Part shown: one piece after another, positions 1-64,000 of the stretch
How positions within the stretch are numbered: the first letter of the stretch is position 1
Layout of the letters: every line of letters begins with the position of its first letter
Program-made: the position numbers and the translations under genes
NCBI RefSeq assembly: GCF_902506145.1
Contig: NZ_LR733520.1
Location: 1,377,976 to 1,441,975, forward strand
Source: Burkholderia sp. 8Y
GTDB taxonomy: Bacteria; Pseudomonadota; Gammaproteobacteria; Burkholderiales; Burkholderiaceae
Direction of reading: 5' to 3'
DNA length: 64,000 nucleotides
The notes under the pieces: model-generated
The model's database searches: none
Told to the model about the DNA's origin: nothing
Seen by the model: the letters and a program-made list of their open reading frames with translations, nothing else

Positions 1-2823
1 CACCAGCGCATCTCGCAACGCATCGAGGCCGATCGGCTTCACGAGGCACATGGTCATCCCCGCCGCGACGGCCCGCTCGGCGGCCTCGGGCTGCGCATTC
101 GCCGTCAGGCCGACGATGGGCATGGCGCGCGCTGCGAACCCATGCGTCGCTTCGTCGGCGCGGATGGCCGCAGCTAGTTCCTCGCCGCTCATCTGCGGCA
201 TCGAGCAGTCCGTGAGGATCACGTCGAACGCGCCCGGATGGTCGCGCCAGCGCGTGAGCGCGCTGCGGCCGTCGACGGCAAGCTCCGTCGCGCCGCCCAA
301 AAGCCGGATCTGTCCATCCAGCACCATGCGATTCGCCGGATGATCGTCCACGATGAGGACGCGCAAGCCCCTGAGCGAGCGCGCAACCTCGGGCGCCGGA
401 TCGCGCGTCCGGCTAGCCTCTGGCTGCATCGTCTCGTGCGCTTCCGGAAACGCCGCGCGCACGGTGAAGCGCGTGCCGCGCCCCGGCGCGCTCGACAGCG
501 CGATGCTGCCGCCCATCATCGACACGAGCCGCTTGCAGATGGTGAGCCCGAGCCCCGTGCCGCCGAAATGCCGCGCGCCGCCGTCGTGGGCCTGCACGAA
601 CGGCGTGAAAAGCGACGCTTGCCGCTCGGGCGGAATCCCCACGCCCGTATCCGACACGGCGAACGTGACCTCGCGCCTGCCATCGCGAGCCGGCGCGACA
701 TCGCACGACAGCGTGACCGCGCCTCTATCGGTGAACTTGATCGCGTTCGACAGCAGATTGCCGACGATCTGCCGCAGGCGCTGCGCGTCGGCCACGATCC
801 ACGCGGGGCCGCCGCCCTCGCCGTGCCGCTCGACGACGAGCGCGATGCCCTTCGCCCGCGCCGCCGGCTCGTAGATCGCAGCAACGCTCGCGATCCACGC
901 GAAGACCTCCACCGGCGACGGCGACAGCACGAGCCGCTCGGCTTCGATCTTGGCGACATCGAGCAGGTCGTCGATCATGCCGAGCAGATCGCGTGCAGCA
1001 TGATGCGCCGTGAGCAGCGACCGCTCCGTTGCGTCGCGGTTGCCGGGCGCCCGCAGTTCGAGTTCGAGCAATCCGAGCACGGCGTTCATCGGCGTGCGGA
1101 TTTCGTGGCTCATCGTCGCGAGAAAAGTGGACTTCGCGCGGTTCGCGGTCTCCGCTTCCTCCTTGGCGGCGCGCATCGCGCTTTCAGCCGCGATGCGTCG
1201 CCGGATCTGCGCGCGCAGCGACACGGCCCACGCGCCCAGCACGAGCACGAGCGCGCCGCCCAGCGCCGCGCCCGCTTCCACGCGCGGGCGCCGCTTTTCC
1301 CACAACGTTTCGGGATGCTCGGCAAGTTGCCAGCGCGCACGAATCGCCTCCAGTTCGTGAGGCGGCAGCGCCGTGATCGCGCGATTCAGAATGCCGAGCA
1401 GCACCGGCTGATTACGCGCGACGAGAAACACGTGCGGCGACGGCTGCGAGGACAGCACGCCGCTGATGACGAGCCTGCCGCGATACGGATTGCCGATCGC
1501 GTAATTCGCGAGCTTCATGTCGAGCACAGTCGCATCGGCCTTGCCGTTCGCGACGGCGGCGAGCTGACTGTCGCCCGGACGCGCATCGACGATGCGCGCC
1601 GCCGGCGCTTCTTCGTTCAACATCGGCCCCGCCGGATAGCCGGACGGCAGCGCGACACGCTTGCCCGCGAGCGCCGCGGCATCGGCGAGCGGCGGCGCGC
1701 CTTTGCGCGTCACGATGGCGACGAGGCCCTCGCCGAACGGCACGGACGCGACGAGGTCCGGATCGTCCGGATCGCGCGGCACGCTGATCGGCAAGAAGGC
1801 GGACTCGCCGGTTTTCACGTCGCGCTCGATCCGCGCGATATCGCGGCGCAAACGGCCTTCGAAACGCAGTCCCGTGATCCGCGAAATCGCCGCGAGCAGG
1901 TCCGGCGCGAGACCGGCGGGCTGGCCGTCCGCGTCGCGGAACATGAGGGGCGGAGCGTGCGAGAGCATCGAGTAATAGACGACCGGATGCGCCGCGATCC
2001 ACGCCTTCTCTTCCGGCGTCAGTTCCAGCGTGCCGTGCGCCGATACCGCCGTCATCGCCACTTCCCAGCGCGCGCGGGCCACGATCACGAAGCGCGGCGG
2101 CAGGCGTTCCAGCGCGGCATCGACCCGTTGCGCCAACGCCTCGGCGCCCGGCCGGCGCGCGGCGAACGCGAAGCTGTAGCCGCCCTCGTCGAATGGCGCA
2201 AAGCCCGTGACCGCGAGACCCGGCAGTTCCAGATGCCCGATCGAGTAAGCGGCGGCGGTGACGTCGCCCGCGAAGACATCGGCCTGACCGAGCGATACCG
2301 CGAGCAGCGCCGACACCGTGTCCGGATAAGCGGCGGGCGTCATCGACGGATACGCGGCTGCAAGGCGCGGCAGCGACGTCTGCGTCTCGACATACGCGAT
2401 GCGATGCGTCGGCGCGCGCTTCGTGAGCGGCTCCACGATCACCGTCTTGATGGGCAAGTAGGGCCGCGAGAGCAAGAGCGGGACGCCGGGATCGTCGCCG
2501 GTCGCGCCGGTCGCCATGTCCATTTCACCGCGCGAGAGCGCGTCGATGAGCGTCGCGCGATCAGGATAGCTTCGCCATTGCGGCTTCATGCCGAGCGAAT
2601 CGGCGACGGCCTGCCCGAACTCGACGGAGACGCCGCGCGGCGCGGCGTTCGCCGCCGTGCCAGTGGCGACATCGAGCGGCGGGACCATGCCGGGCACCGA
2701 GCCGATCACGAGTGGCGCGGCCGCGTGCAGATCGGTGGCCGCGACGCCCGCGATGCTTGCGATTAGCCAGGCGATCGCGAGCAGAAAGCGCAACGCGCGT
2801 TGCGGCCATGAGGAATGAGACAA
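1..2823 (-). CDS. BvgS/EvgS-type hybrid sensor histidine kinase (3' end outside window)
   Basis: Membrane sensor kinase of the unorthodox class; about 941 codons lie in the window and the C-terminus runs past base 1. In order I read: a signal peptide or membrane anchor (1-27), two periplasmic solute-binding-like (SBP_bac_3) domains (about 30-250 and 260-490), one transmembrane helix (about 505-525), a HisKA domain with H-box SHEIRTPMN (His near 572), an HATPase with N-box NLLSNAIKF, G1 DTGVGIP and G2 GGTGLGL, then a receiver domain with VDDH and phospho-acceptor TDCSMPQM (Asp near 870). An Hpt domain would be expected beyond the window. The start is probably TTG, since GGGGGTG lies just upstream and no ATG gives a signal sequence in frame. 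It lies 126 bp downstream of the S10 peptidase on the same strand. The ligand cannot be told from sequence. Confidence 0.9.
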   Translation of the reverse strand, partial: MSHSSWPQRALRFLLAIAWLIASIAGVAATDLHAAAPLVIGSVPGMVPPLDVATGTAANAAPRGVSVEFGQAVADSLGMKPQWRSYPDRATLIDALSRGEMDMATGATGDDPGVPLLLSRPYLPIKTVIVEPLTKRAPTHRIAYVETQTSLPRLAAAYPSMTPAAYPDTVSALLAVSLGQADVFAGDVTAAAYSIGHLELPGLAVTGFAPFDEGGYSFAFAARRPGAEALAQRVDAALERLPPRFVIVARARWEVAMTAVSAHGTLELTPEEKAWIAAHPVVYYSMLSHAPPLMFRDADGQPAGLAPDLLAAISRITGLRFEGRLRRDIARIERDVKTGESAFLPISVPRDPDDPDLVASVPFGEGLVAIVTRKGAPPLADAAALAGKRVALPSGYPAGPMLNEEAPAARIVDARPGDSQLAAVANGKADATVLDMKLANYAIGNPYRGRLVISGVLSSQPSPHVFLVARNQPVLLGILNRAITALPPHELEAIRARWQLAEHPETLWEKRRPRVEAGAALGGALVLVLGAWAVSLRAQIRRRIAAESAMRAAKEEAETANRAKSTFLATMSHEIRTPMNAVLGLLELELRAPGNRDATERSLLTAHHAARDLLGMIDDLLDVAKIEAERLVLSPSPVEVFAWIASVAAIYEPAARAKGIALVVERHGEGGGPAWIVADAQRLRQIVGNLLSNAIKFTDRGAVTLSCDVAPARDGRREVTFAVSDTGVGIPPERQASLFTPFVQAHDGGARHFGGTGLGLTICKRLVSMMGGSIALSSAPGRGTRFTVRAAFPEAHETMQPEASRTRDPAPEVARSLRGLRVLIVDDHPANRMVLDGQIRLLGGATELAVDGRSALTRWRDHPGAFDVILTDCSMPQMSGEELAAAIRADEATHGFAARAMPIVGLTANAQPEAAERAVAAGMTMCLVKPIGLDALRDALV

Positions 2824-2949
2824 GCTGCACCCCCAATCGAGCGGTGCAGCTAGTGTGTCAGAAAGCGCAGGACGCGCCAATCGGACAGCGGACGGACCTG
2901 TGACACGTTCGCGCGTGCCGTTGCGAAAGCTGAAACGGCACGCGCTGCC

Positions 2950-4710
2950 TTACTGCGCGTTCTCCGGTGAAAGCGCCTTCCCCGCCTTGTCCGCCGTGAT
3001 CTTCTGCAGCGTGATGATCCGGCTCATGGCCTCGTGGTTCGACGTCGCCTCGCTGTACATCTTCGCGAGATCCGCCTTCAGTTGCGTGCGCGAACCGCCG
3101 TCGAGATAGACCATGTGCCCCGACGGATAGAACGTCGCCGAGAGGTTCTGCCGCACCGTTTTGTCGATGAGCGGCATCTGCTGAAGATCGAGGATGGTCT
3201 GGTAGAACGGCGTCACGAAGTCGTACATGCCGTTCGCGGACAGCACCTTCAGATCGACGTTCAGCGCCATCACCGCGGCCAGATCGCCCGCCGTGTAGAG
3301 CACGATGTTGCCCTTCGCATCGACGCCCTTTTCCTTGCCGGTCGGATCGGTGTGCTTGAAGTCCCAGTTGAGGAAAGCCTGGTCGTTGAGATCCGTGAAC
3401 GAGGAGGTCGACGTGAACTTCAATTGCTCGTTGAGATACGTGTTCCACATCGACGTGTACACGCCGCTCACCGCCGTCATGGTCGGGTCGTTGCCGCCGG
3501 AGTTCGGGTCGATCTTGCCCGCGATGCCCGTCGAAATCGCGGTCACGCGGCCATCGTAAGAGCCGAGCGATTCGCCTTTCGACTTGAGCAGCGTCGTCAG
3601 GAAAAGCGAGTTGCCGCGACTGTCGTAAGCGGCGATGTCGAGGCTCCACGCGAGCAGCGTCACCTTGTCGATGCCCGTGTATTCCGCGAGCTTTTCGACC
3701 ACTTCGTCGTCCGTCTGCGGGAACTTGCGCAGCGCGTTCAGGTAGTCCGTGCGCGCGAATTCCGCGACTTCCTCCATGAAATTCAGCAGGTTCGTGGGCG
3801 TCGGATGCACGCCGAGCTTCTTGTGATACCACGCATCGGCGGCGGCGGTCGGCAGCGCGCCCACCGGATTGCCCGCCTGCCGGTAGTCGAGGATCGACGA
3901 TTGCAGCGTGATGCCGTTCAGATCGACGCCGTCCTCGTGCAGCCGGTACGCGAGCACGCAACTGCGCGCCGTGCCATACGATTCGCCGAACAGGAACTTC
4001 GGCGAATTCCAGCGGTTGTTCTTCGTCAGATAACGCTTGATGAACTGCTTGATCGAATTCGCATCCTGATCGACACCCCAGAAGTCGCGGTTCTTGTTCG
4101 GCGCGATCGCCGCCGAATAGCCCGTGCCGACCGGATTGATGAAGATCAGGTCGCTCTTGTCGAGCAGGCTGTCCGGGTTGTCTTCCATCTCGTACGGCGC
4201 GGGCGGCGTGAAGCTCGGCATGGCCGTCCTGATGCGGCGCGGCGCGAACGAGCCGAGCAGCACGAAGACCGACGAGGAGCCCGGCCCGCCGTTGTAGAAG
4301 AACGTGAGCGGGCGCGCTTCCTCCTTCGCGCCGTCCTTGGTGAACGCGACGTAGAACATCTTCGCGTCCGGCTTGGAACTGCTCGGGTCCACCGTCACCA
4401 GATGGCCGACAGTCGCGGTGTACGCGATCTTCTCGCCGCCAATATTCGCGGTGTGATGGGTGATCGCGGCGTTCTCGTCGGCTTCGGTGGGTTCCACCGA
4501 GTCGTCGGGACCGTTGCCGTAGGCGACCGGATCGAAGTAGGGCTGGTCCTTCTTGCCCGTGGTTTTGGCCGGCGCCTTCGCCGCGCGTTCGCGCGCCGCA
4601 GGTTCGTCGCTCGCCTCGGGCGGCCGGGGCGCGACCGCGCCCGCCTCGGGCGCGACGCCCGTGCCGGCATTGCCATGAATCGTCTTCGTTGCCAGTGGAT
4701 CGGAGTTCAT
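2950..4710 (-). CDS. S10 family serine carboxypeptidase-like peptidase
   Basis: Alpha/beta-hydrolase-fold peptidase that removes C-terminal residues, usually at acid pH. Visible S10 marks are the oxyanion region FFYNGGPGSSS (about 137-147), the nucleophile FGESYGTA (Ser244), a late Asp in GMYDFVTPF and the catalytic His in YPSGHMVYLDGG. The length of 586 aa is normal for bacterial S10 proteins. I chose the ATG at 4710 because GGAG sits 8 nt upstream. A GTG at 4749 with GAGG upstream would add 13 residues (MNNNHDDDSG...). Neither start gives a hydrophobic signal peptide; the N-terminus is Ala/Pro/Glu-rich and looks disordered. It follows the S53 peptidase closely and is probably co-transcribed with it. 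S10 enzymes are commoner in eukaryotes than in bacteria. Confidence 0.9.
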   Translation of the reverse strand: MNSDPLATKTIHGNAGTGVAPEAGAVAPRPPEASDEPAARERAAKAPAKTTGKKDQPYFDPVAYGNGPDDSVEPTEADENAAITHHTANIGGEKIAYTATVGHLVTVDPSSSKPDAKMFYVAFTKDGAKEEARPLTFFYNGGPGSSSVFVLLGSFAPRRIRTAMPSFTPPAPYEMEDNPDSLLDKSDLIFINPVGTGYSAAIAPNKNRDFWGVDQDANSIKQFIKRYLTKNNRWNSPKFLFGESYGTARSCVLAYRLHEDGVDLNGITLQSSILDYRQAGNPVGALPTAAADAWYHKKLGVHPTPTNLLNFMEEVAEFARTDYLNALRKFPQTDDEVVEKLAEYTGIDKVTLLAWSLDIAAYDSRGNSLFLTTLLKSKGESLGSYDGRVTAISTGIAGKIDPNSGGNDPTMTAVSGVYTSMWNTYLNEQLKFTSTSSFTDLNDQAFLNWDFKHTDPTGKEKGVDAKGNIVLYTAGDLAAVMALNVDLKVLSANGMYDFVTPFYQTILDLQQMPLIDKTVRQNLSATFYPSGHMVYLDGGSRTQLKADLAKMYSEATSNHEAMSRIITLQKITADKAGKALSPENAQ

Positions 4711-4758
4711 CGTGGTCGCTCCAGAATCGTCGTCGTGGTTGTTGTTCACTGTTGTGCC

Positions 4759-6360
4759 TCAACTTGTGCTCGACTGCCGTGCCCGGCTGCTCGCGGGGGT
4801 GAGCGCGGCGGCGATCTTGCCGCCGTCCGGGCTGCCGAGGCCCGTGCACGCGTCCCATCCCGCCGATGCCGCGAAGCTGCCGTTGTTGCCCTGCGTGATG
4901 TCGTGAAACGCGGTTTGCGCCTTGTACAGCTTCGGGTTGACGAAGCCGCACGGCGCCCCGTTGATCGCGTTGATGCGCGCGATCAGCGCGGCCCACAGCG
5001 GCGCCACCGCGCTCGTGCCGCCGACGACCGTTTCCTCGCCGTCGATCACGACTTCGTAGCCGGTCTGCGGCGATGCGTCCGCGGCGACGTCCGGCACGCC
5101 GCGCTTCGAAAGCGGCGTGCGCTTGCCGCCCGTGTGCGCCACGCTCAGGCCCTTCTGCCATGCGGGCAGCGCGAACACCGCGCTGACCCCGCCGCCGCCC
5201 GAGCCGCCCTGATCGCCGTCGTTCCAGACGACTTCATGCGTGATGGACTGCGCCGACGCCGAGAGGCTCGTGCCGCCGCAGCCGAGCACATACGGACTCG
5301 AGGCCGGAAAATCGACGTGATCCGTGCCGTCGCCCGCGCCGTCCGACGAACCGCTGTCGCCCGCCGCCGCGCACACCGTCACGCCGAGCGCGGCGGCGCT
5401 TTGCAGCACGTCGTTGAACGCGTTGATGGACTGCGCGGTCCAGTTCGCTTCCGGTCCGCCCCAGCTGATTGACACCACGGACGGCTTGTTCGTGTTGTCG
5501 TGAATAGCGCGATTCACCGCATCGACAAAACCGGCGTCGCTGTTCGGCGCGAAGTACACCGCGATGCGAGCGCCCGGCGCGACCGCGCCCGCGATCTCGA
5601 TATCGAGCGTCACTTCGCCGTCGGGGCCGTTCGCATTGCCGGTCGGCGCGTTCTTCGCGTTGTCCACGCTCACCGGCACGACGGTCGGCGATTTGACGCC
5701 GAGCTTCGAGAAGTACGCGGAGAGGTCGGCATCGCGATAGCCGCCGCCGAGTTCGACGATGCCGATGCACTCGCCCGCGCCGTCGCCATCGGGAAAGTCG
5801 TAGAGACGCGCGAGATCGACCGGCGAGAACGAAGACGGCGTAAGGCCGCGCGCCGGCTTGAACGGCGGCCGGAAGCGAAAATGCGGACGCGCCTGCGGCC
5901 GGCTGTCGAGGCCGAGCACGGCGGTGACGGCGTCGTGGATGTCGTCCGGCACGCTCACGGGGCCGCTGCGCCCGCGATACTCGCCGATGTTGTGATGCTG
6001 GAAACGTTCGAGCTTCACGTCGAAGGCCTTCTGAAACTGGTCGATGCTGCCCTTCAGCACGACGCTGCGCGTGCTCGGCTGGGCGCGCACGACGGTCAGG
6101 CCGTTTTGCGCCGCGAACTTCTTGATCTTCTCGACATCGTGCTCGGATGCGCCGAAGCGCCTGTCGAATTCCTCGCGCGTGACGGATTGCGCGGGCGCGT
6201 CGCCCGCGTCGATGCGCGCCATCATCTGGCGAAAGCCCGCTTCGTCCTTGCGCCGCAGCATGACGATCACTTCGATCTGCTCGTGCAGATCGCACGCGCC
6301 GATGCACTTCGCGCCCTCGGGATGGGTCCTGTCGCTGCCGCTAACCGGTTGCTTCGCCAT
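4759..6360 (-). CDS. S53 family serine-carboxyl peptidase (kumamolisin/sedolisin-like)
   Basis: Acid-active endopeptidase made as a pro-form. With the start at 6360 (GAGGAG 10 nt upstream) the protein is 533 aa. Residues about 25-150 match a Pro-kumamolisin activation domain (HEQIEVIVMLRRKDE onward) and the catalytic domain follows. The triad is visible as Glu249 and Asp253 in GEVTLDIEIAG and Ser450 in VGGTSAVAP, with oxyanion Asp335 in AAAGDSGSSDG. The C-terminal AFHDITQGNNG and WDACTGLGSPDG segments form the expected calcium site. No N-terminal signal peptide is seen. An in-frame ATG at 6384 lacks a ribosome site. It is the first gene of the S53-S10-kinase series. Confidence 0.92.
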   Translation of the reverse strand: MAKQPVSGSDRTHPEGAKCIGACDLHEQIEVIVMLRRKDEAGFRQMMARIDAGDAPAQSVTREEFDRRFGASEHDVEKIKKFAAQNGLTVVRAQPSTRSVVLKGSIDQFQKAFDVKLERFQHHNIGEYRGRSGPVSVPDDIHDAVTAVLGLDSRPQARPHFRFRPPFKPARGLTPSSFSPVDLARLYDFPDGDGAGECIGIVELGGGYRDADLSAYFSKLGVKSPTVVPVSVDNAKNAPTGNANGPDGEVTLDIEIAGAVAPGARIAVYFAPNSDAGFVDAVNRAIHDNTNKPSVVSISWGGPEANWTAQSINAFNDVLQSAAALGVTVCAAAGDSGSSDGAGDGTDHVDFPASSPYVLGCGGTSLSASAQSITHEVVWNDGDQGGSGGGGVSAVFALPAWQKGLSVAHTGGKRTPLSKRGVPDVAADASPQTGYEVVIDGEETVVGGTSAVAPLWAALIARINAINGAPCGFVNPKLYKAQTAFHDITQGNNGSFAASAGWDACTGLGSPDGGKIAAALTPASSRARQSSTS

Positions 6361-6606
6361 GGTATCGATGCTCCTCGTAAGCATTGGAGGTCAGACTTCT
6401 CGATCCTGCCGCTTGATGCGCATCCGGCGCGCGTGCCTCGCTCGCGTTATGTTGACCGCGTTTTTCTCCGCGCGAAGCACGCCGCTTATCGTCTTATTTT
6501 CCTGACGCGAATGCAATCGGTCGGACCGTTGAGTGAAGGATGCAGTTCCGGCGGGACAATCCGTGTCCCGTTCGATCCGGACACGAACCGACCCGATGCC
6601 GCCCGT

Positions 6607-7518
6607 TCAGCCGCTGCTTTCCGGGCTCACGCCGAGGCGTTCCATCAGGCGGCGGGCATCGAAAGGCGCTTGCACTTTCTGGTCGTTATCGAAGTAGCAG
6701 TACACATCGCGCGATGCGCGGCGGCGCGCCGCCGCCGTCGAAATGAGCCGCGCGTCCTCGATCTGCCCGCCCGCGGCCCATCGCTCGATGCGCCGCGTCC
6801 AGCCGTCGAGCGCGTCGTCCGAATACGCGCCGCCGTAGAGCGTTTCGGTGCCGTGCAGCCGCAGATACACGAAGTCCGACGTCAAGTCCTCGGCATACGG
6901 CCAGTCCGCGACCGAATCGGACACGACGAGCGCCGCGCCGTGCTTGCGCAGGAGCCGCACGAAGGCATCGGTGCAAAAGCTCGGATGACGGATTTCGATT
7001 GCATGACGCAGCGCCCGCTTGCGCCGCGCCTCGAACCACGGCTCCTTCACGCGCGTGTCGTGCTGCTGCGCGAGCGCGGCGGCGGCTTCCGTGTCCTTCG
7101 GCAAGAGTTCGAGAAAGCGTTCGAACGATTCGGGCTTGAAACTGAAGTTCGGCGGAAACTGCCACAGGAAAGGCCCGAGCTTCCCGCCGAGCGCGAGCAC
7201 GCCCGAGGCGAAGAAATTGGCGATGGCGGGAATCGCCGTTTCGTCGCGAAAGCGCAGCATGTGGGTCAGATAGCGCGGCCCTTTGACGCTGAACACGAAG
7301 CCCTCGGGCGTGGCTTCGTGCCAGGCTCGCCAGCTGGAAAGACGTTGCAGCGAATAGTGGGACCCGTTGATCTCGACCGTCTGCACTGCGCGCGACGCGA
7401 ATTCGAGTTCGCGCGCCTGCGCGAGCTTCTTCGGATAGAACACGCCGCGCCAGCCGGCATAACGCCAGCCCGAAATGCCGATGCGAATGTGCCCCTTTCC
7501 CCCTTCGCGCTCCGGCAT
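6607..7518 (-). CDS. DUF72 family protein
   Basis: DUF72 (YecE-like) TIM-barrel protein of unknown reaction, 303 aa from the chosen start. The N-terminal GISGWRYAGWRGVFYP signature, followed by FSVKGPRYLTH, LGPFLWQFPP and VYLRLHGTETLYGG, is characteristic. I chose the ATG at 7518 because AGGTG lies about 7 nt upstream and the family motif begins soon after; longer versions from 7554 or 7665 would add an unconserved tail. The GFA-family gene ends 40 bp upstream on the same strand, so the two may share a transcript. No function should be assigned beyond the family. Confidence 0.85.
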   Translation of the reverse strand: MPEREGGKGHIRIGISGWRYAGWRGVFYPKKLAQARELEFASRAVQTVEINGSHYSLQRLSSWRAWHEATPEGFVFSVKGPRYLTHMLRFRDETAIPAIANFFASGVLALGGKLGPFLWQFPPNFSFKPESFERFLELLPKDTEAAAALAQQHDTRVKEPWFEARRKRALRHAIEIRHPSFCTDAFVRLLRKHGAALVVSDSVADWPYAEDLTSDFVYLRLHGTETLYGGAYSDDALDGWTRRIERWAAGGQIEDARLISTAAARRRASRDVYCYFDNDQKVQAPFDARRLMERLGVSPESSG

Positions 7519-7558
7519 GGCGCTCACCTTTTGGGACGGAAGCGTCGGCGACATGCGT

Positions 7559-7957
7559 TCATGCCGGCCGCTCCCCGGCGTACTCGGGGCGCGCGCCAGC
7601 GGGCAGCCACGGTTCCCGGTGCACGCACCAGAGTTCGTAGGTCGGCTCGAAGATGCCGGTCTCATCGAACGCGCCGAGCGGCAAGTCCACTTCCGGGCGG
7701 CTCACGAACTCCATGTACGCCACCGATCCGCAGACCGGGCAGAAATGCCGCCGCCCATCTTCCGAACTCTCCCACGTTTTGAGCTCGCCGCTCATGTCGA
7801 CGTCGTCGCGGGCGAAGATCGCGTAGGCGCCGAACACAGAACCGTGCACGCGCCGGCACGTCATGCAGTGACACAGCGCCACGCGCCGCGGCGTGCCCCT
7901 CGCGCGAAAGCGAAACGCGCCGCACGCGCAGCCGCCTTCGTGAATGTCGCTGTTCAT
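7559..7957 (-). CDS. GFA family zinc-binding protein
   Basis: Small (132 aa) protein of the glutathione-dependent formaldehyde-activating enzyme (GFA/CENP-V) fold. Zinc ligands are seen as GGCACGAFRF, CHCMTCRR and FCPVCGS, the usual Cys-rich clusters. The start at 7957 is supported by GGAG 8 nt upstream. The longer frame from 8029 lacks a ribosome site. Most GFA-family members have no proven formaldehyde role, so the substrate is open. It is probably co-transcribed with the DUF72 gene downstream and diverges from the gene at 8070. Confidence 0.85.
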   Translation of the reverse strand: MNSDIHEGGCACGAFRFRARGTPRRVALCHCMTCRRVHGSVFGAYAIFARDDVDMSGELKTWESSEDGRRHFCPVCGSVAYMEFVSRPEVDLPLGAFDETGIFEPTYELWCVHREPWLPAGARPEYAGERPA

Positions 7958-8069
7958 CGCGCTTCTCCGCAGCCGAGTCGAATTGTCGAGCATGAAGCAC
8001 GTCGTGCGCCCGCTCTCCTGAAGTGGCACGGTTTGTTACGATAGCCGTTCACGATCGGAGACGGCACCC

Positions 8070-9401
8070 ATGAGCACCTCTGGCACCATCGGCACCCTCG
8101 GCAACGCCATCGCCTTACCCCTTCTGAAGCTGCTTCCCGGACCGGGTTCGGAATTCGGTCCCGCCGCGTCCGACCTCGCCGCGCATGTCCTGTCCCACGC
8201 CCGTTTCGACTCCGTGGCGAACGCGGCGCTGCCGCGCGAAACGTTCGCCTCCGTCACCGTCGATGAAGCCATGTCCGACGAATACGTGTTCCCGCTCGGC
8301 GACACGGGCCAGTCGGTGGTGCTGACCGGCTACCGGATCGCGGCGGGTTTCATCGCCGAGCGCGCCGCCGACGAATGGCTCGAACTGGCGCACAAAGCGC
8401 GCGTGGCGCAAGGGCTGCCCGCCGCGCCGCAAGCCGACGAACCGCCGCTCGCCCCCGATCCCGCCGAAGCCGATCAGTTGCTCGACCGCGCGCTGGAATG
8501 CGCGCAGCGCATTCTCGATCCCGTGGCGGGCGCGCCGGTCGCGTCGCTATTCGAGGCGCACTATCGCGGCGGACGCGAGTTCCTGCGTCTGTCGTGGGAA
8601 GGGCTGCCGGAAGATCTCGTGCCGGAATCGCGCCGGCCGCTCGCGGCGCTCGCCTCTGCCGTGGACAACGGCGAGCGCCGCGAGAAGCGCGACTACGACC
8701 CGTACGGCCTGCAAGGCACCGACGACTACGACGTGGACCGGCCGCTCGCGTATCGCGAGAAAATCGGTCCGCTGCTTTTCACGATGACCTACCGCCACGA
8801 GTATCCGCAAGTCGACGACGAGCGGCTCGGCACGGCGTTCGCCGTGTTCCACGAGGCGGGCAGCGATATTGTCGCGGCGGCGGTCGAACTGAAGCTCGTC
8901 AAGGTGCCGTCGCTCACGAAAAGCGCCGATCTCGTCTATACGCTCGACACCTACTCCGGCGAGATGCTTTCGCTCGCGCTGGCATCGACGGAGGCGCTCG
9001 GACACGAGCGGCTGTGCGAAGTCTTCAGCACGCATCGCGTGATCTACATCAGCCAATGGGAAGTGCGCAAGCCGTGGCGCGGCGAAGGACTCGGCGTGGC
9101 GCTCCTGCATCAGGCGCTGGAACGCCTTCCCGCCGATGTCGAAGGCCGCCCGAACGCGCTGTGCGTCGCGCCCGAGCCGTACCAGACGGACATGCGTCAC
9201 TTCGAACAACTGCCGCCTGTTCTGCGCGAAGAACTGCGCGCGCCCGCGCGGCGGCTGGAAGCGCATCTGACGAACTGGCTCGACCATTCGAAGCTGCCGA
9301 TCGCCACGCATTTCTTCGTGCCGATGGCGAAGCACGCGGGCATCGGATCGGCGGGCGAAAACGCGCGATGGATCGACCGCATCATGGAAAGCGAGGCGTG
9401 A
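8070..9401 (+). CDS. Unrecognised protein with a possible C-terminal GNAT-like segment
   Basis: A 443 aa protein I do not recognise as a named family. The N-terminus (about 1-30) is Gly/Leu-rich but not a clear signal sequence. The middle is acidic. Residues about 320-350 contain ISQWEVRKPWRGEGLGVALL, which resembles the acetyl-CoA-binding loop (Arg/Gly-x-x-Gly) of GNAT acetyltransferases, followed by a helix. Codon usage matches the neighbours, which supports a real gene. The stop codon overlaps the 3' end of the convergent TPR gene by about 20 bp. The acetyltransferase idea rests on that one motif. Confidence 0.75.
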   Translation: MSTSGTIGTLGNAIALPLLKLLPGPGSEFGPAASDLAAHVLSHARFDSVANAALPRETFASVTVDEAMSDEYVFPLGDTGQSVVLTGYRIAAGFIAERAADEWLELAHKARVAQGLPAAPQADEPPLAPDPAEADQLLDRALECAQRILDPVAGAPVASLFEAHYRGGREFLRLSWEGLPEDLVPESRRPLAALASAVDNGERREKRDYDPYGLQGTDDYDVDRPLAYREKIGPLLFTMTYRHEYPQVDDERLGTAFAVFHEAGSDIVAAAVELKLVKVPSLTKSADLVYTLDTYSGEMLSLALASTEALGHERLCEVFSTHRVIYISQWEVRKPWRGEGLGVALLHQALERLPADVEGRPNALCVAPEPYQTDMRHFEQLPPVLREELRAPARRLEAHLTNWLDHSKLPIATHFFVPMAKHAGIGSAGENARWIDRIMESEA

Positions 9402-11433
9402 CGCGCGTCATGCGACGCCACGCGGCGAGCGCAGCCACGACGCGCTCGATCACCTCGTCCCACTGACCGGGCGCGCGCTGCCGGAACAGACGCGCGCCGG
9501 GATACCAGGGCGAGTCGTCGGGGGCGTCGGCGGCATCCAGCCAGCGCCAGCAGGCGTTCGCGCACAGCAGTATCCACACGGGCTTGCCGAGCGCGCCCGC
9601 CAGATGCGCGACCGCCGTATCCACCGAAATCACGAGGTCCAGCGACGCGATGATCGCCGCCGTATCGGCGAAATCCGCGACATCGTTCATGGGATCGAGC
9701 GGGCGCAGCCGCTCGGGCAGCGTGGCGATCTGGGCGCGCGCCATCGGCCCCTTTTGCAGACTGACGAAGGTCACGTTGGGCGTGGCGAGAAGCGGCTCGC
9801 ACAGGCGCGCATCGAGCCAGCGGCGGCTGAACGCGCCGAACGAATCGGGCATCCACGGGCGCGGCTCGCCCGACCACGCAATGCCGATTTTGAGCGTGCC
9901 GGCCAGGCGGCCGCGCCAATAGTCGATGCGCGATGCGCTCGCGTGCAAATAAGGCGCGGCGCGGGGAATGGTGTCGAGCGTCGTGCCGGCGAGCGCGGGC
10001 AGGCTCATCAGAAAGCACCAGTAATCCTGCGGCGGCAACGCGGGAAGCGCGTCGGGCGTGATGCATTGCGCGACGCCATCGACCGATTCGAGCAGCGCGA
10101 CCAGCGCCGGCGGACACACGACCGTCAACTTTGACGCGCCTTGGGCCTTGAGCATCGGCAGATAGCGAATGAACTGGATGCTGTCGCCGAAGCCCTGCTC
10201 CGTCACGACGAGCAGCGACTTGCCCGCGAGCGGTTCGCCGCGCCACTGCGGATAGGCCACGTCCGGCGGGAAGACCGAACGCTGCGAGAGGCGCGCGTCG
10301 TAGCGGGCTTCGAAACAGGCCCATCCTTGCGCGAAGTCGCCCGCGCGCAGGAGCGCCGTCGCGAGATTGAGCCGCGCATCGGCGGATTCGGGATCGACGC
10401 GCAGCGCCTCGCGAAAGACGGCCTGAGCCTCGGCCGAACGCGCGTTGTCCTCTCTGAGCAGATTGCCGAGGTTCATCAACGCAGCGGCAAAGCCCGGCCG
10501 AAGCGCGAGCGCGCGGCGATACAACGCTTCCGCTTGCCCAAGCCGCGCGCGGCGTCCGAGCGCGACATCGCGATAAATCACGTTGGCGAGATTGAAGTGC
10601 GCGTCCGCCGAATCGGGCTCGATGCCAAGCACGCGCCGATACACCTCTTCCGCGTCCTTCAGGCAGCCGAGCGCGTCCAGCACGCCGCCGAGATTGTTCA
10701 GCGCCCCGGCAAAATCCGGACGCAGCGCGACGGCGGTCCGGTACGCGCGCCCGGCATCCCCGAGCGATCCCTGCGCGTGCTGCGCGTTGCCGAGATTGAA
10801 ATGCGCGTCCGCCCAGTCCGGGCGAGCGGCGACGGCCTGCCGAAGCTGCGCCACGGCTTCATCGAACCGGCCGGCGTCTTTCAGCAGATTGCCGAAATTG
10901 TTGTGCGCTTCCGGATAGCCGGGCCGCGCGGCCAGCGCCTGCCGGTACGCCGCTTCGGCTTCGGGCAGGCGGCGCGCGTGCGCGAGCAGCTTCGCGAGGT
11001 TCAGGTGCGCTTCCGCGAAGTCCGGTTTCAGGCGCAGCGCCTGCCGCAAGGTTGCTTCCGCTTCCTCGGGATGGCCGAGCTTCTCCAGCACGTTCGCCAG
11101 GTTGTAGTGCGCCTCGGCGAAATCCGGCCGCAGTTCGACGGCCCGGCGATACAGGGTCTGCGCTTCGTTCAGGCGCCCACGGGCGGTCAGCGCGCTGGCG
11201 AAGTTGCTGTACAGCCCAGCGTCGTCCGGATGCTCGTTCATTGCGCGCCGCCAACAAACATCGGCCAGTTCTTGCCGATCCGCACGGAACGCGCACATCG
11301 CCGCGAGGTTCAGCACGTCGCTCGTCGCGGCCCGGCTCGCGAGCAGCGGCGCGAGCACCGCTAGCGCATCGTCGAAGCGGGCGTTCGAGTAGTGGGAAAA
11401 GGCGGCGTGGTAGCGATCGGCGTCGGCTGTCAT
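9382..11433 (-). CDS. TPR repeat protein with GT9-like glycosyltransferase domain
   Basis: 683 aa. Residues about 1-410 are a run of roughly ten 34-residue TPR units with the repeated pattern A..NLG.....G...EA...Y..A....P (for example LRPDFAEAHYNLANVLEKLG). Residues about 420-683 resemble the C-terminal half of GT-B glycosyltransferases: LLVVTEQGFGDSIQFIRYLP, IGIAWSGEPRP, then LVISVDTAVAHLAGALGKP. Such fusions are common in Burkholderia-group genomes and often act on surface or flagellar glycans, but no target is shown here. It stands alone, with a 403 bp divergent region toward paoA and a convergent overlap with the gene at 8070. Confidence 0.88.
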   Translation of the reverse strand: MTADADRYHAAFSHYSNARFDDALAVLAPLLASRAATSDVLNLAAMCAFRADRQELADVCWRRAMNEHPDDAGLYSNFASALTARGRLNEAQTLYRRAVELRPDFAEAHYNLANVLEKLGHPEEAEATLRQALRLKPDFAEAHLNLAKLLAHARRLPEAEAAYRQALAARPGYPEAHNNFGNLLKDAGRFDEAVAQLRQAVAARPDWADAHFNLGNAQHAQGSLGDAGRAYRTAVALRPDFAGALNNLGGVLDALGCLKDAEEVYRRVLGIEPDSADAHFNLANVIYRDVALGRRARLGQAEALYRRALALRPGFAAALMNLGNLLREDNARSAEAQAVFREALRVDPESADARLNLATALLRAGDFAQGWACFEARYDARLSQRSVFPPDVAYPQWRGEPLAGKSLLVVTEQGFGDSIQFIRYLPMLKAQGASKLTVVCPPALVALLESVDGVAQCITPDALPALPPQDYWCFLMSLPALAGTTLDTIPRAAPYLHASASRIDYWRGRLAGTLKIGIAWSGEPRPWMPDSFGAFSRRWLDARLCEPLLATPNVTFVSLQKGPMARAQIATLPERLRPLDPMNDVADFADTAAIIASLDLVISVDTAVAHLAGALGKPVWILLCANACWRWLDAADAPDDSPWYPGARLFRQRAPGQWDEVIERVVAALAAWRRMTRVTPRFP

Positions 11434-11836
11434 GGACGAAATTCGGAGCGGATTGAATGCGATTGTGCGTCGCGGGCCGCCGCGAGAACGTCACAAAGTG
11501 CGGCTTCGTCCCTGACAAATAGCGAAACGATCGCACGCCGGAGAGAACGCGGAATTACCCGCCTATGCAGTATTTACGTGCAACGTTCGGCACGCCCGTG
11601 GCCGGACGCCCGCGCCGCGCACCGTGGCACCCGACTTGCTTAGACAGACCGTCGCGAGTTGCCGAACGTTCGGTCGCCTTACAGTTGGCGCTGTTCCGCC
11701 TCGCAGACACCTTGCGCCGCGTGGACCCGGACATTGGCGCTCATCGACCGAAAGTCGCGTCGGTCGCGAGCGATAAGCCCACGAAGACCCGAGCCGGACG
11801 GCGCCCTTCCGAACGAGCGAGGAGCTTGCTTTCGCC
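11434..11836. promoter_or_regulatory. Divergent intergenic region, TPR gene / paoA
   Basis: Non-coding stretch of 403 bp between the TPR gene (minus) and paoA (plus). It holds the word AACGTTCGG twice, at 11582-11590 and 11665-11673. The second copy lies inside a perfect 12-bp palindrome, CCGAACGTTCGG, at 11662-11673. Such a pair is a reasonable candidate operator, but I cannot name the regulator or place a convincing -35/-10 pair. Open frames across this stretch look random. Confidence 0.4.
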
Positions 11837-12541
11837 ATGTCCCCAGTCAATAAACCGTCATCTCACGTCGACGACGCGGCGCAAAAGCCGTCGCGCAGGC
11901 GCTTTCTTCAATCGGCCGCGGCGGCGGCGGCCGTGACCGCGACGCCGCTCGCGCACGCGCAGCAAGCCGGCCCGCAACAAGCGGACGCGCAGGCTTCCAC
12001 GCCGATGCCGCCCTCCGCCGCGCCGGTCATGCCAGTGAGGCTCACCATCAACGGCCATCCGTACGAATTGCAGGTCGAAGCGCGCACCACGCTCCTCGAT
12101 GCCTTGCGCGAATACGCCGGTCTCACCGGCACGAAGAAAGGCTGCGACCGCGGCCAGTGCGGCGCGTGCACGGTCATCGTCGCGGGCAGGCGCATCAATT
12201 CGTGTCTGACGCTCGCCGTCATGCACGAGGGCGAAAGCGTGACGACCGTCGAGGGCCTCGCGCCCGCCGCCAATGCGCTCAGCCCGCTGCAACAGGCGTT
12301 CATCGAGAAGGACGCGTTTCAGTGCGGCTACTGCACGCCGGGCCAGTTGTGCTCGGCGACGGCGCTCATCGACGAATACCGCAATGGCGACGCGAGCGCC
12401 GCGACCGCCGACGTCCGCTTTCGCCCGCCGCAGCTTTCCGACGACGAAATCCGCGAGCGCATGAGCGGCAACATCTGCCGCTGCGGCGCGTATCCGAATA
12501 TCGTCGCGGCGGTGAAAACCGTCGCTTCGACGCGCGGCTGA
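11837..12541 (+). CDS. paoA: Aldehyde oxidoreductase 2Fe-2S subunit PaoA
   Basis: Small iron-sulfur subunit of the periplasmic molybdenum aldehyde oxidoreductase PaoABC (YagTSR), 234 aa. The N-terminus carries a Tat signal, [14 protein letters not shown], ending near AHAQQ, so the folded complex should be exported. Two [2Fe-2S] clusters are supported: the plant-ferredoxin set [12 protein letters not shown] with a later Cys in RINSC, and the helical set [10 protein letters not shown] with [13 protein letters not shown]. It is the first gene of paoABC with 10 bp to paoB. The Tat signal separates it from cytoplasmic xanthine dehydrogenase small subunits. Confidence 0.93.
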
Positions 12542-12551
12542 GGGAGACGAC

Positions 12552-13553
12552 ATGGACGCGATCTCCTATCAGCGCGCCGCCGACATCGGCTCGGCGGTGC
12601 AGGCGGGCGGGCAGCCGGGCACGGTGTTCATCGGCGGCGGCACCAACCTGCTCGATCTGATGAAAAACGGCGTGGCGCGCCCGGCGCGGCTCGTCGACAT
12701 CACGCATATCGACGGTCTCAACGGCGTCACGCCGTTGGCCGATGGCGGCTTGCGCATCGGCGCGCTCGTGCGTAACAGCGACGCCGCCAATCACACCTGG
12801 GTCCGCGAGCGTTATCCGCTGCTGTCGCAGGCGCTGCTGGCGGGCGCATCGGCGCAACTGCGCAACATGGCGACCGTCGGCGGCAATCTGATGCAGCGCA
12901 CGCGCTGCTACTACTTCTACGACACCGGCTTTCCCCAGTGCAACAAGCGCGCGCCCGGCAGCGGGTGCGCGGCGCTCGACGGCAACACGCGCATCCACGC
13001 GATTCTCGGCGCGAGCAGCCAGTGCATCGCGACGAATCCGTCGGACATGAGCGTGGCGCTCGCCGCGCTCGATGCCGTCGTGCGCGTGACCGGTCCGAAC
13101 GGCGAGCGGGCGATTCCGTTCGCGGAGTTTCATCGGCTGCCGGGCGACCGGCCCGATCTCGATACGACGCTGAAACCGGGCGAACTGATCACCGCCGTCG
13201 ATCTGCCGCCGCCGCTTTTCGCCGAGCATTCGAAGTATCTGAAAATCCGCGACCGGGCGAGCTACGCGTTCGCGCTCGTCTCCGTCGCAGCGGCGTTGCA
13301 GATGGACGGCAACACGGTCAGAACCGCGCGCATCGCGCTTGGCGGCGTCGCGCATAAGCCGTGGCGCGCGAGTGCGACGGAAGCGGCGCTCGTCGGCAAG
13401 ACGCTCGATCGGGCCACGCTGCAAAGCGCCGCCGCGCTCGCGGTGCAGGGCGCCGCGCCGCGCCGCGACAACGCGTTCAAGGTGATGCTCGCAGAGCGGG
13501 CGATCGTACGGGCCGTTCAACAAGCCGGAACCGTGTCAGGAGGTGTCGCATGA
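12552..13553 (+). CDS. paoB: Aldehyde oxidoreductase FAD subunit PaoB
   Basis: FAD-binding medium subunit (333 aa) that passes electrons from the Fe-S subunit to the acceptor. It has the FAD loop [13 protein letters not shown] near residue 35 and the second FAD-contacting region [18 protein letters not shown]. The Cys-rich insert [16 protein letters not shown] plus GSGCAALDG is the hallmark of PaoB-type subunits, which bind an extra [4Fe-4S] cluster, and sets it apart from ordinary XdhB/CoxM. Its stop overlaps the paoC start (ATGA), indicating translational coupling. Confidence 0.92.
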
Positions 13554-15769
13554 GTGTCATCGGTCAACCGATGGATCGCACCGACGGCGTGCTGAAGGTC
13601 ACGGGCCAGGCGCGTTATAGCGGCGACAACAGCGACGCCAAGCTCGCGCACGCGGTGCTCATCACGAGCACGGTCGCGAAAGGCCGCATCGCGTCGATCG
13701 ACGCCAGCCGCGCGCAGTCGATGCCCGGCGTGCTTTTCGTGATGACGCACCGGAACGCGATGCGCCTGCCGCGCAGCGGCGTTCCCGACACCGAACCGCC
13801 TGCGGTGCGCGGCCTCTCGCTCTTGCAAACCAACGAGGTGCGCTATAGCAACGAGCCGGTGGCGGTCGTCGTCGCGGACACGCTCGAACATGCACAGGGC
13901 GCGGCGCGCTTCGTCGATATCCGCTACGACGCCGCGACGCCGAACGCGGATTTCGAGCGCGCGCGGCACACGGCGTATCAGCCGGAGAAGATGATGGGCC
14001 GCGCGATCACGACCCGGCGCGGCGACGTCGACGCCGGCCTGCGCCAAGGCCCGACGCGCCTGAACGCGGTCTATACGACGCCCAACGAGCATCACAATCC
14101 GATGGAGCCGCACGCGACGCTCGCGCGCTGGGACGGCCCGAAGCTCACGCTCTACGACACGACGCAAGGCGTTTCCGGCGCGCGCAGTTCAGTGGCGAAG
14201 TTCTTCGGCATTCCGGAAGACGATGTGCGCGTGATCTGCCCGTTCGTCGGCGGCGGCTTCGGCTGCAAGGGCTCGGTGTGGTCGCATGTCGTGCTCGCGG
14301 CGATGGCGTCGAAGCAGACCGGCCGGCCCGTCAAGCTCGTGCTGGACCGGACGCAGATGTTCGGCATGGTCGGCAATCGGCCGTTCACCGAGCAGCGCAT
14401 CGCGGTCAGCGCGCGCGAGGACGGCACGCTGACCGGCATGCGGCACGATGTCGTGTCGACCACGTCGACGTTCGAGGACTGGAGCGAAAGCGCCGCGATC
14501 GTCACGCGCATGGCGTACGCGGTGCCGAATCTGTCGACGTCGCACAAGCTCGTGAAGCTGGATGTCGGCACGCCGACCTTCATGCGCGCGCCCGGCGAAA
14601 TGAGCGGCTCGTTCGCGCTCGAAACGGCGATGGACGAAATGGCGTATCAACTCGCCATGGACCCGCTCGCGTTCCGCATCAAGAATTACGCGAACATGGA
14701 GCCGCAGGAAAAGAAGCCGTGGTCGAGCAAGGCGCTGATGGACTGCTACCAGGAAGGCGCGCGCACATTCGGCTGGTCGAGGCGCAGCGCCGCGCCGCGC
14801 TCGATGCGTGACGGCAATACGCTCGTCGGCTGGGGCGTGGCGACCGCGACGTATCCCGCCAATCGCAGCGAGTCGTCCGCGATCGCGCGCATTCTCCCCG
14901 ACGGCACCGCGATGGTCGCTGCCGGCACGCAAGATCTCGGCACGGGCACGTACACGGTCATGACGCAGGTCGCGGCGGACGCGCTCGGCTTTCCGCCCGG
15001 CTACGTCAATTTCGCGCTCGGCGATTCGTCGCTGCCGAAGGCGCCCGGCTCGGGCGGCTCGCGATCGGTCGCGAGCGTGTCCCCGGCGGTGCAGGCGGCG
15101 TCGAGACAGGCGCGCGATCAGCTCATCGCGATGGCGATCGCCGATCGCGGCTCGCCCGTCGCGGGATTGCCGCGCGACGACGTGACCGTCGCGAACGGCT
15201 GGGTCGTGAGCCGCTCGAACCCGGACAAGCGCGATCCGGCGGCGGCCGTCATCGCGCGCAACGGCGGCAAGCCGATCGAAGCGGCCGCGACGACCAAACC
15301 CGGCGACGAGAAGAAGGAATACGCGTTCCATTCGTTCGGCGCGGTATTCGCGGAAGTGCATGTCGATGCGGACCTCGGCACGATCCGCGTGCCGCGCATC
15401 GTCGGCGTGTACGACGTCGGCAACCTGCTCAACGAAAAGACCGCGCATAGCCAGTTGATGGGCGGAATCGTGTGGGGCGTCGGCTCCGCGCTCATGGAAA
15501 AGAGCGATCTCGACCCGCGCTACGGCCGCTACACGAACGCCAATCTGGCGGAGTATCACGTGCCGGTGAACGCGGACATCGGGCAGCTCGACATCGCGTT
15601 CGTCGGCAGGCCGGATCCGTTCATCAATCCGCTGGGCGTGCGGGGAATCGGCGAGATCGGCAACACGGGCGTGGCCGGGGCGCTCGGCAATGCGGTGTAT
15701 CACGCGACGGGCGTGCGCGTGCGGGATTTGCCGATCACGCTCGACAAGGTGATGCCGCGCACCGTCTAA
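13550..15769 (+). CDS. paoC: Aldehyde oxidoreductase molybdenum subunit PaoC
   Basis: Catalytic subunit (739 aa) binding molybdopterin cytosine dinucleotide. It starts with [19 protein letters not shown] at an ATGA overlap with paoB. Family marks are the molybdopterin loop GGGFGCKGS (about 237), MRAPGE (about 345), and the C-terminal [12 protein letters not shown], whose Glu is the base catalyst in this family. The complex oxidises aromatic and other aldehydes to acids in the periplasm of E. coli; the substrate here is inferred by homology. No PaoD/XdhC-type cofactor insertion chaperone follows. A MocA-like gene does. Confidence 0.93.
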
Positions 15770-15866
15770 AGCTGCGATGCAAGGGGCCAAGCGCGGCATT
15801 CTTCGCGCTTGCCCCGCTTCTCGACGCACTGCACAATCGATGTCTCTTTCTCCCACGAGCCGCGCG

Positions 15867-16454
15867 ATGACCTATTCGTCCACTGCGACCGGCATCCTGC
15901 TGGCGGCGGGCCTCGGCACCCGCTTCGATCCTTCCGGCCTGCACAACAAGCTGCTCGCGACGCTGCCGGGCGGCACGCCGGTCGTGTTCCAGTCCGCGCG
16001 GCGGCTGCTTTCGGTCGTATCCGACGTGATCGCGGTCGTGCGGCCGGGCGCGGACAAGCTCGCGGACGTGCTCAACGAAGCCGGCTGCGACGTGATTTTC
16101 AGCGCGGACGCCGCGCGCGGCATGGGCGCGACGCTCGCCGCGGCCGTGCGCGCGACTGCCGAGGCGGATGGATGGATCGTCGCGCTCGGCGACATGCCGT
16201 GGATCGAGCCGGCGACCATCGAAGCCGTCGCGCGGCCGCTGGATGCCGGCGCGGCGCTCGTCGCGCCGTCGTATCGCGGACAGCGCGGGCATCCGGTGGG
16301 ATTCGGCATGGCGCATCGGGCGACGCTCGCCGCGCTCGACGGCGACGCCGGGGCGCGCGCCATTTTCGCGACAGCCGCGCCGCTCCTCATCGAAGTCGAT
16401 GACCCGAACGTGCTGCGCGACGTCGATCAGCCGGGCGATTTGCAGCAAGGCTGA
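15867..16454 (+). CDS. mocA: MocA-like molybdenum cofactor cytidylyltransferase
   Basis: Nucleotidyltransferase (195 aa) predicted to join CMP to molybdopterin, making the MCD form used by PaoC. The N-terminal signature LLAAGLGTRF followed by NKLL is the CTP/GTP-binding loop of the MobA/MocA family. ALGDMPWIEP is the metal-binding Asp region and YRGQRGHPVGF the conserved substrate loop. The position 97 bp after paoC favours MocA over MobA. The ATG at 15867 fits the domain; two upstream in-frame ATGs (15777, 15840) lack ribosome sites. Confidence 0.82.
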   Translation: MTYSSTATGILLAAGLGTRFDPSGLHNKLLATLPGGTPVVFQSARRLLSVVSDVIAVVRPGADKLADVLNEAGCDVIFSADAARGMGATLAAAVRATAEADGWIVALGDMPWIEPATIEAVARPLDAGAALVAPSYRGQRGHPVGFGMAHRATLAALDGDAGARAIFATAAPLLIEVDDPNVLRDVDQPGDLQQG

Positions 16455-16501
16455 TTGCACGCGGGCCGCAGCGTCAAAAGGGCGCGATCATCTTAAAAAG
16501 A

Positions 16502-16531
16502 TTGCCTAGAAGCCGGAGCCATCGCTAGAAT
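16502..16531 (+). promoter_or_regulatory. Candidate sigma-70 promoter of udgX
   Basis: TTGCCT at 16502-16507 and TAGAAT at 16526-16531 with an 18-bp spacer make a plausible housekeeping promoter. The LexA-like box starts 3 bp after the -10 hexamer, where bound repressor would block transcription. Confidence 0.5.
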
Positions 16532-16533
16532 CA

Positions 16534-16549
16534 CTGTATGGATATACAG
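16534..16549. promoter_or_regulatory. LexA-binding site (SOS box)
   Basis: CTGTATGGATATACAG fits the CTGT-N8-ACAG LexA consensus of beta- and gammaproteobacteria exactly, and is close to the ideal CTGTATATATATACAG. It lies 33-48 bp before the UdgX start and just downstream of a candidate -10. Its position in front of a DNA-repair gene strengthens the call. Confidence 0.8.
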
Positions 16550-16581
16550 TACTTTTCGGCATTTTCTGGTTCCGGTTTCCG

Positions 16582-18090
16582 ATGAAAAGCGTCACTCTTG
16601 ATCCGTCGTTCGCTGCATGGCGCACCGTCGCGCGCTCGCTCGTCATGGAGGGCGTGCCGCCGGAAGACGTGCTGTGGCGGGAGTCGAGCGCATCGGCCAC
16701 CGTGTTCGGCACGGTTGGTTCGCCGTGCGGCCCGGCGAACCCGAATGCGCCCAAGCCCGTGAAAATCGCCCGCGAATTTCTCGCCATGCTGGGAACGGCG
16801 GCGTGTTACCGCGCGCCGGACCGCTGGCCGTTTCTCTACAAGGTGCTGTGGCGCTGGACGCAGGGGGACCGCGCAGTGGCCTCGCCGGAAGACGAAGACG
16901 GGCAGCGCCTGTGTCGAATGATCGAAATCGTGGAGGCCGAGGAAACCCGAATGCGCAAGACGTTGCGCTTCAGGCATCGGGATTCGTCGCTCGGGCCGCC
17001 GGAGTTCATCAGTTGGTGCGAGCCGGTGCACGACCTGCTGGAGCACGCCGCCATGTATTTCGCCACGCGCATGGGCAGCGCCACGTGGATGATCGCCACG
17101 CCGCACGGCGCGGCTTTCTGGGACGGCGCGCTGTTGCGCGTGGACCGCACGAGCGAGCCGGAGGAAAAGCCGATGGACTTCGGCGTGGGTCCGGACGCCA
17201 TGAGCGGCGAGGCCGTGAGCGGCGACGCCATCGAGGCGTTGTGGCTCGCGTATTACGAGAGCACGTTCACGCCGGCGCAGGAAAATGCCGCCGAAATGGC
17301 GTCGCACATGCCGGTGCGCTACTGGAAAAGCCCGGAAAACGAGCGCGCCGATCCCGCGCTGATCGCCCGCGCCGATCCCTACACGCGGCGCGACCGCCAT
17401 CCGCGCAACGTGCCGGCGGACATGGAAGTCGCGCTCAATACGGACCTGGAGCCGCTCAACGGCACGTCGCTGAAGGAGCCGCCTTCGCTCGACGCGTGCA
17501 AACGCTGCTCGCTCTGGCGCAACGCGACGCAGGCCGTGCCGGGCGCGGGCCCGGCGGGCGCGCGCGTGATGCTGGTCGGCGAGCAGCCGGGCGATCACGA
17601 AGACCGCGAGGGCAAGCCGTTCGTCGGTCCGGCGGGGAAACTGCTCGACGACGCCATCCGCGAGGCGCAGCTCGAACGCGAGTCGCTGTATCTGACCAAC
17701 GCGGTGAAGCATTTCAAGTGGGACGCGCACGGACAGGACAGCGAGCGGCTGCACGTCACGCCGTCGCAGCGCGAGCGCGAAGCTTGCCGCCACTGGCTCG
17801 AAGAAGAACTGACGCGCATCGGGCCGAAAGTGGTCGTCGCGCTCGGGGCCACGGCGCTGAAGGCGCTCACCGGGCATCGCACGGCGCTTTCCGAGTATCT
17901 CGGCAAGACGATCGAGCACAAGGGGCGCATCGTCGTGCCGACCTATCATCCGTCGTATCTGCTGCGCCTGACGGACGACAAAATCCGCGAGGAAGTGTTC
18001 GGAACGATCGTCGAGGCGCTCGTGTTCGCGCAGCAGATCGCCGACGGCACCGCCACGGTACGCACGCCGGTAAAGGATCCGACGCGCTGA
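16582..18090 (+). CDS. udgX: DUF4130-UdgX fusion, uracil-DNA-binding/glycosylase family protein
   Basis: 502 aa. Residues about 1-240 match DUF4130, a DNA-metabolism domain often linked to a radical-SAM repair partner. Residues about 295-495 are a UdgX-type family-4-like uracil-DNA glycosylase: GEQPGDHEDREGKPFVGPAG (333 on), TNAVKHF, and HPS near 456. Cys306, Cys309 and Cys402 are candidate iron-sulfur ligands, and His377 sits where family 4 has another Cys (inference). UdgX proteins form a covalent adduct with the uracil site through the His of a KRRIH loop. Here the loop reads SERLH, with His391 kept and three other positions changed. The gene has its own promoter and LexA box. The usual radical-SAM partner is not adjacent. 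Confidence 0.9.
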   Translation: MKSVTLDPSFAAWRTVARSLVMEGVPPEDVLWRESSASATVFGTVGSPCGPANPNAPKPVKIAREFLAMLGTAACYRAPDRWPFLYKVLWRWTQGDRAVASPEDEDGQRLCRMIEIVEAEETRMRKTLRFRHRDSSLGPPEFISWCEPVHDLLEHAAMYFATRMGSATWMIATPHGAAFWDGALLRVDRTSEPEEKPMDFGVGPDAMSGEAVSGDAIEALWLAYYESTFTPAQENAAEMASHMPVRYWKSPENERADPALIARADPYTRRDRHPRNVPADMEVALNTDLEPLNGTSLKEPPSLDACKRCSLWRNATQAVPGAGPAGARVMLVGEQPGDHEDREGKPFVGPAGKLLDDAIREAQLERESLYLTNAVKHFKWDAHGQDSERLHVTPSQREREACRHWLEEELTRIGPKVVVALGATALKALTGHRTALSEYLGKTIEHKGRIVVPTYHPSYLLRLTDDKIREEVFGTIVEALVFAQQIADGTATVRTPVKDPTR

Positions 18091-18222
18091 ACGCGGCCGT
18101 TTCGCCGGCGAAAATGCAACAACAGGAAACAGAGCGCAACAAGACGAAAGCATCGTCAACGGTCTTGTAAGCAGGGCGTTATACCGGTGTCGCGCCGCTT
18201 TGGCGCTTTTCCAGACACGTTC

Positions 18223-18717
18223 ATGGCCGCTCTCCCGCTCGACGCTCTTCAGCAGCAACTCTCCGTGACCGCGCTCGTGCCGAAGTCGGCGCGCCAGTTG
18301 CGGACCGAACGCGAGCGCATCGTCGCCCGCGCCGGCTGGCTGCTGCATGCGACCATCGCGCTGGCGCTCGTCGGCGCGGCCCTCGTCGCGTGGCTGCCGT
18401 TTTCGCCGCTGCCGCGCGAAATCCGCTTCGGCGCGCAGGAAGTGCTGGCTGTCGCGGCGTTCGCGTCGTGCCTGTTCCTGCTGCACGAGCGCGCCGAACT
18501 CATGCTCGGTCTCTACGACTACGAACCGGTCGAGCAGACGACGCAGGGCGAATTGCGGGCGCTGCTGCATCGCGTGCCGGAAGGCGCGTCGTATCAGCAG
18601 GCGCTCGCCGCCGACAACCGCACTTTCGTGACCGGCGAAATCGACGGCATCCGGCGGCGCGCCGACGCCTTCACGCCGCAGACTTTGCCCGCCGAGGACG
18701 GCCATACCGAAACCTGA
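18223..18717 (+). CDS. Small membrane protein, function unknown
   Basis: 164 aa from MAALPLDAL; an in-frame start at 18187 would add 12 residues. Two hydrophobic segments (about residues 42-62 and 75-90) predict a hairpin membrane protein with a short N-terminal and a longer C-terminal cytoplasmic part. I do not recognise the family. The last 33 codons (NRTFVTGEIDGIRRR...) are repeated downstream at 18817-18918 as part of a tandem duplication that carries the stop codon and the following hairpin. Confidence 0.7.
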   Translation: MAALPLDALQQQLSVTALVPKSARQLRTERERIVARAGWLLHATIALALVGAALVAWLPFSPLPREIRFGAQEVLAVAAFASCLFLLHERAELMLGLYDYEPVEQTTQGELRALLHRVPEGASYQQALAADNRTFVTGEIDGIRRRADAFTPQTLPAEDGHTET

Positions 18718-19024
18718 GCGGCTTTCTGCATCGGGCGCGCATCGAAAACCGCCGCTCTCGCTCCCGCGAGGCGGCGGTTTTGCTTTGGCGCCTCGTTGCA
18801 CGACGAAAGCATCGAGAACCGCACTTTCGTGACCGGCGAAATCGATGGCATCCGGCGCCGCGCCGACGCCTTCACGCCGCAGACTTTGCCCGCCGACGAC
18901 GGCAACACCGAGACCTGAGCGGCTTTCGGCATCGGGCGCGCATCACGAAACCGCCGCTATCGCTCGCGCCCCCGCGAGGCGGCGGTTTTGCTTTCGCGCC
19001 TCGTCGCACGACGAACGCATCGAA
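18616..19024 (+). repeat. Tandem duplication of a gene 3' end (about 201-bp unit)
   Basis: Unit 1 (18616-18816) holds the last 33 codons of the membrane-protein gene, its stop, a hairpin and a linker. Unit 2 (18817 to about 19024) repeats all of this, with a second in-frame tail ending at TGA 18916-18918 (NRTFVTGEIDGIRRR...TET). Both units begin at AACCGC, the word that also opens the nearby hairpins, so slippage at a 6-bp microhomology is likely. Differences between the two tails are mostly synonymous, with E to D and H to N changes near the end. Copy 2 has no start codon and is a dead gene fragment. Confidence 0.85.
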
Positions 19025-19293
19025 AGCCGCCGCTCTCGCTTCCTGCTAGGCGGCCGCTTCGTTCTTTTTCGCTTTCGCGCCTAGTTGAACGACGAAAGCA
19101 TCATGAAACCGTCGCTCTCCCTTCACGCAGGGCGGCGGTTTTGCTTTGCTCTCGCGCCTCGTCGCACGACGAAAGCATCGAGGACCGCCGCCTTCGCTTC
19201 CCGCAAAGCGGCGGTTTTGCTTTGCTCTCGCACCTCGTCGCACGACGAAAGCATCGAGAACCGCCGCTCCCGCTTCCCGCAAAGCGGCGGTTT
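18745..19293 (+). repeat. Array of six terminator-like hairpins
   Basis: Six related hairpins with arms close to AACCGCCGC and GCGGCGGTT, followed by TTTGCTTT, lie at about 18745-18782, 18948-18989, 19026-19059 (degenerate), 19106-19142, 19182-19222 and 19259-19293. The last five are spaced 76-80 bp apart. The linkers share GCCTCGTCGCACGACGAAAG, which contains the small palindrome TCGTCG-CA-CGACGA, followed by CATCGAG. The 13-mer GACGAAAGCATCG also occurs before the membrane gene at 18143-18155. No coding sequence in this stretch is credible. As RNA it would be a series of strong stem-loops, possibly redundant terminators. Confidence 0.85.
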
Positions 19294-19424
19294 CATTTCG
19301 CTTTCGCGCCTCCTCGCACGACAAACTGGGCATGGGACATGCTGCATCCACTCCCGTCACTCGCCGCCGTCCGCGTCCATCGCGGCAATCCGCTCACGCG
19401 GCCACGCCATTTGCAGGAGCCAGA

Positions 19425-20024
19425 ATGCGAGCCCATCCCTTTTCACAGCTGACTGACGTGCTCTCCCCGGATCTCGCGCTCGTCCCCGATGCGCCGACCG
19501 CCGCGCCCCGGAGCTCGTCCGGCGACATGTCGGACGCGCAATACGACGAACTCGTCGCGTTTCATGGCATCGAGCGCGAGCGGCTCGTGCTGATTCATCC
19601 GGGCAGCCACAAGTCCACGCCCGCGTGGGGCGCCGAGCAATACGCCGATGTCGCCGACCAGCTCGCCGCCGATGGCTGGCAGATCGCGATCGTCGGCGAC
19701 GCGCCCGACCCCGAGCGCACCGCCGGCGTGCTCGGCGCGATGCAGACGGCGGCGCTCTTTCTGGCCGGCGCGGTCGGGCCGCGCACGCTGCCGCGCCTCA
19801 TCGCCGATGCGCAGCTTCTCGTTTCCGACGACGCCGCCGCGCCCTCGCCCGTCGCCGTCGCCCGCGCGCTCGGCACGCCGCATATCGTGCTGGCAGAGCA
19901 GCCGCGCGGCGTCGGCAGCGACGCGATCACGCGCCGCGCCCGCGCCGAGTTGTCCCATGTCGAAGACGCGCATCCGGGCCGTCCGTTCACGCTGCATATG
20001 CCGGCCGTGCACGACGCCCTGTGA
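19425..20024 (+). CDS. GT9/heptosyltransferase-like half protein
   Basis: 199 aa, with AGGAG 6 nt before the ATG at 19425. Residues about 55-110 (LVLIHPGSHKSTPAWGAEQY then IAIVGD) match the start of the C-terminal Rossmann domain of ADP-heptose:LPS heptosyltransferase-like (GT9) proteins. The later LISVDT-like position reads LLVSDDAAAPSPVAVARALG. A full GT9 enzyme is about 340-350 aa and has an N-terminal acceptor domain, which is absent. It may be a trimmed regulator-like relative or a non-catalytic remnant; the frame is intact. Confidence 0.75.
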   Translation: MRAHPFSQLTDVLSPDLALVPDAPTAAPRSSSGDMSDAQYDELVAFHGIERERLVLIHPGSHKSTPAWGAEQYADVADQLAADGWQIAIVGDAPDPERTAGVLGAMQTAALFLAGAVGPRTLPRLIADAQLLVSDDAAAPSPVAVARALGTPHIVLAEQPRGVGSDAITRRARAELSHVEDAHPGRPFTLHMPAVHDAL

Positions 20025-20043
20025 CTTTCCTTCGGAGACCGCG

Positions 20044-20205
20044 ATGAAATTCGACATGCAGACCAGTCCCGTTCCGGACCCGATCGCGGACCCGAACCGC
20101 GATCCGGAAGCCGACCCGCTCACGCCGCCGTCGCCCGGACATCGTCCGGACGAGCCGCAGCATCCGGACGCGCCGCCCGACAAGGACCCGATCCGGCGCC
20201 TCTGA
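20044..20205 (+). CDS. Short Pro/Asp-rich protein
   Basis: 53 aa, MKFDMQTSPVPDPIADPNRD onward; Pro and Asp make up nearly half of it and no fold is predicted. GGAG lies 7 nt before the ATG and the gene follows the GT9-like gene by 19 bp, so it is probably translated from the same message. No family recognised. Confidence 0.55.
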   Translation: MKFDMQTSPVPDPIADPNRDPEADPLTPPSPGHRPDEPQHPDAPPDKDPIRRL

Positions 20206-20343
20206 GCCGCCGCGCGGACCTCGCTTTACGGGTATCCCCGCCCTACAACCGCCGCAGCGCCTGCCGTAAAGCAGGCAAGCGGCGGCGCGCGCCGTCGCTT
20301 CGTGGAGACACGTGAATCCAACGAAGACATTGCGGGCGCACCT

Positions 20344-21894
20344 ATGAACAGAATGACATTGAACAAGAAGCTCGGCTCGCTGATCGCCGTGCTGTGGATC
20401 GGGCTGATCGCCATCGGCGTGATCGGCGCGTGGCAAAACCGCGCGTCGATGGTCGACGACCGCAAGGAGCAGCTGAAGTCGCTCGTCGGCGAAGCGCATG
20501 CGCTGGTTTCGCACTACGCCGCGCTCGCCGCCAACAAGACGCTGACGGACGAAGAAGCGAAAAAACAGGCGCTCGACGCCGTCGGCGCGATCCGCTACGG
20601 CACGGACGGTTATCTGTCGATCAACGATTCGCACCCGACCATGGTCATGCACCCGATCAAGCCAGCGATGGTCGGCAAAGACCTGTCGACCTATGCCGAT
20701 CCGGCGGGCACGCGGCTTTTCGTCGATATCGTCAAGGCGGGCGACCAGCCGGGCGGCGGTTTCGTCAGCTATCTGTGGTCGAAGCCGGGCAGCGACAAGC
20801 CGGTGGCGAAGCTCTCGTATTCGCAACGGTTTGCGCCGTGGGACTGGTACATAGTGACCGGCATGTACATGGACGACGTGCAGAGCGCGTTCTATGCGAG
20901 CGCGCTGCGCTGGCTTCTGGTCACGGCGCTTCTGGGCGCGGCGGCGACCGTGGCCATGCTCGTGGTCTTGCGCAGCATCAAGCGCAATCTCGGCGGCGAG
21001 CTGGAGTGGGCGGTGGGCGCGGCGCACCGCATCGCGCAGGGCGATCTGACGACCGCCGTGAAAGTGCATCCGGACGACAAGACAAGCCTCCTGCACGCGC
21101 TTTCCACGATGCAGCGCGGGCTCGTCGAGACCGTTTCGCGCGTGCGCAACGGCACTGAAAACATCAACGTGGGCGCGTCGGAAATCGCGGCGGGCAACAC
21201 CGACCTCTCGCAGCGCACCGAGGAACAGGCGGCGGCGCTGGTGCAGACCGCGTCGAGCATGGACGAAATGACCGCCAACGTGAAGAACAACGCGCAAAGC
21301 GCCGCGCAGGCCGCGCGGCTCGCGGAACAGGCGGCGGACGTGGCGACGCGCGGCAGCGGCGTGGTGAACGAAGTGATCGACACGATGACGCGCATCACGG
21401 CGAGTTCGCAGCAGATCGGCGACATCATCGGCGTGATCGACGGCATCGCGTTCCAGACGAACATTCTCGCCCTGAACGCGGCGGTCGAAGCGGCGCGCGC
21501 CGGCGAACAGGGCCGCGGCTTCGCGGTGGTCGCGGCGGAAGTGCGCAGCCTTGCGCAACGTTCGGCGACGGCGGCGAAGGAAATCAAGGCGCTGATCGAG
21601 ACGTCGACGCAGACGGTGAGCCAAGGCGCGTCGCTGGTGTCGAACGCGGGCGCGACGATGGGCGAGATCGTGCAGTCGGTGCGGCGCGTGAACGAGATTC
21701 TCGACGAAATCAGCGATGCCTCACGCGAGCAGAGCGCGGGCATCGAGCAGGTGAATCGCGCGGTCGTCGAGATGGATCAGGTGACGCAGCAGAACGCGGC
21801 GCTCGTCGAGCAGGCCGCCGCCGCCGCGCATTCGCTGAAGGATCAGGTCGACGTGCTGCGCGAGGCGATCGGCAGTTTCAAGCTGCCGGCGTAG
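20344..21894 (+). CDS. Methyl-accepting chemotaxis protein with sCache_2 sensor domain
   Basis: Chemoreceptor of 516 aa. It has one N-terminal transmembrane helix (about 10-30), a periplasmic single-Cache domain (about 35-190; [20 protein letters not shown] and [10 protein letters not shown] are typical), a second helix (about 190-212), a HAMP domain, and a signalling domain with the hairpin tip [20 protein letters not shown]. No C-terminal NWETF-like pentapeptide for CheR/CheB is present. No che genes are nearby, so it feeds the main chemotaxis system. sCache_2 sensors often bind small carboxylates. Its last about 30 codons are the first unit of a threefold repeat. Confidence 0.92.
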
Positions 21895-22402
21895 CTCTTT
21901 TCAACCAGCCGGGCGGCGAGCGCCGCGCGGTGACGGCGCCAGCTACCGCTTTGCGAGGCGCCGCGCCGACCGGCAGGTTCTTGCCGTTGAAGTCGTAAGC
22001 AGCGATCGTCGAGCAAGCCGCCGCCGCGCATTCGCTGATGGATAAGGTGGACGTGCTGCGCGAGGCGATCGGCAGTTTCAAGTTGCCGGCGTAGCTTTTT
22101 TCGAGCAGCCTGGCGGCGAGCGCCGCGCGCTGACTGCGCCAGCTACCGCTTTGCGAGGCGCGGCGCCGACCAGCAGGTTCTTGTCGTCGGAGTCGTAATG
22201 CGGCATTGGTCGAGCAAGCCGCCGTCGCGCATTCGCTGAAACATCAGGTGGACGTGCTGTGCGAGGCGATCGACAGAGTTTCAAGCTGCCCGCGCAGCTT
22301 TCAACACGCCGGGCTGCTCACGCTTCCAGAAAACGCTCCACGAGGCGCGCCCAGTACGCCGCGCCGACCGGCAGGTTCTTGTCGTTGAAGTCGTAATGCG
22401 GG
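21805..22402. repeat. Threefold tandem repeat of the MCP/M20 gene-end junction (201-203 bp)
   Basis: Three units begin at GTCGAGCA (21805, 22008, 22209). Each holds the 3' end of the chemoreceptor gene, the gap, and a reversed piece of the M20 gene end (YDFN.KNLPVGAA on the minus strand). Unit 1 carries the working MCP end and unit 3 the working M20 end. Unit 2 has decayed copies of both: [15 protein letters not shown] plus TAG at 22092-22094, and a minus-strand M20 remnant. Unit 3 has a frameshifted MCP tail. The 423 bp between the two stop codons (21895-22317) therefore contain only duplicated gene ends. Confidence 0.88.
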
Positions 22403-23517
22403 TTGTGGACCATGCAGCCGTCCTCGCCCGCACCGTTGCCGATGCGCAGGAACGTGCCCGGCCGCTCCTGAAGCATGAACGCGAAATCCTCGCTGCCCAT
22501 CAGCAGATCCGCGTGCGCCACGACGTTCTCCTCGCCGACCAGTTCGCGCGCCACCTGCGTCGCGAACTCGGTCTGAGCGTCCGAATTGACGACGACCGGA
22601 TAGCCTTCGAGATACTTCACCGTCGCCTTCGCGCCGTAGCTCGCCGCCTGCGATTCCACCAGTTCCTGAATGCGGCGCTTGAGCAGCTCGCGCACTTGCG
22701 GGCTGAACGAGCGCACCGACAGTTCGAGCGTCGCGCGGTTCGGAATGACGTTGTTGACCGTTCCCGCGTGCATCGAGCCGACCGTCACGACGGCGGGCTG
22801 CGCCGGATCGACGTTGCGCGCGACGATCGTCTGCAGCGCCATCACGATGCTCGCCGCGACGACCACCGGATCGACCGACAGATGCGGCCGCGCCGCGTGA
22901 CCGCCGACTCCTTCGATGGCGATCGACACCTGATCGCCCGCCGCCATGAACGGCCCCTTGCGGAACAGGAACGTGCCCGGCTGCGCGCCCGGATGGTTGT
23001 GCACGCCGAACACCGCGTCGCAATGAAAACGGTCGAAAAGGCCCTCTCCGATCATCTTCTGCGCGCCGCTCGGCACGCCGTGCTCCTCCGCCGGCTGAAA
23101 GTACAGATGCACCGTGCCGTTGAAGCGCCGCGTGCGCGCGAGATGGCGGGCCGCGCCGAGCAGCATGGTCGTGTGGCCGTCGTGACCGCACGCGTGCATC
23201 TTGCCGGGCGTTTCGCTCGCATAGGGCTTGCCGGACTGCTCGAGGATCGGCAGCGCGTCCATGTCCGCGCGCAGGCCGATGCTCTTCGTTCCGTCGCCTG
23301 CCTTCAGCGTGCCGACGACGCCCGTGCCGCCGACACCGCGCGTCACCTGCCAGCCCCACGCTTCCAGCTTCCCGGCGACGAGCGCGGCGGTGCGCGTTTC
23401 TTCGTAGGACAGCTCCGGATGACGGTGGATGTCGTGGCGAATCTCGCGCAGCGAGCGCGCGTCGTCGGCGAGATCGGCGATTTCGGTATAGCGGTGGTCG
23501 GACGAAACGGTCGTCAT
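22318..23517 (-). CDS. M20 family amidohydrolase (aminoacylase/hippurate hydrolase-like)
   Basis: Zinc-dependent hydrolase of 399 aa that splits N-acyl amino acids or similar amides. Motifs seen: HRHPELSYEE, the metal/catalytic MHACGHDGHT, FQPAEEHGVPSG with the catalytic Glu pair, GVHNHP, and SEDFAFML near the end, in the usual M20D order. It starts at 23517 (AAGG about 10 nt upstream); the extra 45 residues of a longer frame look random. It diverges from gabT. The last codons lie inside the threefold repeat, so the C-terminus may have changed recently. Confidence 0.88.
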   Translation of the reverse strand: MTTVSSDHRYTEIADLADDARSLREIRHDIHRHPELSYEETRTAALVAGKLEAWGWQVTRGVGGTGVVGTLKAGDGTKSIGLRADMDALPILEQSGKPYASETPGKMHACGHDGHTTMLLGAARHLARTRRFNGTVHLYFQPAEEHGVPSGAQKMIGEGLFDRFHCDAVFGVHNHPGAQPGTFLFRKGPFMAAGDQVSIAIEGVGGHAARPHLSVDPVVVAASIVMALQTIVARNVDPAQPAVVTVGSMHAGTVNNVIPNRATLELSVRSFSPQVRELLKRRIQELVESQAASYGAKATVKYLEGYPVVVNSDAQTEFATQVARELVGEENVVAHADLLMGSEDFAFMLQERPGTFLRIGNGAGEDGCMVHNPHYDFNDKNLPVGAAYWARLVERFLEA

Positions 23518-23816
23518 GGAAGAAAGCCCTTGCTGAGATGAGTCTGGCCGCGCGCCGGCATGATCGCGCGCTGCAAAGCTGAAAGGCGCACATCTTCCTC
23601 CAGTCGCGCGCCGCTTGCCAGTTCCGCGTGACGCGCTGTGCGTTTTTTTCACGGCGGCTCGGCGCGTGCCGCGCGAATGGCTCCTCGGGACTTAATGAAA
23701 TGGCTCTGAACCGAAGGGCCAAATCTCACTATAGTCGGCTCTGTCCTCGCGGCGCCGCCCGCGACCGACTTCCCGACAGAATCGCCGCGCCGACGCGGAC
23801 ATAAGGAGATCTCGCT
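23518..23816. promoter_or_regulatory. Divergent promoter region, M20 gene / gabT
   Basis: 299 bp between the M20 gene (minus) and gabT (plus). A possible gabT -10 is TATAGT at 23730-23735 with a weak CTGAAC at 23706-23711 as -35 (18-bp spacer). AAGGAG at 23801-23808 is the gabT ribosome site. I found no convincing operator. Confidence 0.35.
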
Positions 23817-25112
23817 GTGAACGCCTCTCTCAACAACGCCGACCTGCAAGCCCGCAAGAATGCCGCGACGCCGCGCGGCGTCGGGGTGATGTGCGATTTC
23901 TACGCGGCGCGCGCGAAGAACGCCGAGTTGTGGGACGTGGAAGGCCGGCGCTTCATCGACTTCGCGGCGGGCATCGCGGTGTGCAACACGGGGCATCGGC
24001 ATCCGAAGATCGTCGCCGCCATTCGCGCGCAGCTCGACTGCTTCACGCACACCGCATATCAGGTCGTGCCGTACGAATCTTATGTGTCGCTCGCCGAGAA
24101 GATCAGCGCGCGCGCGCCGGGCCAGCACGCGAAGAAGACCGCGTTTTTCACGACCGGCGCGGAAGCGGTCGAGAACGCCGTGAAGATCGCGCGCGCGGCG
24201 ACCGGCCGGCCGGGCGTGATCGCGTTCACGGGCGGCTTTCATGGCCGCACGATGATGGGCATGGCGCTGACCGGCAAGGTCGCGCCGTACAAGATCGGCT
24301 TCGGGCCGTTTCCGTCGGATGTCTATCACGCGCCGTTTCCGAACCCGCTGCACGGCGTATCGGTCGATGACTCGCTCTCCGCCATCGGGCATCTGTTCAA
24401 GGCGGATATCGAAGCGAGCCGCGTCGCGGCCATCATTTTCGAGCCGGTGCAAGGCGAAGGCGGCTTCAATCCCGCGCCAGTGGAATTCGTGCGCGGGCTG
24501 CGCGCGATCTGCGACGAGCACGGCGTCCTGCTGATCGCCGACGAAGTGCAGACCGGCTTCGCGCGCACCGGCAAGCTGTTCGCGATGGAACACTACGGCG
24601 TCGTGCCGGACCTCATGACCATCGCGAAGTCTCTCGCGGGCGGCATGCCGCTGTCGGGCGTCGTGGGCCGCGCCGACGTGATGGACGCCGCCGCGCCCGG
24701 CGGGCTCGGCGGCACGTACGCGGGCAATCCGCTGGCGGTGGCGGCGGCGCACGCGGTGCTCGACGTCATCGACGAGGAGCGGCTCTGCGAGCGCGCCGTC
24801 ACGCTCGGCGACGCGCTGAAGGCCAAGCTGGATGCGTTGAAGCGCGACGTGCCGCAGATCGCGGACGTGCGCGGTCCCGGCGGCATGGTGGCGGTCGAGT
24901 TCTGCAAGCCCGGCACGCGCGAAGCGGACGCCGACTACGCCAAGCGCGTGCAGGCGCGCGCCCTCGAACGCGGCCTGTTGCTGCTCGTGTGCGGCGTGTA
25001 CGGCAACGTCGTGCGATTCCTCTTTCCGCTCACCATCCAGCAAGACGTTTTCGACGAAGCCCTGAGCATTCTCGAAGACGTGCTCACGGAAACCGTCGTC
25101 GCGACCGCCTGA
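23817..25112 (+). CDS. gabT: 4-aminobutyrate--2-oxoglutarate transaminase
   Basis: PLP enzyme (431 aa) converting GABA and 2-oxoglutarate to succinate semialdehyde and glutamate. Class-III aminotransferase marks are TGAEAVENAVKIAR (PLP phosphate loop), FHGRT, the Asp in LLIADEVQTGFARTG and the Schiff-base Lys in TIAKSLAGGMPLSGV. It starts with GTG behind a strong AAGGAG. gabD follows after 9 bp, so the two steps of GABA breakdown share one transcript. 5-aminovalerate is an alternative substrate for this family. Confidence 0.93.
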   Translation: MNASLNNADLQARKNAATPRGVGVMCDFYAARAKNAELWDVEGRRFIDFAAGIAVCNTGHRHPKIVAAIRAQLDCFTHTAYQVVPYESYVSLAEKISARAPGQHAKKTAFFTTGAEAVENAVKIARAATGRPGVIAFTGGFHGRTMMGMALTGKVAPYKIGFGPFPSDVYHAPFPNPLHGVSVDDSLSAIGHLFKADIEASRVAAIIFEPVQGEGGFNPAPVEFVRGLRAICDEHGVLLIADEVQTGFARTGKLFAMEHYGVVPDLMTIAKSLAGGMPLSGVVGRADVMDAAAPGGLGGTYAGNPLAVAAAHAVLDVIDEERLCERAVTLGDALKAKLDALKRDVPQIADVRGPGGMVAVEFCKPGTREADADYAKRVQARALERGLLLLVCGVYGNVVRFLFPLTIQQDVFDEALSILEDVLTETVVATA

Positions 25113-25121
25113 GGACGCACC

Positions 25122-26582
25122 ATGACCCTGCGCGATCAACTGAAAGACCCGACGCTTTTGCGTCACGACGCCTATATCGACGGCGAATGGCAATCTGCCG
25201 ATGACCGCGCGACGTTCGACGTGCGCGATCCGTCCAATGGCGAGCTTCTCGGGCGCGTCCCGCACATGGGCGCGGGCGAAACGCGCCGCGCAATCGAGGC
25301 CGCGAACGCCGCGTGGCCTGCGTGGCGCGCGAAGACCGCGAAGGAACGCGCGGCCATCATGCGGCGCTGGTTCGATCTGATGACGGCCCACGCCGACGAC
25401 CTCGCGCTCATTCTCACGACCGAGCAAGGCAAGCCGCTCGCCGAAGCGCGCGGCGAGATCGCGTATGCGGCGTCGTTCATCGAATGGTTCGCCGAGGAAG
25501 GCAAGCGCGTGGCCGGCGATACGCTCGCCACGCCCGCCGCCGACAAACGCATCGTCGTGACGAAGGAGCCGATCGGCGTGTGCGCCGCCATCACGCCGTG
25601 GAATTTTCCGGCCGCGATGATCACGCGCAAAGTCGGACCGGCGCTCGCGGCGGGCTGTCCGATCGTCGTGAAGCCGGCGGAAGCGACGCCCTGCTCGGCG
25701 CTCGCGCTCGCGGTGCTGGCCGAGCGCGCGGGCGTGCCGAAGGGCGTGCTGAGCGTCGTCACCGGCGACCCGAAGGCGATCGGCGGCGAAATGACAGGCA
25801 ATCCGATCGTGCGCAAGCTGTCCTTTACCGGATCGACGGCGGTTGGCCGTCTCTTGATGGCGCAGAGCGCGCCCACCATCAAGAAAGTGACGCTCGAACT
25901 GGGCGGCAACGCGCCGTTCATCGTGTTCGACGACGCCGATCTGGACGCAGCCGTAGAAGGCGCGATTGCGTCGAAGTATCGGAATAGCGGCCAGACGTGC
26001 GTGTGCACGAACCGCTTCTATGTGCACGAACGCGTCTACGACGCCTTTGCCCGCAAGATGGCCGATGCGGTCGGCGCGCTCAAAGTCGGGCGCGGCACCG
26101 AAAACGGCGTGGCGTTGGGGCCGCTCATCAACGAAGCGGCGGTGCGAAAGGTGGAATCGCATATCGACGACGCGCTCGCCAAGGGCGCGAGCGTCGCCAC
26201 GGGCGGCAAACGCCACGCGCTCGGTCACGGCTTCTTCGAACCGACGGTGCTCACCGGCGTGACGCCGGACATGCGAATCGCGAATGAAGAAACCTTTGGG
26301 CCGCTGGCGCCGCTATTCCGCTTTTCGTCCGACGAAGAAGTCATTCGCCTCGCGAACGACACCGAGTTCGGGCTCGCGGCGTATTTCTACAGCCGCGACA
26401 TTGGCCGCGTGTGGCGCGTGGCGGAGGCGCTGGAATACGGCATGGTCGGCATCAACACCGGACTCATCTCGAACGAAGTCGCGCCCTTCGGCGGCGTCAA
26501 GCAGTCGGGGCTCGGCCGCGAAGGGTCGCATTACGGCATTGACGATTACCTCGTCATCAAATATCTGTGCATGGCCGTGTGA
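25122..26582 (+). CDS. gabD: Succinate-semialdehyde dehydrogenase
   Basis: NAD(P)-dependent aldehyde dehydrogenase (486 aa) that makes succinate from succinate semialdehyde. It has ITPWNFPAAMITRK, the cofactor region FTGSTAVGR, the general base in LELGGNAPFIVFDDAD and the catalytic Cys in NSGQTCVCTNR. The second Cys two residues later is typical of GabD. Length and position after gabT fit. The first part of the protein lies directly behind the gabT stop, so the genes are probably coupled. Confidence 0.93.
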   Translation: MTLRDQLKDPTLLRHDAYIDGEWQSADDRATFDVRDPSNGELLGRVPHMGAGETRRAIEAANAAWPAWRAKTAKERAAIMRRWFDLMTAHADDLALILTTEQGKPLAEARGEIAYAASFIEWFAEEGKRVAGDTLATPAADKRIVVTKEPIGVCAAITPWNFPAAMITRKVGPALAAGCPIVVKPAEATPCSALALAVLAERAGVPKGVLSVVTGDPKAIGGEMTGNPIVRKLSFTGSTAVGRLLMAQSAPTIKKVTLELGGNAPFIVFDDADLDAAVEGAIASKYRNSGQTCVCTNRFYVHERVYDAFARKMADAVGALKVGRGTENGVALGPLINEAAVRKVESHIDDALAKGASVATGGKRHALGHGFFEPTVLTGVTPDMRIANEETFGPLAPLFRFSSDEEVIRLANDTEFGLAAYFYSRDIGRVWRVAEALEYGMVGINTGLISNEVAPFGGVKQSGLGREGSHYGIDDYLVIKYLCMAV

Positions 26583-26594
26583 GCGCGGTTACGG

Positions 26595-27230
26595 CTATTG
26601 TGTGGCCTTCGCTTCGCTGGCAGGCGTCACCTTGACGGCCGCAGCCGATACGAACACGGCCTGAACCGTATCGCCCTTTTTCAACTTCTGCGCTTCCAGC
26701 GCCGGCCCGATGTCCAGCGTCTCGGTGCGCCACGGGCCGCGCAGCGTGATGGTGTGGCGCTTGTTGTCGATCTTTTCGACCGTCGCGAGGATTTCCACCC
26801 GGCGCGACGATTCGAATCCACTCGTCCCGCCCGGCCCGGACGCGGGTGTGAGCGACTGCGTATCGATGCGCGTACGCACGCCCTTGCCCTTCCCGTTCAC
26901 TTTTTCGGCGGTCACGAGCAGCGCATTTTTGTAGAGCACGTCCACCTTGTCGCCGACGTGGAGCTGATCGAAATTCGTCACGTCCTTGCTCACGATCAGC
27001 GACGCGTCGCCGCGCGGTCCGTGAACCGTCACCATGCGGCTCGCGGGATCGATGCCGGTGATCGTCGCCTGTATGTGGATCGGCTGCGTCGAGGCAATGA
27101 CTTCCTGCGCTTGCTTGTTCAACTCGTCGTTCCCTTGCGCCGATACCGCGCCTGGCGTTGCAACGATGATCGCGACCGCGGCTGTCGCCGTCGCCGTGAG
27201 AAATGAAATCGCGCGCCGTTTCGATGTCAT
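26595..27230 (-). CDS. Exported protein with repeated OB-like (DUF5666-type) segments
   Basis: 211 aa with AAGGAG 8 nt before the ATG at 27230. An N-terminal signal peptide (MTSKRRAISFLTATATAAVA, ending near VSAQG) predicts export to the periplasm. The mature part has two related beta-rich segments, near ATITGIDPASRMVTVHGPRG and ATVEKIDNKRHTITLRGPW, which look like a tandem small beta-barrel of the DUF5666 kind. Function is unknown. It is convergent with gabD (12 bp apart). Confidence 0.75.
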   Translation of the reverse strand: MTSKRRAISFLTATATAAVAIIVATPGAVSAQGNDELNKQAQEVIASTQPIHIQATITGIDPASRMVTVHGPRGDASLIVSKDVTNFDQLHVGDKVDVLYKNALLVTAEKVNGKGKGVRTRIDTQSLTPASGPGGTSGFESSRRVEILATVEKIDNKRHTITLRGPWRTETLDIGPALEAQKLKKGDTVQAVFVSAAAVKVTPASEAKATQ

Positions 27231-27535
27231 GTTCGTGGCTCCTTGCCGATGTGTGCAGTGCCTGGCATTCAATATCATGTTGCCACGGCGCTGAAAATCG
27301 AATCGCCCTATGCGTTCCCGAGGCTCGAAAGAATCGTCTAATCGACTGTGAAAGATCGTGGATTCTGGCGTCATCTGCGCGGAGGAGCGCCGCTCAAGGC
27401 GCGATTTTCGTCGAACCGGTAGAATCGGCTGCCTGACGCCGACTGTCTGCGTCGCGTCTTGTCGATTCCACAGCAACCATCTTCCATGGGCGGAGCGCAG
27501 CGCAAAAAGCGCCGACCCGGCCCGACAGGGGCGCT
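27231..27535. other. Divergent gap without genes
   Basis: 305 bp between the exported protein (minus) and the metallophosphoesterase (plus). It should hold both promoters. I see the AAGGAG of the minus-strand gene but no clear -35/-10 pair, hairpin or repeat. Confidence 0.3.
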
Positions 27536-28696
27536 ATGCGACGGTCCGCATTCTTCATCCGGTTCATCGGTATCGGTGTGCTGTTCCATGTCTACGTCGG
27601 CTTGCGGCTCATTCCCGCCGCGCCCGTCGGCATGCCGCTCAAGGTGCTCGGCGCGGCGTGGCTGGTCGCATCGCTCATCCTGATTCCGCTGGGGATGATG
27701 GCGCGCAATATCGAGGCGCAGCCGCTTTCCGACCGGCTCGCGTGGTTCGGCCTCACCGCGCTCGGCTTCTTCTCATCGCTGCTTTTGCTGACGTTTGCCC
27801 GCGATGTCTTGCTTCTCTGCGTGCATCTCGCCGACTGGTTGCGCGCCGCGCCGGTCGGTTCACCGGCACTCGTCGCGGATAGCGCGCTCGCCGTGCCGGT
27901 TCTCGCTGTGCTGCTGTCGGCCATCGGCTTCTACAACGCGCGCAAACGCGCGCCGGTCGTGACCGTCGACGTGCCGATTCCGAACCTGCCGGTCGCGCTC
28001 GACGGCTTCACCATCGTCCAGATCAGCGACATTCACGTCGGCCCGACGATCAAGCGGCCCTACGTGGAGCGCATCGTCGCGGCGGTCAACGGCCTCGCGC
28101 CGGACGTGATCGCGGTCACGGGCGACGTCGTGGACGGCGCGGTGCCGCACCTCGCGGACCACACGCGCCCGCTCGCCGGCTTGAGCGCGCGGCACGGCGC
28201 ATTCCTCGTGACAGGCAATCACGAGTACTACTCGGGCGCGGAAAAGTGGATCGCGGAGTTTCGGCGATTGGGGCTGACCGTGCTGCTGAATCAGCACGTG
28301 GTCGTGAATCACGACGGCGCGCAGGCCGTAATTGCCGGCGTCACCGATTACGGCGCAGGCAGCTTCGATCCGGCGCACCGCAGTGATCCGGCGAAAGCGA
28401 TCGACGGCGCGCCCGCCGATGCGATCGTGCGCGTGCTGCTCGCGCATCAGCCGCGCAGCGCCACGGCGGCGGCAGAAGCGGGCTTCACGTTGCAGCTCTC
28501 CGGACACACGCACGGCGGGCAGTTCCTGCCGTGGAATTTCTTCGTGCGTCTACAGCAGCCGTTCGTCGCGGGGCTGGTGAAGTTCAACGGCCTCTGGGTC
28601 TATACGAGTCGCGGCACGGGATATTGGGGGCCGCCGAAACGCCTCGGCGCGCCGTCCGAGATCACGCGCGTGCGGTTGGTTGCCGGGGGCGCGTGA
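27536..28696 (+). CDS. Membrane-anchored metallophosphoesterase (YaeI-like)
   Basis: 386 aa. Four N-terminal transmembrane segments (about residues 8-25, 38-58, 70-92, 115-135) are followed by a calcineurin-like phosphoesterase domain. Metal ligands are visible as VQISDIHVGP, VITGDVVDG-type AVTGDVVDG, LVTGNHEYY and SGHTHGGQF. The arrangement resembles E. coli YaeI/YkuE proteins, some of which act on lipid-linked phosphates, but the substrate here is unknown. The ATG at 27536 opens the first membrane segment directly. Confidence 0.87.
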   Translation: MRRSAFFIRFIGIGVLFHVYVGLRLIPAAPVGMPLKVLGAAWLVASLILIPLGMMARNIEAQPLSDRLAWFGLTALGFFSSLLLLTFARDVLLLCVHLADWLRAAPVGSPALVADSALAVPVLAVLLSAIGFYNARKRAPVVTVDVPIPNLPVALDGFTIVQISDIHVGPTIKRPYVERIVAAVNGLAPDVIAVTGDVVDGAVPHLADHTRPLAGLSARHGAFLVTGNHEYYSGAEKWIAEFRRLGLTVLLNQHVVVNHDGAQAVIAGVTDYGAGSFDPAHRSDPAKAIDGAPADAIVRVLLAHQPRSATAAAEAGFTLQLSGHTHGGQFLPWNFFVRLQQPFVAGLVKFNGLWVYTSRGTGYWGPPKRLGAPSEITRVRLVAGGA

Positions 28697-28934
28697 AATA
28701 GCAAAGGAAGTGGACGCGCGTCGATGACGCGCGTCCTGCGCTCAGGGCAAAGCGCGACGTCCGGACACGGGAATGAACGGACGCCCTTCGCTGGCGAGCG
28801 GGATCTCTGCCAACGAAGCATCGACAAATTAAAGAAGTGCCGGATCATCGGCCACCAGATATTTCCGAATATCCCGGGCGGCGCGCAGCGGCTTTTGTCG
28901 ATTGTCAGGGAGTACGAACTTTTTTAGCCTGGCG

Positions 28935-29516
28935 CTACGTCAGCGCCGCCAAAACCTGCTCGGTCGACCGGATCCTTCCAATGCGCGGAAAGATGGTGCG
29001 GCACGTGATTGCATGCGTTTCCGCGTGCAAGTCGCTCATCGCGTCTTCGACGAAGATTTGCTGGTAGCCGCGCTCGAACGCGTCGCGCGCGGTCGACTCG
29101 ACGCCGATGTGCGTCGCGATGCCGCCGAGCACGATGGTCTCGATGCCCCGCCGCCGCAATTGCAGATCGAGCTCCGTGCCGTAGAACGCGCCCCACTGCC
29201 GCTTGACGATGACGAGATCGGATGCCTGCGCGCCGAGTTCCGGGCAAAGCTCGCTCCAGCCCGCCGGCTCGGTTGATGGTTGAGCGCGGCCCGCATCCGT
29301 CACCGGCCGCAGCGCGCCCGGACCGCCGGGAAACGCCACTTTGACCAGCACGACGAGCGCATCCATCGCGCGAAACCGGTCCGCGAGCAAGCGCGCGTTC
29401 GCCAGCACGCTCGCCGCGCTACGCGGCTGCACGGGCATGGCTGCAATACCGCTTTGAAGGTCGATCAGCACGAGCGCGGTGTGGCGCGCATCGAGCCGCA
29501 GTTCCGATGCGTTCAT
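28935..29516 (-). CDS. Isochorismatase-fold hydrolase, YecD-like, without catalytic Cys
   Basis: 193 aa. The fold is clear from ALVLIDLQSGI (catalytic Asp region), VIVKRQWGAFYGT (catalytic Lys) and the cis-peptide loop GGIATHIGVESTARDA. In cysteine hydrolases the loop carries Cys at the Gly of HIGVES. Here it is Gly, as in E. coli YecD and true isochorismatases. So a nicotinamidase or carbamoylase reaction is unlikely; a vinyl-ether or unknown hydrolase is possible. It is the last gene of the yadGH-msrB series, 13 bp after msrB. Confidence 0.82.
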   Translation of the reverse strand: MNASELRLDARHTALVLIDLQSGIAAMPVQPRSAASVLANARLLADRFRAMDALVVLVKVAFPGGPGALRPVTDAGRAQPSTEPAGWSELCPELGAQASDLVIVKRQWGAFYGTELDLQLRRRGIETIVLGGIATHIGVESTARDAFERGYQQIFVEDAMSDLHAETHAITCRTIFPRIGRIRSTEQVLAALT

Positions 29517-29529
29517 GGCCGCTTGCGTC

Positions 29530-30036
29530 TCACGTCTGTCTGAACACGAGCGCCGCGCCGTTTATGCAGTATCGCAGGCCCGTCGGATGGGGCCCATCGT
29601 CGAATACATGGCCCAGATGACCGCCGCAGCGCCTGCAATGCACTTCGTTCGGCAACGGCACCGACGCTTCGTTCACATGTGTCGCGACTGCGCCGTCCAT
29701 CGGCACCCAGAAGCTCGGCCAGCCGGTGCCGCTGTCGAACTTCGTGTCCGACGAAAACAGCGGCAGTCCGCAACCGGCGCAGGCAAAGTGCCCTTGGCGG
29801 CGCTCGTCGAGGAGCGGACTCGTGAACGGCGGCTCCGTCGCGCCACGACGCAGCACGCGATACTGCTGCGCCGACAACCGCCGGCGCCAGTGCGTGCGGC
29901 CGTGCTCGACTTCGAATTCAGAAAGCGCGGCGGGCCGTGTTCCGGCCATTGCTTGACGCCACGGCGCCATGCCGCCCGCTAGCGTCGCCGCCATCGCGCC
30001 GAGAAAATTTCGTTTCGTGCGTCTGATGATTTTCAT
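29530..30036 (-). CDS. msrB: Peptide-methionine (R)-S-oxide reductase, exported form
   Basis: 168 aa. It reduces the R form of methionine sulfoxide. Structural zinc Cys pairs are in CAGCGLPLF and HCRRCGGHLG. GTGWPSF is the substrate region and the catalytic Cys is in RYCINGAAL. An N-terminal RRTKRNFLGAMAATLAGG resembles a Tat signal, so the enzyme probably protects envelope proteins. MsrB without a signal is about 130-140 aa, which fits a 30-residue leader. It lies in the minus operon behind the ABC permease. Confidence 0.87.
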   Translation of the reverse strand: MKIIRRTKRNFLGAMAATLAGGMAPWRQAMAGTRPAALSEFEVEHGRTHWRRRLSAQQYRVLRRGATEPPFTSPLLDERRQGHFACAGCGLPLFSSDTKFDSGTGWPSFWVPMDGAVATHVNEASVPLPNEVHCRRCGGHLGHVFDDGPHPTGLRYCINGAALVFRQT

Positions 30037-30081
30037 CCGATGAACGCCCTCTTGTTTCCCGTCGCGCGATGCAGCTCTGTG

Positions 30082-30843
30082 CTATGCCTTCAGCCGATAC
30101 CCGGTCTTGAAAATCCACGCGACGATAGCGACAAAGATCGCAAGGAACACGAGCGTCATCGCAAGGCTTGTGCCGACTTGCACGTCCGCCAAACCGTAGA
30201 AGCTCCAGCGGAATCCGCTGATGAGATAGACGACCGGATTGAACAGCGCGACCGTCTTCCAGAACGGCGGCAGGATGTTGATCGAATAGAAGCTGCCGCC
30301 GAGAAACGTCAGCGGCGTCACGATCAGGAGCGGAATGATCTGAAGCTTCTCAAAACCGTCCGCCCATATTCCGATGATGAAACCGAGCAAGCTGAACGTG
30401 ACCGATGTCAGCAGCAAGAACAGAATCATCCACACCGGATGATCGATGCGCAGCGGCACGAACAGCCGCGCCGTCGCGAGGATGATGAGGCCGAGGAGAA
30501 TCGACTTCGTGGCCGCCGCGCCGACGTAGCTGATGACGAGTTCCAGATACGACACCGGCGCGGACAGCAACTCGTAGATAGTGCCGGTGAAGCGCGGAAA
30601 GTAGATGCCGAAAGACGCATTCGCGATGCTTTGTGTGAGCAAAGACAACATCACGAGCCCCGGCACGATGAACGCGCCGTAGCTGATGCCGTCGACCTGC
30701 GGAATGCGCGTGCCGATGGCCGCCCCGAACACGACGAAGTAGAGCGATGTGGAGATGACCGGCGAGACGATGCTTTGCATCAGCGTGCGGCCGGCGCGCG
30801 CCATCTCGAAGCGGTAGATTGCACGAACGGCGTGTAGATTCAT
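30082..30843 (-). CDS. ABC-2 type permease (YadH-like)
   Basis: 253 aa, six predicted membrane helices, ABC2_membrane family. Segments such as [40 protein letters not shown] and [15 protein letters not shown] are typical of the YadH subgroup. Its start overlaps the ATPase stop by four bases (ATGA), giving a fixed ratio of the two. Substrate unknown; YadGH relatives are proposed exporters. Confidence 0.88.
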
Positions 30844-31766
30844 TTGGTTTCCCTGACGAGGCTCACGAAGATGTCTTCCAGCGAGCTTTGCGTCGTTTGC
30901 AGATCCTTGAAGCGCACGCCGGCTTCGTCGACATGGCGCAAGAGCGCGATGATGCGGCCCGGCTCGTCGTGCGCGTCATACGTATAGGTGAGTTCCGTGC
31001 CGCTCGCCGACAGCGCAAGACCGTACGGCACGAGCGGCGCGGGAATCGCGGCGAGCGGTTGCTCCAGTTGCAGCGTGAGATTCTTCTGCCCGAGCTTGCG
31101 CATGAGTTCGGCTTTCTCTTCGACGAGCACGATCTCCCCGCGATTGATGACGCCGATGCGATCGGCCATCTCCTCGGCTTCCTCGATGTAATGCGTCGTC
31201 AGGATGATCGTGACGCCCTTCTCCTTCAGCGCGCGCACGAGGTTCCACATATCGCGGCGCAATTCGACATCGACGCCGGCTGTCGGCTCGTCGAGAAAGA
31301 GAATGTCGGGCTCGTGGGCAAGCGCCTTTGCAATCAGCACACGCCGCTTCATGCCGCCCGAAAGCGTCATGATCTTGTTGTCCTTCTTGCTCCACAGCGA
31401 CAGCGACTTCAGCACGTTCTCGATGTGCGCGGGATTCGGCGCGCGCCCGAACAAACCACGGCTGAACGACACGGTGGCCCAGACGGTTTCGAAGGCGTCG
31501 GTCGTGAGTTCCTGCGGCACGAGTCCGATCATCGCGCGGGCGGCGCGATAGTCGGTGACGATATCGTAACCTGCGACGGTGATGCGCCCCTCGCTCGCCC
31601 GCACGATGCCGCAGACGGTGGAGATGAGCGTCGTCTTGCCCGCTCCGTTCGGCCCGAGCAGCGCGAAAATCTCGCCGCGCCGGATCTCCAGGTTCACGTC
31701 CTTGAGCGCGGAAAACCCCGACGCATACGTCTTGGAGAGATTGGAAATAGTGATGATATTCGGCAT
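30840..31766 (-). CDS. ABC transporter ATPase (YadG-like)
   Basis: 308 aa ATP-binding subunit. Walker [11 protein letters not shown]-loop VPQE, signature LSGGMKRR, Walker [13 protein letters not shown] and switch His TTHYIEE are all intact. Similarity to E. coli YadG covers the full length, including the extra C-terminal domain that ends in DIFVSLVRE. It starts at 31766; an ATG at 31802 would add 12 residues without support. First gene of the four-gene minus operon. Confidence 0.9.
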
Positions 31767-31885
31767 GGCGTGGACGATAGCAGATACCGCGCGATTCGGC
31801 ATGGACGAAGGGGGTAGTCCGAATGGCCGATGTTCGGCGCGCGATGCGGTGCCTACAATGTGTCGGCCAGAGTCAAGGAGCCGAC

Positions 31886-32365
31886 ATGCTTTTCGAACAG
31901 ATTCAGACCGCGTGCCTCAACGACGCGGACTTGCCGTGGGTGCCCTTCACGCCCTACAGCGAACAGGTGATGGTGAAGTACTTCAAGCTCGATCCGATCC
32001 GCGGCGAGACCATCGCGCTATTGAAAGCGCCCGCCAAAGGCGAGATGCCGCGGCACCGGCATACGGGCACGGTCATCGTCTATACGGTGCAAGGACGCTG
32101 GAAGTATCGCGAGCACGACTGGATCGCCGAGACGGGCAGTATCGTGTATGAAACCGCCGGGTCGAGTCACACGCCCGAGGCAGTCGCGCCGCAGCCGGGC
32201 GCGCCGGACATCGTCACGCTGAACATCATTCACGGCGAACTCGTGTTCGTCGACGACCATGGCCGCACGCTCGCCACGGAAAACTGGCGCAGCGGCTGGG
32301 ACCGATACGCGGGCTACTGCCGCGCGCACGGCCTTACGCCAAAAGACCTGACGGCGTTCGGCTAG
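31886..32365 (+). CDS. Cupin protein, 2,4'-dihydroxyacetophenone dioxygenase family
   Basis: 159 aa single-domain cupin. AAGGAG lies 5 nt before the ATG. The metal ligands of cupin motif 1 are seen in [17 protein letters not shown] (two His), with a later His in SSHTPEAV. It resembles the 2,4'-dihydroxyacetophenone dioxygenase/ChrR-like cupin group, but activity cannot be claimed. Separate transcription unit diverging from the ABC operon and convergent with the DUF2827 pair. Confidence 0.78.
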
Positions 32366-32381
32366 CGCGCGGGCGCTTGCA

Positions 32382-33536
32382 TCAAGCCTTGATGAAAAGC
32401 GCGTCGAGCGCGTCTGTATAAGCGCGTACGTTGGACTCGTGCAGCGGATCGAGCGTGCGCAGAAACGCCTGCGCGGTCGCACGGTAGGCGTCGAGATTCG
32501 CGTCGTGCTCCTTGAACGCCGTGCGCAGCGCGCGGCCGCCGTCTTCGCAGTCGAAACCGTGATAGCGGTAGCCGCACGCCCCGATCAGATGCGAGTTGTG
32601 GACGAGCGGGTAGCCGCCGTGAAGCGCCTCGTAATACAGATAGTTTTGCGCATTTTCCCAGTGATGACTGACGACTGCATCGACCTCGCGCGGCACGATC
32701 TGCGCAAATGGAAAGCGCGCTTCGAAAGACGCGAGGCTATGTCTGACTACATCCAGACTGCGCGCGAATTCGACGAACGTCGGCTGCTCTTTCAGCTTGG
32801 CGGTGCCGTAGACGCGCACCGCGTCGATCACGTTCGGGTCCGCGCGATGCGCGCATTCGCAACTGAGCAGCGGCACGTAGCTCGTCTTCACCATCGAGAC
32901 GTTCGGTTCGAAAATGCCGACACGCCAGCGCAGCTTGCCCGGCTGATAGCCGAACGTGAGGCCGTCGGGCAGATTGCGCGCGTCCTGTTCGAGGAGCATG
33001 GGGCTCCAGATGTGCGGCACGATGGTGACGGGCGCGCGGCCGAGCGCCTGAAAGTACGGTTTGCACGACCGCTCGTACTCGGGCAGCGTCCACACGGCAT
33101 CGTAAGGCACTTGCGGCACGAGTCCCGCCGGCGGCAGCGAAAAAATCATGCGCTCGATATCGAGCACGTAGTCATTGCCGACGCGCATCGAGACGATCTT
33201 CCCGCCGCGTTCGCGGAACTTGAGCACCCACTCGCGCTGAAGCTGCGCGTGCAGTTCGATCATCACGTCGAGACGGCCGAGCGCGGATTCCGGCTCGATG
33301 ATCGGCGCGGGCGCATCGGCCATGAAGCGTTTCGCGTCCTCGCGCGTGCCGTCGCCGCTCGCGACGATATAGACCGCGTCCACGCGCGGCGAGCGTGCCA
33401 GCAGTTGAATAAGGAACAAGGCATTCTGCGCAATGCCGCTTTCGAACATCGACTGTCCGCCCGCGCGGACATACACGGACACGCCCACGCGCAGGCGGCG
33501 CGGGGCTTTCTTGCTGGCAGTGTGGAGGGAGCTCAT
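32382..33536 (-). CDS. DUF2827 family protein (second of pair)
   Basis: 384 aa, related over most of its length to its neighbour. Both carry FEPNVSM/LEPNISV, HWENAQNYLY/QWANDQNYLY and the nearly identical GGYPLVHNS. DUF2827 proteins have a GT-B-like look and are common in Burkholderia-group polysaccharide or effector-like loci, but no reaction is established. The start at 33536 overlaps the previous stop (ATGA) and has GGAG 9 nt upstream. Confidence 0.85.
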   Translation of the reverse strand: MSSLHTASKKAPRRLRVGVSVYVRAGGQSMFESGIAQNALFLIQLLARSPRVDAVYIVASGDGTREDAKRFMADAPAPIIEPESALGRLDVMIELHAQLQREWVLKFRERGGKIVSMRVGNDYVLDIERMIFSLPPAGLVPQVPYDAVWTLPEYERSCKPYFQALGRAPVTIVPHIWSPMLLEQDARNLPDGLTFGYQPGKLRWRVGIFEPNVSMVKTSYVPLLSCECAHRADPNVIDAVRVYGTAKLKEQPTFVEFARSLDVVRHSLASFEARFPFAQIVPREVDAVVSHHWENAQNYLYYEALHGGYPLVHNSHLIGACGYRYHGFDCEDGGRALRTAFKEHDANLDAYRATAQAFLRTLDPLHESNVRAYTDALDALFIKA

Positions 33537-34669
33537 CGTGCGGCGCTCCGGTTGGGTCGGTTCCATAGATGCATCAGGCGATGCGCGTAAGCGTCCAGAT
33601 TGGCCGGATTGAACGGATCGACGGCTTCGATCACGCGCGCCGCGCGTGCGCGGTAGTCGTCGAGCGCGGCGTCGTGCTCACGCAGCGCGCGCAGCAGTTG
33701 GCGCGCGCCCTCCTGCACGTCGAAGTCCGGATAGTAGTAGCCGGCGTCTGCAAGCCACGGCGAGTTGTGGACCAGCGGATAGCCGCCGTAGAGCGCGTCC
33801 AGGTAGAGATAATTTTGATCGTTGGCCCATTGATGCGACACGATCGCGTCGCCGTGCATCGCCATGAAGCTCACCACGTCATGCCGCCCTTCGAACAGCG
33901 CGCGGTGGTCGCGCACGAGGTCGAGCGCGTTCGCCATATGCAGGAGCGTCGGATGCTCCTTCATGTGGAGCGTGTTCAGCGCGACCATGGACGCGACGCT
34001 GCCGCTATCGGCGCGATACGCTTCTTCGCAGATGAGCATCGGAATGGCCGAGGTTTCCTGCACCGAAATGTTCGGCTCCAGCAATCCGACGCGCAGTCCC
34101 TGCGCGCCCGCCTCCGCTCGCGTCCGATAGCCGTAGTGGTAGCCGTGTTGCGCGACATGCGCAATGCGCGCCTGCAGGAATTGCGGGTGCCAGATATACG
34201 GCACTTCGAACACGTCGCAGCGATGCAGCGTGCGCATGATCGGCGTCGATGGCGCGTCCTTGGAAAGCAGCCAGACTTCGTCGCAGCGGTCCGGGCGCGA
34301 CATGTGGCTCGGCTTCCCGAACACCGCAGGCTCCACGAGTCCGAGATACGGCTGGCCCACCACATAGAACACCACCTTTCGCCCGCGTGCGCGCATCAGG
34401 TCGAGCCAGCCGACGTCGAGCGCGCCGCCCAGTTCGATCACCACGTCCACGGCATCGGTCGCCTCGCGCATGTCGATCACGCGCAGCTTCTTTCCGGCGA
34501 CGTCGACATCCTGCGGCATGGCAGCGAGCGCGCCGACATCGATCAAGACGACCGACGAAACGAACGGCAGCCGCTGAAACAGTTCCGCAAGAAAGACGAT
34601 GTTCTGACCCATTCCGTTGGACCAGATGCTATGTCCTTCGTAGCTCGCCATCGAAATGCCGATTCTCAT
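33533..34669 (-). CDS. DUF2827 family protein (first of pair)
   Basis: 378 aa from MRIGISMASYEGHSIWSNG. The opening RIGISMA.YEGHSIWSNGMGQNI resembles the N-terminus of GT-B glycosyltransferases, and the central YIWHPQFLQ followed by LEPNISVQETSAIPMLICEE is the family core. A longer frame from 34885 adds 72 Arg-rich residues and is not credible. It is translationally coupled to the next paralogue. The pair probably arose by tandem duplication and then diverged strongly. Confidence 0.83.
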   Translation of the reverse strand: MRIGISMASYEGHSIWSNGMGQNIVFLAELFQRLPFVSSVVLIDVGALAAMPQDVDVAGKKLRVIDMREATDAVDVVIELGGALDVGWLDLMRARGRKVVFYVVGQPYLGLVEPAVFGKPSHMSRPDRCDEVWLLSKDAPSTPIMRTLHRCDVFEVPYIWHPQFLQARIAHVAQHGYHYGYRTRAEAGAQGLRVGLLEPNISVQETSAIPMLICEEAYRADSGSVASMVALNTLHMKEHPTLLHMANALDLVRDHRALFEGRHDVVSFMAMHGDAIVSHQWANDQNYLYLDALYGGYPLVHNSPWLADAGYYYPDFDVQEGARQLLRALREHDAALDDYRARAARVIEAVDPFNPANLDAYAHRLMHLWNRPNRSAAR

Positions 34670-35085
34670 TGACACCACTTTCAATACTCCGAAAAGACGC
34701 TGCCGGACACGCGGCGTGGGCACGGCGCAGCGCCGTTCAAGAGCGGCGCGCCTCCGAAAGTTGATCCAGGACAATGACCGAAGCGCGAAACGAACGGAAT
34801 CGAAGCGACGCTCGAAACAATCATGCTGCGGTGGTTCGAACGCGAAGCGGCGTTTGCGTCGAAACGGGAACCGCGTGATGTCCACGCGGCATCGGATGCA
34901 ATGACGGGCGAATCAAGGGCCGCGCATTCTATCAACTGCTCGCCGGCCGTCGTTCGATGAACTGAGTGTAGGTCAAAGATTAGGAAATATCGCATCGCCA
35001 AGGCGCGGCACGGCGCTGCTGTTTAGAATCAGCGTGGGCACGCGCCACGAAATCTCAACGCATCACAAAACAGGAGGAACGGAGC
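34670..35085. other. Divergent gap, DUF2827 pair / hydroxyacyl-CoA dehydrogenase gene
   Basis: 416 bp without a supported gene. It ends in a strong ribosome site, AGGAGGAACGGAGC, before the ATG at 35086. Longer frames across the first part are Arg-rich and lack ribosome sites. No clear palindrome or repeat was found. Confidence 0.3.
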
Positions 35086-35937
35086 ATGAACATTCAGACC
35101 GTCGGTATCGTTGGGGCGGGAACGATGGGCAACGGCATCGCGCAGGTCGCGGCGGTCGCGGGCTTCAAGGTCGTGCTGATCGACGTCACGGACGCCGCGC
35201 TCGCCAAGGGCGTCGCCACGCTGACGGCGAGCCTCGAGCGGCTCGTGGCGAAGGACAAGCTCGACGCCGCCACGCGCGACGCGGCCATCGCGCGCATCGG
35301 GACGTCCACTGACTACGCGCGGCTATCGGCGGCGGACATCGTCATCGAGGCAGCGACCGAGAACGTCGAACTCAAGCATCGCATTCTCGGGCAGATGGAG
35401 GCGGCGGCGCGAGCGGACGCGATCCTCGCGTCGAATACGTCGTCCATTTCGATTACCGCGCTCGCCGCGACGCTCGCCCACCCCGAGCGGTTCATCGGCA
35501 TGCACTTCTTCAATCCGGTGCCGCTTTTGCAACTGGTGGAAGTCATTCGCGGGGTGCAGACGAGCGACGAAACAGTGACCGCCGTGCGCGAGCTCACCGG
35601 GAAGCTCGACAAGTCGCCAATCGGCGTGCGCAATTCGCCGGGCTTCGTCGTCAACCGCGTGCTCGTGCCGATGATCAACGAGGCGTTTTTCGTGCTGTAC
35701 GAAGGCGTCGCGACGGCCGAGGAAATCGACACGGGCATGAAGCTCGGCGCGAATCACCCGATCGGGCCGCTCGCGCTCGCGGATCTGATTGGCCTCGACG
35801 TGTGTCTTTCCGTCATGGATGTGTTCCTGAAGGACTTCGGCGATTCGAAGTACCGCGCGTGCCCGCTGCTGCGCGAACTCGTCGCGGCCGGGCATCTCGG
35901 ACGCAAGACCAAACGCGGGGTGTACCGGTACGATTAA
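35086..35937 (+). CDS. 3-hydroxybutyryl-CoA dehydrogenase
   Basis: NAD(P)-dependent oxidoreductase (283 aa) that interconverts 3-hydroxybutyryl-CoA and acetoacetyl-CoA. It has the Rossmann start VGIVGAGTMGNGIAQ, the catalytic His region GMHFFNPVPLLQLVE and the C-terminal dimer domain with NSPGFVVNRVL and HPIGPLALADLIGLD. The length matches Hbd/PaaH single-function enzymes. Monocistronic, so it could serve butyrate, polyhydroxybutyrate or phenylacetate breakdown. Confidence 0.9.
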   Translation: MNIQTVGIVGAGTMGNGIAQVAAVAGFKVVLIDVTDAALAKGVATLTASLERLVAKDKLDAATRDAAIARIGTSTDYARLSAADIVIEAATENVELKHRILGQMEAAARADAILASNTSSISITALAATLAHPERFIGMHFFNPVPLLQLVEVIRGVQTSDETVTAVRELTGKLDKSPIGVRNSPGFVVNRVLVPMINEAFFVLYEGVATAEEIDTGMKLGANHPIGPLALADLIGLDVCLSVMDVFLKDFGDSKYRACPLLRELVAAGHLGRKTKRGVYRYD

Positions 35938-36085
35938 ACGGTCGGGCAGCGCAGTATCATGCATCGGATACCGTATGATCGCGGTCATTTTCTGCAAGAC
36001 GCTTCCTTGCGCGCCTGCCTTGGTTTATCGCTTGGCGGGCGCGCCCGCGCGCCGCGACCACCGACCTCTTCCGAGACCACGCATC

Positions 36086-37258
36086 ATGCCAATCTCCTCC
36101 AACGGGCAGCCGAACCTGAATCCGCGTCAGCCGGTCGACATTGCCCGCATTTTGCTCGTCATCGCCATTCTGTCGGCGCTGGCGGCGGGCAGCCTTTTCA
36201 TCCTGCGCCCGTTTATTCCGGGTCTCATCTGGGCGACGACCATCGTCGTCGCGACGTGGCCGCTCATGCTCGCCGTGCAGCGCCGCTGCGGCAATCGCCG
36301 CTGGATGGCGACCACCGTCATGCTGCTCGGACTGCTCATCGTGATCGTGCTGCCGCTCTATCAGGCGATCAGCACGCTCGCGCTGCACGGCGGCGAGATC
36401 ATGTCCGCGATCAAGAGCCTGCCGACGTATGCGCTGCCGCCGCCACCGAGCTGGGTCCACGACGTTCCGGTGGTCGGTCAGCGCGCGTCGGCCGAATGGC
36501 AATCGCTTTCCGACGCCGGCCCCGGCGGCATGCTCGCGAAGCTCGAACCGTACGTGACCATCGCGGCGCGCTGGATGCTCTCGCACGCGGCAGTCGTCGG
36601 CGTTTTCGTGATGCACATGGTCATCACCATCATCATCGCGGGCATTCTGTACACGCGCGGCGAAGCGGCGGGCAGCTTCGTCGTCCGCTTCGCGACGCGC
36701 GTCGCGGCGCAGCGCGGCGCCGAAGCCGTCAAGCTCGCCGGGCTGGCCGTGCGCGCGGTGGCGCTCGGCATCGTCGTGACGGCGGTCACGCAGTCGGCGC
36801 TCGGCGGAATCGGTCTGTGGATCGCGGGCGTGCCGGCCGCGGGCGTCATCACGGCGGTCATGCTCATGCTGTGCCTCGCGCAGATCGGCCCGCTTCTGCC
36901 GCTGCTCGGCGGCGTGGCATGGCTCTTCTGGCACGGTTCGCACGTCGCGGCGGCTTTGCTGCTGGTGTGGTCGCTGATGATTGCGATGCTCGACAATTTT
37001 CTGCGCCCGCTGCTGATTCAGCGGGGCGTCAATCTGTCGATGCTGTTGATCTTGTCGGGCGTACTCGGCGGCATGTTCGCATTCGGAATAGTCGGATTAT
37101 TCATCGGGCCCGTTATTCTCGCCGTCACTTCCACCATTCTGAATGCGTGGATTAACGAGCAGCCGTCCATGCCCCAAGTCGACGCAATCGCCAACGAAGA
37201 TATTGCTCGCGCCGCGCCGGAAAAGGGTTTGGCGGATGCGTCGCGACCGCGTCCGTGA
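36086..37258 (+). CDS. AI-2E family transporter (YdiK-like)
   Basis: 390 aa inner-membrane protein with about eight hydrophobic segments. It has PerM/AI-2E family features such as LRPFIPGLIWATTIVVATWP at the N-terminus and FLRPLLIQRGVNLSMLLI, then GIVGLFIGPVILAV near the C-terminus. Despite the family name, most members are not proven autoinducer exporters; several act in ion or peptide export. The start at 36086 follows a long upstream frame that lacks support. Confidence 0.85.
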   Translation: MPISSNGQPNLNPRQPVDIARILLVIAILSALAAGSLFILRPFIPGLIWATTIVVATWPLMLAVQRRCGNRRWMATTVMLLGLLIVIVLPLYQAISTLALHGGEIMSAIKSLPTYALPPPPSWVHDVPVVGQRASAEWQSLSDAGPGGMLAKLEPYVTIAARWMLSHAAVVGVFVMHMVITIIIAGILYTRGEAAGSFVVRFATRVAAQRGAEAVKLAGLAVRAVALGIVVTAVTQSALGGIGLWIAGVPAAGVITAVMLMLCLAQIGPLLPLLGGVAWLFWHGSHVAAALLLVWSLMIAMLDNFLRPLLIQRGVNLSMLLILSGVLGGMFAFGIVGLFIGPVILAVTSTILNAWINEQPSMPQVDAIANEDIARAAPEKGLADASRPRP

Positions 37259-37447
37259 TTTATCTCGAAATGAGTTTTTACAGAATCGAGCAGATCTGTC
37301 GGATTAATTCCAAATGTGTACTAGGAGTGTGACTAAAATCGCTGTTGCGCCTTACAGCACACGGCGTTTCGCGCGAATTCGACGGCACACATCCGTTACA
37401 ATGCGGGTCTTTGATACTTGCCCGCTGAAGGGCGTAGGGGAATGACC

Positions 37448-38002
37448 ATGTCTCTGCGCGACGTGGACGCCATCGATTACATCGGAATCAATATTCTGTT
37501 CAAGCAAGTGTATGTCGGGCTTTTCGATGACTTCGACTGGCAAGACGAACAATTGCATCAAGAATTACTGACGAAGAAAATCGACCGCTACACCCGATAT
37601 ATCCGCTCGGGTAAATTGCTGCTGAATTATCCGAAAGTGCGAGGTTATGAAATCGTGATCGAATACGTTTCGATGCACGCCATGCCTCCGTCCGCCGCCG
37701 CGTTCTGGAGAACGCGCGAAAGCCTTATCCGCAACGCCGGTTTCACCGTGCGCACGCGCGGCGTCGACGTGCGCCGTTCGCTGGGAATCAAAGCGGAAGA
37801 ACCGGCGCAAGCCGTGGTCGTGAAAGAAGTCGAGGAACTGGTCGAACCGCCCGCGCTCGAAGTGCTGGACCCCGAGCCGCGCATGCATCTGGCGGAAAGC
37901 GCCGACATTTCTTTTTTGCCGCCGCTGATTTCGCAGCAGCGTCGCGCGCATACGCTGCCCATCCTCACGCGGCTGTCGCTGCGGCGCTCCGCTTCGATGT
38001 AA
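37448..38002 (+). CDS. Hypothetical protein
   Basis: 184 aa beginning MSLRDVDAIDYIGINILFKQ. AGGGGA lies 6 nt before this ATG; another ATG sits two codons earlier. It is mixed-charge, with no signal peptide or membrane segment. The middle has a basic stretch followed by an acidic one (KEVEELVEPPALEVLDPEPR). AT content in its first half is higher than in its neighbours, a mild sign of different origin. No family recognised. It ends at a shared bidirectional terminator. Confidence 0.65.
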   Translation: MSLRDVDAIDYIGINILFKQVYVGLFDDFDWQDEQLHQELLTKKIDRYTRYIRSGKLLLNYPKVRGYEIVIEYVSMHAMPPSAAAFWRTRESLIRNAGFTVRTRGVDVRRSLGIKAEEPAQAVVVKEVEELVEPPALEVLDPEPRMHLAESADISFLPPLISQQRRAHTLPILTRLSLRRSASM

Positions 38003-38030
38003 GCGTCGACCTGAGCGGGTCCATGTGACA

Positions 38031-38062
38031 AAAAAGGCGAGGCCCGGTGCCTCGCCTTTTTC
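38031..38062. terminator. Bidirectional intrinsic terminator
   Basis: AAAAAGGCGAGGC / GCCTCGCCTTTTT form a GC-rich stem with A- and T-runs on both sides, between convergent genes ending at 38002 and 38083. Confidence 0.9.
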
Positions 38063-38082
38063 ACGCCCGCGATACCCGCCGC

Positions 38083-38790
38083 TTACTTGCCCATGCGCAG
38101 CGCGGACGTCGCAATGGACGGCACCGAAATGCCGTTCGTCTTGGCGTACTGCACGGCTTGCGTCAACGTCTGCACGAGCGATTGCAATTGTCCCGGCGCC
38201 GATTGCGCGATGTAAGTCGCCGCCTGGGCAGTTGCCGGATTCGATCCCGCCTGCAACAGCGACGACACATTCATCGTGTTCTTCACCGCGCCCAGGTCCG
38301 ACTGAAGACCCGCGTACTGCTTGACGCCCTGCCCGAGCGACGCAAGTCCGTCCGTGAACGTCTGCTTGCTCGCGGCAGTGGGCGGCGTCGCGGACTTATT
38401 GGCGAACGCCTGCATCAGCGATTGCGACACGCTCTGCTGCGTGCCGCCGAGCTGCGACAACATGCTCGTGCTCGGCGCGCCGCCGCTCGTCGCGCTCGAC
38501 AACATACCCGCCGCCGACTGCGCCTGGCTCGCGACGCTCGACATGCCCATCGCCGATGCGAGACTGGACTGTCCGCTCAATACCTGCTGATTCGCACCGA
38601 GGTAGTTCTGCACGAGCGAGCCGAGCGCGGACGGCTGCGCCGCGCTATCGCCGCTCTGGCCCGACGACTCCGACTTGTTGCCGAAGCCGAACTGCTGGAG
38701 ATTGATTTGTGCGTAAGACGCGGCCGGCGTCGCGAGCGCGCCTGCGAGGGTTGCCGTGACAAGCGCGATCCGTAGCGACCGATTCGACAT
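38083..38790 (-). CDS. Exported Ser/Ala/Gln-rich protein, function unknown
   Basis: 235 aa. Signal peptide MSNRSLRIALVTATLAGALA cleaved near SYAQ. The mature protein is low in charge and rich in Ser, Ala, Gln and Gly, with the look of a helical secreted or outer-membrane-associated protein. No Cys is visible in the mature part. No family recognised. Confidence 0.7.
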   Translation of the reverse strand: MSNRSLRIALVTATLAGALATPAASYAQINLQQFGFGNKSESSGQSGDSAAQPSALGSLVQNYLGANQQVLSGQSSLASAMGMSSVASQAQSAAGMLSSATSGGAPSTSMLSQLGGTQQSVSQSLMQAFANKSATPPTAASKQTFTDGLASLGQGVKQYAGLQSDLGAVKNTMNVSSLLQAGSNPATAQAATYIAQSAPGQLQSLVQTLTQAVQYAKTNGISVPSIATSALRMGK

Positions 38791-38923
38791 GATCGGGTTC
38801 CTCCTTCAAATGTTCCGACGTGAATGAGCCGTTTCGACCAACGGCCATCCAGACGGTTCGCGGCGCACGGCCCCGCGTTACATTTGCTTGCCAATTCCTC
38901 CGACGATGCAACGCTCCGCCGGA

Positions 38924-40639
38924 TCATTTCGCGGCATCGGCCGCGCCTGACTGACGCAGATCGGGGAAATCGTCCTCCCAGAACTCGAATTCACCGCGCG
39001 CGCCGTTCTGCGCGCGCGCCGCTTCCTGTCGGCGCAGATCGACGCGGCGGATCTTTCCTGAAATCGTCTTCGGCAATTCGGCGAATTCGATACGGCGGAT
39101 GCGCTTGTACGGCGCAAGCCGCTCGCGCGAGAACGCGAACACGCTGCGCGCGAGGTCCGGACCGATCGTGAAGCCGTGCCGCAGCGTGACGAACGCCTTG
39201 GGCACCGAAAGCCGCAACGGATCGGGACTCGGGACGACGGCGGCCTCGGCAATCGCTTCGTGTTCGATCAGCACGCTCTCCAGTTCGAACGGGCTCAGAC
39301 GGTAATCGGAAGACTTAAAGACATCGTCGGCGCGGCCGACGTACGTGAAATAGCCGTCCGCGCCGCACGCCGCTACGTCCGACGTGCGATAGAAGCCGCC
39401 GCGCATCGCATTTTCCGTGGCGGCGGGGTTGTCGGCGTAACCGGTCATCAGGCCGAGCGGCGGCGGATCGAGCGCGAGCGCAATCTCGCCTTCCTCGGCG
39501 CGATTGCCCTCCGGATCGAGCAGCACCACGCGATAACCCGGCAGCGGGCGGCCCATCGAGCCGGGCACGAGCCGCTGGCCCGGCGAATTGGCGATCTGCG
39601 CGGTGGTCTCGGTCTGCCCGTAGCCGTCGCGAATGGGCACGCTCCACGCCGCCTGCACGCGCTCGACGACCTCCCGATTCAACGGCTCGCCCGCCCCGAC
39701 GACCTCGCGCAGCTTCACCTCGTACGACGCCAGCGGTTCCTGCACGAGCATGCGCCACACGGTCGGCGGCGCGCAGAGCGTCGTGACGTCGTGCGTCACC
39801 AGCACGTTCAGCGTGCGCGCGGCGTCGAATCTGCTGAAGTTGTAAATGAACACGCACGCCTGCGCATTCCACGGCGCGAAGAAGCAGCTCCACGCGTGCT
39901 TCGCCCAGCCCGGCGAGCTGATGTTCCAATGAACGTCGCCGGGTTGCAGGCCGATCCAGTACATCGTCGACAGATGCCCGACCGGATAACTCTCGTGCGT
40001 GTGCGCGACGAGCTTCGGCTTCGACGTGGTGCCCGATGTGAAGTACAAAAGATACGGATCGCTGGCTTTTGTTTCGCCGTCCGCATCGAATTCGGGCGAG
40101 GCATCGTACGCCGCGTCGTAACCGAGCCAGCCGTCGCACGCACCGCCGACCGACAGCCGCAATCCGGCGAAGCCGATGCCATCGAACTTGTGCGTCTCGT
40201 TCGCGTCCACGATGACGTGATGCACGCGCCCGAGCGCGATGCGCTCGCACAGGTCGCCGCTTGCCAGCTGCGTCGTCGCGGGCAGCACGATTGCGCCGAG
40301 CTTCATCGCGGCGAGCATCGTTTCCCACAGTTCGACGCGGTTCGGCAGCATCAGCAAAATGCGTTCGCCGCGCTTCACGCCGAGCGCGCGCAGGTGGTTC
40401 GCCACGCGCGCCGACCGCTCGCTCATCTCGGCGAACGTGAGGCGCGTTTCGTCGCCGCTTTCATCGACGATGAACAGCGCGGGCGCGTCGTTGCCGCGCG
40501 CCATCGGATCGAAATAATCGAGCGCCCAGTTGAAGCGGTCGAGCACGGGCCACGCGAACTCGCGATACGCGGTCTCGTAGTCCGTGCGATGACGCAGCAG
40601 AAAATCTCTCGCTTCGATGAAAGGCCCGGCTCGATTCAT
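38924..40639 (-). CDS. AMP-dependent acyl-CoA synthetase
   Basis: 571 aa adenylate-forming ligase that activates a carboxylic acid with ATP and CoA. The P-loop-like motif is YFTSGTTSKPKLVAHTH, the adenine/acid-pocket motif IRDGYGQTETT, the hinge and Asp motif FYRTSDVAACGADGYFTYVGR, and the C-terminal catalytic Lys KTISGKIRR. It resembles medium-chain or benzoate-type ligases, so the substrate is open. GAGGAG precedes the ATG at 40639. The acyl-CoA dehydrogenase gene ends 22 bp upstream; the two make an activation-plus-dehydrogenation unit. Confidence 0.9.
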   Translation of the reverse strand: MNRAGPFIEARDFLLRHRTDYETAYREFAWPVLDRFNWALDYFDPMARGNDAPALFIVDESGDETRLTFAEMSERSARVANHLRALGVKRGERILLMLPNRVELWETMLAAMKLGAIVLPATTQLASGDLCERIALGRVHHVIVDANETHKFDGIGFAGLRLSVGGACDGWLGYDAAYDASPEFDADGETKASDPYLLYFTSGTTSKPKLVAHTHESYPVGHLSTMYWIGLQPGDVHWNISSPGWAKHAWSCFFAPWNAQACVFIYNFSRFDAARTLNVLVTHDVTTLCAPPTVWRMLVQEPLASYEVKLREVVGAGEPLNREVVERVQAAWSVPIRDGYGQTETTAQIANSPGQRLVPGSMGRPLPGYRVVLLDPEGNRAEEGEIALALDPPPLGLMTGYADNPAATENAMRGGFYRTSDVAACGADGYFTYVGRADDVFKSSDYRLSPFELESVLIEHEAIAEAAVVPSPDPLRLSVPKAFVTLRHGFTIGPDLARSVFAFSRERLAPYKRIRRIEFAELPKTISGKIRRVDLRRQEAARAQNGARGEFEFWEDDFPDLRQSGAADAAK

Positions 40640-40661
40640 GGCGTCTCCTCTCTGTATGCCG

Positions 40662-41798
40662 CTAGACGTTGCGCGCAATCACCATGCGCTGGACTTCGCT
40701 CGTGCCTTCGTAGATCTGCGTGATGCGCGCATCGCGATAATGCCGCTCCACCGGGTAGTCCTGAAGATAGCCGTAGCCGCCGTGAATCTGAATCGCGTCC
40801 GAACACACGCGCTCGGCCATTTCGGATGCGAAAAGCTTCGCCTGCGACGCCTCGGACAGACACGGCACGCCTTCCGTTCGCATGCGCGCCGCGTGCAGCA
40901 CCAGAAGCCGCGCGGCGTTGATCTGCGTCTGCATGTCGGCGAGCATGTTCGCGACCGACTGATGCTCGCGGATCGGCTTGCCGAACTGCACGCGATCGCG
41001 TGCGTAGGCGCGCGCCGCATCGAAGGCCGCGCGGGCGATGCCGAGCGCCTGCGCCGCAATGCCGATGCGCCCGCCCTCCAGATTCGAGAGCGCGATCTTG
41101 AGCCCTTCGCCGCGCGCGCCGAGCAGATTCGCGGCGGGAATCGCGCAGTCGTCGAAGGTGATCGGACACGTATCCGACGCGCGAATGCCGAGCTTGTGCT
41201 CCTGCGGCCCGACGTTGAAACCCGGCGTGTTGGTCGGCACGATGAACGCCGAAATCCCGCGCTTGCCCCCTTCGGGGTCCGTTACGGCGAACACAACCGC
41301 GACGCCCGCACGCCGCCCGTTCGTCACGAACTGCTTGCTGCCCGAGATGATCCACTGGCCGTCGCGCTCGACGGCGCGCACGCGCAGGTTGTTCGCCTCG
41401 GAGCCCGCTTGCGGCTCCGTCAGACAGAACGCGCCGATCACTTCGCCGCTCGCGAGCTTCGGCAGCCATTCGGCCTTTTGTGCGTCGGTGCCGTACGCGA
41501 GAATCGGCCCGCAGCCGACGGAATTGTGCACGCTCATCATCGTCGCGCACGACGCGCAGCCGGCGGCGATTTCTTCCATCGCGAGCGCGTAGGCGGAGTA
41601 GTCGCTGTAGGTGCCGCCCAGTTCCGCCGGCACGATCATGCCGAGCAGGCCGAGTTCACCCAACTGGCGCACGACGGCGTCGGGAATCGCGCCGTCGCGG
41701 TCCCACTGGCCCGCGTTCGGCGCGAGTACCTCGGCGGAAAACTGGCGCGCCGCGTCGCGGATCATGCGCTGCTCTTCGGTGAGAAAACTGTCGATCAT
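40662..41798 (-). CDS. Acyl-CoA dehydrogenase
   Basis: FAD enzyme (378 aa) that introduces the alpha-beta double bond in an acyl-CoA. It shows [32 protein letters not shown], the FAD/dimer segment [20 protein letters not shown] and the C-terminal [14 protein letters not shown] followed by [10 protein letters not shown], whose Glu is the usual catalytic base for short-chain enzymes. First gene of a two-gene minus operon; the AraC regulator diverges from it 110 bp away. Confidence 0.92.
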
Positions 41799-41908
41799 GT
41801 CTGAACCCGCGGTGGCCTCGAAAGTCGTTCGGATACACTTGCTCGCCGATGCGCGGCTGGGCAGCGGCGGGCGCTTCGCCAGTCTAGGCAATCGTCCGCG
41901 CCCGGCCG

Positions 41909-42973
41909 ATGACCAGAACGATCACGCTAACTGAACGCTTTCGCCACCTAGTGACAACCCCAATCCGCAGAAGACAGTTCGAGCGCGATTCGATCGCCGT
42001 CAGTCTCGTCGACGCGGCGCTGCGGTGCGCAGAAGTGCGCGGCGTTGCGCGCACCGCGCTGCTGGACGCCGCGGGCATCGCGCGGGCGACGCTGGACTCG
42101 CCGCGCGCCCGCGTCTCGCCCGCGCAGTACGGCCGGCTGTGGCACGCGATAGCCGACGCGCTCGACGACGAATTCTTCGGTCAGGACACGCACCCGATGC
42201 GGCGCGGCAGCTTCGTGCTGATGTCGCAGGCGGCGCTCGGCGCACGCGACGGCGCGCAGGCGCTGGGACGGATCGCGGCTTTCATGCGGCTCGTGCTGGA
42301 CGAGTTGGCCTTCGAGCCGCACATCGATGAGACGCGCGTGCGGATCATGCTGCGCGACGCGCACGCGCCGAAGACCATGTTCGCCTACGCGACGGGCTTC
42401 ATTCTCGTGTACGGGCTGCTGTGCTGGCTGGTCGGGCGGCGCATTCCGGTGCTCGCCGCGAACCTGCGCTGCGCAGAGCCGCACGACAGCGACGAATACC
42501 GCGCGATGTTCTGCGACTCGATCCGCTTCGATCAGCCGCACACGTACGTCGATCTGGCGCCCGAGTGCGCGGCGCTTCCCGTGGTGCAGACGGCATCGAC
42601 GCTCAAGACCTTTTTGCGCGACGCGCCCGCGAATTTCATCGTGAAATATCGCAATCCCGAATCGCTCGCGGCGCGCATCCGCAAGCGGCTGCGAGAGACC
42701 GCGCCCGCCGACTGGCCCGACGCGGACCGCGTGGCGGTATCGCTCAACATGGCTGAAGCGACGCTGCGGCGGCGTCTGAAACAGGAAGGGCTGACGCTTC
42801 AGGCAATCAAGGACGCGCTGCGGCGCGACCTCGCGATCTCGCGTCTCGCGGACACGAACGAGACCATCCCCGAGATCGCCGCTGCGCTCGGCTTTTCGGA
42901 ACCGAGCGCGTTTCGGCGCGCGTTTCGCAAATGGACGGGCGTGCGCCCGGCGGATTACCGGTGGGCGCGCTGA
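41909..42973 (+). CDS. AraC-family regulator with arabinose_bd-type sensor domain
   Basis: 354 aa. The N-terminal two-thirds matches the large ligand-binding domain of the ArgR/OruR/VirS type (opening with [16 protein letters not shown]). The last about 90 residues are the AraC double helix-turn-helix, with [22 protein letters not shown] and [20 protein letters not shown] followed by [11 protein letters not shown]. Divergence from the acyl-CoA dehydrogenase gene suggests it activates that operon, perhaps in response to an acid or acyl-CoA. Confidence 0.87.
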
Positions 42974-43022
42974 TGGCATGGCTGCTATATTGAGACGTTC
43001 GATTCACATCGCGGAGCGCATC

Positions 43023-43184
43023 ATGAACCAGCCACGTCAGACCGAAGTGACGAAGGAGCAGAATCCGGCAAACGAAGAGGACTTGCTCGACGAAGCCCTC
43101 GAAGAGACCTTTCCGGCAAGCGACCCGATCGCGGTGCATCCTGAGCCTGAATCGCAAGCCGAAGACAAGCGAGCGAAGAAGTAA
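43023..43184 (+). CDS. Small acidic protein with ETFPASDPIA motif
   Basis: 53 aa, MNQPRQTEVTKEQNPANEED onward, ending in a Lys-rich tail. The core LLDEALEETFPASDPIAV recalls a short motif (ALEETFPASDPxx) that I have seen in many small proteobacterial proteins of unknown function. GCGGAG upstream may serve as a ribosome site. It lies one base from the convergent gene on the minus strand. Confidence 0.65.
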   Translation: MNQPRQTEVTKEQNPANEEDLLDEALEETFPASDPIAVHPEPESQAEDKRAKK

Positions 43185-43185
43185 A

Positions 43186-43860
43186 TTAGCTGTCGTTCGG
43201 GCCCGGCTCGTCCGGCGTCGAAAGGAGCGCGACGAGTTTCTCCACGTGCTGATGCAAGAGCTTCACGTGCTTGTCGATCTGTTCGAGCCGCCCGGACAGG
43301 TCGGCCTTCGCCGCTTCGCTCATGCGGTCGGAGGCGATCAGCTCGTCGGCTCGCGGCAGCATCGGTTCCACTTGCAACAGCCCCAGTTGACGCTCCAGCC
43401 GGCGCAGATCCTGTGACAACAGTTCCCGATTCTTTCTGAAAAGCAGATCGCGCCGGTTGACCTCGGCCTGCTGCTGCGCGAGATCGGCGACGCGCCGCGT
43501 GGCTTCCGTCTGCGAGAGAAGCGGCTCCGGGCCGCGCAGCACCGAACGCTTCGGCGCGGGGTGCGCCGTGCCGCGAAACACGGCGAACGGCCTTTCCTCG
43601 TCGAGCGCGCGCTTGACCTCGGCGGGCACGTCGGCGGCGCTGCGGCGCTCGTCCATCCAGTGCGGCGGCAGGCCGGACACCAGTTCGATGCCGCGCACGA
43701 ACTCCTCGTTGAAATTCCGCTGCCCCGCCACGATGAGCTTCATGAACGACGGGGAAAAATTCATCATGCGCGCGAGACGCGCCGCGCCGCCTGGCGAACC
43801 GACCAGAACGTTCAGGTTCGATCGCCAGACGACAAACAACGTTTCGTCGAAATCTTCCAT
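43186..43860 (-). CDS. Hypothetical coiled-coil protein with HTH-like start
   Basis: 224 aa from MEDFDETLFVVWRSNLNVLV, with AGGGAG well placed upstream. Residues about 20-70 (GGAARLARMMNFSPSFMKLI) look like a helix-turn-helix of Cro/XRE type. The C-terminal 110 residues are strongly helical with heptads (LAQQQAEVNRRDLLFRKNRE, LEQIDKHVKLLHQHVEKLVA), predicting a coiled coil. It may be a DNA-binding dimer; no family named. Confidence 0.7.
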   Translation of the reverse strand: MEDFDETLFVVWRSNLNVLVGSPGGAARLARMMNFSPSFMKLIVAGQRNFNEEFVRGIELVSGLPPHWMDERRSAADVPAEVKRALDEERPFAVFRGTAHPAPKRSVLRGPEPLLSQTEATRRVADLAQQQAEVNRRDLLFRKNRELLSQDLRRLERQLGLLQVEPMLPRADELIASDRMSEAAKADLSGRLEQIDKHVKLLHQHVEKLVALLSTPDEPGPNDS

Positions 43861-44099
43861 GGACAGGCTCCCTGCAGACCGGGGCGCGGCACGCCGCTCC
43901 TCGCTGTAGCGCGCAATCCGGCCGCGCGCATGCTTATCCTGTTTCCGATTGCCACCGCGCGCCGGGCCCGGCGCGTCGTCTACCGATACATACCGCATAA
44001 AACACCATACTACCGTCATCGGCAAGCCGGACGGACTTCGCTGTCCGCGCCGGCCACGCCGGATTGAAGTTGCCGCGCCGGGCGGGCGCGGTGGAAAGC

Positions 44100-45395
44100 T
44101 TACGGTTCGTTACGCAGATACCCTTCCTTGCTCGGGTCCATCATTCTCCACGAGACCAGAAGCGAGATCGCGCACATCACCGTGACGTACCAGTAGAAGC
44201 CGGATTCCATGCCCTCCGTCTTGAACTTGAGCGCGACGTATTCCGCGGACCCGCCGAACACGGCGTTCGCCACCGCATACGACAGACCCACGCCGAGCGC
44301 ACGCACTTCCGGCGGAAACATTTCGGCCTTGATGAGACCGCTGATCGACGTATAGAAGCTCACGATGGCCAACGCGGCCACGACGAGCACGAACGCCATC
44401 ACCGGGCTCGTCACGTCGCGCAGCGCGTGCAGCAGCGGCACGGTGAAGATCGTGGCGAGCGCGCCGAACCAGAGCATCGACTGGCGGCGGCCGATCCGGT
44501 CGGACAGCGCGCCGAACACCGGTTGCAACAGCATATAGACGAGCAGCGCGACCGTCATCACGTTGCTCGCGGTCTTCGCGTGCATGCCCGCCGTGTTGAC
44601 AAGATACTTCTGCATGTAGGTCGTGAACGTGTAGAAGATGAGCGAGCCGCCCGCCGTGAATCCGACCACGGTCATGAACGCGGCCTTGTGCTGCATCAGG
44701 CCCGCGAGCGTGCCGGCTTCCTTGCGTTCGCGGGTTTCGGCGGTCGTGGTTTCATTCAGCGAGCGGCGCAGATACAGCGAAACGAGCGCCGCGCATGCGC
44801 CGATGAAAAACGGAATGCGCCAGCCCCACGCCTTGAGTTCTTCCGTCGACAGGAAAAGCTGGAGGACGACGAGCACGAGCAGCGCGGCAAGCTGCCCGCC
44901 GATCAGCGTGACGTACTGGAACGACGCGAAGAAGCCGCGCCGGCCGCGCAGCGCGACTTCGCTCATATAAGTGGCGCTGGTGCCGTACTCGCCGCCCACC
45001 GACAATCCCTGGAACAACCGCGCGACCAGGAGCAGAAACGGCGCCCATGCGCCGATGCTCGCGTAGGTCGGCAGGAACGTGATGACGAGCGAGCCGCCGC
45101 ACATCATGAGCACGGAGATCATCATCGCGTTGCGGCGGCCGTGCTTGTCGGCGATCCGGCCGAAAAGCCAGCCGCCGATCGGGCGCATCAGGAAGCCTGC
45201 CGCGAACACGCCCGCCGTGTTCAGAAGCTGCACCGTCGGATTGCTGCCCGGAAAGAACGCGGCCGAAAAGTACAGCGCGAGGAACGAATAGATGTAGAAG
45301 TCGAACCATTCGACGAGGTTGCCCGACGATGCGCCGACAATCGCGAAAACGCGTCGCCGGGTGTCCTCTGCGGTGTATTGGGGAAGATCGGTCAT
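44100..45395 (-). CDS. MFS metabolite:H+ symporter, KgtP/ShiA-like
   Basis: 431 aa, twelve predicted helices. It carries the family signatures [34 protein letters not shown] (loop 2-3), [20 protein letters not shown] and [14 protein letters not shown]. This is the dicarboxylate/alpha-ketoglutarate and shikimate/proline-betaine branch, so the substrate is a small carboxylate or betaine, not certain. Single gene; its C-terminus ends just before the 239-bp gap with the HTH protein gene. Confidence 0.88.
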
Positions 45396-45695
45396 GTGTG
45401 ATGAACTCTTTTGTCTCTGTCGAAATGGCAAGCCCGGCGCATGGGCCGGGACGGCGCGCTCTGTAGGCGTGCGGGCGCAAGTTTAAACGACGTGCCGGCG
45501 CGCGCGGCGTGCAAAGCGCGTGTCGCCGGATCGGCGCGACGCCCTTTCACGCGCCTTGCAACGAGTTTAAGCACCGCGGACGGCGGACGATCGGCCTTCT
45601 TTTCAACGACGACTAGGTGATTTCCCGCATGAGAGACTTTATCGATAAAGTCTCGGTTTCGGGTTGCATCGGACAACGGAAACGCGAGGGTTTGC
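45396..45695. other. Divergent gap, MFS gene / DUF2891 gene
   Basis: 300 bp without a supported gene. It contains TTTATCGATAAAG at 45637-45649, a perfect palindrome around ATCGAT (CTTTATCGATAAAG at 45636-45649). This is a possible operator for the plus-strand gene. No further structure seen. Confidence 0.4.
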
Positions 45696-46718
45696 ATGGA
45701 CAAGCAGAAACCGGTCACGCTCGACGCCGCGCTCGCGTCGAAGTTCGCGCAAGTGGCGCTCGGCCATTTGACGCGCGAGTATCCCAACAAGCTCGATCAC
45801 GTGCTGGCGAGCGACGCCGACGCGCAAAGCCCGCGCGCGCTGCATCCGATCTTCTACGGCAGCTTCGACTGGCATTCGTGCGTGCACGGCTACTGGCTTA
45901 TCGCGCGTCTCGTCGATCGCTTCCCCGGCCTGGCCGAAGCCGGGCGCATTCGGGCGGTCATCGACGAGCATTTCACGGAGGCGAACGTCGCCGCGGAAGT
46001 CGCCTATCTGCAGCGTCCCGCCTCGCGCGGCTTCGAGCGGCCCTACGGCTGGGCGTGGCTGCTCGCGCTGGCGGGCCAGTTGCACGCGATGCAATCGGAA
46101 GACGGCGCGCGTTGGGCGCGCACGCTGCAACCGCTCGCGGATGCCTTCGTCGATCGATTCACCGAGTTCCTGCCTAAATCGACGTATCCGCTGCGCGTAG
46201 GCACGCATTTCAACATGGCGTTCGCGCTGACGCTCTCGCTCGGCTATGCGCGCACCGTCCGCAATGCGCCGTTCGAACGCCTGCTCGCGGAAACCGCGAT
46301 GCGCTGGTTCGAAAACGACGCGGCGTGTCAGGCGTGGGAGCCTGCGGGCGACGAATTCCTTTCGCCCTCGTTGATGGAAGCCGTGCTCATGCGCCATGTG
46401 CTGCCCGAAGAACGCTTCGCCGGCTGGCTCGATGCCTTCCTGCCGCGTCTCGCCGACCGCAAGCCTGCGACGCTCTTCGTGCCCGCCACCGTCACCGATC
46501 GCAGCGACGGCAAGCTCGCGCATCTGGATGGGCTGAACCTGAGCCGCGCGTGGTGCCAGCGCACGATCGCGCGGGCGCTGCCGGCGGGCGATGCGCGCGT
46601 CGCCGTGCTGGAGACGAGCGCCGGCGAGCATCTCGCATCGGGCATCGAACACGTCGCGGGCGATTACATGGGCGAACACTGGCTCGCGACCTTCGCGCTG
46701 CTCGCGCTGGAGGCGTGA
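45696..46718 (+). CDS. DUF2891 family protein
   Basis: 340 aa protein of the DUF2891 family, predicted alpha/alpha-barrel. Its conserved core includes HPIFYGSFDWHSCVHGYWLI (paired His), RPYGWAWLLALAGQLH, GTHFNMAFALTL and PAGDEFLSPSLMEA. No enzyme activity is established. It is followed at 16 bp by the convergent ynfA-like gene. Confidence 0.85.
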   Translation: MDKQKPVTLDAALASKFAQVALGHLTREYPNKLDHVLASDADAQSPRALHPIFYGSFDWHSCVHGYWLIARLVDRFPGLAEAGRIRAVIDEHFTEANVAAEVAYLQRPASRGFERPYGWAWLLALAGQLHAMQSEDGARWARTLQPLADAFVDRFTEFLPKSTYPLRVGTHFNMAFALTLSLGYARTVRNAPFERLLAETAMRWFENDAACQAWEPAGDEFLSPSLMEAVLMRHVLPEERFAGWLDAFLPRLADRKPATLFVPATVTDRSDGKLAHLDGLNLSRAWCQRTIARALPAGDARVAVLETSAGEHLASGIEHVAGDYMGEHWLATFALLALEA

Positions 46719-46734
46719 TCGTCACCGTGGTGCG

Positions 46735-47052
46735 TCAACGCGGCTGAAAGGCGATCACGCACATGCCGACGAGCGCGATCGCCGCGCCCGCCACATCCCA
46801 CGCGCTCGGCCGGATGCGCTCGACGGCCCACAGCCACGCGATCGCCACGCCGATATAGACGCCGCCATACGCCGCATAAACGCGTCCGGCGGCGGTATCG
46901 TGCAAGGTCAGGAGCCACGCGAACAGCGCGAGCGACAGCGCGCCCGGCACGACGAGCCACGGCGATCCGCCGCCCTTGAGCCATCGATACGGGAAATAGC
47001 AGCCCGCGATTTCAGCGACGGCGGTCACGACATACAGCAGAAAAGTGGTCAT
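46735..47052 (-). CDS. YnfA/UPF0060 family membrane protein
   Basis: 105 aa with four membrane helices, matching the UPF0060 family (E. coli YnfA, a small-multidrug-resistance relative). The N-terminal [20 protein letters not shown] and the central [19 protein letters not shown] are diagnostic. Efflux activity is reported for some members only. Confidence 0.9.
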
Positions 47053-47128
47053 GGAGGCGAACGGGCTGACGAGAGCCGCATTATCGGCTGCGCGCGGGAC
47101 GTTGCGCCGCCGCCGCGCGGTGACGACA

Positions 47129-48523
47129 ATGTCGCGTCTTCCATCGACGCGCCCCGAACCGCACTTGACCGCTCCCGACGATTCCTCCCAACCCGCCGCC
47201 CTGCCGACGCACTGGCACCGCCGCGTCCTGACGCTCGCCTTCCCCATCGTCCTCGCGAATCTGACGCAGCCGATTCTCGGCGCCGTCGACACCGCCGTCG
47301 CCGGCCATCTCGACGGCCCGCAATACTTGGGCGGCGTCGCGCTCGGCGGGCTCGTCTTCAGCTTCGTCTTCTGGGGCTTCGGCTTTTTGCGGATGGGCAC
47401 GACCGGGCTGGTGGCGCAGGCGTTCGGCGCCCGCGATGCCGCCGCGCTGCGCGCACACGTGCTGCGTGCGCTGATGCTCGCGCTCGCGATCGGCGTGGCG
47501 GTGCTCGTCTTGCAAGTGCCGATCATCCGCTATGCGCTCGGCGCGCTCGGCGGCAGCGCGGCCGTGCAGCAGACAGCCAGCGCGTATTGTCACGCGCGCA
47601 TCTGGGCCGCGCCGTTCGCGCTCGGCAACTACGCGGTGCTCGGCTATCTACTCGGCTGCCAGCGCGTGCGGCTCGCGCTCGCGACGCAGGTGCTCATCAA
47701 CGCGGTGAACATCGTCGCGGTGCTGCTTTTCGTGTACCGCTTCGGCTGGGGCATCGCGGGCATGGGCGCGGCGACGGCTTTCGCGGATTTCTGCGGCTTC
47801 GCGTTCGGGCTCGCGCTGCTCTGGCGTCTGGGCGAGCGCGGCTTGCCGCCGCTCGCGATCCGCAGCCTGATCGATGCCCGCGCGATCCAACGCCTCATCG
47901 CCATCAATCGCGATATTTTCGTGCGGACGCTGTGTCTGCTGGCTTCGTTCGGCTGGTTCGCGCACGTGGGCGCGCGTCAGGGCGACACGATTCTCGCCGC
48001 CAATGCGCTTCTTCTGAATTTCCAGACCTTCATGGCGTTCGGGCTCGACGGCTTCGCGCACGCCGCCGAAGCGCTGGTCGGCGCGGCCGCCGGTGCGCGC
48101 GACCGCCACGCGTTCCGTCAGGCCGTCAAGGTGACGATGCTGTGGTCGGCCATCGGCGCGGCGGGCTTTTCCGTCGTCTACTGGCTGGGCGGCGAATGGA
48201 TCATCGGGCGGCTGACGGATCAGGCCGCCGTGCGCGCGGCGGCGCTGCGCTATCTGCCGTGGGCGGCGATCCTGCCGCTCGCGTCCGTTGCCGGCTTTCA
48301 GTTCGACGGCGTGTTCATCGGCGCGACGCGCACGCGCGAGCTGATGCAGGCGATGGCCGCATCGCTCGCGGTCTTCCTGCTCGCGGCGTGGGCGTTCGCG
48401 GGCGCGTTCGGCAACCACGGACTCTGGCTCGCGCTCACCGTTTTCATGATTGCGCGGGGCGTCACGCTGCTGGTTCAGCTGCCTTCGGTCGAGCGGGCGT
48501 CGTGCGCGGGCGAATCGAGGTAG
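47129..48523 (+). CDS. MATE family efflux transporter (DinF/NorM type)
   Basis: 464 aa, twelve helices in two related halves: [20 protein letters not shown] (TM1) and, in the second half, [20 protein letters not shown]. The DinF-branch motif [17 protein letters not shown] is present. It exports cationic or other toxic compounds with H+ or Na+. It starts at 47129 (MSRLPSTRP). Its promoter lies opposite the ynfA-like start; the two genes diverge by 76 bp. Confidence 0.88.
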
Positions 48524-48527
48524 AACG

Positions 48528-49568
48528 TCATTCGGCTTTCGGATGCAACGCCGAAAGCCCTTCGAGCAGCGCCTTGTGGAACACCGCCGGCTCCTGCATC
48601 TGCGGCGCGTGGCCCGCGTCCGGAAACTCGACGAGCGTCGAATTCGGAATCCGCTCCTTCGCCAGCCTCGCCAGTTCGGGATAGCGCCCCAGCGTCGGCC
48701 GAATCTCCGGCGGCGCAAGATCCTTGCCGATGGCCGTCGTGTCCTTGTCGCCGATCAGAAGCAGCGTCGGCGGCTTGATGCGGTCGAATTCGTAGACGAC
48801 GGGCTGGGTGTAAATCATGTCGTACAGCAGCGCCGAATTCCACGCGACGACATCCTTCCCCGGCCCGCGATACATGCCCGCCAGCATCTGCACCCACGGT
48901 TCGTAGTCGTCGCGCCATTGGCCCGCGTAATAGGTGTTCTTTTCGTAATTGCGGATGCCCTCGGCGCTCGTCTTCAGTTCGCGCGCATACCAGTCGTCGA
49001 TGGAAATGGACGGCACGCCCTTCGCCTTCCAGTCCTCCAGCCCGATCGGATTGACGAGCACCAGTTGCTCGGTCTCCTGCGGATACATGAGCGCGTAGCG
49101 GACCGCGATCATGCCGCCAGTCGAATGCGCGATCAGCGTCGCGCGACTCACGCCCAACGCGCCGAGCAGGGCGTGCGTGTTGCGCGCGAGTTGCTGGAAG
49201 CTGTACTGATAACGCTCGGGCTTGGTCGACTTGCAAAAGCCGATCTGATCCGGCGCGATCACGCGATACCCTGCGCTGCTCAACGTGTCGATAGTCTCTT
49301 TCCACGTCGCCGCGCAGAAGTTCTTCCCGTGCAGCAGCACCGCCGTGCGCCCGTTCGGATGCGCCGGATAAACGTCCATGTACGCCATGCGCAGCACCTG
49401 CCGCTGCGACGTGAACGCGAAGCGCGCCACCGGATACGGATAGTCGAAGCCCTGCAACTCCGGGCCGTAGGCGGGTTCGTCGGCGTGTGCGGGCGCTGCG
49501 GTCATCAACGAGACGCAGGAAGTCAGAGCCAGCAGCAAGGATCGCGCGAAGCGAGGCATCGATTTCAT
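48528..49568 (-). CDS. Secreted alpha/beta hydrolase
   Basis: 346 aa with a signal peptide (MKSMPRFARSLLLALTSCVS, cleaved near AHADEP). Catalytic residues are visible: nucleophile in LIAHSTGGMIAVRYA, Asp in LLLIGDKDTTAIG and His in FPDAGHAPQMQEP. HGKNFCAATW is the oxyanion loop. It is related to epoxide hydrolase/haloperoxidase-like esterases; periplasmic or secreted. The substrate is unknown. The longer frame from 49721 is not supported. Confidence 0.87.
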   Translation of the reverse strand: MKSMPRFARSLLLALTSCVSLMTAAPAHADEPAYGPELQGFDYPYPVARFAFTSQRQVLRMAYMDVYPAHPNGRTAVLLHGKNFCAATWKETIDTLSSAGYRVIAPDQIGFCKSTKPERYQYSFQQLARNTHALLGALGVSRATLIAHSTGGMIAVRYALMYPQETEQLVLVNPIGLEDWKAKGVPSISIDDWYARELKTSAEGIRNYEKNTYYAGQWRDDYEPWVQMLAGMYRGPGKDVVAWNSALLYDMIYTQPVVYEFDRIKPPTLLLIGDKDTTAIGKDLAPPEIRPTLGRYPELARLAKERIPNSTLVEFPDAGHAPQMQEPAVFHKALLEGLSALHPKAE

Positions 49569-49711
49569 GGCTGTTTTTATCGAGATGAATGGCCCGAGCG
49601 ATTCTAGCGCGCGGCAAGCCCTTATACTGTGCCGCCCTCGCTGGCCGCGTTTCGAATTGCAGCGCGGCTGCGGGCGTTTCGAGGCATCGCATTCAGTCGG
49701 GATTCTCAAGC

Positions 49712-50470
49712 ATGCAAGCAAGGTTTAAGGCACTCGTGGCCGCGCTTTTCGGCGCCGTGTGCATCAGCGCGGTCGCCAACGACTGCCCGCAGTTCAGCCC
49801 GTCCGGGCGCGAACCCGTCGTGACCAACGCGAAGATGCGCGCGGCCACGCAGGAAATCTGCTATTCGGACTTCGCGCTCCTTCACTCGGGCATCACGCAC
49901 GGGCCGCTGTGGTCGGCGGAACATCTCACGGCGCAGAGCGTCGATGACGCGAAGGACAACACGCGCACCAACCGCTTTTTCGTCGACAAGCGGCTGCCGC
50001 GCGGCGAAAGCGCGCAACTCGACGACTACAAGCGCAGCGGCTACGACCGCGGCCACATGAGCCCGGCGGGCGACCGCGCGAGCAAAAAGGGCATGGCCGA
50101 ATCGTTCTCGCTCGCGAACATCGTGCCGCAAGATCCGTCGAACAACCGGCGCATCTGGTCGCGCATCGAGCAGGCGGTGCGTCGGCTCACGGAGGAATCG
50201 GGCGAGGCGTATGTCGTCACCGGGCCGCTGTTCTCGGGCCGGCAATTGCAGACGATCGGCGAATCGCGCGTGTTCGTGCCGACGCAGTTGTACAAAGTCG
50301 TGTATTTGCCGCAGCGGCAGATTGCGTTCGCGGTGGTCGTCGAGAACACGCCGACAGATACCTATACGATGAAAACCGTGCGCGAACTGGAAGCAATGAG
50401 CGGTCTCGCGTTCCCCGGCATCCCGGACGCGCTCAAAGACAAACGACTTGGAGGATTGAGAGGTGTTTAA
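49712..50470 (+). CDS. Secreted DNA/RNA non-specific endonuclease
   Basis: 252 aa of the NucA/Serratia-nuclease family (beta-beta-alpha metal). Signal peptide MQARFKALVAALFGAVCISA then VAND. The active-site motif is YDRGHMSPAGDRAS with the general-base His, and the metal-binding Asn is in ANIVPQDPSNNRRIW. It probably acts outside the cell or in the periplasm in nucleotide scavenging. Its stop lies inside the next gene (8-bp overlap). No immunity protein is obvious, consistent with a secreted enzyme. Confidence 0.9.
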   Translation: MQARFKALVAALFGAVCISAVANDCPQFSPSGREPVVTNAKMRAATQEICYSDFALLHSGITHGPLWSAEHLTAQSVDDAKDNTRTNRFFVDKRLPRGESAQLDDYKRSGYDRGHMSPAGDRASKKGMAESFSLANIVPQDPSNNRRIWSRIEQAVRRLTEESGEAYVVTGPLFSGRQLQTIGESRVFVPTQLYKVVYLPQRQIAFAVVVENTPTDTYTMKTVRELEAMSGLAFPGIPDALKDKRLGGLRGV

Positions 50471-50723
50471 ACCCTTTGCCAACGATACCGACGCGATGAA
50501 CATCGCGGGCGACGCCATCAACATCGTCAACGGCAAGACGCGCGTGACGATCAGCGGCGACCTGACCATCGCGCGGGACCAGACCGGGCTCGCCGCCGCG
50601 AAGGCGCTGCACGACGCGCTCGGCGCCATCGTCGAGGCGCTCGCCAAGGACGCGCATCTTCCGGCGAAGCTGCCGGACGAACCCGCCGCGCCCACCGGCA
50701 CGGCCGAGAATCCGTTTATCTGA
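50463..50723 (+). CDS. Small conserved hypothetical protein, coupled to the nuclease
   Basis: 86 aa from GTG at 50463, which overlaps the nuclease stop; GGAGG lies 7-8 nt upstream. Beta-rich start (INIVNGKTRVTISGDLTIAR), then a helix, then a Pro-rich tail. No signal peptide. The overlap implies coupled translation and perhaps a linked task. I do not recognise a family; an immunity role is only a guess. Confidence 0.68.
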   Translation: MFKPFANDTDAMNIAGDAINIVNGKTRVTISGDLTIARDQTGLAAAKALHDALGAIVEALAKDAHLPAKLPDEPAAPTGTAENPFI

Positions 50724-50754
50724 CGGCATCGGCCCGAAGCGCGGAGAACGCAGC

Positions 50755-51273
50755 GTGATCGAATGCCACGTGCGCCCGAGTCCGCTCGGCCCGATCCTGT
50801 ATCGCGCCGAGGACGCGTGTCTGACCGGCCTCTTCTTCGTCGGGCAGAAGCACTTCCCGCCCGGCCTGCCGCCGCACGCGGTTTGCCAGGACAACCGAGC
50901 CGCGCCGCGCGTGATCGAAGCCGCATGCGATGAAATCGCCGAATACTTCGCCGGCGCGCGGCCGACTTTCTCGGTGCCGGTCAAGCTGCGCGGCACGCCG
51001 TTTCAGCAGCAGGTCTGGGATCTTCTGCGCCAGATTCCTTTCGGCGATGCCTGGACGTATGGCGACCTCGCGCGGCGGCTCGGCTTGCCGCCGGGGGCAT
51101 CGCGGGCGGTGGGCGGCGCGAACGGGCGCAATCCTGTGGCGATCATCGTGCCGTGTCATCGCGTGATCGGCGGCGACGGCGAGTTGACGGGCTATGCGGG
51201 CGGCGTCGATCGCAAACGCTGGCTGCTGACGCTCGAAGGCGGCCGGGGACGCGAGCAACTGGCGCTCTTTTGA
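50755..51273 (+). CDS. ogt: Methylated-DNA--protein-cysteine methyltransferase
   Basis: 172 aa suicide repair protein that removes alkyl groups from O6-guanine. The helix-turn-helix and active site are clear: GTPFQQQVWDLLRQIPFGDAWTYG, then SRAVGGANGRNPVAIIVPCHRVIG with the acceptor Cys in PCHRV. An N-terminal Ogt-like domain precedes it. It starts with GTG at 50755, 31 bp after the small gene, so it may share the nuclease transcript. It ends at a strong terminator. Confidence 0.92.
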   Translation: MIECHVRPSPLGPILYRAEDACLTGLFFVGQKHFPPGLPPHAVCQDNRAAPRVIEAACDEIAEYFAGARPTFSVPVKLRGTPFQQQVWDLLRQIPFGDAWTYGDLARRLGLPPGASRAVGGANGRNPVAIIVPCHRVIGGDGELTGYAGGVDRKRWLLTLEGGRGREQLALF

Positions 51274-51287
51274 GCGGCGCGGCGTCG

Positions 51288-51328
51288 AAAAAAAAAGCTC
51301 GCGGACTGTGCGGTCCGCGAGCTTTTTC
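51288..51328. terminator. Bidirectional intrinsic terminator
   Basis: AAAAAAGCTCGCGGAC, loop TGTGCG, GTCCGCGAGCTTTTT: a 13-bp GC-rich stem flanked by A- and T-runs, between convergent ogt and the OmpA-like gene. Confidence 0.93.
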
Positions 51329-51347
51329 ATGGCGACTACTGAACGCG

Positions 51348-52064
51348 TTATTGCGTGAGCACGACTTCCACGCGACGGTTCTCGGCGCGGCCGACGCGCG
51401 TCGCATTGGATGCGACCGGATGCGATTCGCCGTAGGCCTTCGTCGCGTAGTCCTGCGCTTGCAGGCCGTGGCTCTTCAGATACTCGAGGACGGCGCGCGC
51501 GCGACGCTCGGACAACGCCACGTTATATGACGCGGAACCGATCGAATCGGTAAAGCCCTGCACGACCACGGACGAGAACGTCACGCCACGGCCGTCGGCG
51601 ATGAGCTTATCGAGAATGGCTCGGGCTTTCGGCGTCAGTTGCGCGCTATCGAACGCGAAGTTCGTTTTCTCGTCGAGCGTGACCTTGCGCACCGGCGCAA
51701 TAGCGGGCGCAATCACGGGCGCGGCAGAAATGACGGGCTGCGGCTCGGCTTGCGGCACGGGCGTCTGCACGGCCACGGCTTGCTGCGGCATGCCGCACGT
51801 GAAGACAACTTCGCCCGCGTTGCCCGGCGTGTTCGTGCCTTCGACGTTTTGCAGCACGTTGACCGGCTGATTTCCGCACATTTTCTGCGCGGCTTCCATG
51901 CATGAACTGCCGTTCTGGAATACGCCGTGGCATTCGGAACGGAACGCCTTTTGCCCGCTCGAGGTTTGAATTTCGTTGATATTGAACGTGGGTCCGGTAG
52001 TACTGGAGCAACCGGCGAGCACAGCGGCGGCAGCGAGAACGATGGCAACGGTTTTTTTAAGCAT
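51348..52064 (-). CDS. OmpA-family lipoprotein
   Basis: 238 aa. Lipoprotein signal MLKKTVAIVLAAAAVLAGCS with the lipobox LAGC. The middle has three Cys (SECHGVF, SCMEAAQKMCG) and a Pro-rich linker. The C-terminal domain binds peptidoglycan: TNFAFDSAQLTPKARAILDK, VVQGFTDSIGS and NVALSERRARAVLEYL. It ties the outer membrane to the wall. The ATG at 52064 fits the lipobox; a longer frame to 52121 does not. Confidence 0.9.
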   Translation of the reverse strand: MLKKTVAIVLAAAAVLAGCSSTTGPTFNINEIQTSSGQKAFRSECHGVFQNGSSCMEAAQKMCGNQPVNVLQNVEGTNTPGNAGEVVFTCGMPQQAVAVQTPVPQAEPQPVISAAPVIAPAIAPVRKVTLDEKTNFAFDSAQLTPKARAILDKLIADGRGVTFSSVVVQGFTDSIGSASYNVALSERRARAVLEYLKSHGLQAQDYATKAYGESHPVASNATRVGRAENRRVEVVLTQ

Positions 52065-52251
52065 CTTTGATTCGACTGGAGAACGCGAGACCGGAAACAG
52101 CCGCGCTTTGTAATACGGCATGGCGCCTGAATTTCACCCGGTTTGAACGGAGCGGGCGTTTTGAAGCGTTGCGATTCTAGCAACGCGTATGGAATCTCCC
52201 GCAGGGATAAATCCCAATTTCCGAACTTTTCCGAGGTCGCGAATGAGGCGC

Positions 52252-52899
52252 TTATTTCCCCGCTGCGGGAAGATCGCCATCGGCCTGCTTTTGCAATTGC
52301 TGCACGCGCAGTTGCAGCGCGCGAAGCTGCGCCTGTGCCGCCGCCTGTTCCGTGCGCAATTGCCGGATGGCGTCCTGCTCTGCTTGCTGATGACTCGCCA
52401 CTTCGCTTTGCTGCGCGTGAGCGACATCCAGATCTGCCTGCAGGCGATTCGCGCGCTCCTGCTGCGCCGCGATTTGCCGCTCAGCGTAGGCCGTTTCCGC
52501 TTCGAGCTTGATGCGGCGAATCTCCGCATCGGCCAGCGTTACCGACGACTTCGCGAAATCCGAATATACCGATTCGGCGCGCGCCTCATTCTGCGTTTTC
52601 AATACGCGCCAGAATTTATCGAGTTGAAACAACGCCGCGTAATACGTCATTTGCTCGCGATGATACGCGAGCGTCGCACCGTAACTGCCGTTCAGGGTTC
52701 TGCGCAAAATGGTGATTTTGCCGTCGCGAATCAGCGCTTCCAGTTCCGCGACGTCGCCGTTTGCGGAAGCCGCACTGTCTGGCCTGTCAGGCGCGGGGGC
52801 GCATTGCGGTTCGCTCGCCGCGGCGCAAACGCTCAAAGATAGCGTGCAAAAGCCCGCGATGAGCGCCAGTTTCGAAACACGCACGCTGTTTATTGCCAT
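52252..52899 (-). CDS. DUF2968 family exported coiled-coil protein
   Basis: 215 aa with a signal peptide (MAINSVRVSKLALIAGFCTL, cleaved near CAAAS). The mature part begins with VAELEALIRDGKITILRRTL, typical of DUF2968, and ends in a long coiled coil (about 115-205) rich in Ala, Gln and Glu. Periplasmic; role unknown. DUF2968 is mainly found in Burkholderia-group genomes. Confidence 0.8.
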   Translation of the reverse strand: MAINSVRVSKLALIAGFCTLSLSVCAAASEPQCAPAPDRPDSAASANGDVAELEALIRDGKITILRRTLNGSYGATLAYHREQMTYYAALFQLDKFWRVLKTQNEARAESVYSDFAKSSVTLADAEIRRIKLEAETAYAERQIAAQQERANRLQADLDVAHAQQSEVASHQQAEQDAIRQLRTEQAAAQAQLRALQLRVQQLQKQADGDLPAAGK

Positions 52900-52980
52900 T
52901 TTCCCGCGCCGTCAACGATGGGATTCGCATGGGATTATGGCGAGACGCGGCGATTAATGCCAGACGGTATAAGCGGCGCT

Positions 52981-53259
52981 TTACGCCATTTGCTGACGCT
53001 TGAAATGCGCTTGCGACGATTTCATCGCTTCACTGCCGGCCGGCGTTTGAAGCGGAGAGAATATGCGCGAATCCGTCGGTGAAACGGTCATCGGCAAGAA
53101 AATGCCGCTGTCGGCGCGGAATTCGAATGGCGCGGCGGAAAGAATATGCGGGTCGGGCAACGGCGCGGCCGCTCGCGGCGCGGCGGACGACGAAACGAGA
53201 TAGGAAGCCAGACAAGCGGCGAGCGCGACGGCGCTCCAGATCGAGTGCGAACGGTTCAT
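52981..53259 (-). CDS. Small exported hypothetical protein
   Basis: 92 aa from MNRSHSIWSAVALAACLASY, a hydrophobic N-terminal segment that looks like a signal peptide with a cut near SSAAPRAA. The rest is short, with FEFRADSGIFLPM and a Gln/Lys end. No family recognised. The ribosome site is weak, so the start is uncertain. Confidence 0.55.
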   Translation of the reverse strand: MNRSHSIWSAVALAACLASYLVSSSAAPRAAAPLPDPHILSAAPFEFRADSGIFLPMTVSPTDSRIFSPLQTPAGSEAMKSSQAHFKRQQMA

Positions 53260-53611
53260 GACGTGGAAAGCGAAGACGGGCGCTGCGCGCCGGAAGCGGA
53301 GCCGAAAAACGCACGGCATCCAGGACGAAGGCTATTTGACCAGCGACGTCGCCCGCCGCCCATGAGACGGCTCTCAAAATCCTCTTGTCCGCGACAAACG
53401 GACGCCGAATCGTCACGGGCTCGGATTATGCGGCGGGCAAACGCGGGTGCGCTTGCAGAATCAGCCGTGCGCCGCAGGGCGGCCGCGTCAGGGGCCGCCG
53501 CGCCAAGTGTCACGCGCGAATGCGAGCGATTCAAACGGCGACACACTGCCGATAGTCAGCCATAATTCGCGTTCTGTACGAGACGTTTCGCCGCGTAAAA
53601 ACGAAAATTTC
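53260..53611. other. Divergent gap before the KaiC-like gene
   Basis: 352 bp without a supported gene. A possible -10 for the plus-strand gene is CATAAT at 53561-53566, but no good -35 lies at the right distance. Nothing else is recognisable. Confidence 0.3.
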
Positions 53612-55123
53612 ATGAGCCAAGACGACAATCTCCCGCCCGACCCAACGCCCGAGCGCGCCGCGAACGACGACAACGTCACCACCGGCGTCCCGGGCCTGGA
53701 CGACATACTCGGCGGCGGCCTTGTCGGAGGCGGGCTCTATCTGATCGAAGGCATGGCGGGCGCGGGCAAGACGATCTTGTCGTCGCAGATCGGCTTTCAC
53801 CGTGTCGCGCAGGGCGACAAGGTGCTCTACATCACGCTCATCGCCGAATCGCACACGAAGCTGCTGTCGCATTTGCGGGCGCTGTCGTTCTACGACGCCG
53901 ACGCCATCTCGGACCGCATGCTCTTCGTGAGCGGCTATCACGAACTGATGCGCGACGGGCTCTCCGGTTTCCTCGCGCTGATCGCCTCCACGATCAAGTC
54001 GAGCCGCCCGCGCTTCATGGTCATCGACGGCTTTCGCAGCGCACGCGAGTTCAGTGCAACGGAACTCGAACTCTCGCAGTTCATCCATGAACTATCGGCG
54101 TTCGTGAGCGCGGCGCGCTGCACGACGCTGATTCTCGCGCCGCTCTCGGGCAACGAGCCGCATCCGGAACACACGCTCGTCGACGGGCTGATCGAACTGA
54201 ACCGATTCAGCACCGGCATGCGCCGCTCGCGGGAGATCGAAGTGCACAAGCTGCGCGCCCGCGATCATCTGCTCGGCAAGCATTTTTTCAATATTTCGAC
54301 GAACGGCCTTGTCGTCTTTCCGCGGTTAGAGGCGTCGCCCGCCAACCAGCACGCGCCGCGTCACTTCGATTCCAAGCTCGCGTTCGGATTTCCGGATTTC
54401 GACCGCATGATGGGCGGCGGCGTGGCGCGCGGCTCGACGACCACGCTCGTCGGCCCGTCGGGCGTCGGCAAGACGCTGCTCGGGCTCAAGTTTCTGCAGG
54501 CGGGCGTCGACCGCGGCGAGCGTTGCGTTTATTTCGGCCTCTATGAATCGCCGGACCGGCTGATCGCGAAGGCGCGCTCGGTGAACATCGATCTGAGCGA
54601 TGCGGTGAATGACGGGCGCCTCTTGATCGACTGGCATTCGGCGGTCGAGCTGTCCATCGACGAACTCGCCGCGCAACTGCTCACGGTGGTCGGACGCACG
54701 AATGCGTCGCGGCTCGTCGTGGATGGCATAGACGGCTTTCGTCTGTCGGCGAACCGCGTCGAACGTTTCGGTCTTTTTCTGAACGCGCTCACGCTGCGGC
54801 TGCGCGATGCCGGCGTCACGACGATTCTCACCGAGGAACTGACGCTGTACGGCGAATCCGCGCCGCCCGCGACCATGCGCGCCTCGGCGATGACCGAGAA
54901 CATCGTGCTGATGCGCTATGTGGAAGCGAATTCGGCGCTGTATCGCATGGTAACGGTCGTGAAGCAGCGCGACAGCGCGCACGATTCCACGATCCGCCGG
55001 CTGACGATCGATGCGCGCGGCCTGCACATCACGGAGAGCTTCATCGGGCCGACGGGCATCCTGTCCGGCCATACGTCGCTCTCGCCTGCGCTGTCCGTGT
55101 CGGATCCCGGCCCGCGCACATGA
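53612..55123 (+). CDS. KaiC-like (RAD55 family) double-domain ATPase
   Basis: 503 aa with two tandem RecA/KaiC domains. The first is about 20-250: GVPGLDDILGGGL, Walker A EGMAGAGKTILSSQIG, catalytic Glu in LIAESHTKL. The second is about 265-490: GFPDFDRMMGGG, Walker A VGPSGVGKTLLGLKF, Glu in YESPDRL. Outside cyanobacteria such proteins occur with histidine kinases or receivers and are thought to act in stress or signalling. No KaiA/KaiB is seen. Its stop overlaps the start of the response regulator (ATGA). Clock function is not implied. Confidence 0.9.
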   Translation: MSQDDNLPPDPTPERAANDDNVTTGVPGLDDILGGGLVGGGLYLIEGMAGAGKTILSSQIGFHRVAQGDKVLYITLIAESHTKLLSHLRALSFYDADAISDRMLFVSGYHELMRDGLSGFLALIASTIKSSRPRFMVIDGFRSAREFSATELELSQFIHELSAFVSAARCTTLILAPLSGNEPHPEHTLVDGLIELNRFSTGMRRSREIEVHKLRARDHLLGKHFFNISTNGLVVFPRLEASPANQHAPRHFDSKLAFGFPDFDRMMGGGVARGSTTTLVGPSGVGKTLLGLKFLQAGVDRGERCVYFGLYESPDRLIAKARSVNIDLSDAVNDGRLLIDWHSAVELSIDELAAQLLTVVGRTNASRLVVDGIDGFRLSANRVERFGLFLNALTLRLRDAGVTTILTEELTLYGESAPPATMRASAMTENIVLMRYVEANSALYRMVTVVKQRDSAHDSTIRRLTIDARGLHITESFIGPTGILSGHTSLSPALSVSDPGPRT

Positions 55124-55476
55124 AAAAGATCCTTGTCGTCGACGACGAATTCGACATTCTGACCACCTGGCGGCTCGTGCTGGAGATGGAAGGCTACGAG
55201 GTGACGACGGCCTCGAACGGGCGCATCGCGCTCGACGCCGCGAACATGAACGCGCCGGACGTCATCATCACGGACTGGATGATGCCGCACATGAACGGCG
55301 TCGAGCTGATCCGCAGTCTCGCGGCGAGCGATACGCTCAACAAGGTGCCCGTAATTCTCATGAGCGCCGCCGCGCACGCGCCGGAGCTGGACCACCCGGA
55401 CGCGCGGTTTCGCAGGAAGCCGCTTTCCATCGACGATTTGCTCGCGCTGGTGGCGCATCTCGTCAGCCGCGGCTGA
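55120..55476 (+). CDS. Single-domain response regulator
   Basis: 118 aa receiver domain only. Acidic pair in KKILVVDDEFDIL, phospho-acceptor Asp in VIITDWMMPHMNG, Ser/Thr switch in VILMSAA and Lys in RFRRKPLS. No output domain. Overlap with the KaiC-like gene implies a shared complex, perhaps one in which phosphorylation gates the ATPase. The cognate kinase is not in this window (the kinase at 1-2823 has its own receiver). Confidence 0.9.
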   Translation: MKKILVVDDEFDILTTWRLVLEMEGYEVTTASNGRIALDAANMNAPDVIITDWMMPHMNGVELIRSLAASDTLNKVPVILMSAAAHAPELDHPDARFRRKPLSIDDLLALVAHLVSRG

Positions 55477-55594
55477 GCGCGCCGCGCGGTGGGCACGAAC
55501 CGTGCTCTAACGTCCGTTCCGGCGCTGCCGGTTGAATCGAAGCAGTATCGAGGCAAGACCAACGCAAACCGCTTCAACGAGAATGGGAGGCACC

Positions 55595-55849
55595 ATGGTG
55601 CAAGATCAAGTGGAAGGCACGGCTCAAAACGTGGTCGGCAAGGTGCAGGACGCGGTCGGCGCGCTGACGGGCGATTCGGGCACGCAGGTCGAGGGCAAGG
55701 CGCGTCAGGCGCTCGGCTCGCTGCAGCAGACGTACGGGCAGACGCTCGACAACGTCCGCAACGTCGTTTCCGATCAGCCGATCAACGGGGTGCTGATCGC
55801 CGCGGCTGTCGGGTTCCTGCTGGGCGCATTGTGGAATCGCGATCGGTAA
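55595..55849 (+). CDS. CsbD-like stress protein with membrane tail
   Basis: 84 aa. The N-terminal QVEGTAQNVVGKVQDAVGAL repeated as QVEGKARQALGSLQQTYG is the CsbD pattern. The C-terminal GVLIAAAVGFLLGALWNR is a glycine-rich membrane segment like that of DUF883/ElaB proteins. So it resembles both small stress families. Strong GGGAGG upstream of the ATG at 55595. Probably osmotic or general stress related. Confidence 0.78.
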   Translation: MVQDQVEGTAQNVVGKVQDAVGALTGDSGTQVEGKARQALGSLQQTYGQTLDNVRNVVSDQPINGVLIAAAVGFLLGALWNRDR

Positions 55850-55900
55850 AGATCGGTTAAGCGCGGCGCGCTGCGCTTCCCGGCAGCGCGTACCCGCTTG

Positions 55901-55942
55901 AACGACAAAGCCGGCGCCTCGTGCGCCGGCTTTGTCGTTTTT
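55901..55942. terminator. Bidirectional intrinsic terminator
   Basis: ACGACAAAGCCGGCGC, loop CTCGT, GCGCCGGCTTTGTCGT then TTTT: a perfect stem of at least 16 bp between convergent CsbD-like and FAH-family genes. It ends the minus-strand catabolic operon. Confidence 0.93.
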
Positions 55943-55977
55943 GACGCGTTCGTTCTGACGCCCCGACGAACTATGCC

Positions 55978-56757
55978 CTACACGGCCAGCACATTCGACA
56001 ACGTGCCGATCCCCGCGATCGACACATCGACGCGTGCGCCGTCCTTGATCGACCCGACGCCGATCGACGTCCCGCACGCGATCACGTCGCCGGGCGCGAG
56101 CGTCATGTCGTGCGAGAGCAGGCTCACCTGCTCGGCGGGCGAGAAAATCATGTCGTCGAGCGGATAGTTCTGACGCTCGACGCCATCGACTGTCGTCACC
56201 ACGTTCGCGCTGCGCCAGTCGAAGCCGCTGACGATTCCCGGCCCGAGACACGTGAACGTGTCGAAGCCCTTCGAGCGGCACCACTGCGCGAAGTTGGGAT
56301 CTTCCTGAAGCAGTTCGATCGCGGTGACGTCGTTCACGCACGTATAACCGAAAATCGCGGCTTCGGCCTCTTCCACCGACGCGCACGACACCGTCTTGCC
56401 GATCACGACGCCCAGTTCCCCCTCGTAAGCGATCTTGCCGTGATAATTCCTCGGCCGGCGAATCGACTCGTTTGGCCCGATCACCGACATCGGCGGCTTG
56501 ATCAGAAAGAGCGGATGCTGCGGCGGCGCCTTGTCGAGCTTCTGCGAAAGCGCGTAGTAGTTGTTCCAGAGCGCGATGACCTTGCTCGGCTCGCACGGCG
56601 CAAGCAGCGTGAGGTCGTCCACGGGAAAGGAAATGTCGGTCGGGCGCGGTTCGTCGAACAGCGCGCCGTCGTGCTGCACGACGCGGCCCGAACGCTCGTC
56701 GAGCGTGCCGAAGCCGATATGCCCGCCGGCATCGCGAAAACGTATCCAGGTGGTCAC
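55978..56757 (-). CDS. Fumarylacetoacetate hydrolase family protein
   Basis: 259 aa from GTG at 56757 (AAGGA 6 nt upstream). The fold is shown by FGTLDERSGRVV, LWNNYYALSQKL, the metal-binding YEGELGVVIG (two Glu) and NDVTAIELL (Asp), and CGTSIGVG near the end. Members hydrolyse or decarboxylate 2-oxo acids or hydrate dienoates. Last gene of the minus-strand operon, 50 bp after the NDP-forming ligase gene. It may remove a carbon-carbon-bonded by-product, but the role here is not known. Confidence 0.87.
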   Translation of the reverse strand: MTTWIRFRDAGGHIGFGTLDERSGRVVQHDGALFDEPRPTDISFPVDDLTLLAPCEPSKVIALWNNYYALSQKLDKAPPQHPLFLIKPPMSVIGPNESIRRPRNYHGKIAYEGELGVVIGKTVSCASVEEAEAAIFGYTCVNDVTAIELLQEDPNFAQWCRSKGFDTFTCLGPGIVSGFDWRSANVVTTVDGVERQNYPLDDMIFSPAEQVSLLSHDMTLAPGDVIACGTSIGVGSIKDGARVDVSIAGIGTLSNVLAV

Positions 56758-56807
56758 GGGAGTCCTTTTTCGTTGGCGCGAGCCGAGGCCCGCGCCGTTC
56801 TCTCGGA

Positions 56808-59015
56808 TTAAATCAGGCCCGCGCCGCGCGCCCACTTGTATTTCGCGCCGAGCACCGCGACGGGCAGCTCGGTCGAATACGCGTAGGCCGGCACGCCGTG
56901 TTCGTACAGATACTCGGCCGCCTCCTCCACCTGCACGTCACCGGCGAGCGACGCGACGATCGGCTTTTCGATGCCGCGCGCCTTCATTTCCTCCTTCACC
57001 TCGATCACGAGTTTCGCGAAGACCATCGGCGGCGTGATGATCGTGTGCCAGTAGCCGAGGATGATCGAATGAATGCGGTCGTCTTCGAGCCCGAGCTTGA
57101 TCGTGTTCTTGTACGTGGTCGGCGGCTCGCCGCCCGTGATATCGACCGGATTGCCCGCCGCGCCGAACGGCGGAATGAACTTGCGGAACGCGGCGTCGAG
57201 GTCGTCAGGCATGGTCATCAGCGAGAGGCCGTTGTCCACGCAGGCGTCGGAGAGCAGCACGCCCGAGCCGCCCGCGCCCGTGATGATGACGGTGTTTTCG
57301 CCCTTCGGCGTCGGCAGCTTCGGAATGCCGCGCGCGAATTCGAGCAAGTCGCGCAGCGACCGCGCGCGGATCACGCCGCATTGCGCGAACACGTCCTCGT
57401 AAATCTTGTCGTTGCCCGCGAGCGCCCCCGTGTGGGAACTGGCCGCGCGTGCGCCGAGGCTCGTTCGGCCCGCCTTCAGCACGACGACCGGCTTTTTCTT
57501 CGACACGCGCCGCGCGGCTTCCGCGAAGGCGCGGCCGTCCTTCAGGTCCTCGCAGTGCTGCGCGATGATTTCCGTGTTGTCGTCCTGCTCGAAGAACGTG
57601 AGCAGATCGTCCTCGTCGATATCGCTCTTGTTGCCGAGCCCGACGATGGCGGACACGCCCATCTTCGCCGACCGCGAAAAGCCGATGATCGCCATGCCGA
57701 TGCCACCCGATTGCGACGAGAGCGCGGCCTTGCCCTTCACGTCGTACGGCGTACAGAACGTGGCGCACAGATTCTTCGGCGTGTAATAGAAGCCGTAGAT
57801 GTTCGGGCCCATCATGCGGATATCGTACTGACGCGCAATCCGCACCAGTTCTTCCTGACCGGCCTGATTGCCCGTCTCCGCGAAGCCGGACGGAATCAGC
57901 ACCGCGCCGGGAATCTGCTTTTCGCCCACTTCGACGAGCGCCTGCGCGACGAACTTGGCGGGAATGGCGAACACGGCCACATCGATCACGCCGGGCACGT
58001 CCTTCACGCTCTTGTACGCCTTGCGGCCCATGATTTCTTCGGCTTTCGGGTGAATCGGATAAATCTCGCCCTGATAGCCGCCGTTGATCAGGTTCTTCAT
58101 GACCGAGTTGCCGATCTTGCCGTCCTCGTTCGACGCGCCGATCACCGCGACCGCATCCGGCTTCATGATGCGGTTCATCTGCTTGACGATCTGCTCCTGC
58201 GTCGGGCGATAGCGCGGCTCGGCCGGCTCGAAGTCCATCACGATACGCACGTCCGCCGCCACCGCGCCAGCGGGACTCGCGAAGACCGGATTCAGGTCCA
58301 TCTCCGAGATCTGCGGGAAGTCGTCGACGAGGCGCGACACGCGTTCGACCAGCGTCACGAGCGCCTCGCGGTTCACGGGCTCTGAGCCGCGCACGCCGCG
58401 CAGGACATCGGCGGCCTGAATGCCGTCGAGCATCGACTCCGCTTCTTCGCGCGTCACCGGCGCCAGGCGGAAGGTCACGTCCTTCAGCACTTCGACCAGC
58501 ACGCCGCCGAGGCCGAACGCGATCAGTTTGCCGAACGACGGGTCCGTGACCGCGCCGATGATGACTTCCTGCCCCGCGCCGACCATCTGCTGAACCTGCA
58601 CGCCGACGATGGTCGCGTTCGCGTCGTATTTCTTCGCGTTCTCGATGATGGTCGCGAAGCCCGCCTTCACGTCCGCTTCGTTCTTCACGCCGACGAGCAC
58701 GCCGCCCGCCTCCGTCTTGTGCAGGATTTCGGGCGAGACGATTTTAAGCACCACCGGAAAGCCGATGAACGACGCGAGCTTGGCGGCATCGTCCGCGCTA
58801 GTCGCGACGCCTTCCTGCGGCACCGCGATGCCGTAGGCGTCGCAGACGAGCTTGCCTTCCGGCGCGGTCAGCGACGTGCGGCCCTCGGCCTTCACGCGCT
58901 CGAAGATTTCCGCGACACGGCGCTTCGCGTCGGCCGCATGCAACGGCACGACGATCGATGCCGACGTGGAAGACTGTACGGTTTCGCTGCGTTCCTGGAC
59001 GACCGTGCTGTTCAT
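56808..59015 (-). CDS. NDP-forming acyl-CoA synthetase (acetate--CoA ligase family)
   Basis: 735 aa. It joins the two halves of ADP-forming acyl-CoA synthetase in the order ATP-grasp (about 30-270: VLKIVSPEILHKTEAGGVLV, EVIIGAVTDPSFG) then CoA-binding (about 290-420: AVIGASNEDGKIG) and ligase-CoA domain. The phospho-His loop is SSHTGALAGN. It makes a short acyl-CoA from acid, ATP and CoA with ADP release; acyl range unknown. It follows the CoA-transferase gene, separated by a strong GC hairpin at 59054-59082. Could prime the CoA pool for the transferase. Confidence 0.9.
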   Translation of the reverse strand: MNSTVVQERSETVQSSTSASIVVPLHAADAKRRVAEIFERVKAEGRTSLTAPEGKLVCDAYGIAVPQEGVATSADDAAKLASFIGFPVVLKIVSPEILHKTEAGGVLVGVKNEADVKAGFATIIENAKKYDANATIVGVQVQQMVGAGQEVIIGAVTDPSFGKLIAFGLGGVLVEVLKDVTFRLAPVTREEAESMLDGIQAADVLRGVRGSEPVNREALVTLVERVSRLVDDFPQISEMDLNPVFASPAGAVAADVRIVMDFEPAEPRYRPTQEQIVKQMNRIMKPDAVAVIGASNEDGKIGNSVMKNLINGGYQGEIYPIHPKAEEIMGRKAYKSVKDVPGVIDVAVFAIPAKFVAQALVEVGEKQIPGAVLIPSGFAETGNQAGQEELVRIARQYDIRMMGPNIYGFYYTPKNLCATFCTPYDVKGKAALSSQSGGIGMAIIGFSRSAKMGVSAIVGLGNKSDIDEDDLLTFFEQDDNTEIIAQHCEDLKDGRAFAEAARRVSKKKPVVVLKAGRTSLGARAASSHTGALAGNDKIYEDVFAQCGVIRARSLRDLLEFARGIPKLPTPKGENTVIITGAGGSGVLLSDACVDNGLSLMTMPDDLDAAFRKFIPPFGAAGNPVDITGGEPPTTYKNTIKLGLEDDRIHSIILGYWHTIITPPMVFAKLVIEVKEEMKARGIEKPIVASLAGDVQVEEAAEYLYEHGVPAYAYSTELPVAVLGAKYKWARGAGLI

Positions 59016-59053
59016 TTTTGCGTGTCTCCGTGTGTTCTAGGACGTGTCTGAGC

Positions 59054-59082
59054 CGCGCGCCGCCCGTTGCGGGCGGCGCGCG
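59054..59082 (-). promoter_or_regulatory. 12-bp perfect GC hairpin inside the operon
   Basis: CGCGCGCCGCCC, loop GTTGC, GGGCGGCGCGCG. No U-run follows on the minus strand, so it is not a classical terminator. It lies in the 90-bp gap between the CoA-transferase and acyl-CoA synthetase genes. It may stabilise the upstream message or mark a processing point and so set the ratio of the two halves. Confidence 0.7.
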
Positions 59083-59105
59083 AAGGGCGCATCGGGAGTG
59101 AAGGT

Positions 59106-60362
59106 TCAGATCGCGCCGAGGCTCTTCAGCGTGGCGATTTGGTCCGGCGTGTAGCCGAGTTCGGCCATGACTTCATCGGTATGCTCGCCGAGCAGCGGCG
59201 AGCGCACGACGTCCGTCGGGCTGTCGGAGAGCTTGATCGGGTTGCCGACCGTCAGGTACTTTCCGCGCACCGGATGGTCCACTTCCACGACCGTGCCGGT
59301 CTTTCTGAGCGACGGTTCTTCGGCGATTTCTTTCATCGAGAGAATCGGGCCGCAGGGAATGTCGTGCTTGTTCAGGATCTCCATCGCCTGGAACTTGGTC
59401 TTCGACATGGTCCACCGCTCGATTTCCGCGAAGATTTCCTTCAGATGCGGCAGGCGGGCATTGGGCGTCTTGTAGTCCGGATGATCGATCCACTCTTCCT
59501 TGCCGATGACCTTGCAGATTTCGCCCCACACCGGCGCCTGCGTGATGAAGTAGATGTACGCGTTCGGATCGGTTTCCCAGCCCTTGCACTTGAGAATCCA
59601 GCCCGGCTGACCGCCGCCGGACGCGTTGCCCGCGCGCGGCACCGCTTCTCCGAACGTGCCGTTCGGATACTGCGGGTACTCCTTCATGACGCCGGTCCGC
59701 TCGAGCCGCTGCTGATCGCGCAGCTTCACGCGGCACAGGTTGAGCACGCCGTCCTGCATGGCCGCGAGCACTTTCTGCCCGCGTCCGGTGCGGTTGCGTT
59801 GGTACAGCGCCGTGACGATGCCGAGCGCGAGGTGCAGCCCCGTGCCCGAATCGCCGATCTGCGCGCCGGTGACGGTCGGCGGGCCGTCGTCGAAACCCGT
59901 GGTCGATGCCGCGCCGCCCGCGCACTGCGCGACGTTCTCATAGACCTTGCAGTCTTCGTACGGTCCCGGCCCGAAGCCCTTCACGGACGCCACGATCATG
60001 GCGGGATTCAGTTCCTGGATGCGTTCCCACGTGAAGCCCATGCGGTCCAGCGCGCCCGGCGCGAAGTTCTCGACCAGCACGTCGCACTTCCTGACGAGCG
60101 TTTCGAGCACTTTCTTGCCCTCGGGATTCTTCGTGTCGATGGTGATGGACCGCTTGTTGTGGTTCAGCATCGTGAAGTAGAGGCTGTCGGCATCGGGGAT
60201 ATCGCGCAGTTGCTCCCGCGTGATGTCGCCCGCGCCCGCGCGCTCCACCTTGATGACGTCCGCGCCGAACCACGCCAGCAACTGCGTGCAGGTCGGACCC
60301 GATTGAACGTGCGTGAAATCGAGGATGCGTACGCCATCCAGTGCCTTGCCCGAACTATTCAT
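59106..60362 (-). CDS. frc: Formyl-CoA:oxalate CoA-transferase homologue (Frc)
   Basis: 418 aa class III CoA-transferase. The start [19 protein letters not shown], then [15 protein letters not shown] and [20 protein letters not shown] follow Oxalobacter Frc closely; the Asp in AMQDGVL is the residue that forms the acyl anhydride. [19 protein letters not shown] and GPILSMKE are also shared. In oxalate degraders it moves CoA from formyl-CoA to oxalate. AGGGAG precedes the ATG at 60362. It follows the thiamine-diphosphate enzyme gene by 31 bp. The real CoA acceptor here could differ from oxalate. Confidence 0.88.
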
Positions 60363-60393
60363 GGCTGTCTCCCTGTGTCTTCGATCACGTTCT

Positions 60394-62160
60394 TTATTTG
60401 TACATGGTTTGGGCCATCGTGCCAGGGGCGTAAACCGTAGGATCGACCCAGATATTGATGACCGCGCTCTTGCCGGTTTTCGCGATCGACTCGCGCGCCC
60501 GCTGCAACGCGCCCGCGATCTTCGACGCCTCGTAGACTTCCTCGCCGTAGCCGCCGAGCATTTCGGCGAAGCGGCCATACGGCACGTCCGAGAGCAGATT
60601 GCCGACGTTGCCGCGCTCGTCGCCGTATTTCGCGAGCTGGCCGTAACGGATCTGGTTCATCGCGGAGTTGTTGCCGATCACCGCGATATACGGCACGCCG
60701 AAGCGGTTGGCCGTTTCCATGTCGAACGAGGTCATGGAGAACGCGCCGTCGCCGTAGTAGCAGAGCACTTCCTTCTCCGGATTGGCAAGACCCGCCGCGA
60801 TCGCGAAGCCGGTGCCGACGCCGAGCGAGCCGAGCGCGCCGGGGTCCATCCACTGGCCGGGGCGGCGCGGACGCACGGCTTGCGCCGAGATGGTGACGAC
60901 ATCGCCGCCATCGCCGATATAGATGGTGTCGTCGGACAGGAACTGGTTGATCTCGTGCGCGACGCGATACGGATGAATCGGGCTCGCATCGGACGTGAAC
61001 AGCGGCATGAGCTTGGCGGTCGCGGTTTCCTCCGCCGCCGCGAGCTCGCGCATCCACGCCTGGCGCGACTGGCGCTTGTCGTTCTTCAGACGCCCGCTCG
61101 CGGCTTGCAGCACCGCGCCGAGAATCGCGCCCGGATCGCCGACGAGACCGAGGTCGATATCGCGATTCTTGCCGACGGTGCGGTAATCCATGTCGATCTG
61201 CACCAGCTTCAGCTCCTTGCTGATGCGCTTGCCGTAGCCCATGCGGAAATCGAACGGGGTCCCGACGATCACGATCAGGTCCGCCTTCGCGAAAGCCTGC
61301 GAGCGCGTGCGGTCGAAGTGATGCGGATCGCCCGGCGGCAGGAGGCCGCGGCTCGCGCCGTTGAAGTAGCCGGGAACGTCGAGACCGCGCAGCAACGCGA
61401 TCGCTTCTTCGTGACCGCGCGCCGTCCAGACTTGCTGGCCGTAGAGAATCGCCGGGCGCTCCGAGTTGACGAGCAGATCGGCGAGCTTTTCGATGTCCTT
61501 CGGATCGCCGACCGATTTGGTCGATGCGCGATAGCGTCCCGGCTGCGGAATCACGGCCTTGCTCACGTCGATTTCGCGGTCGAGCACATCGCGCGGAATT
61601 TCCAGATACGCCGGGCCGGGCGCGCCGTTGAAGGCTTCGCGCGCGGCCATCGACACCATGTCGGCGACGCGCTCCGTGCTCGGCACGGTCGCGGCGAACT
61701 TGGTGATGGGCGACATCATGTCGACGTGCGGCAGATCTTGCAGCGAACCCATCTTGTGCTGCGTGAGCGCGCCCTGCCCGCCGATATGGATGATCGGGCT
61801 TTCCGAGCGAAACGCCGTGGCGACGCCCGTGACCGCGTTCGTGCAGCCGGGGCCGGCCGTCGTCACCACGCAGCCGAGCTTGCCGGTCTGACGCGCGTAG
61901 CCGTCGGCGGCATGGGCGGCGACCTGTTCGTGACGCACGTCGATGATGCGGATGCCTTCATCGACGCAGCCATCGTAGATATCGATGATGTGCCCGCCGC
62001 ACAACGTGAAGATGGTATCGACGCCTTCGTTCTTGAGAGCTCGCGCGACCAGATGGCCGCCCGAAACGACGCCCGCGCCGCGCGTCTTCTGCTTGAGCGT
62101 GTCATCGGCGGTGGTGGTGGCTGGAGCGACTTCCGGACGGCTGCTGACGACTTCGGACAT
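60394..62160 (-). CDS. Thiamine-diphosphate enzyme, oxalyl-CoA decarboxylase or 2-hydroxyacyl-CoA lyase type
   Basis: 588 aa with the three-domain acetolactate-synthase layout. N-terminal Pyr domain with catalytic Glu in [16 protein letters not shown] and [17 protein letters not shown]-terminal PP domain with the ThDP motif YYGDGAFSM...IGNNSAMNQ. The opening [15 protein letters not shown] resembles the ILVBL/HACL2-like branch, whereas classical oxalyl-CoA decarboxylase reads VYGVVGIPITNL-like there. Next to frc it probably produces or uses formyl-CoA: decarboxylation of oxalyl-CoA, or cleavage of a 2-hydroxyacyl-CoA to an aldehyde or ketone plus formyl-CoA. GAGGAGGAG precedes the ATG at 62160. 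Confidence 0.85.
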
Positions 62161-62224
62161 GTGTTGTCTCCTCCTCGAATGGGTGTGTTCTTTCGCGCCG
62201 GACGTCGCGCTTTCGTCCGGTTGC

Positions 62225-62245
62225 TGTGATATACAATATTCCACA
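62225..62245. promoter_or_regulatory. Candidate operator over the minus-strand promoter
   Basis: TGTGATATAC-A-ATATTCCACA is an imperfect inverted repeat (7 of 10 pairs match, outer arms TGTG/CACA). It covers the -10 of the minus-strand promoter. It shares TGTGATATA with the second site at 62389-62408. Confidence 0.5.
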
Positions 62246-62260
62246 CACAGTATTAGTCAA
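62233..62260 (-). promoter_or_regulatory. Sigma-70-like promoter of the thiamine-enzyme/frc operon
   Basis: On the minus strand TTGACT (62260-62255) is followed after 16 bp by TATTGT (62238-62233), about 75 bp before the ATG at 62160. It is the best promoter match in this region. Confidence 0.5.
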
Positions 62261-62382
62261 CGAAGATCTGATTGGAATAAACCCTGTGATGCGGTGCATG
62301 AATGTCGCTGGGGCTTGTGGATGCTGATTCTCAGCGGGTTTCATGCTGCGCTGTAGCATCCGGCACGACTCCCGCTGCGTGT

Positions 62383-62408
62383 CTGATATGTGATATATCT
62401 AATATCAG
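62383..62408. promoter_or_regulatory. Inverted-repeat operator before sucC-like gene
   Basis: TGATATATCTAATATCA (62391-62407) has perfect 6-bp arms around ATCTA. An outer pair CTGATAT/ATATCAG (62383-62389, 62402-62408) has 7-bp arms. It is AT-rich in a GC-rich setting and shares TGTGATATA with the site at 62225. A GntR- or LysR-type regulator could bind, but none is encoded in view. Confidence 0.55.
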
Positions 62409-62496
62409 CGCATCGACGACGCGTCGTGCGCTATACGAGACCAACGACCGCAGGCGGCCGATTCGATCGAACGCGCGAGTCGAAACAGGAGACGCA

Positions 62497-63687
62497 ATGA
62501 ACATTCACGAGTATCAAGCGAAGGCGCTGCTGCGAAAGTACGGCGTCGCGGTGCCGCAGGGCCGCGTCGCGTTCACGGCGCAGGAGGCCGCCGACGCCGC
62601 CAGCGCGCTCGGCGGCCCGGTCTGGGTCGTAAAGTCGCAGATTCATGCGGGCGGGCGCGGCGCGGGCCGTTTCGTCAACGATCCCGATGGCAAAGGCGGC
62701 GTGCGCGTCGTGAAATCAGTGGACGATGTGCGCGAGAACGCGCGAAAGATGCTGTCGTCCGTGCTCGTCACCAAGCAAACCGGCGCGGCGGGCAAGGAAG
62801 TAAAGCGGCTGTATATCGAGGAAGGCTGCGACATCGCACGCGAGCTGTATCTCGGCATCCTGGTCGACCGGGCGACGTCGCGCATCACGATCATGGCGTC
62901 GACGGAAGGCGGCATGGAGATCGAGGAAGTCGCGCATCGCACGCCCGAGAAAATACTCAAAGTCGCGATCGATCCGGCGACCGGTCTTCAGCCCTTTCAC
63001 ACGCGGCAGGTCGCGTTCGGCCTGGGGCTCACCGGCAATCAGGTGAAAGCGGCGTCGAAGTTCATCGCCGCGCTGTATCAGGCGTTCGTCGATCTGGACG
63101 CGTCCGTGGTCGAGGTGAATCCGCTCGTCGTGACCGGCTCCGGCGACGTCATGGCGCTCGACGCCAAGCTCAATTTCGACGACAACGCGCTGTATCGCCA
63201 CCCGGATGTGGAAGCCCTGCGCGACGAGGACGAGGAAGATCCCGCCGAAATCGAAGCCGCGAAGCACGGGCTCAATTACGTGAAGCTGGACGGCAGCATC
63301 GGCTGCATGGTGAACGGCGCGGGCCTCGCGATGGCCACCATGGACATCATCAAGCTCTACGGCGGCGAGCCGGCCAATTTCCTGGACGTGGGCGGCGGCG
63401 CGACGCAGGAACGCGTCGCGACCGCATTCAAGCTGATTCTGCGCGATCCCAAGGTGCAAGGCATTCTCGTCAACATTTTCGGCGGCATCATGCGCTGCGA
63501 CGTGATCGCACAAGGCGTCGTCGCGGCGGCGCGCGAAGTGGATCTGCGCGTGCCGCTCGTCGTGCGGCTGGCCGGCACGAATGTCGATGCGGGCCGCGAA
63601 ATCCTGCGCACGTCCGGGCTCACCATCATCTCCGCCGACAATCTCGCCGATGCCGCCGACAAGATCGTCAGCGCCGTCCACCATTGA
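62497..63687 (+). CDS. SucC-like succinate/malate--CoA ligase beta subunit
   Basis: 396 aa ATP-grasp subunit. [53 protein letters not shown] and [15 protein letters not shown] are standard. The sequence, for example [20 protein letters not shown] and [18 protein letters not shown], looks closer to alphaproteobacterial SucC and malate thiokinase than to what I recall of the housekeeping Burkholderia SucC. So it is probably a second copy tied to this cluster, possibly acting on malate. AGGAG lies 7 nt before the ATG at 62497. The SucD-like gene follows at 12 bp. Confidence 0.88.
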
Positions 63688-63699
63688 AAGGAAGCCTCC

Positions 63700-64000
63700 A
63701 TGAGCGTTCTGATCGACAAGAATACGAAGGTGATCTGCCAGGGCTTCACCGGCGCGCAAGGCACGTTTCACTCTGAGCAGGCGATTGCCTACGGCACGCG
63801 AATGGTCGGCGGCGTCACGCCCGGCAAGGGCGGCACGACGCATCTCGACCTGCCGGTTTTCGACACGGTGGCCGACGCGGTCGCGAAAACAGGGGCGGAC
63901 GCCTCAGTCATCTACGTGCCGCCGCCGTTCGCCGCCGACGCGATCCTCGAAGCCATCGATTCGGAAGTGCCGTTGATCGTCTGCATCACCGAAGGCATTC
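63700..64000 (+). CDS. SucD-like succinate/malate--CoA ligase alpha subunit (3' end outside window)
   Basis: First 100 codons of the CoA-binding alpha subunit: [40 protein letters not shown] and [25 protein letters not shown] lies before the ATG. The phospho-His region lies beyond base 64000. With the beta subunit it makes a working ligase that forms succinyl-CoA or malyl-CoA. Confidence 0.88.

Follow-up and report, generated by a model that had tools for sequence, protein, structure and literature searches.

How is formyl-CoA supplied to formyl-CoA:oxalate CoA-transferase (Frc) when the enzyme encoded beside frc is not the classical oxalyl-CoA decarboxylase (Oxc)? The question is raised by a locus of Burkholderia sp. 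8Y within a stretch of 64,000 nucleotides (the window), in which an frc homologue is paired with the gene of a thiamine diphosphate-dependent protein (the ThDP enzyme). The original prediction for this locus had pointed to such a pairing with a non-Oxc thiamine enzyme, and curated models agree: Frc scores 736 bits (cut-off 504) and the ThDP enzyme scores 232 bits with the Oxc model TIGR03254, well under the cut-off of 739.4. The features of the locus are as follows, with L003 coordinates for those beyond the window end.

55978-56757, minus strand: FAH-family protein, 259 aa (PF01557); start uncertain, ORF open to 56835
56808-59015, minus strand: NDP-forming acyl-CoA synthetase, 735 aa (Pfam domains)
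59106-60362, minus strand: frc, formyl-CoA:oxalate CoA-transferase, 418 aa (TIGR03253, 736.2 bits, cut-off 504.2)
60394-62160, minus strand: ThDP (thiamine) enzyme, proposed non-orthologous oxalyl-CoA decarboxylase, 588 aa
62226-62260, minus strand: promoter/operator-like stretch of 35 bp; two other genomes of the genus carry an identical copy ahead of classical oxc
62384-62407, no strand: palindromic box of the GTGATATA type, the second one between the divergent genes, putative GntR site
62497-63687, plus strand: sucC-like CoA ligase beta subunit, divergent (PRK00696, 590.7 bits, cut-off 370)
63700-64000, plus strand, continuing past the window end (L003 9676-10548): sucD-like CoA ligase alpha subunit
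L003 10629-11447 (ORF), beyond the window: GntR regulator
L003 11686-12699, beyond the window: 2-dehydropantoate 2-reductase (PanE)-family gene (subfamily model 513 bits, cut-off 223)
L003, beyond the window, between the PanE-family gene and the antiporter: LysR-like gene
L003 13822-15171, beyond the window: MFS oxalate/formate antiporter (TIGR04259, 632 bits, cut-off 335)

The four minus-strand genes between 55978 and 62160 are separated by gaps of 31, 90 and 50 bp, which agrees with the earlier assignment of the synthetase and the FAH-family gene to one operon with frc, and both peptides quoted for the thiamine enzyme are present in its translation. The range originally considered omits the divergent sucCD-like pair, which the window covers in part, as well as the genes for GntR, the reductase and the antiporter that follow past the window end. 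With these genes the cluster is an oxalate module: the antiporter passes its curated cut-off, and the reductase belongs to the PanE family. The PanE-family gene, for which subfamily membership was computed, is a candidate oxalyl-CoA reductase (oxalyl-CoA to glyoxylate). The solved structure nearest to Frc is E. coli YfdW, and those nearest to the acyl-CoA synthetase are 4-hydroxybutyrate- and 3-hydroxypropionate-CoA ligases; the synthetase may serve in CoA-activation of oxalate or in ATP recovery. Downstream of the cluster and on the other strand, window positions 53447-55476 hold a two-domain KaiC-like ATPase (P-loop motifs recognized by eye) and a single-domain response regulator.

The host genome is Caballeronia-like, the ThDP enzyme of the window being 100% identical (rounded) to that of Caballeronia sp. 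GAFFF1, and family members were seen in Proteobacteria, Actinobacteria and two MAGs labelled Acidobacteria or Acidobacteriota. It shares 25-26% identity with Oxc, and the whole host genome (99.99% complete) contains no gene over the TIGR03254 cut-off. In a tree whose references include no HACL2 or IlvG sequence, the orthologs of the ThDP enzyme form a clade of their own (support 100/100); a joint clade with Oxc is rejected (p-AU 3.5e-8), in line with the earlier placement of the protein outside the Oxc clade, and one with the AcHACL group is not (p-AU 0.09). Four genomes or records were searched for a protein over the PRK05858 cut-off as a further tree reference, and none contained one (L109 lay outside this search). 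The best NCBIfam model for the ThDP enzyme is PRK05858, which we take to be linked to HACL2/ILVBL and the mycobacterial IlvG-like enzymes; it scores 448 bits, and 516 bits with the Streptomyces ortholog, both under the cut-off of 587. The actinobacterial HACL model NF058623 scores 358 bits (cut-off 600).

The key active-site residues of Oxc given in PMC10192776, Tyr120, Glu121, Tyr483 and Ser553 (O. formigenes numbering), correspond to Leu, Gln, Ile and Ala/Asn/Ser in 14 aligned orthologs of the ThDP enzyme, and these residues thus give no support for a mechanism common to the two enzymes. The Leu140/Gln141 pair resembles that of AcHACL, as does the sequence of the active-site helix, and the position of AcHACL Q128 is Gln141 at all 85 ortholog loci. 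At the same 85 loci the positions of AcHACL E493 (matched by motif, as the PDB chain is longer than the published numbering) and HACL2 E557 are Ile504 and Gly507, respectively; the acid/base glutamates of the known lyases are therefore absent. Among the invariant residues, Gln503, Arg505 and Arg516 are candidates for contacts with the carboxylate of oxalyl-CoA, as is the conserved C-terminal tail YAPGT..QTMYK. The AlphaFold model of the ThDP enzyme is middling (mean pLDDT 75), with residues 499-507 and 585-588 below 50. Features of HACL2/AcHACL-type enzymes, toward which the N-terminus had been read, are thus present in Gln141, the helix sequence and the choice of best models, both models scoring under their cut-offs. 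It is quite improbable that the protein is a 2-hydroxyacyl-CoA lyase, for which the synthetase would activate a 2-hydroxy acid, cleavage would give a carbonyl compound plus formyl-CoA and Frc would recycle the CoA. The nearest curated models (PRK05858 and actinobacterial HACL), the match of Leu140/Gln141 to AcHACL and the p-AU value of the AcHACL-group clade all accord with a lyase. The originally proposed cleavage of another 2-hydroxyacyl-CoA is probably wrong. Identity as an acetolactate synthase was rejected, the true one being encoded elsewhere in the genome (L005, 1267 bits).

The association with frc was followed through 85 ortholog loci (80 from a homologue search, the window's own and four further records). 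A full Frc is present at 80 of them; at three more Frc is cut by the contig end (in one of these, L052, it lies at the opposite contig end and not directly downstream), and at the remaining two the contig ends at the ThDP gene. The pairing of frc with the ThDP gene is not due to chance. Many loci are short and the counts of other neighbours are lower bounds: GntR at at least 59 loci, OFA at least 52, FAH at least 48, the synthetase at least 46, PanE at least 39 and SucC at least 36. A Streptomyces record contains the ThDP gene, frc, an acetate-CoA ligase family protein and an OFA transporter, with sucCD divergent, and a Phyllobacterium plasmid carries annotated oxlT, frc, two sucCD pairs, an acetate-CoA ligase family protein, FAH and 2-dehydropantoate 2-reductase. 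Three Cupriavidus loci (L035, L032 and L107) have a ThDP enzyme 86-87% identical to that of the window and an adjacent Frc only 62-63% identical; the ThDP gene is conserved here, and the Frc next to it was apparently exchanged. Genome G109 (genus group g9) has two copies of the ThDP enzyme at two different frc loci (L136 and L137), one of which has the 35-bp stretch with two mismatches. On a Bosea sp. plasmid (L113), a different PRK05858-like ThDP enzyme, under the cut-off, is encoded after a CoA-transferase gene in a neighbourhood that also includes MmgE/PrpD and isocitrate dehydrogenase; the formyl-CoA idea of the original prediction may suit this locus better than the window.

Three identical searches, for Frc, Oxc and the ThDP enzyme, were run over 200 Burkholderiaceae genomes and over 297 from the order to which Labrys okinawensis belongs, with Oxc counted at E <= 1e-150 (each set includes two partial genes that score under the cut-off, four in all). 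Frc was found in 194 genomes of the two sets together, of which 146 have Oxc only, 41 the ThDP enzyme only, three both and four neither. For the Burkholderiaceae, in which Frc is present in every genome with either enzyme, the corresponding numbers are 83, 22, three (G061, G164 and G175) and two (G087 and G098) out of 110 with Frc, and for the Labrys order they are 63, 19, zero and two (G302 and G427) out of 84. One genome (G482) has the ThDP enzyme, its gene near a contig end, and no Frc match at the limit used. Fisher's test of the exclusion gives p values of 8e-18 (Burkholderiaceae) and 6e-17 (Labrys order), which are not strict probabilities since the genomes are related; the exclusion recurs within three genus groups (p 4e-4, 2e-5 and 3e-3); a fourth group falls short of significance (p 0.09). 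Among 42 named genomes picked for holding the ThDP enzyme (drawn from 43 of the 80 search loci, with L042 left out), 35 have no Oxc at E <= 1e-100 and seven have one. With both enzymes together in these seven and in three of the 200 Burkholderiaceae, exclusion is not absolute. In G098, of the same genus as the window (L135, 7916 onward), the promoter stretch, sucCD, GntR, PanE, OFA, frc and FAH are kept; no ThDP gene was found in the cluster and the genome has no Oxc match, which is likely to be a case of natural loss. Oxalate decarboxylase OxdC was rejected as a stand-in for Oxc, with no match in 12 of 13 genomes tested; it is present in G041.

These distributions bear on whether the protein could be an acetolactate synthase-like passenger of frc with no role in oxalate use, oxalate being used only through reduction of oxalyl-CoA to glyoxylate. 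The best model carries an acetolactate synthase label and NCBI names the orthologs in the two annotated records (Streptomyces and Phyllobacterium) only as thiamine pyrophosphate-binding protein. Against this stand the separate acetolactate synthase of the genome, the tight linkage to Frc, and the need of Frc for formyl-CoA, whose known source in oxalate use, Oxc, is missing from the host genome and from 35 of 42 others; a passenger is extremely unlikely.

Oxalate degradation has been reported for P. tuberum LMG 21444, P. graminis C4D1M, P. kururiensis KP23 and C. grimmiae LMG 27580 in a 2026 study (PMC13184526), which describes several oxalotrophic strains without oxc and, in its accessible portion, names no replacement; the same source notes that genomes have traditionally been screened for putative oxalate degraders by means of oxc and frc. 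The first three of these strains are represented among our loci (L059, L050 and L046, respectively) and all carry the ThDP enzyme. A fourth locus, L024 of C. grimmiae R27, presumably represents strain LMG 27580. The genomes of these four loci contain no Oxc at E <= 1e-100 and no OxdC at E <= 1e-10. A possible counterpoint is P. phytofirmans PsJN, in which deletion of oxc alone, described as single-copy, abolishes oxalotrophy (PMC3886118).

For comparison, 20 classical Oxc loci of 13-19 kb each were picked across genera. Their neighbours include Frc (20), GntR (17), OFA (11), FAH (9), PanE (6), SucCD (3) and the synthetase (2); at equal thresholds none of these was found in ten control stretches, of which three are 19-kb pieces cut from the window and seven are loci of 8-10 kb around other ThDP enzymes. 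When GntR, OFA and PanE sequences of 14 selected ThDP enzyme loci and of the Oxc loci are placed in trees, the two kinds of locus interleave by taxon; the copies of C. metallidurans CH34, for example, lie beside those of Oxc locus L155 (genus group g3). The synthetase stands beside the ThDP enzyme at 46 of 85 loci versus two of 20 for Oxc (on somewhat shorter stretches), which could mean a different need and counts against isofunction. Upstream, the 35-bp stretch with promoter-like hexamers at window positions 62226-62260 recurs without mismatch in seven other loci named Caballeronia or Burkholderia and, again without mismatch, upstream of classical Oxc in two loci of the window's own genus group (L145 and L150); with one or two mismatches it also precedes Oxc at three loci of genus group g19. 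The stretch is local: allowing up to nine mismatches, it lies upstream of ten of 81 ThDP enzyme loci (the 85 minus four with a short flank) and nine of 20 Oxc loci. Across the loci scanned with up to three mismatches, from which four of the window's own were omitted, it occurs only upstream of one or the other enzyme and in L135. A GTGATATA/TATATCAC box is present in the 450 bp upstream at 41 of the same 81 ThDP enzyme loci and 12 of the 20 Oxc loci, with 0.01 expected from the flanks. The ThDP enzyme probably replaces Oxc in place, and the common 35-bp stretch is the most telling sign of this.

Genomics, together with reported phenotypes, makes it very probable that the ThDP enzyme is an oxalyl-CoA decarboxylase with an origin separate from the classical Oxc clade and that it has taken the place of Oxc. 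An independently evolved enzyme, predicted to be isofunctional with Oxc, is the best reading, and function does not seem to follow clade here. Gene content, Oxc exclusion and the common neighbours and promoter were computed, and from them we infer each catalytic step, above all the substrate. As Frc needs formyl-CoA and Oxc is absent, the linked enzyme of the formyl-CoA-releasing class would be the ThDP enzyme; the antiporter, the PanE-family gene, the Oxc exclusion, the common neighbours and promoter and the Oxc-less oxalate degraders point to oxalyl-CoA itself as its substrate, and not to the derivative of another acid as first suggested. The part of that suggestion in which Frc passes CoA on from formyl-CoA fits. 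Oxalate would enter through the oxalate/formate antiporter and receive CoA from formyl-CoA by the action of Frc, with release of formate; the ThDP enzyme would then decarboxylate oxalyl-CoA, so that CO2 is released and formyl-CoA returns to the cycle. Part of the oxalyl-CoA may be diverted to glyoxylate by the PanE-family reductase, by which CoA would leak from the cycle, and the ADP-forming synthetase and SucCD-like ligase may offset the leak by loading CoA onto oxalate.

In the Labrys order, small genomes (1.3-1.6 Mb, local GC 0.34-0.37) combine the ThDP gene with frc, a formyltransferase-like gene and formate-THF ligase. Loci were opened in five of seven such genomes (L139, L140, L141, L142 and L144 of G243, G287, G318, G366 and G405); two also have formate dehydrogenase-like genes (assigned by eye; one matches NuoF models under the cut-off), and the antiporter has no match in the five stretches fetched. 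With formyltransferase-like and formate-THF ligase genes beside frc, formate is plausibly the product in these genomes too.

Two further possibilities concern what else could become of the formyl-CoA carbanion. It is unlikely that the ThDP enzyme is also bifunctional, joining the carbanion from oxalyl-CoA to glyoxylate, which the PanE-family reductase could supply, or to formaldehyde to give tartronyl-CoA or glycolyl-CoA; the HACL-like Leu-Gln pair in an oxalate operon is compatible with such an activity and does not exclude it. Were it true, the cluster would be a natural formyl-CoA-based C1-C2 assimilation pathway, like those engineered with mutated Oxc or HACL. A carboligase that condenses the carbanion of formyl-CoA (or one derived from oxalyl-CoA) with glyoxylate or formaldehyde to assimilate oxalate carbon is very improbable: engineered Methylorubrum OXC and HACLs do condense formyl-CoA with carbonyl compounds and the PanE-family gene could provide glyoxylate, but a separate glyoxylate carboligase is already encoded in the genome (L006, 1199 bits, cut-off 711) and replacement of Oxc needs a decarboxylase.

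If the ThDP enzyme is an oxalyl-CoA decarboxylase, it would explain oxalate-eaters that seemingly have no known oxalate-breaking enzyme, and the family would be a testable candidate. One thiamine enzyme would then have been exchanged for a distant relative at the same site, the two catalysing one reaction through different active-site residues, and formyl-CoA chemistry would gain a new scaffold. Surveys based on oxc would miss the family in all the phyla noted above. The 1396 Oxc sequences of PMC7190790 form one connected network at 50% identity, outside which the ThDP enzyme would fall at 25-26%. No description of an Oxc of its clade was found in the open-access literature, subscription papers aside.

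Several known systems resemble the ThDP enzyme in part. Human HACL2 has Ile at the E493 position and Gln at the Q128 position (PMC13327070), and differs at the E557 position, which is Gly507 in the ThDP enzyme, and in the PRK05858 score, which stays under the cut-off. AcHACL-type enzymes (NF058623) provide the best PDB sequence match (274 bits), the Leu-Gln pair and a similar active-site helix; they are set apart by the model score, by Ile504 in place of the catalytic E493, by a fold match in which AcHACL ranks only 50th, and by different operon partners (PMC7176365). In C. necator H16, deletion of frc-oxc abolishes growth on oxalate, and Frc, a decarboxylase (of a type outside this comparison) and a PanE2-type oxalyl-CoA reductase (apbA2, PanE2-like) are encoded close together (PMC7486775), as in the present cluster. 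Classical Oxc (TIGR03254; O. formigenes, E. coli and M. extorquens) is unlike the ThDP enzyme in sequence, clade and the four residues Tyr120, Glu121, Tyr483 and Ser553, and like it in fold, ThDP and Frc partner; its loci have GntR, the antiporter and other neighbours in common with those of the ThDP enzyme and, in the genus of the window, the 35-bp promoter. The genetic partnership with Frc and an oxalate antiporter, a feature of Oxc, is found with the ThDP enzyme as well.
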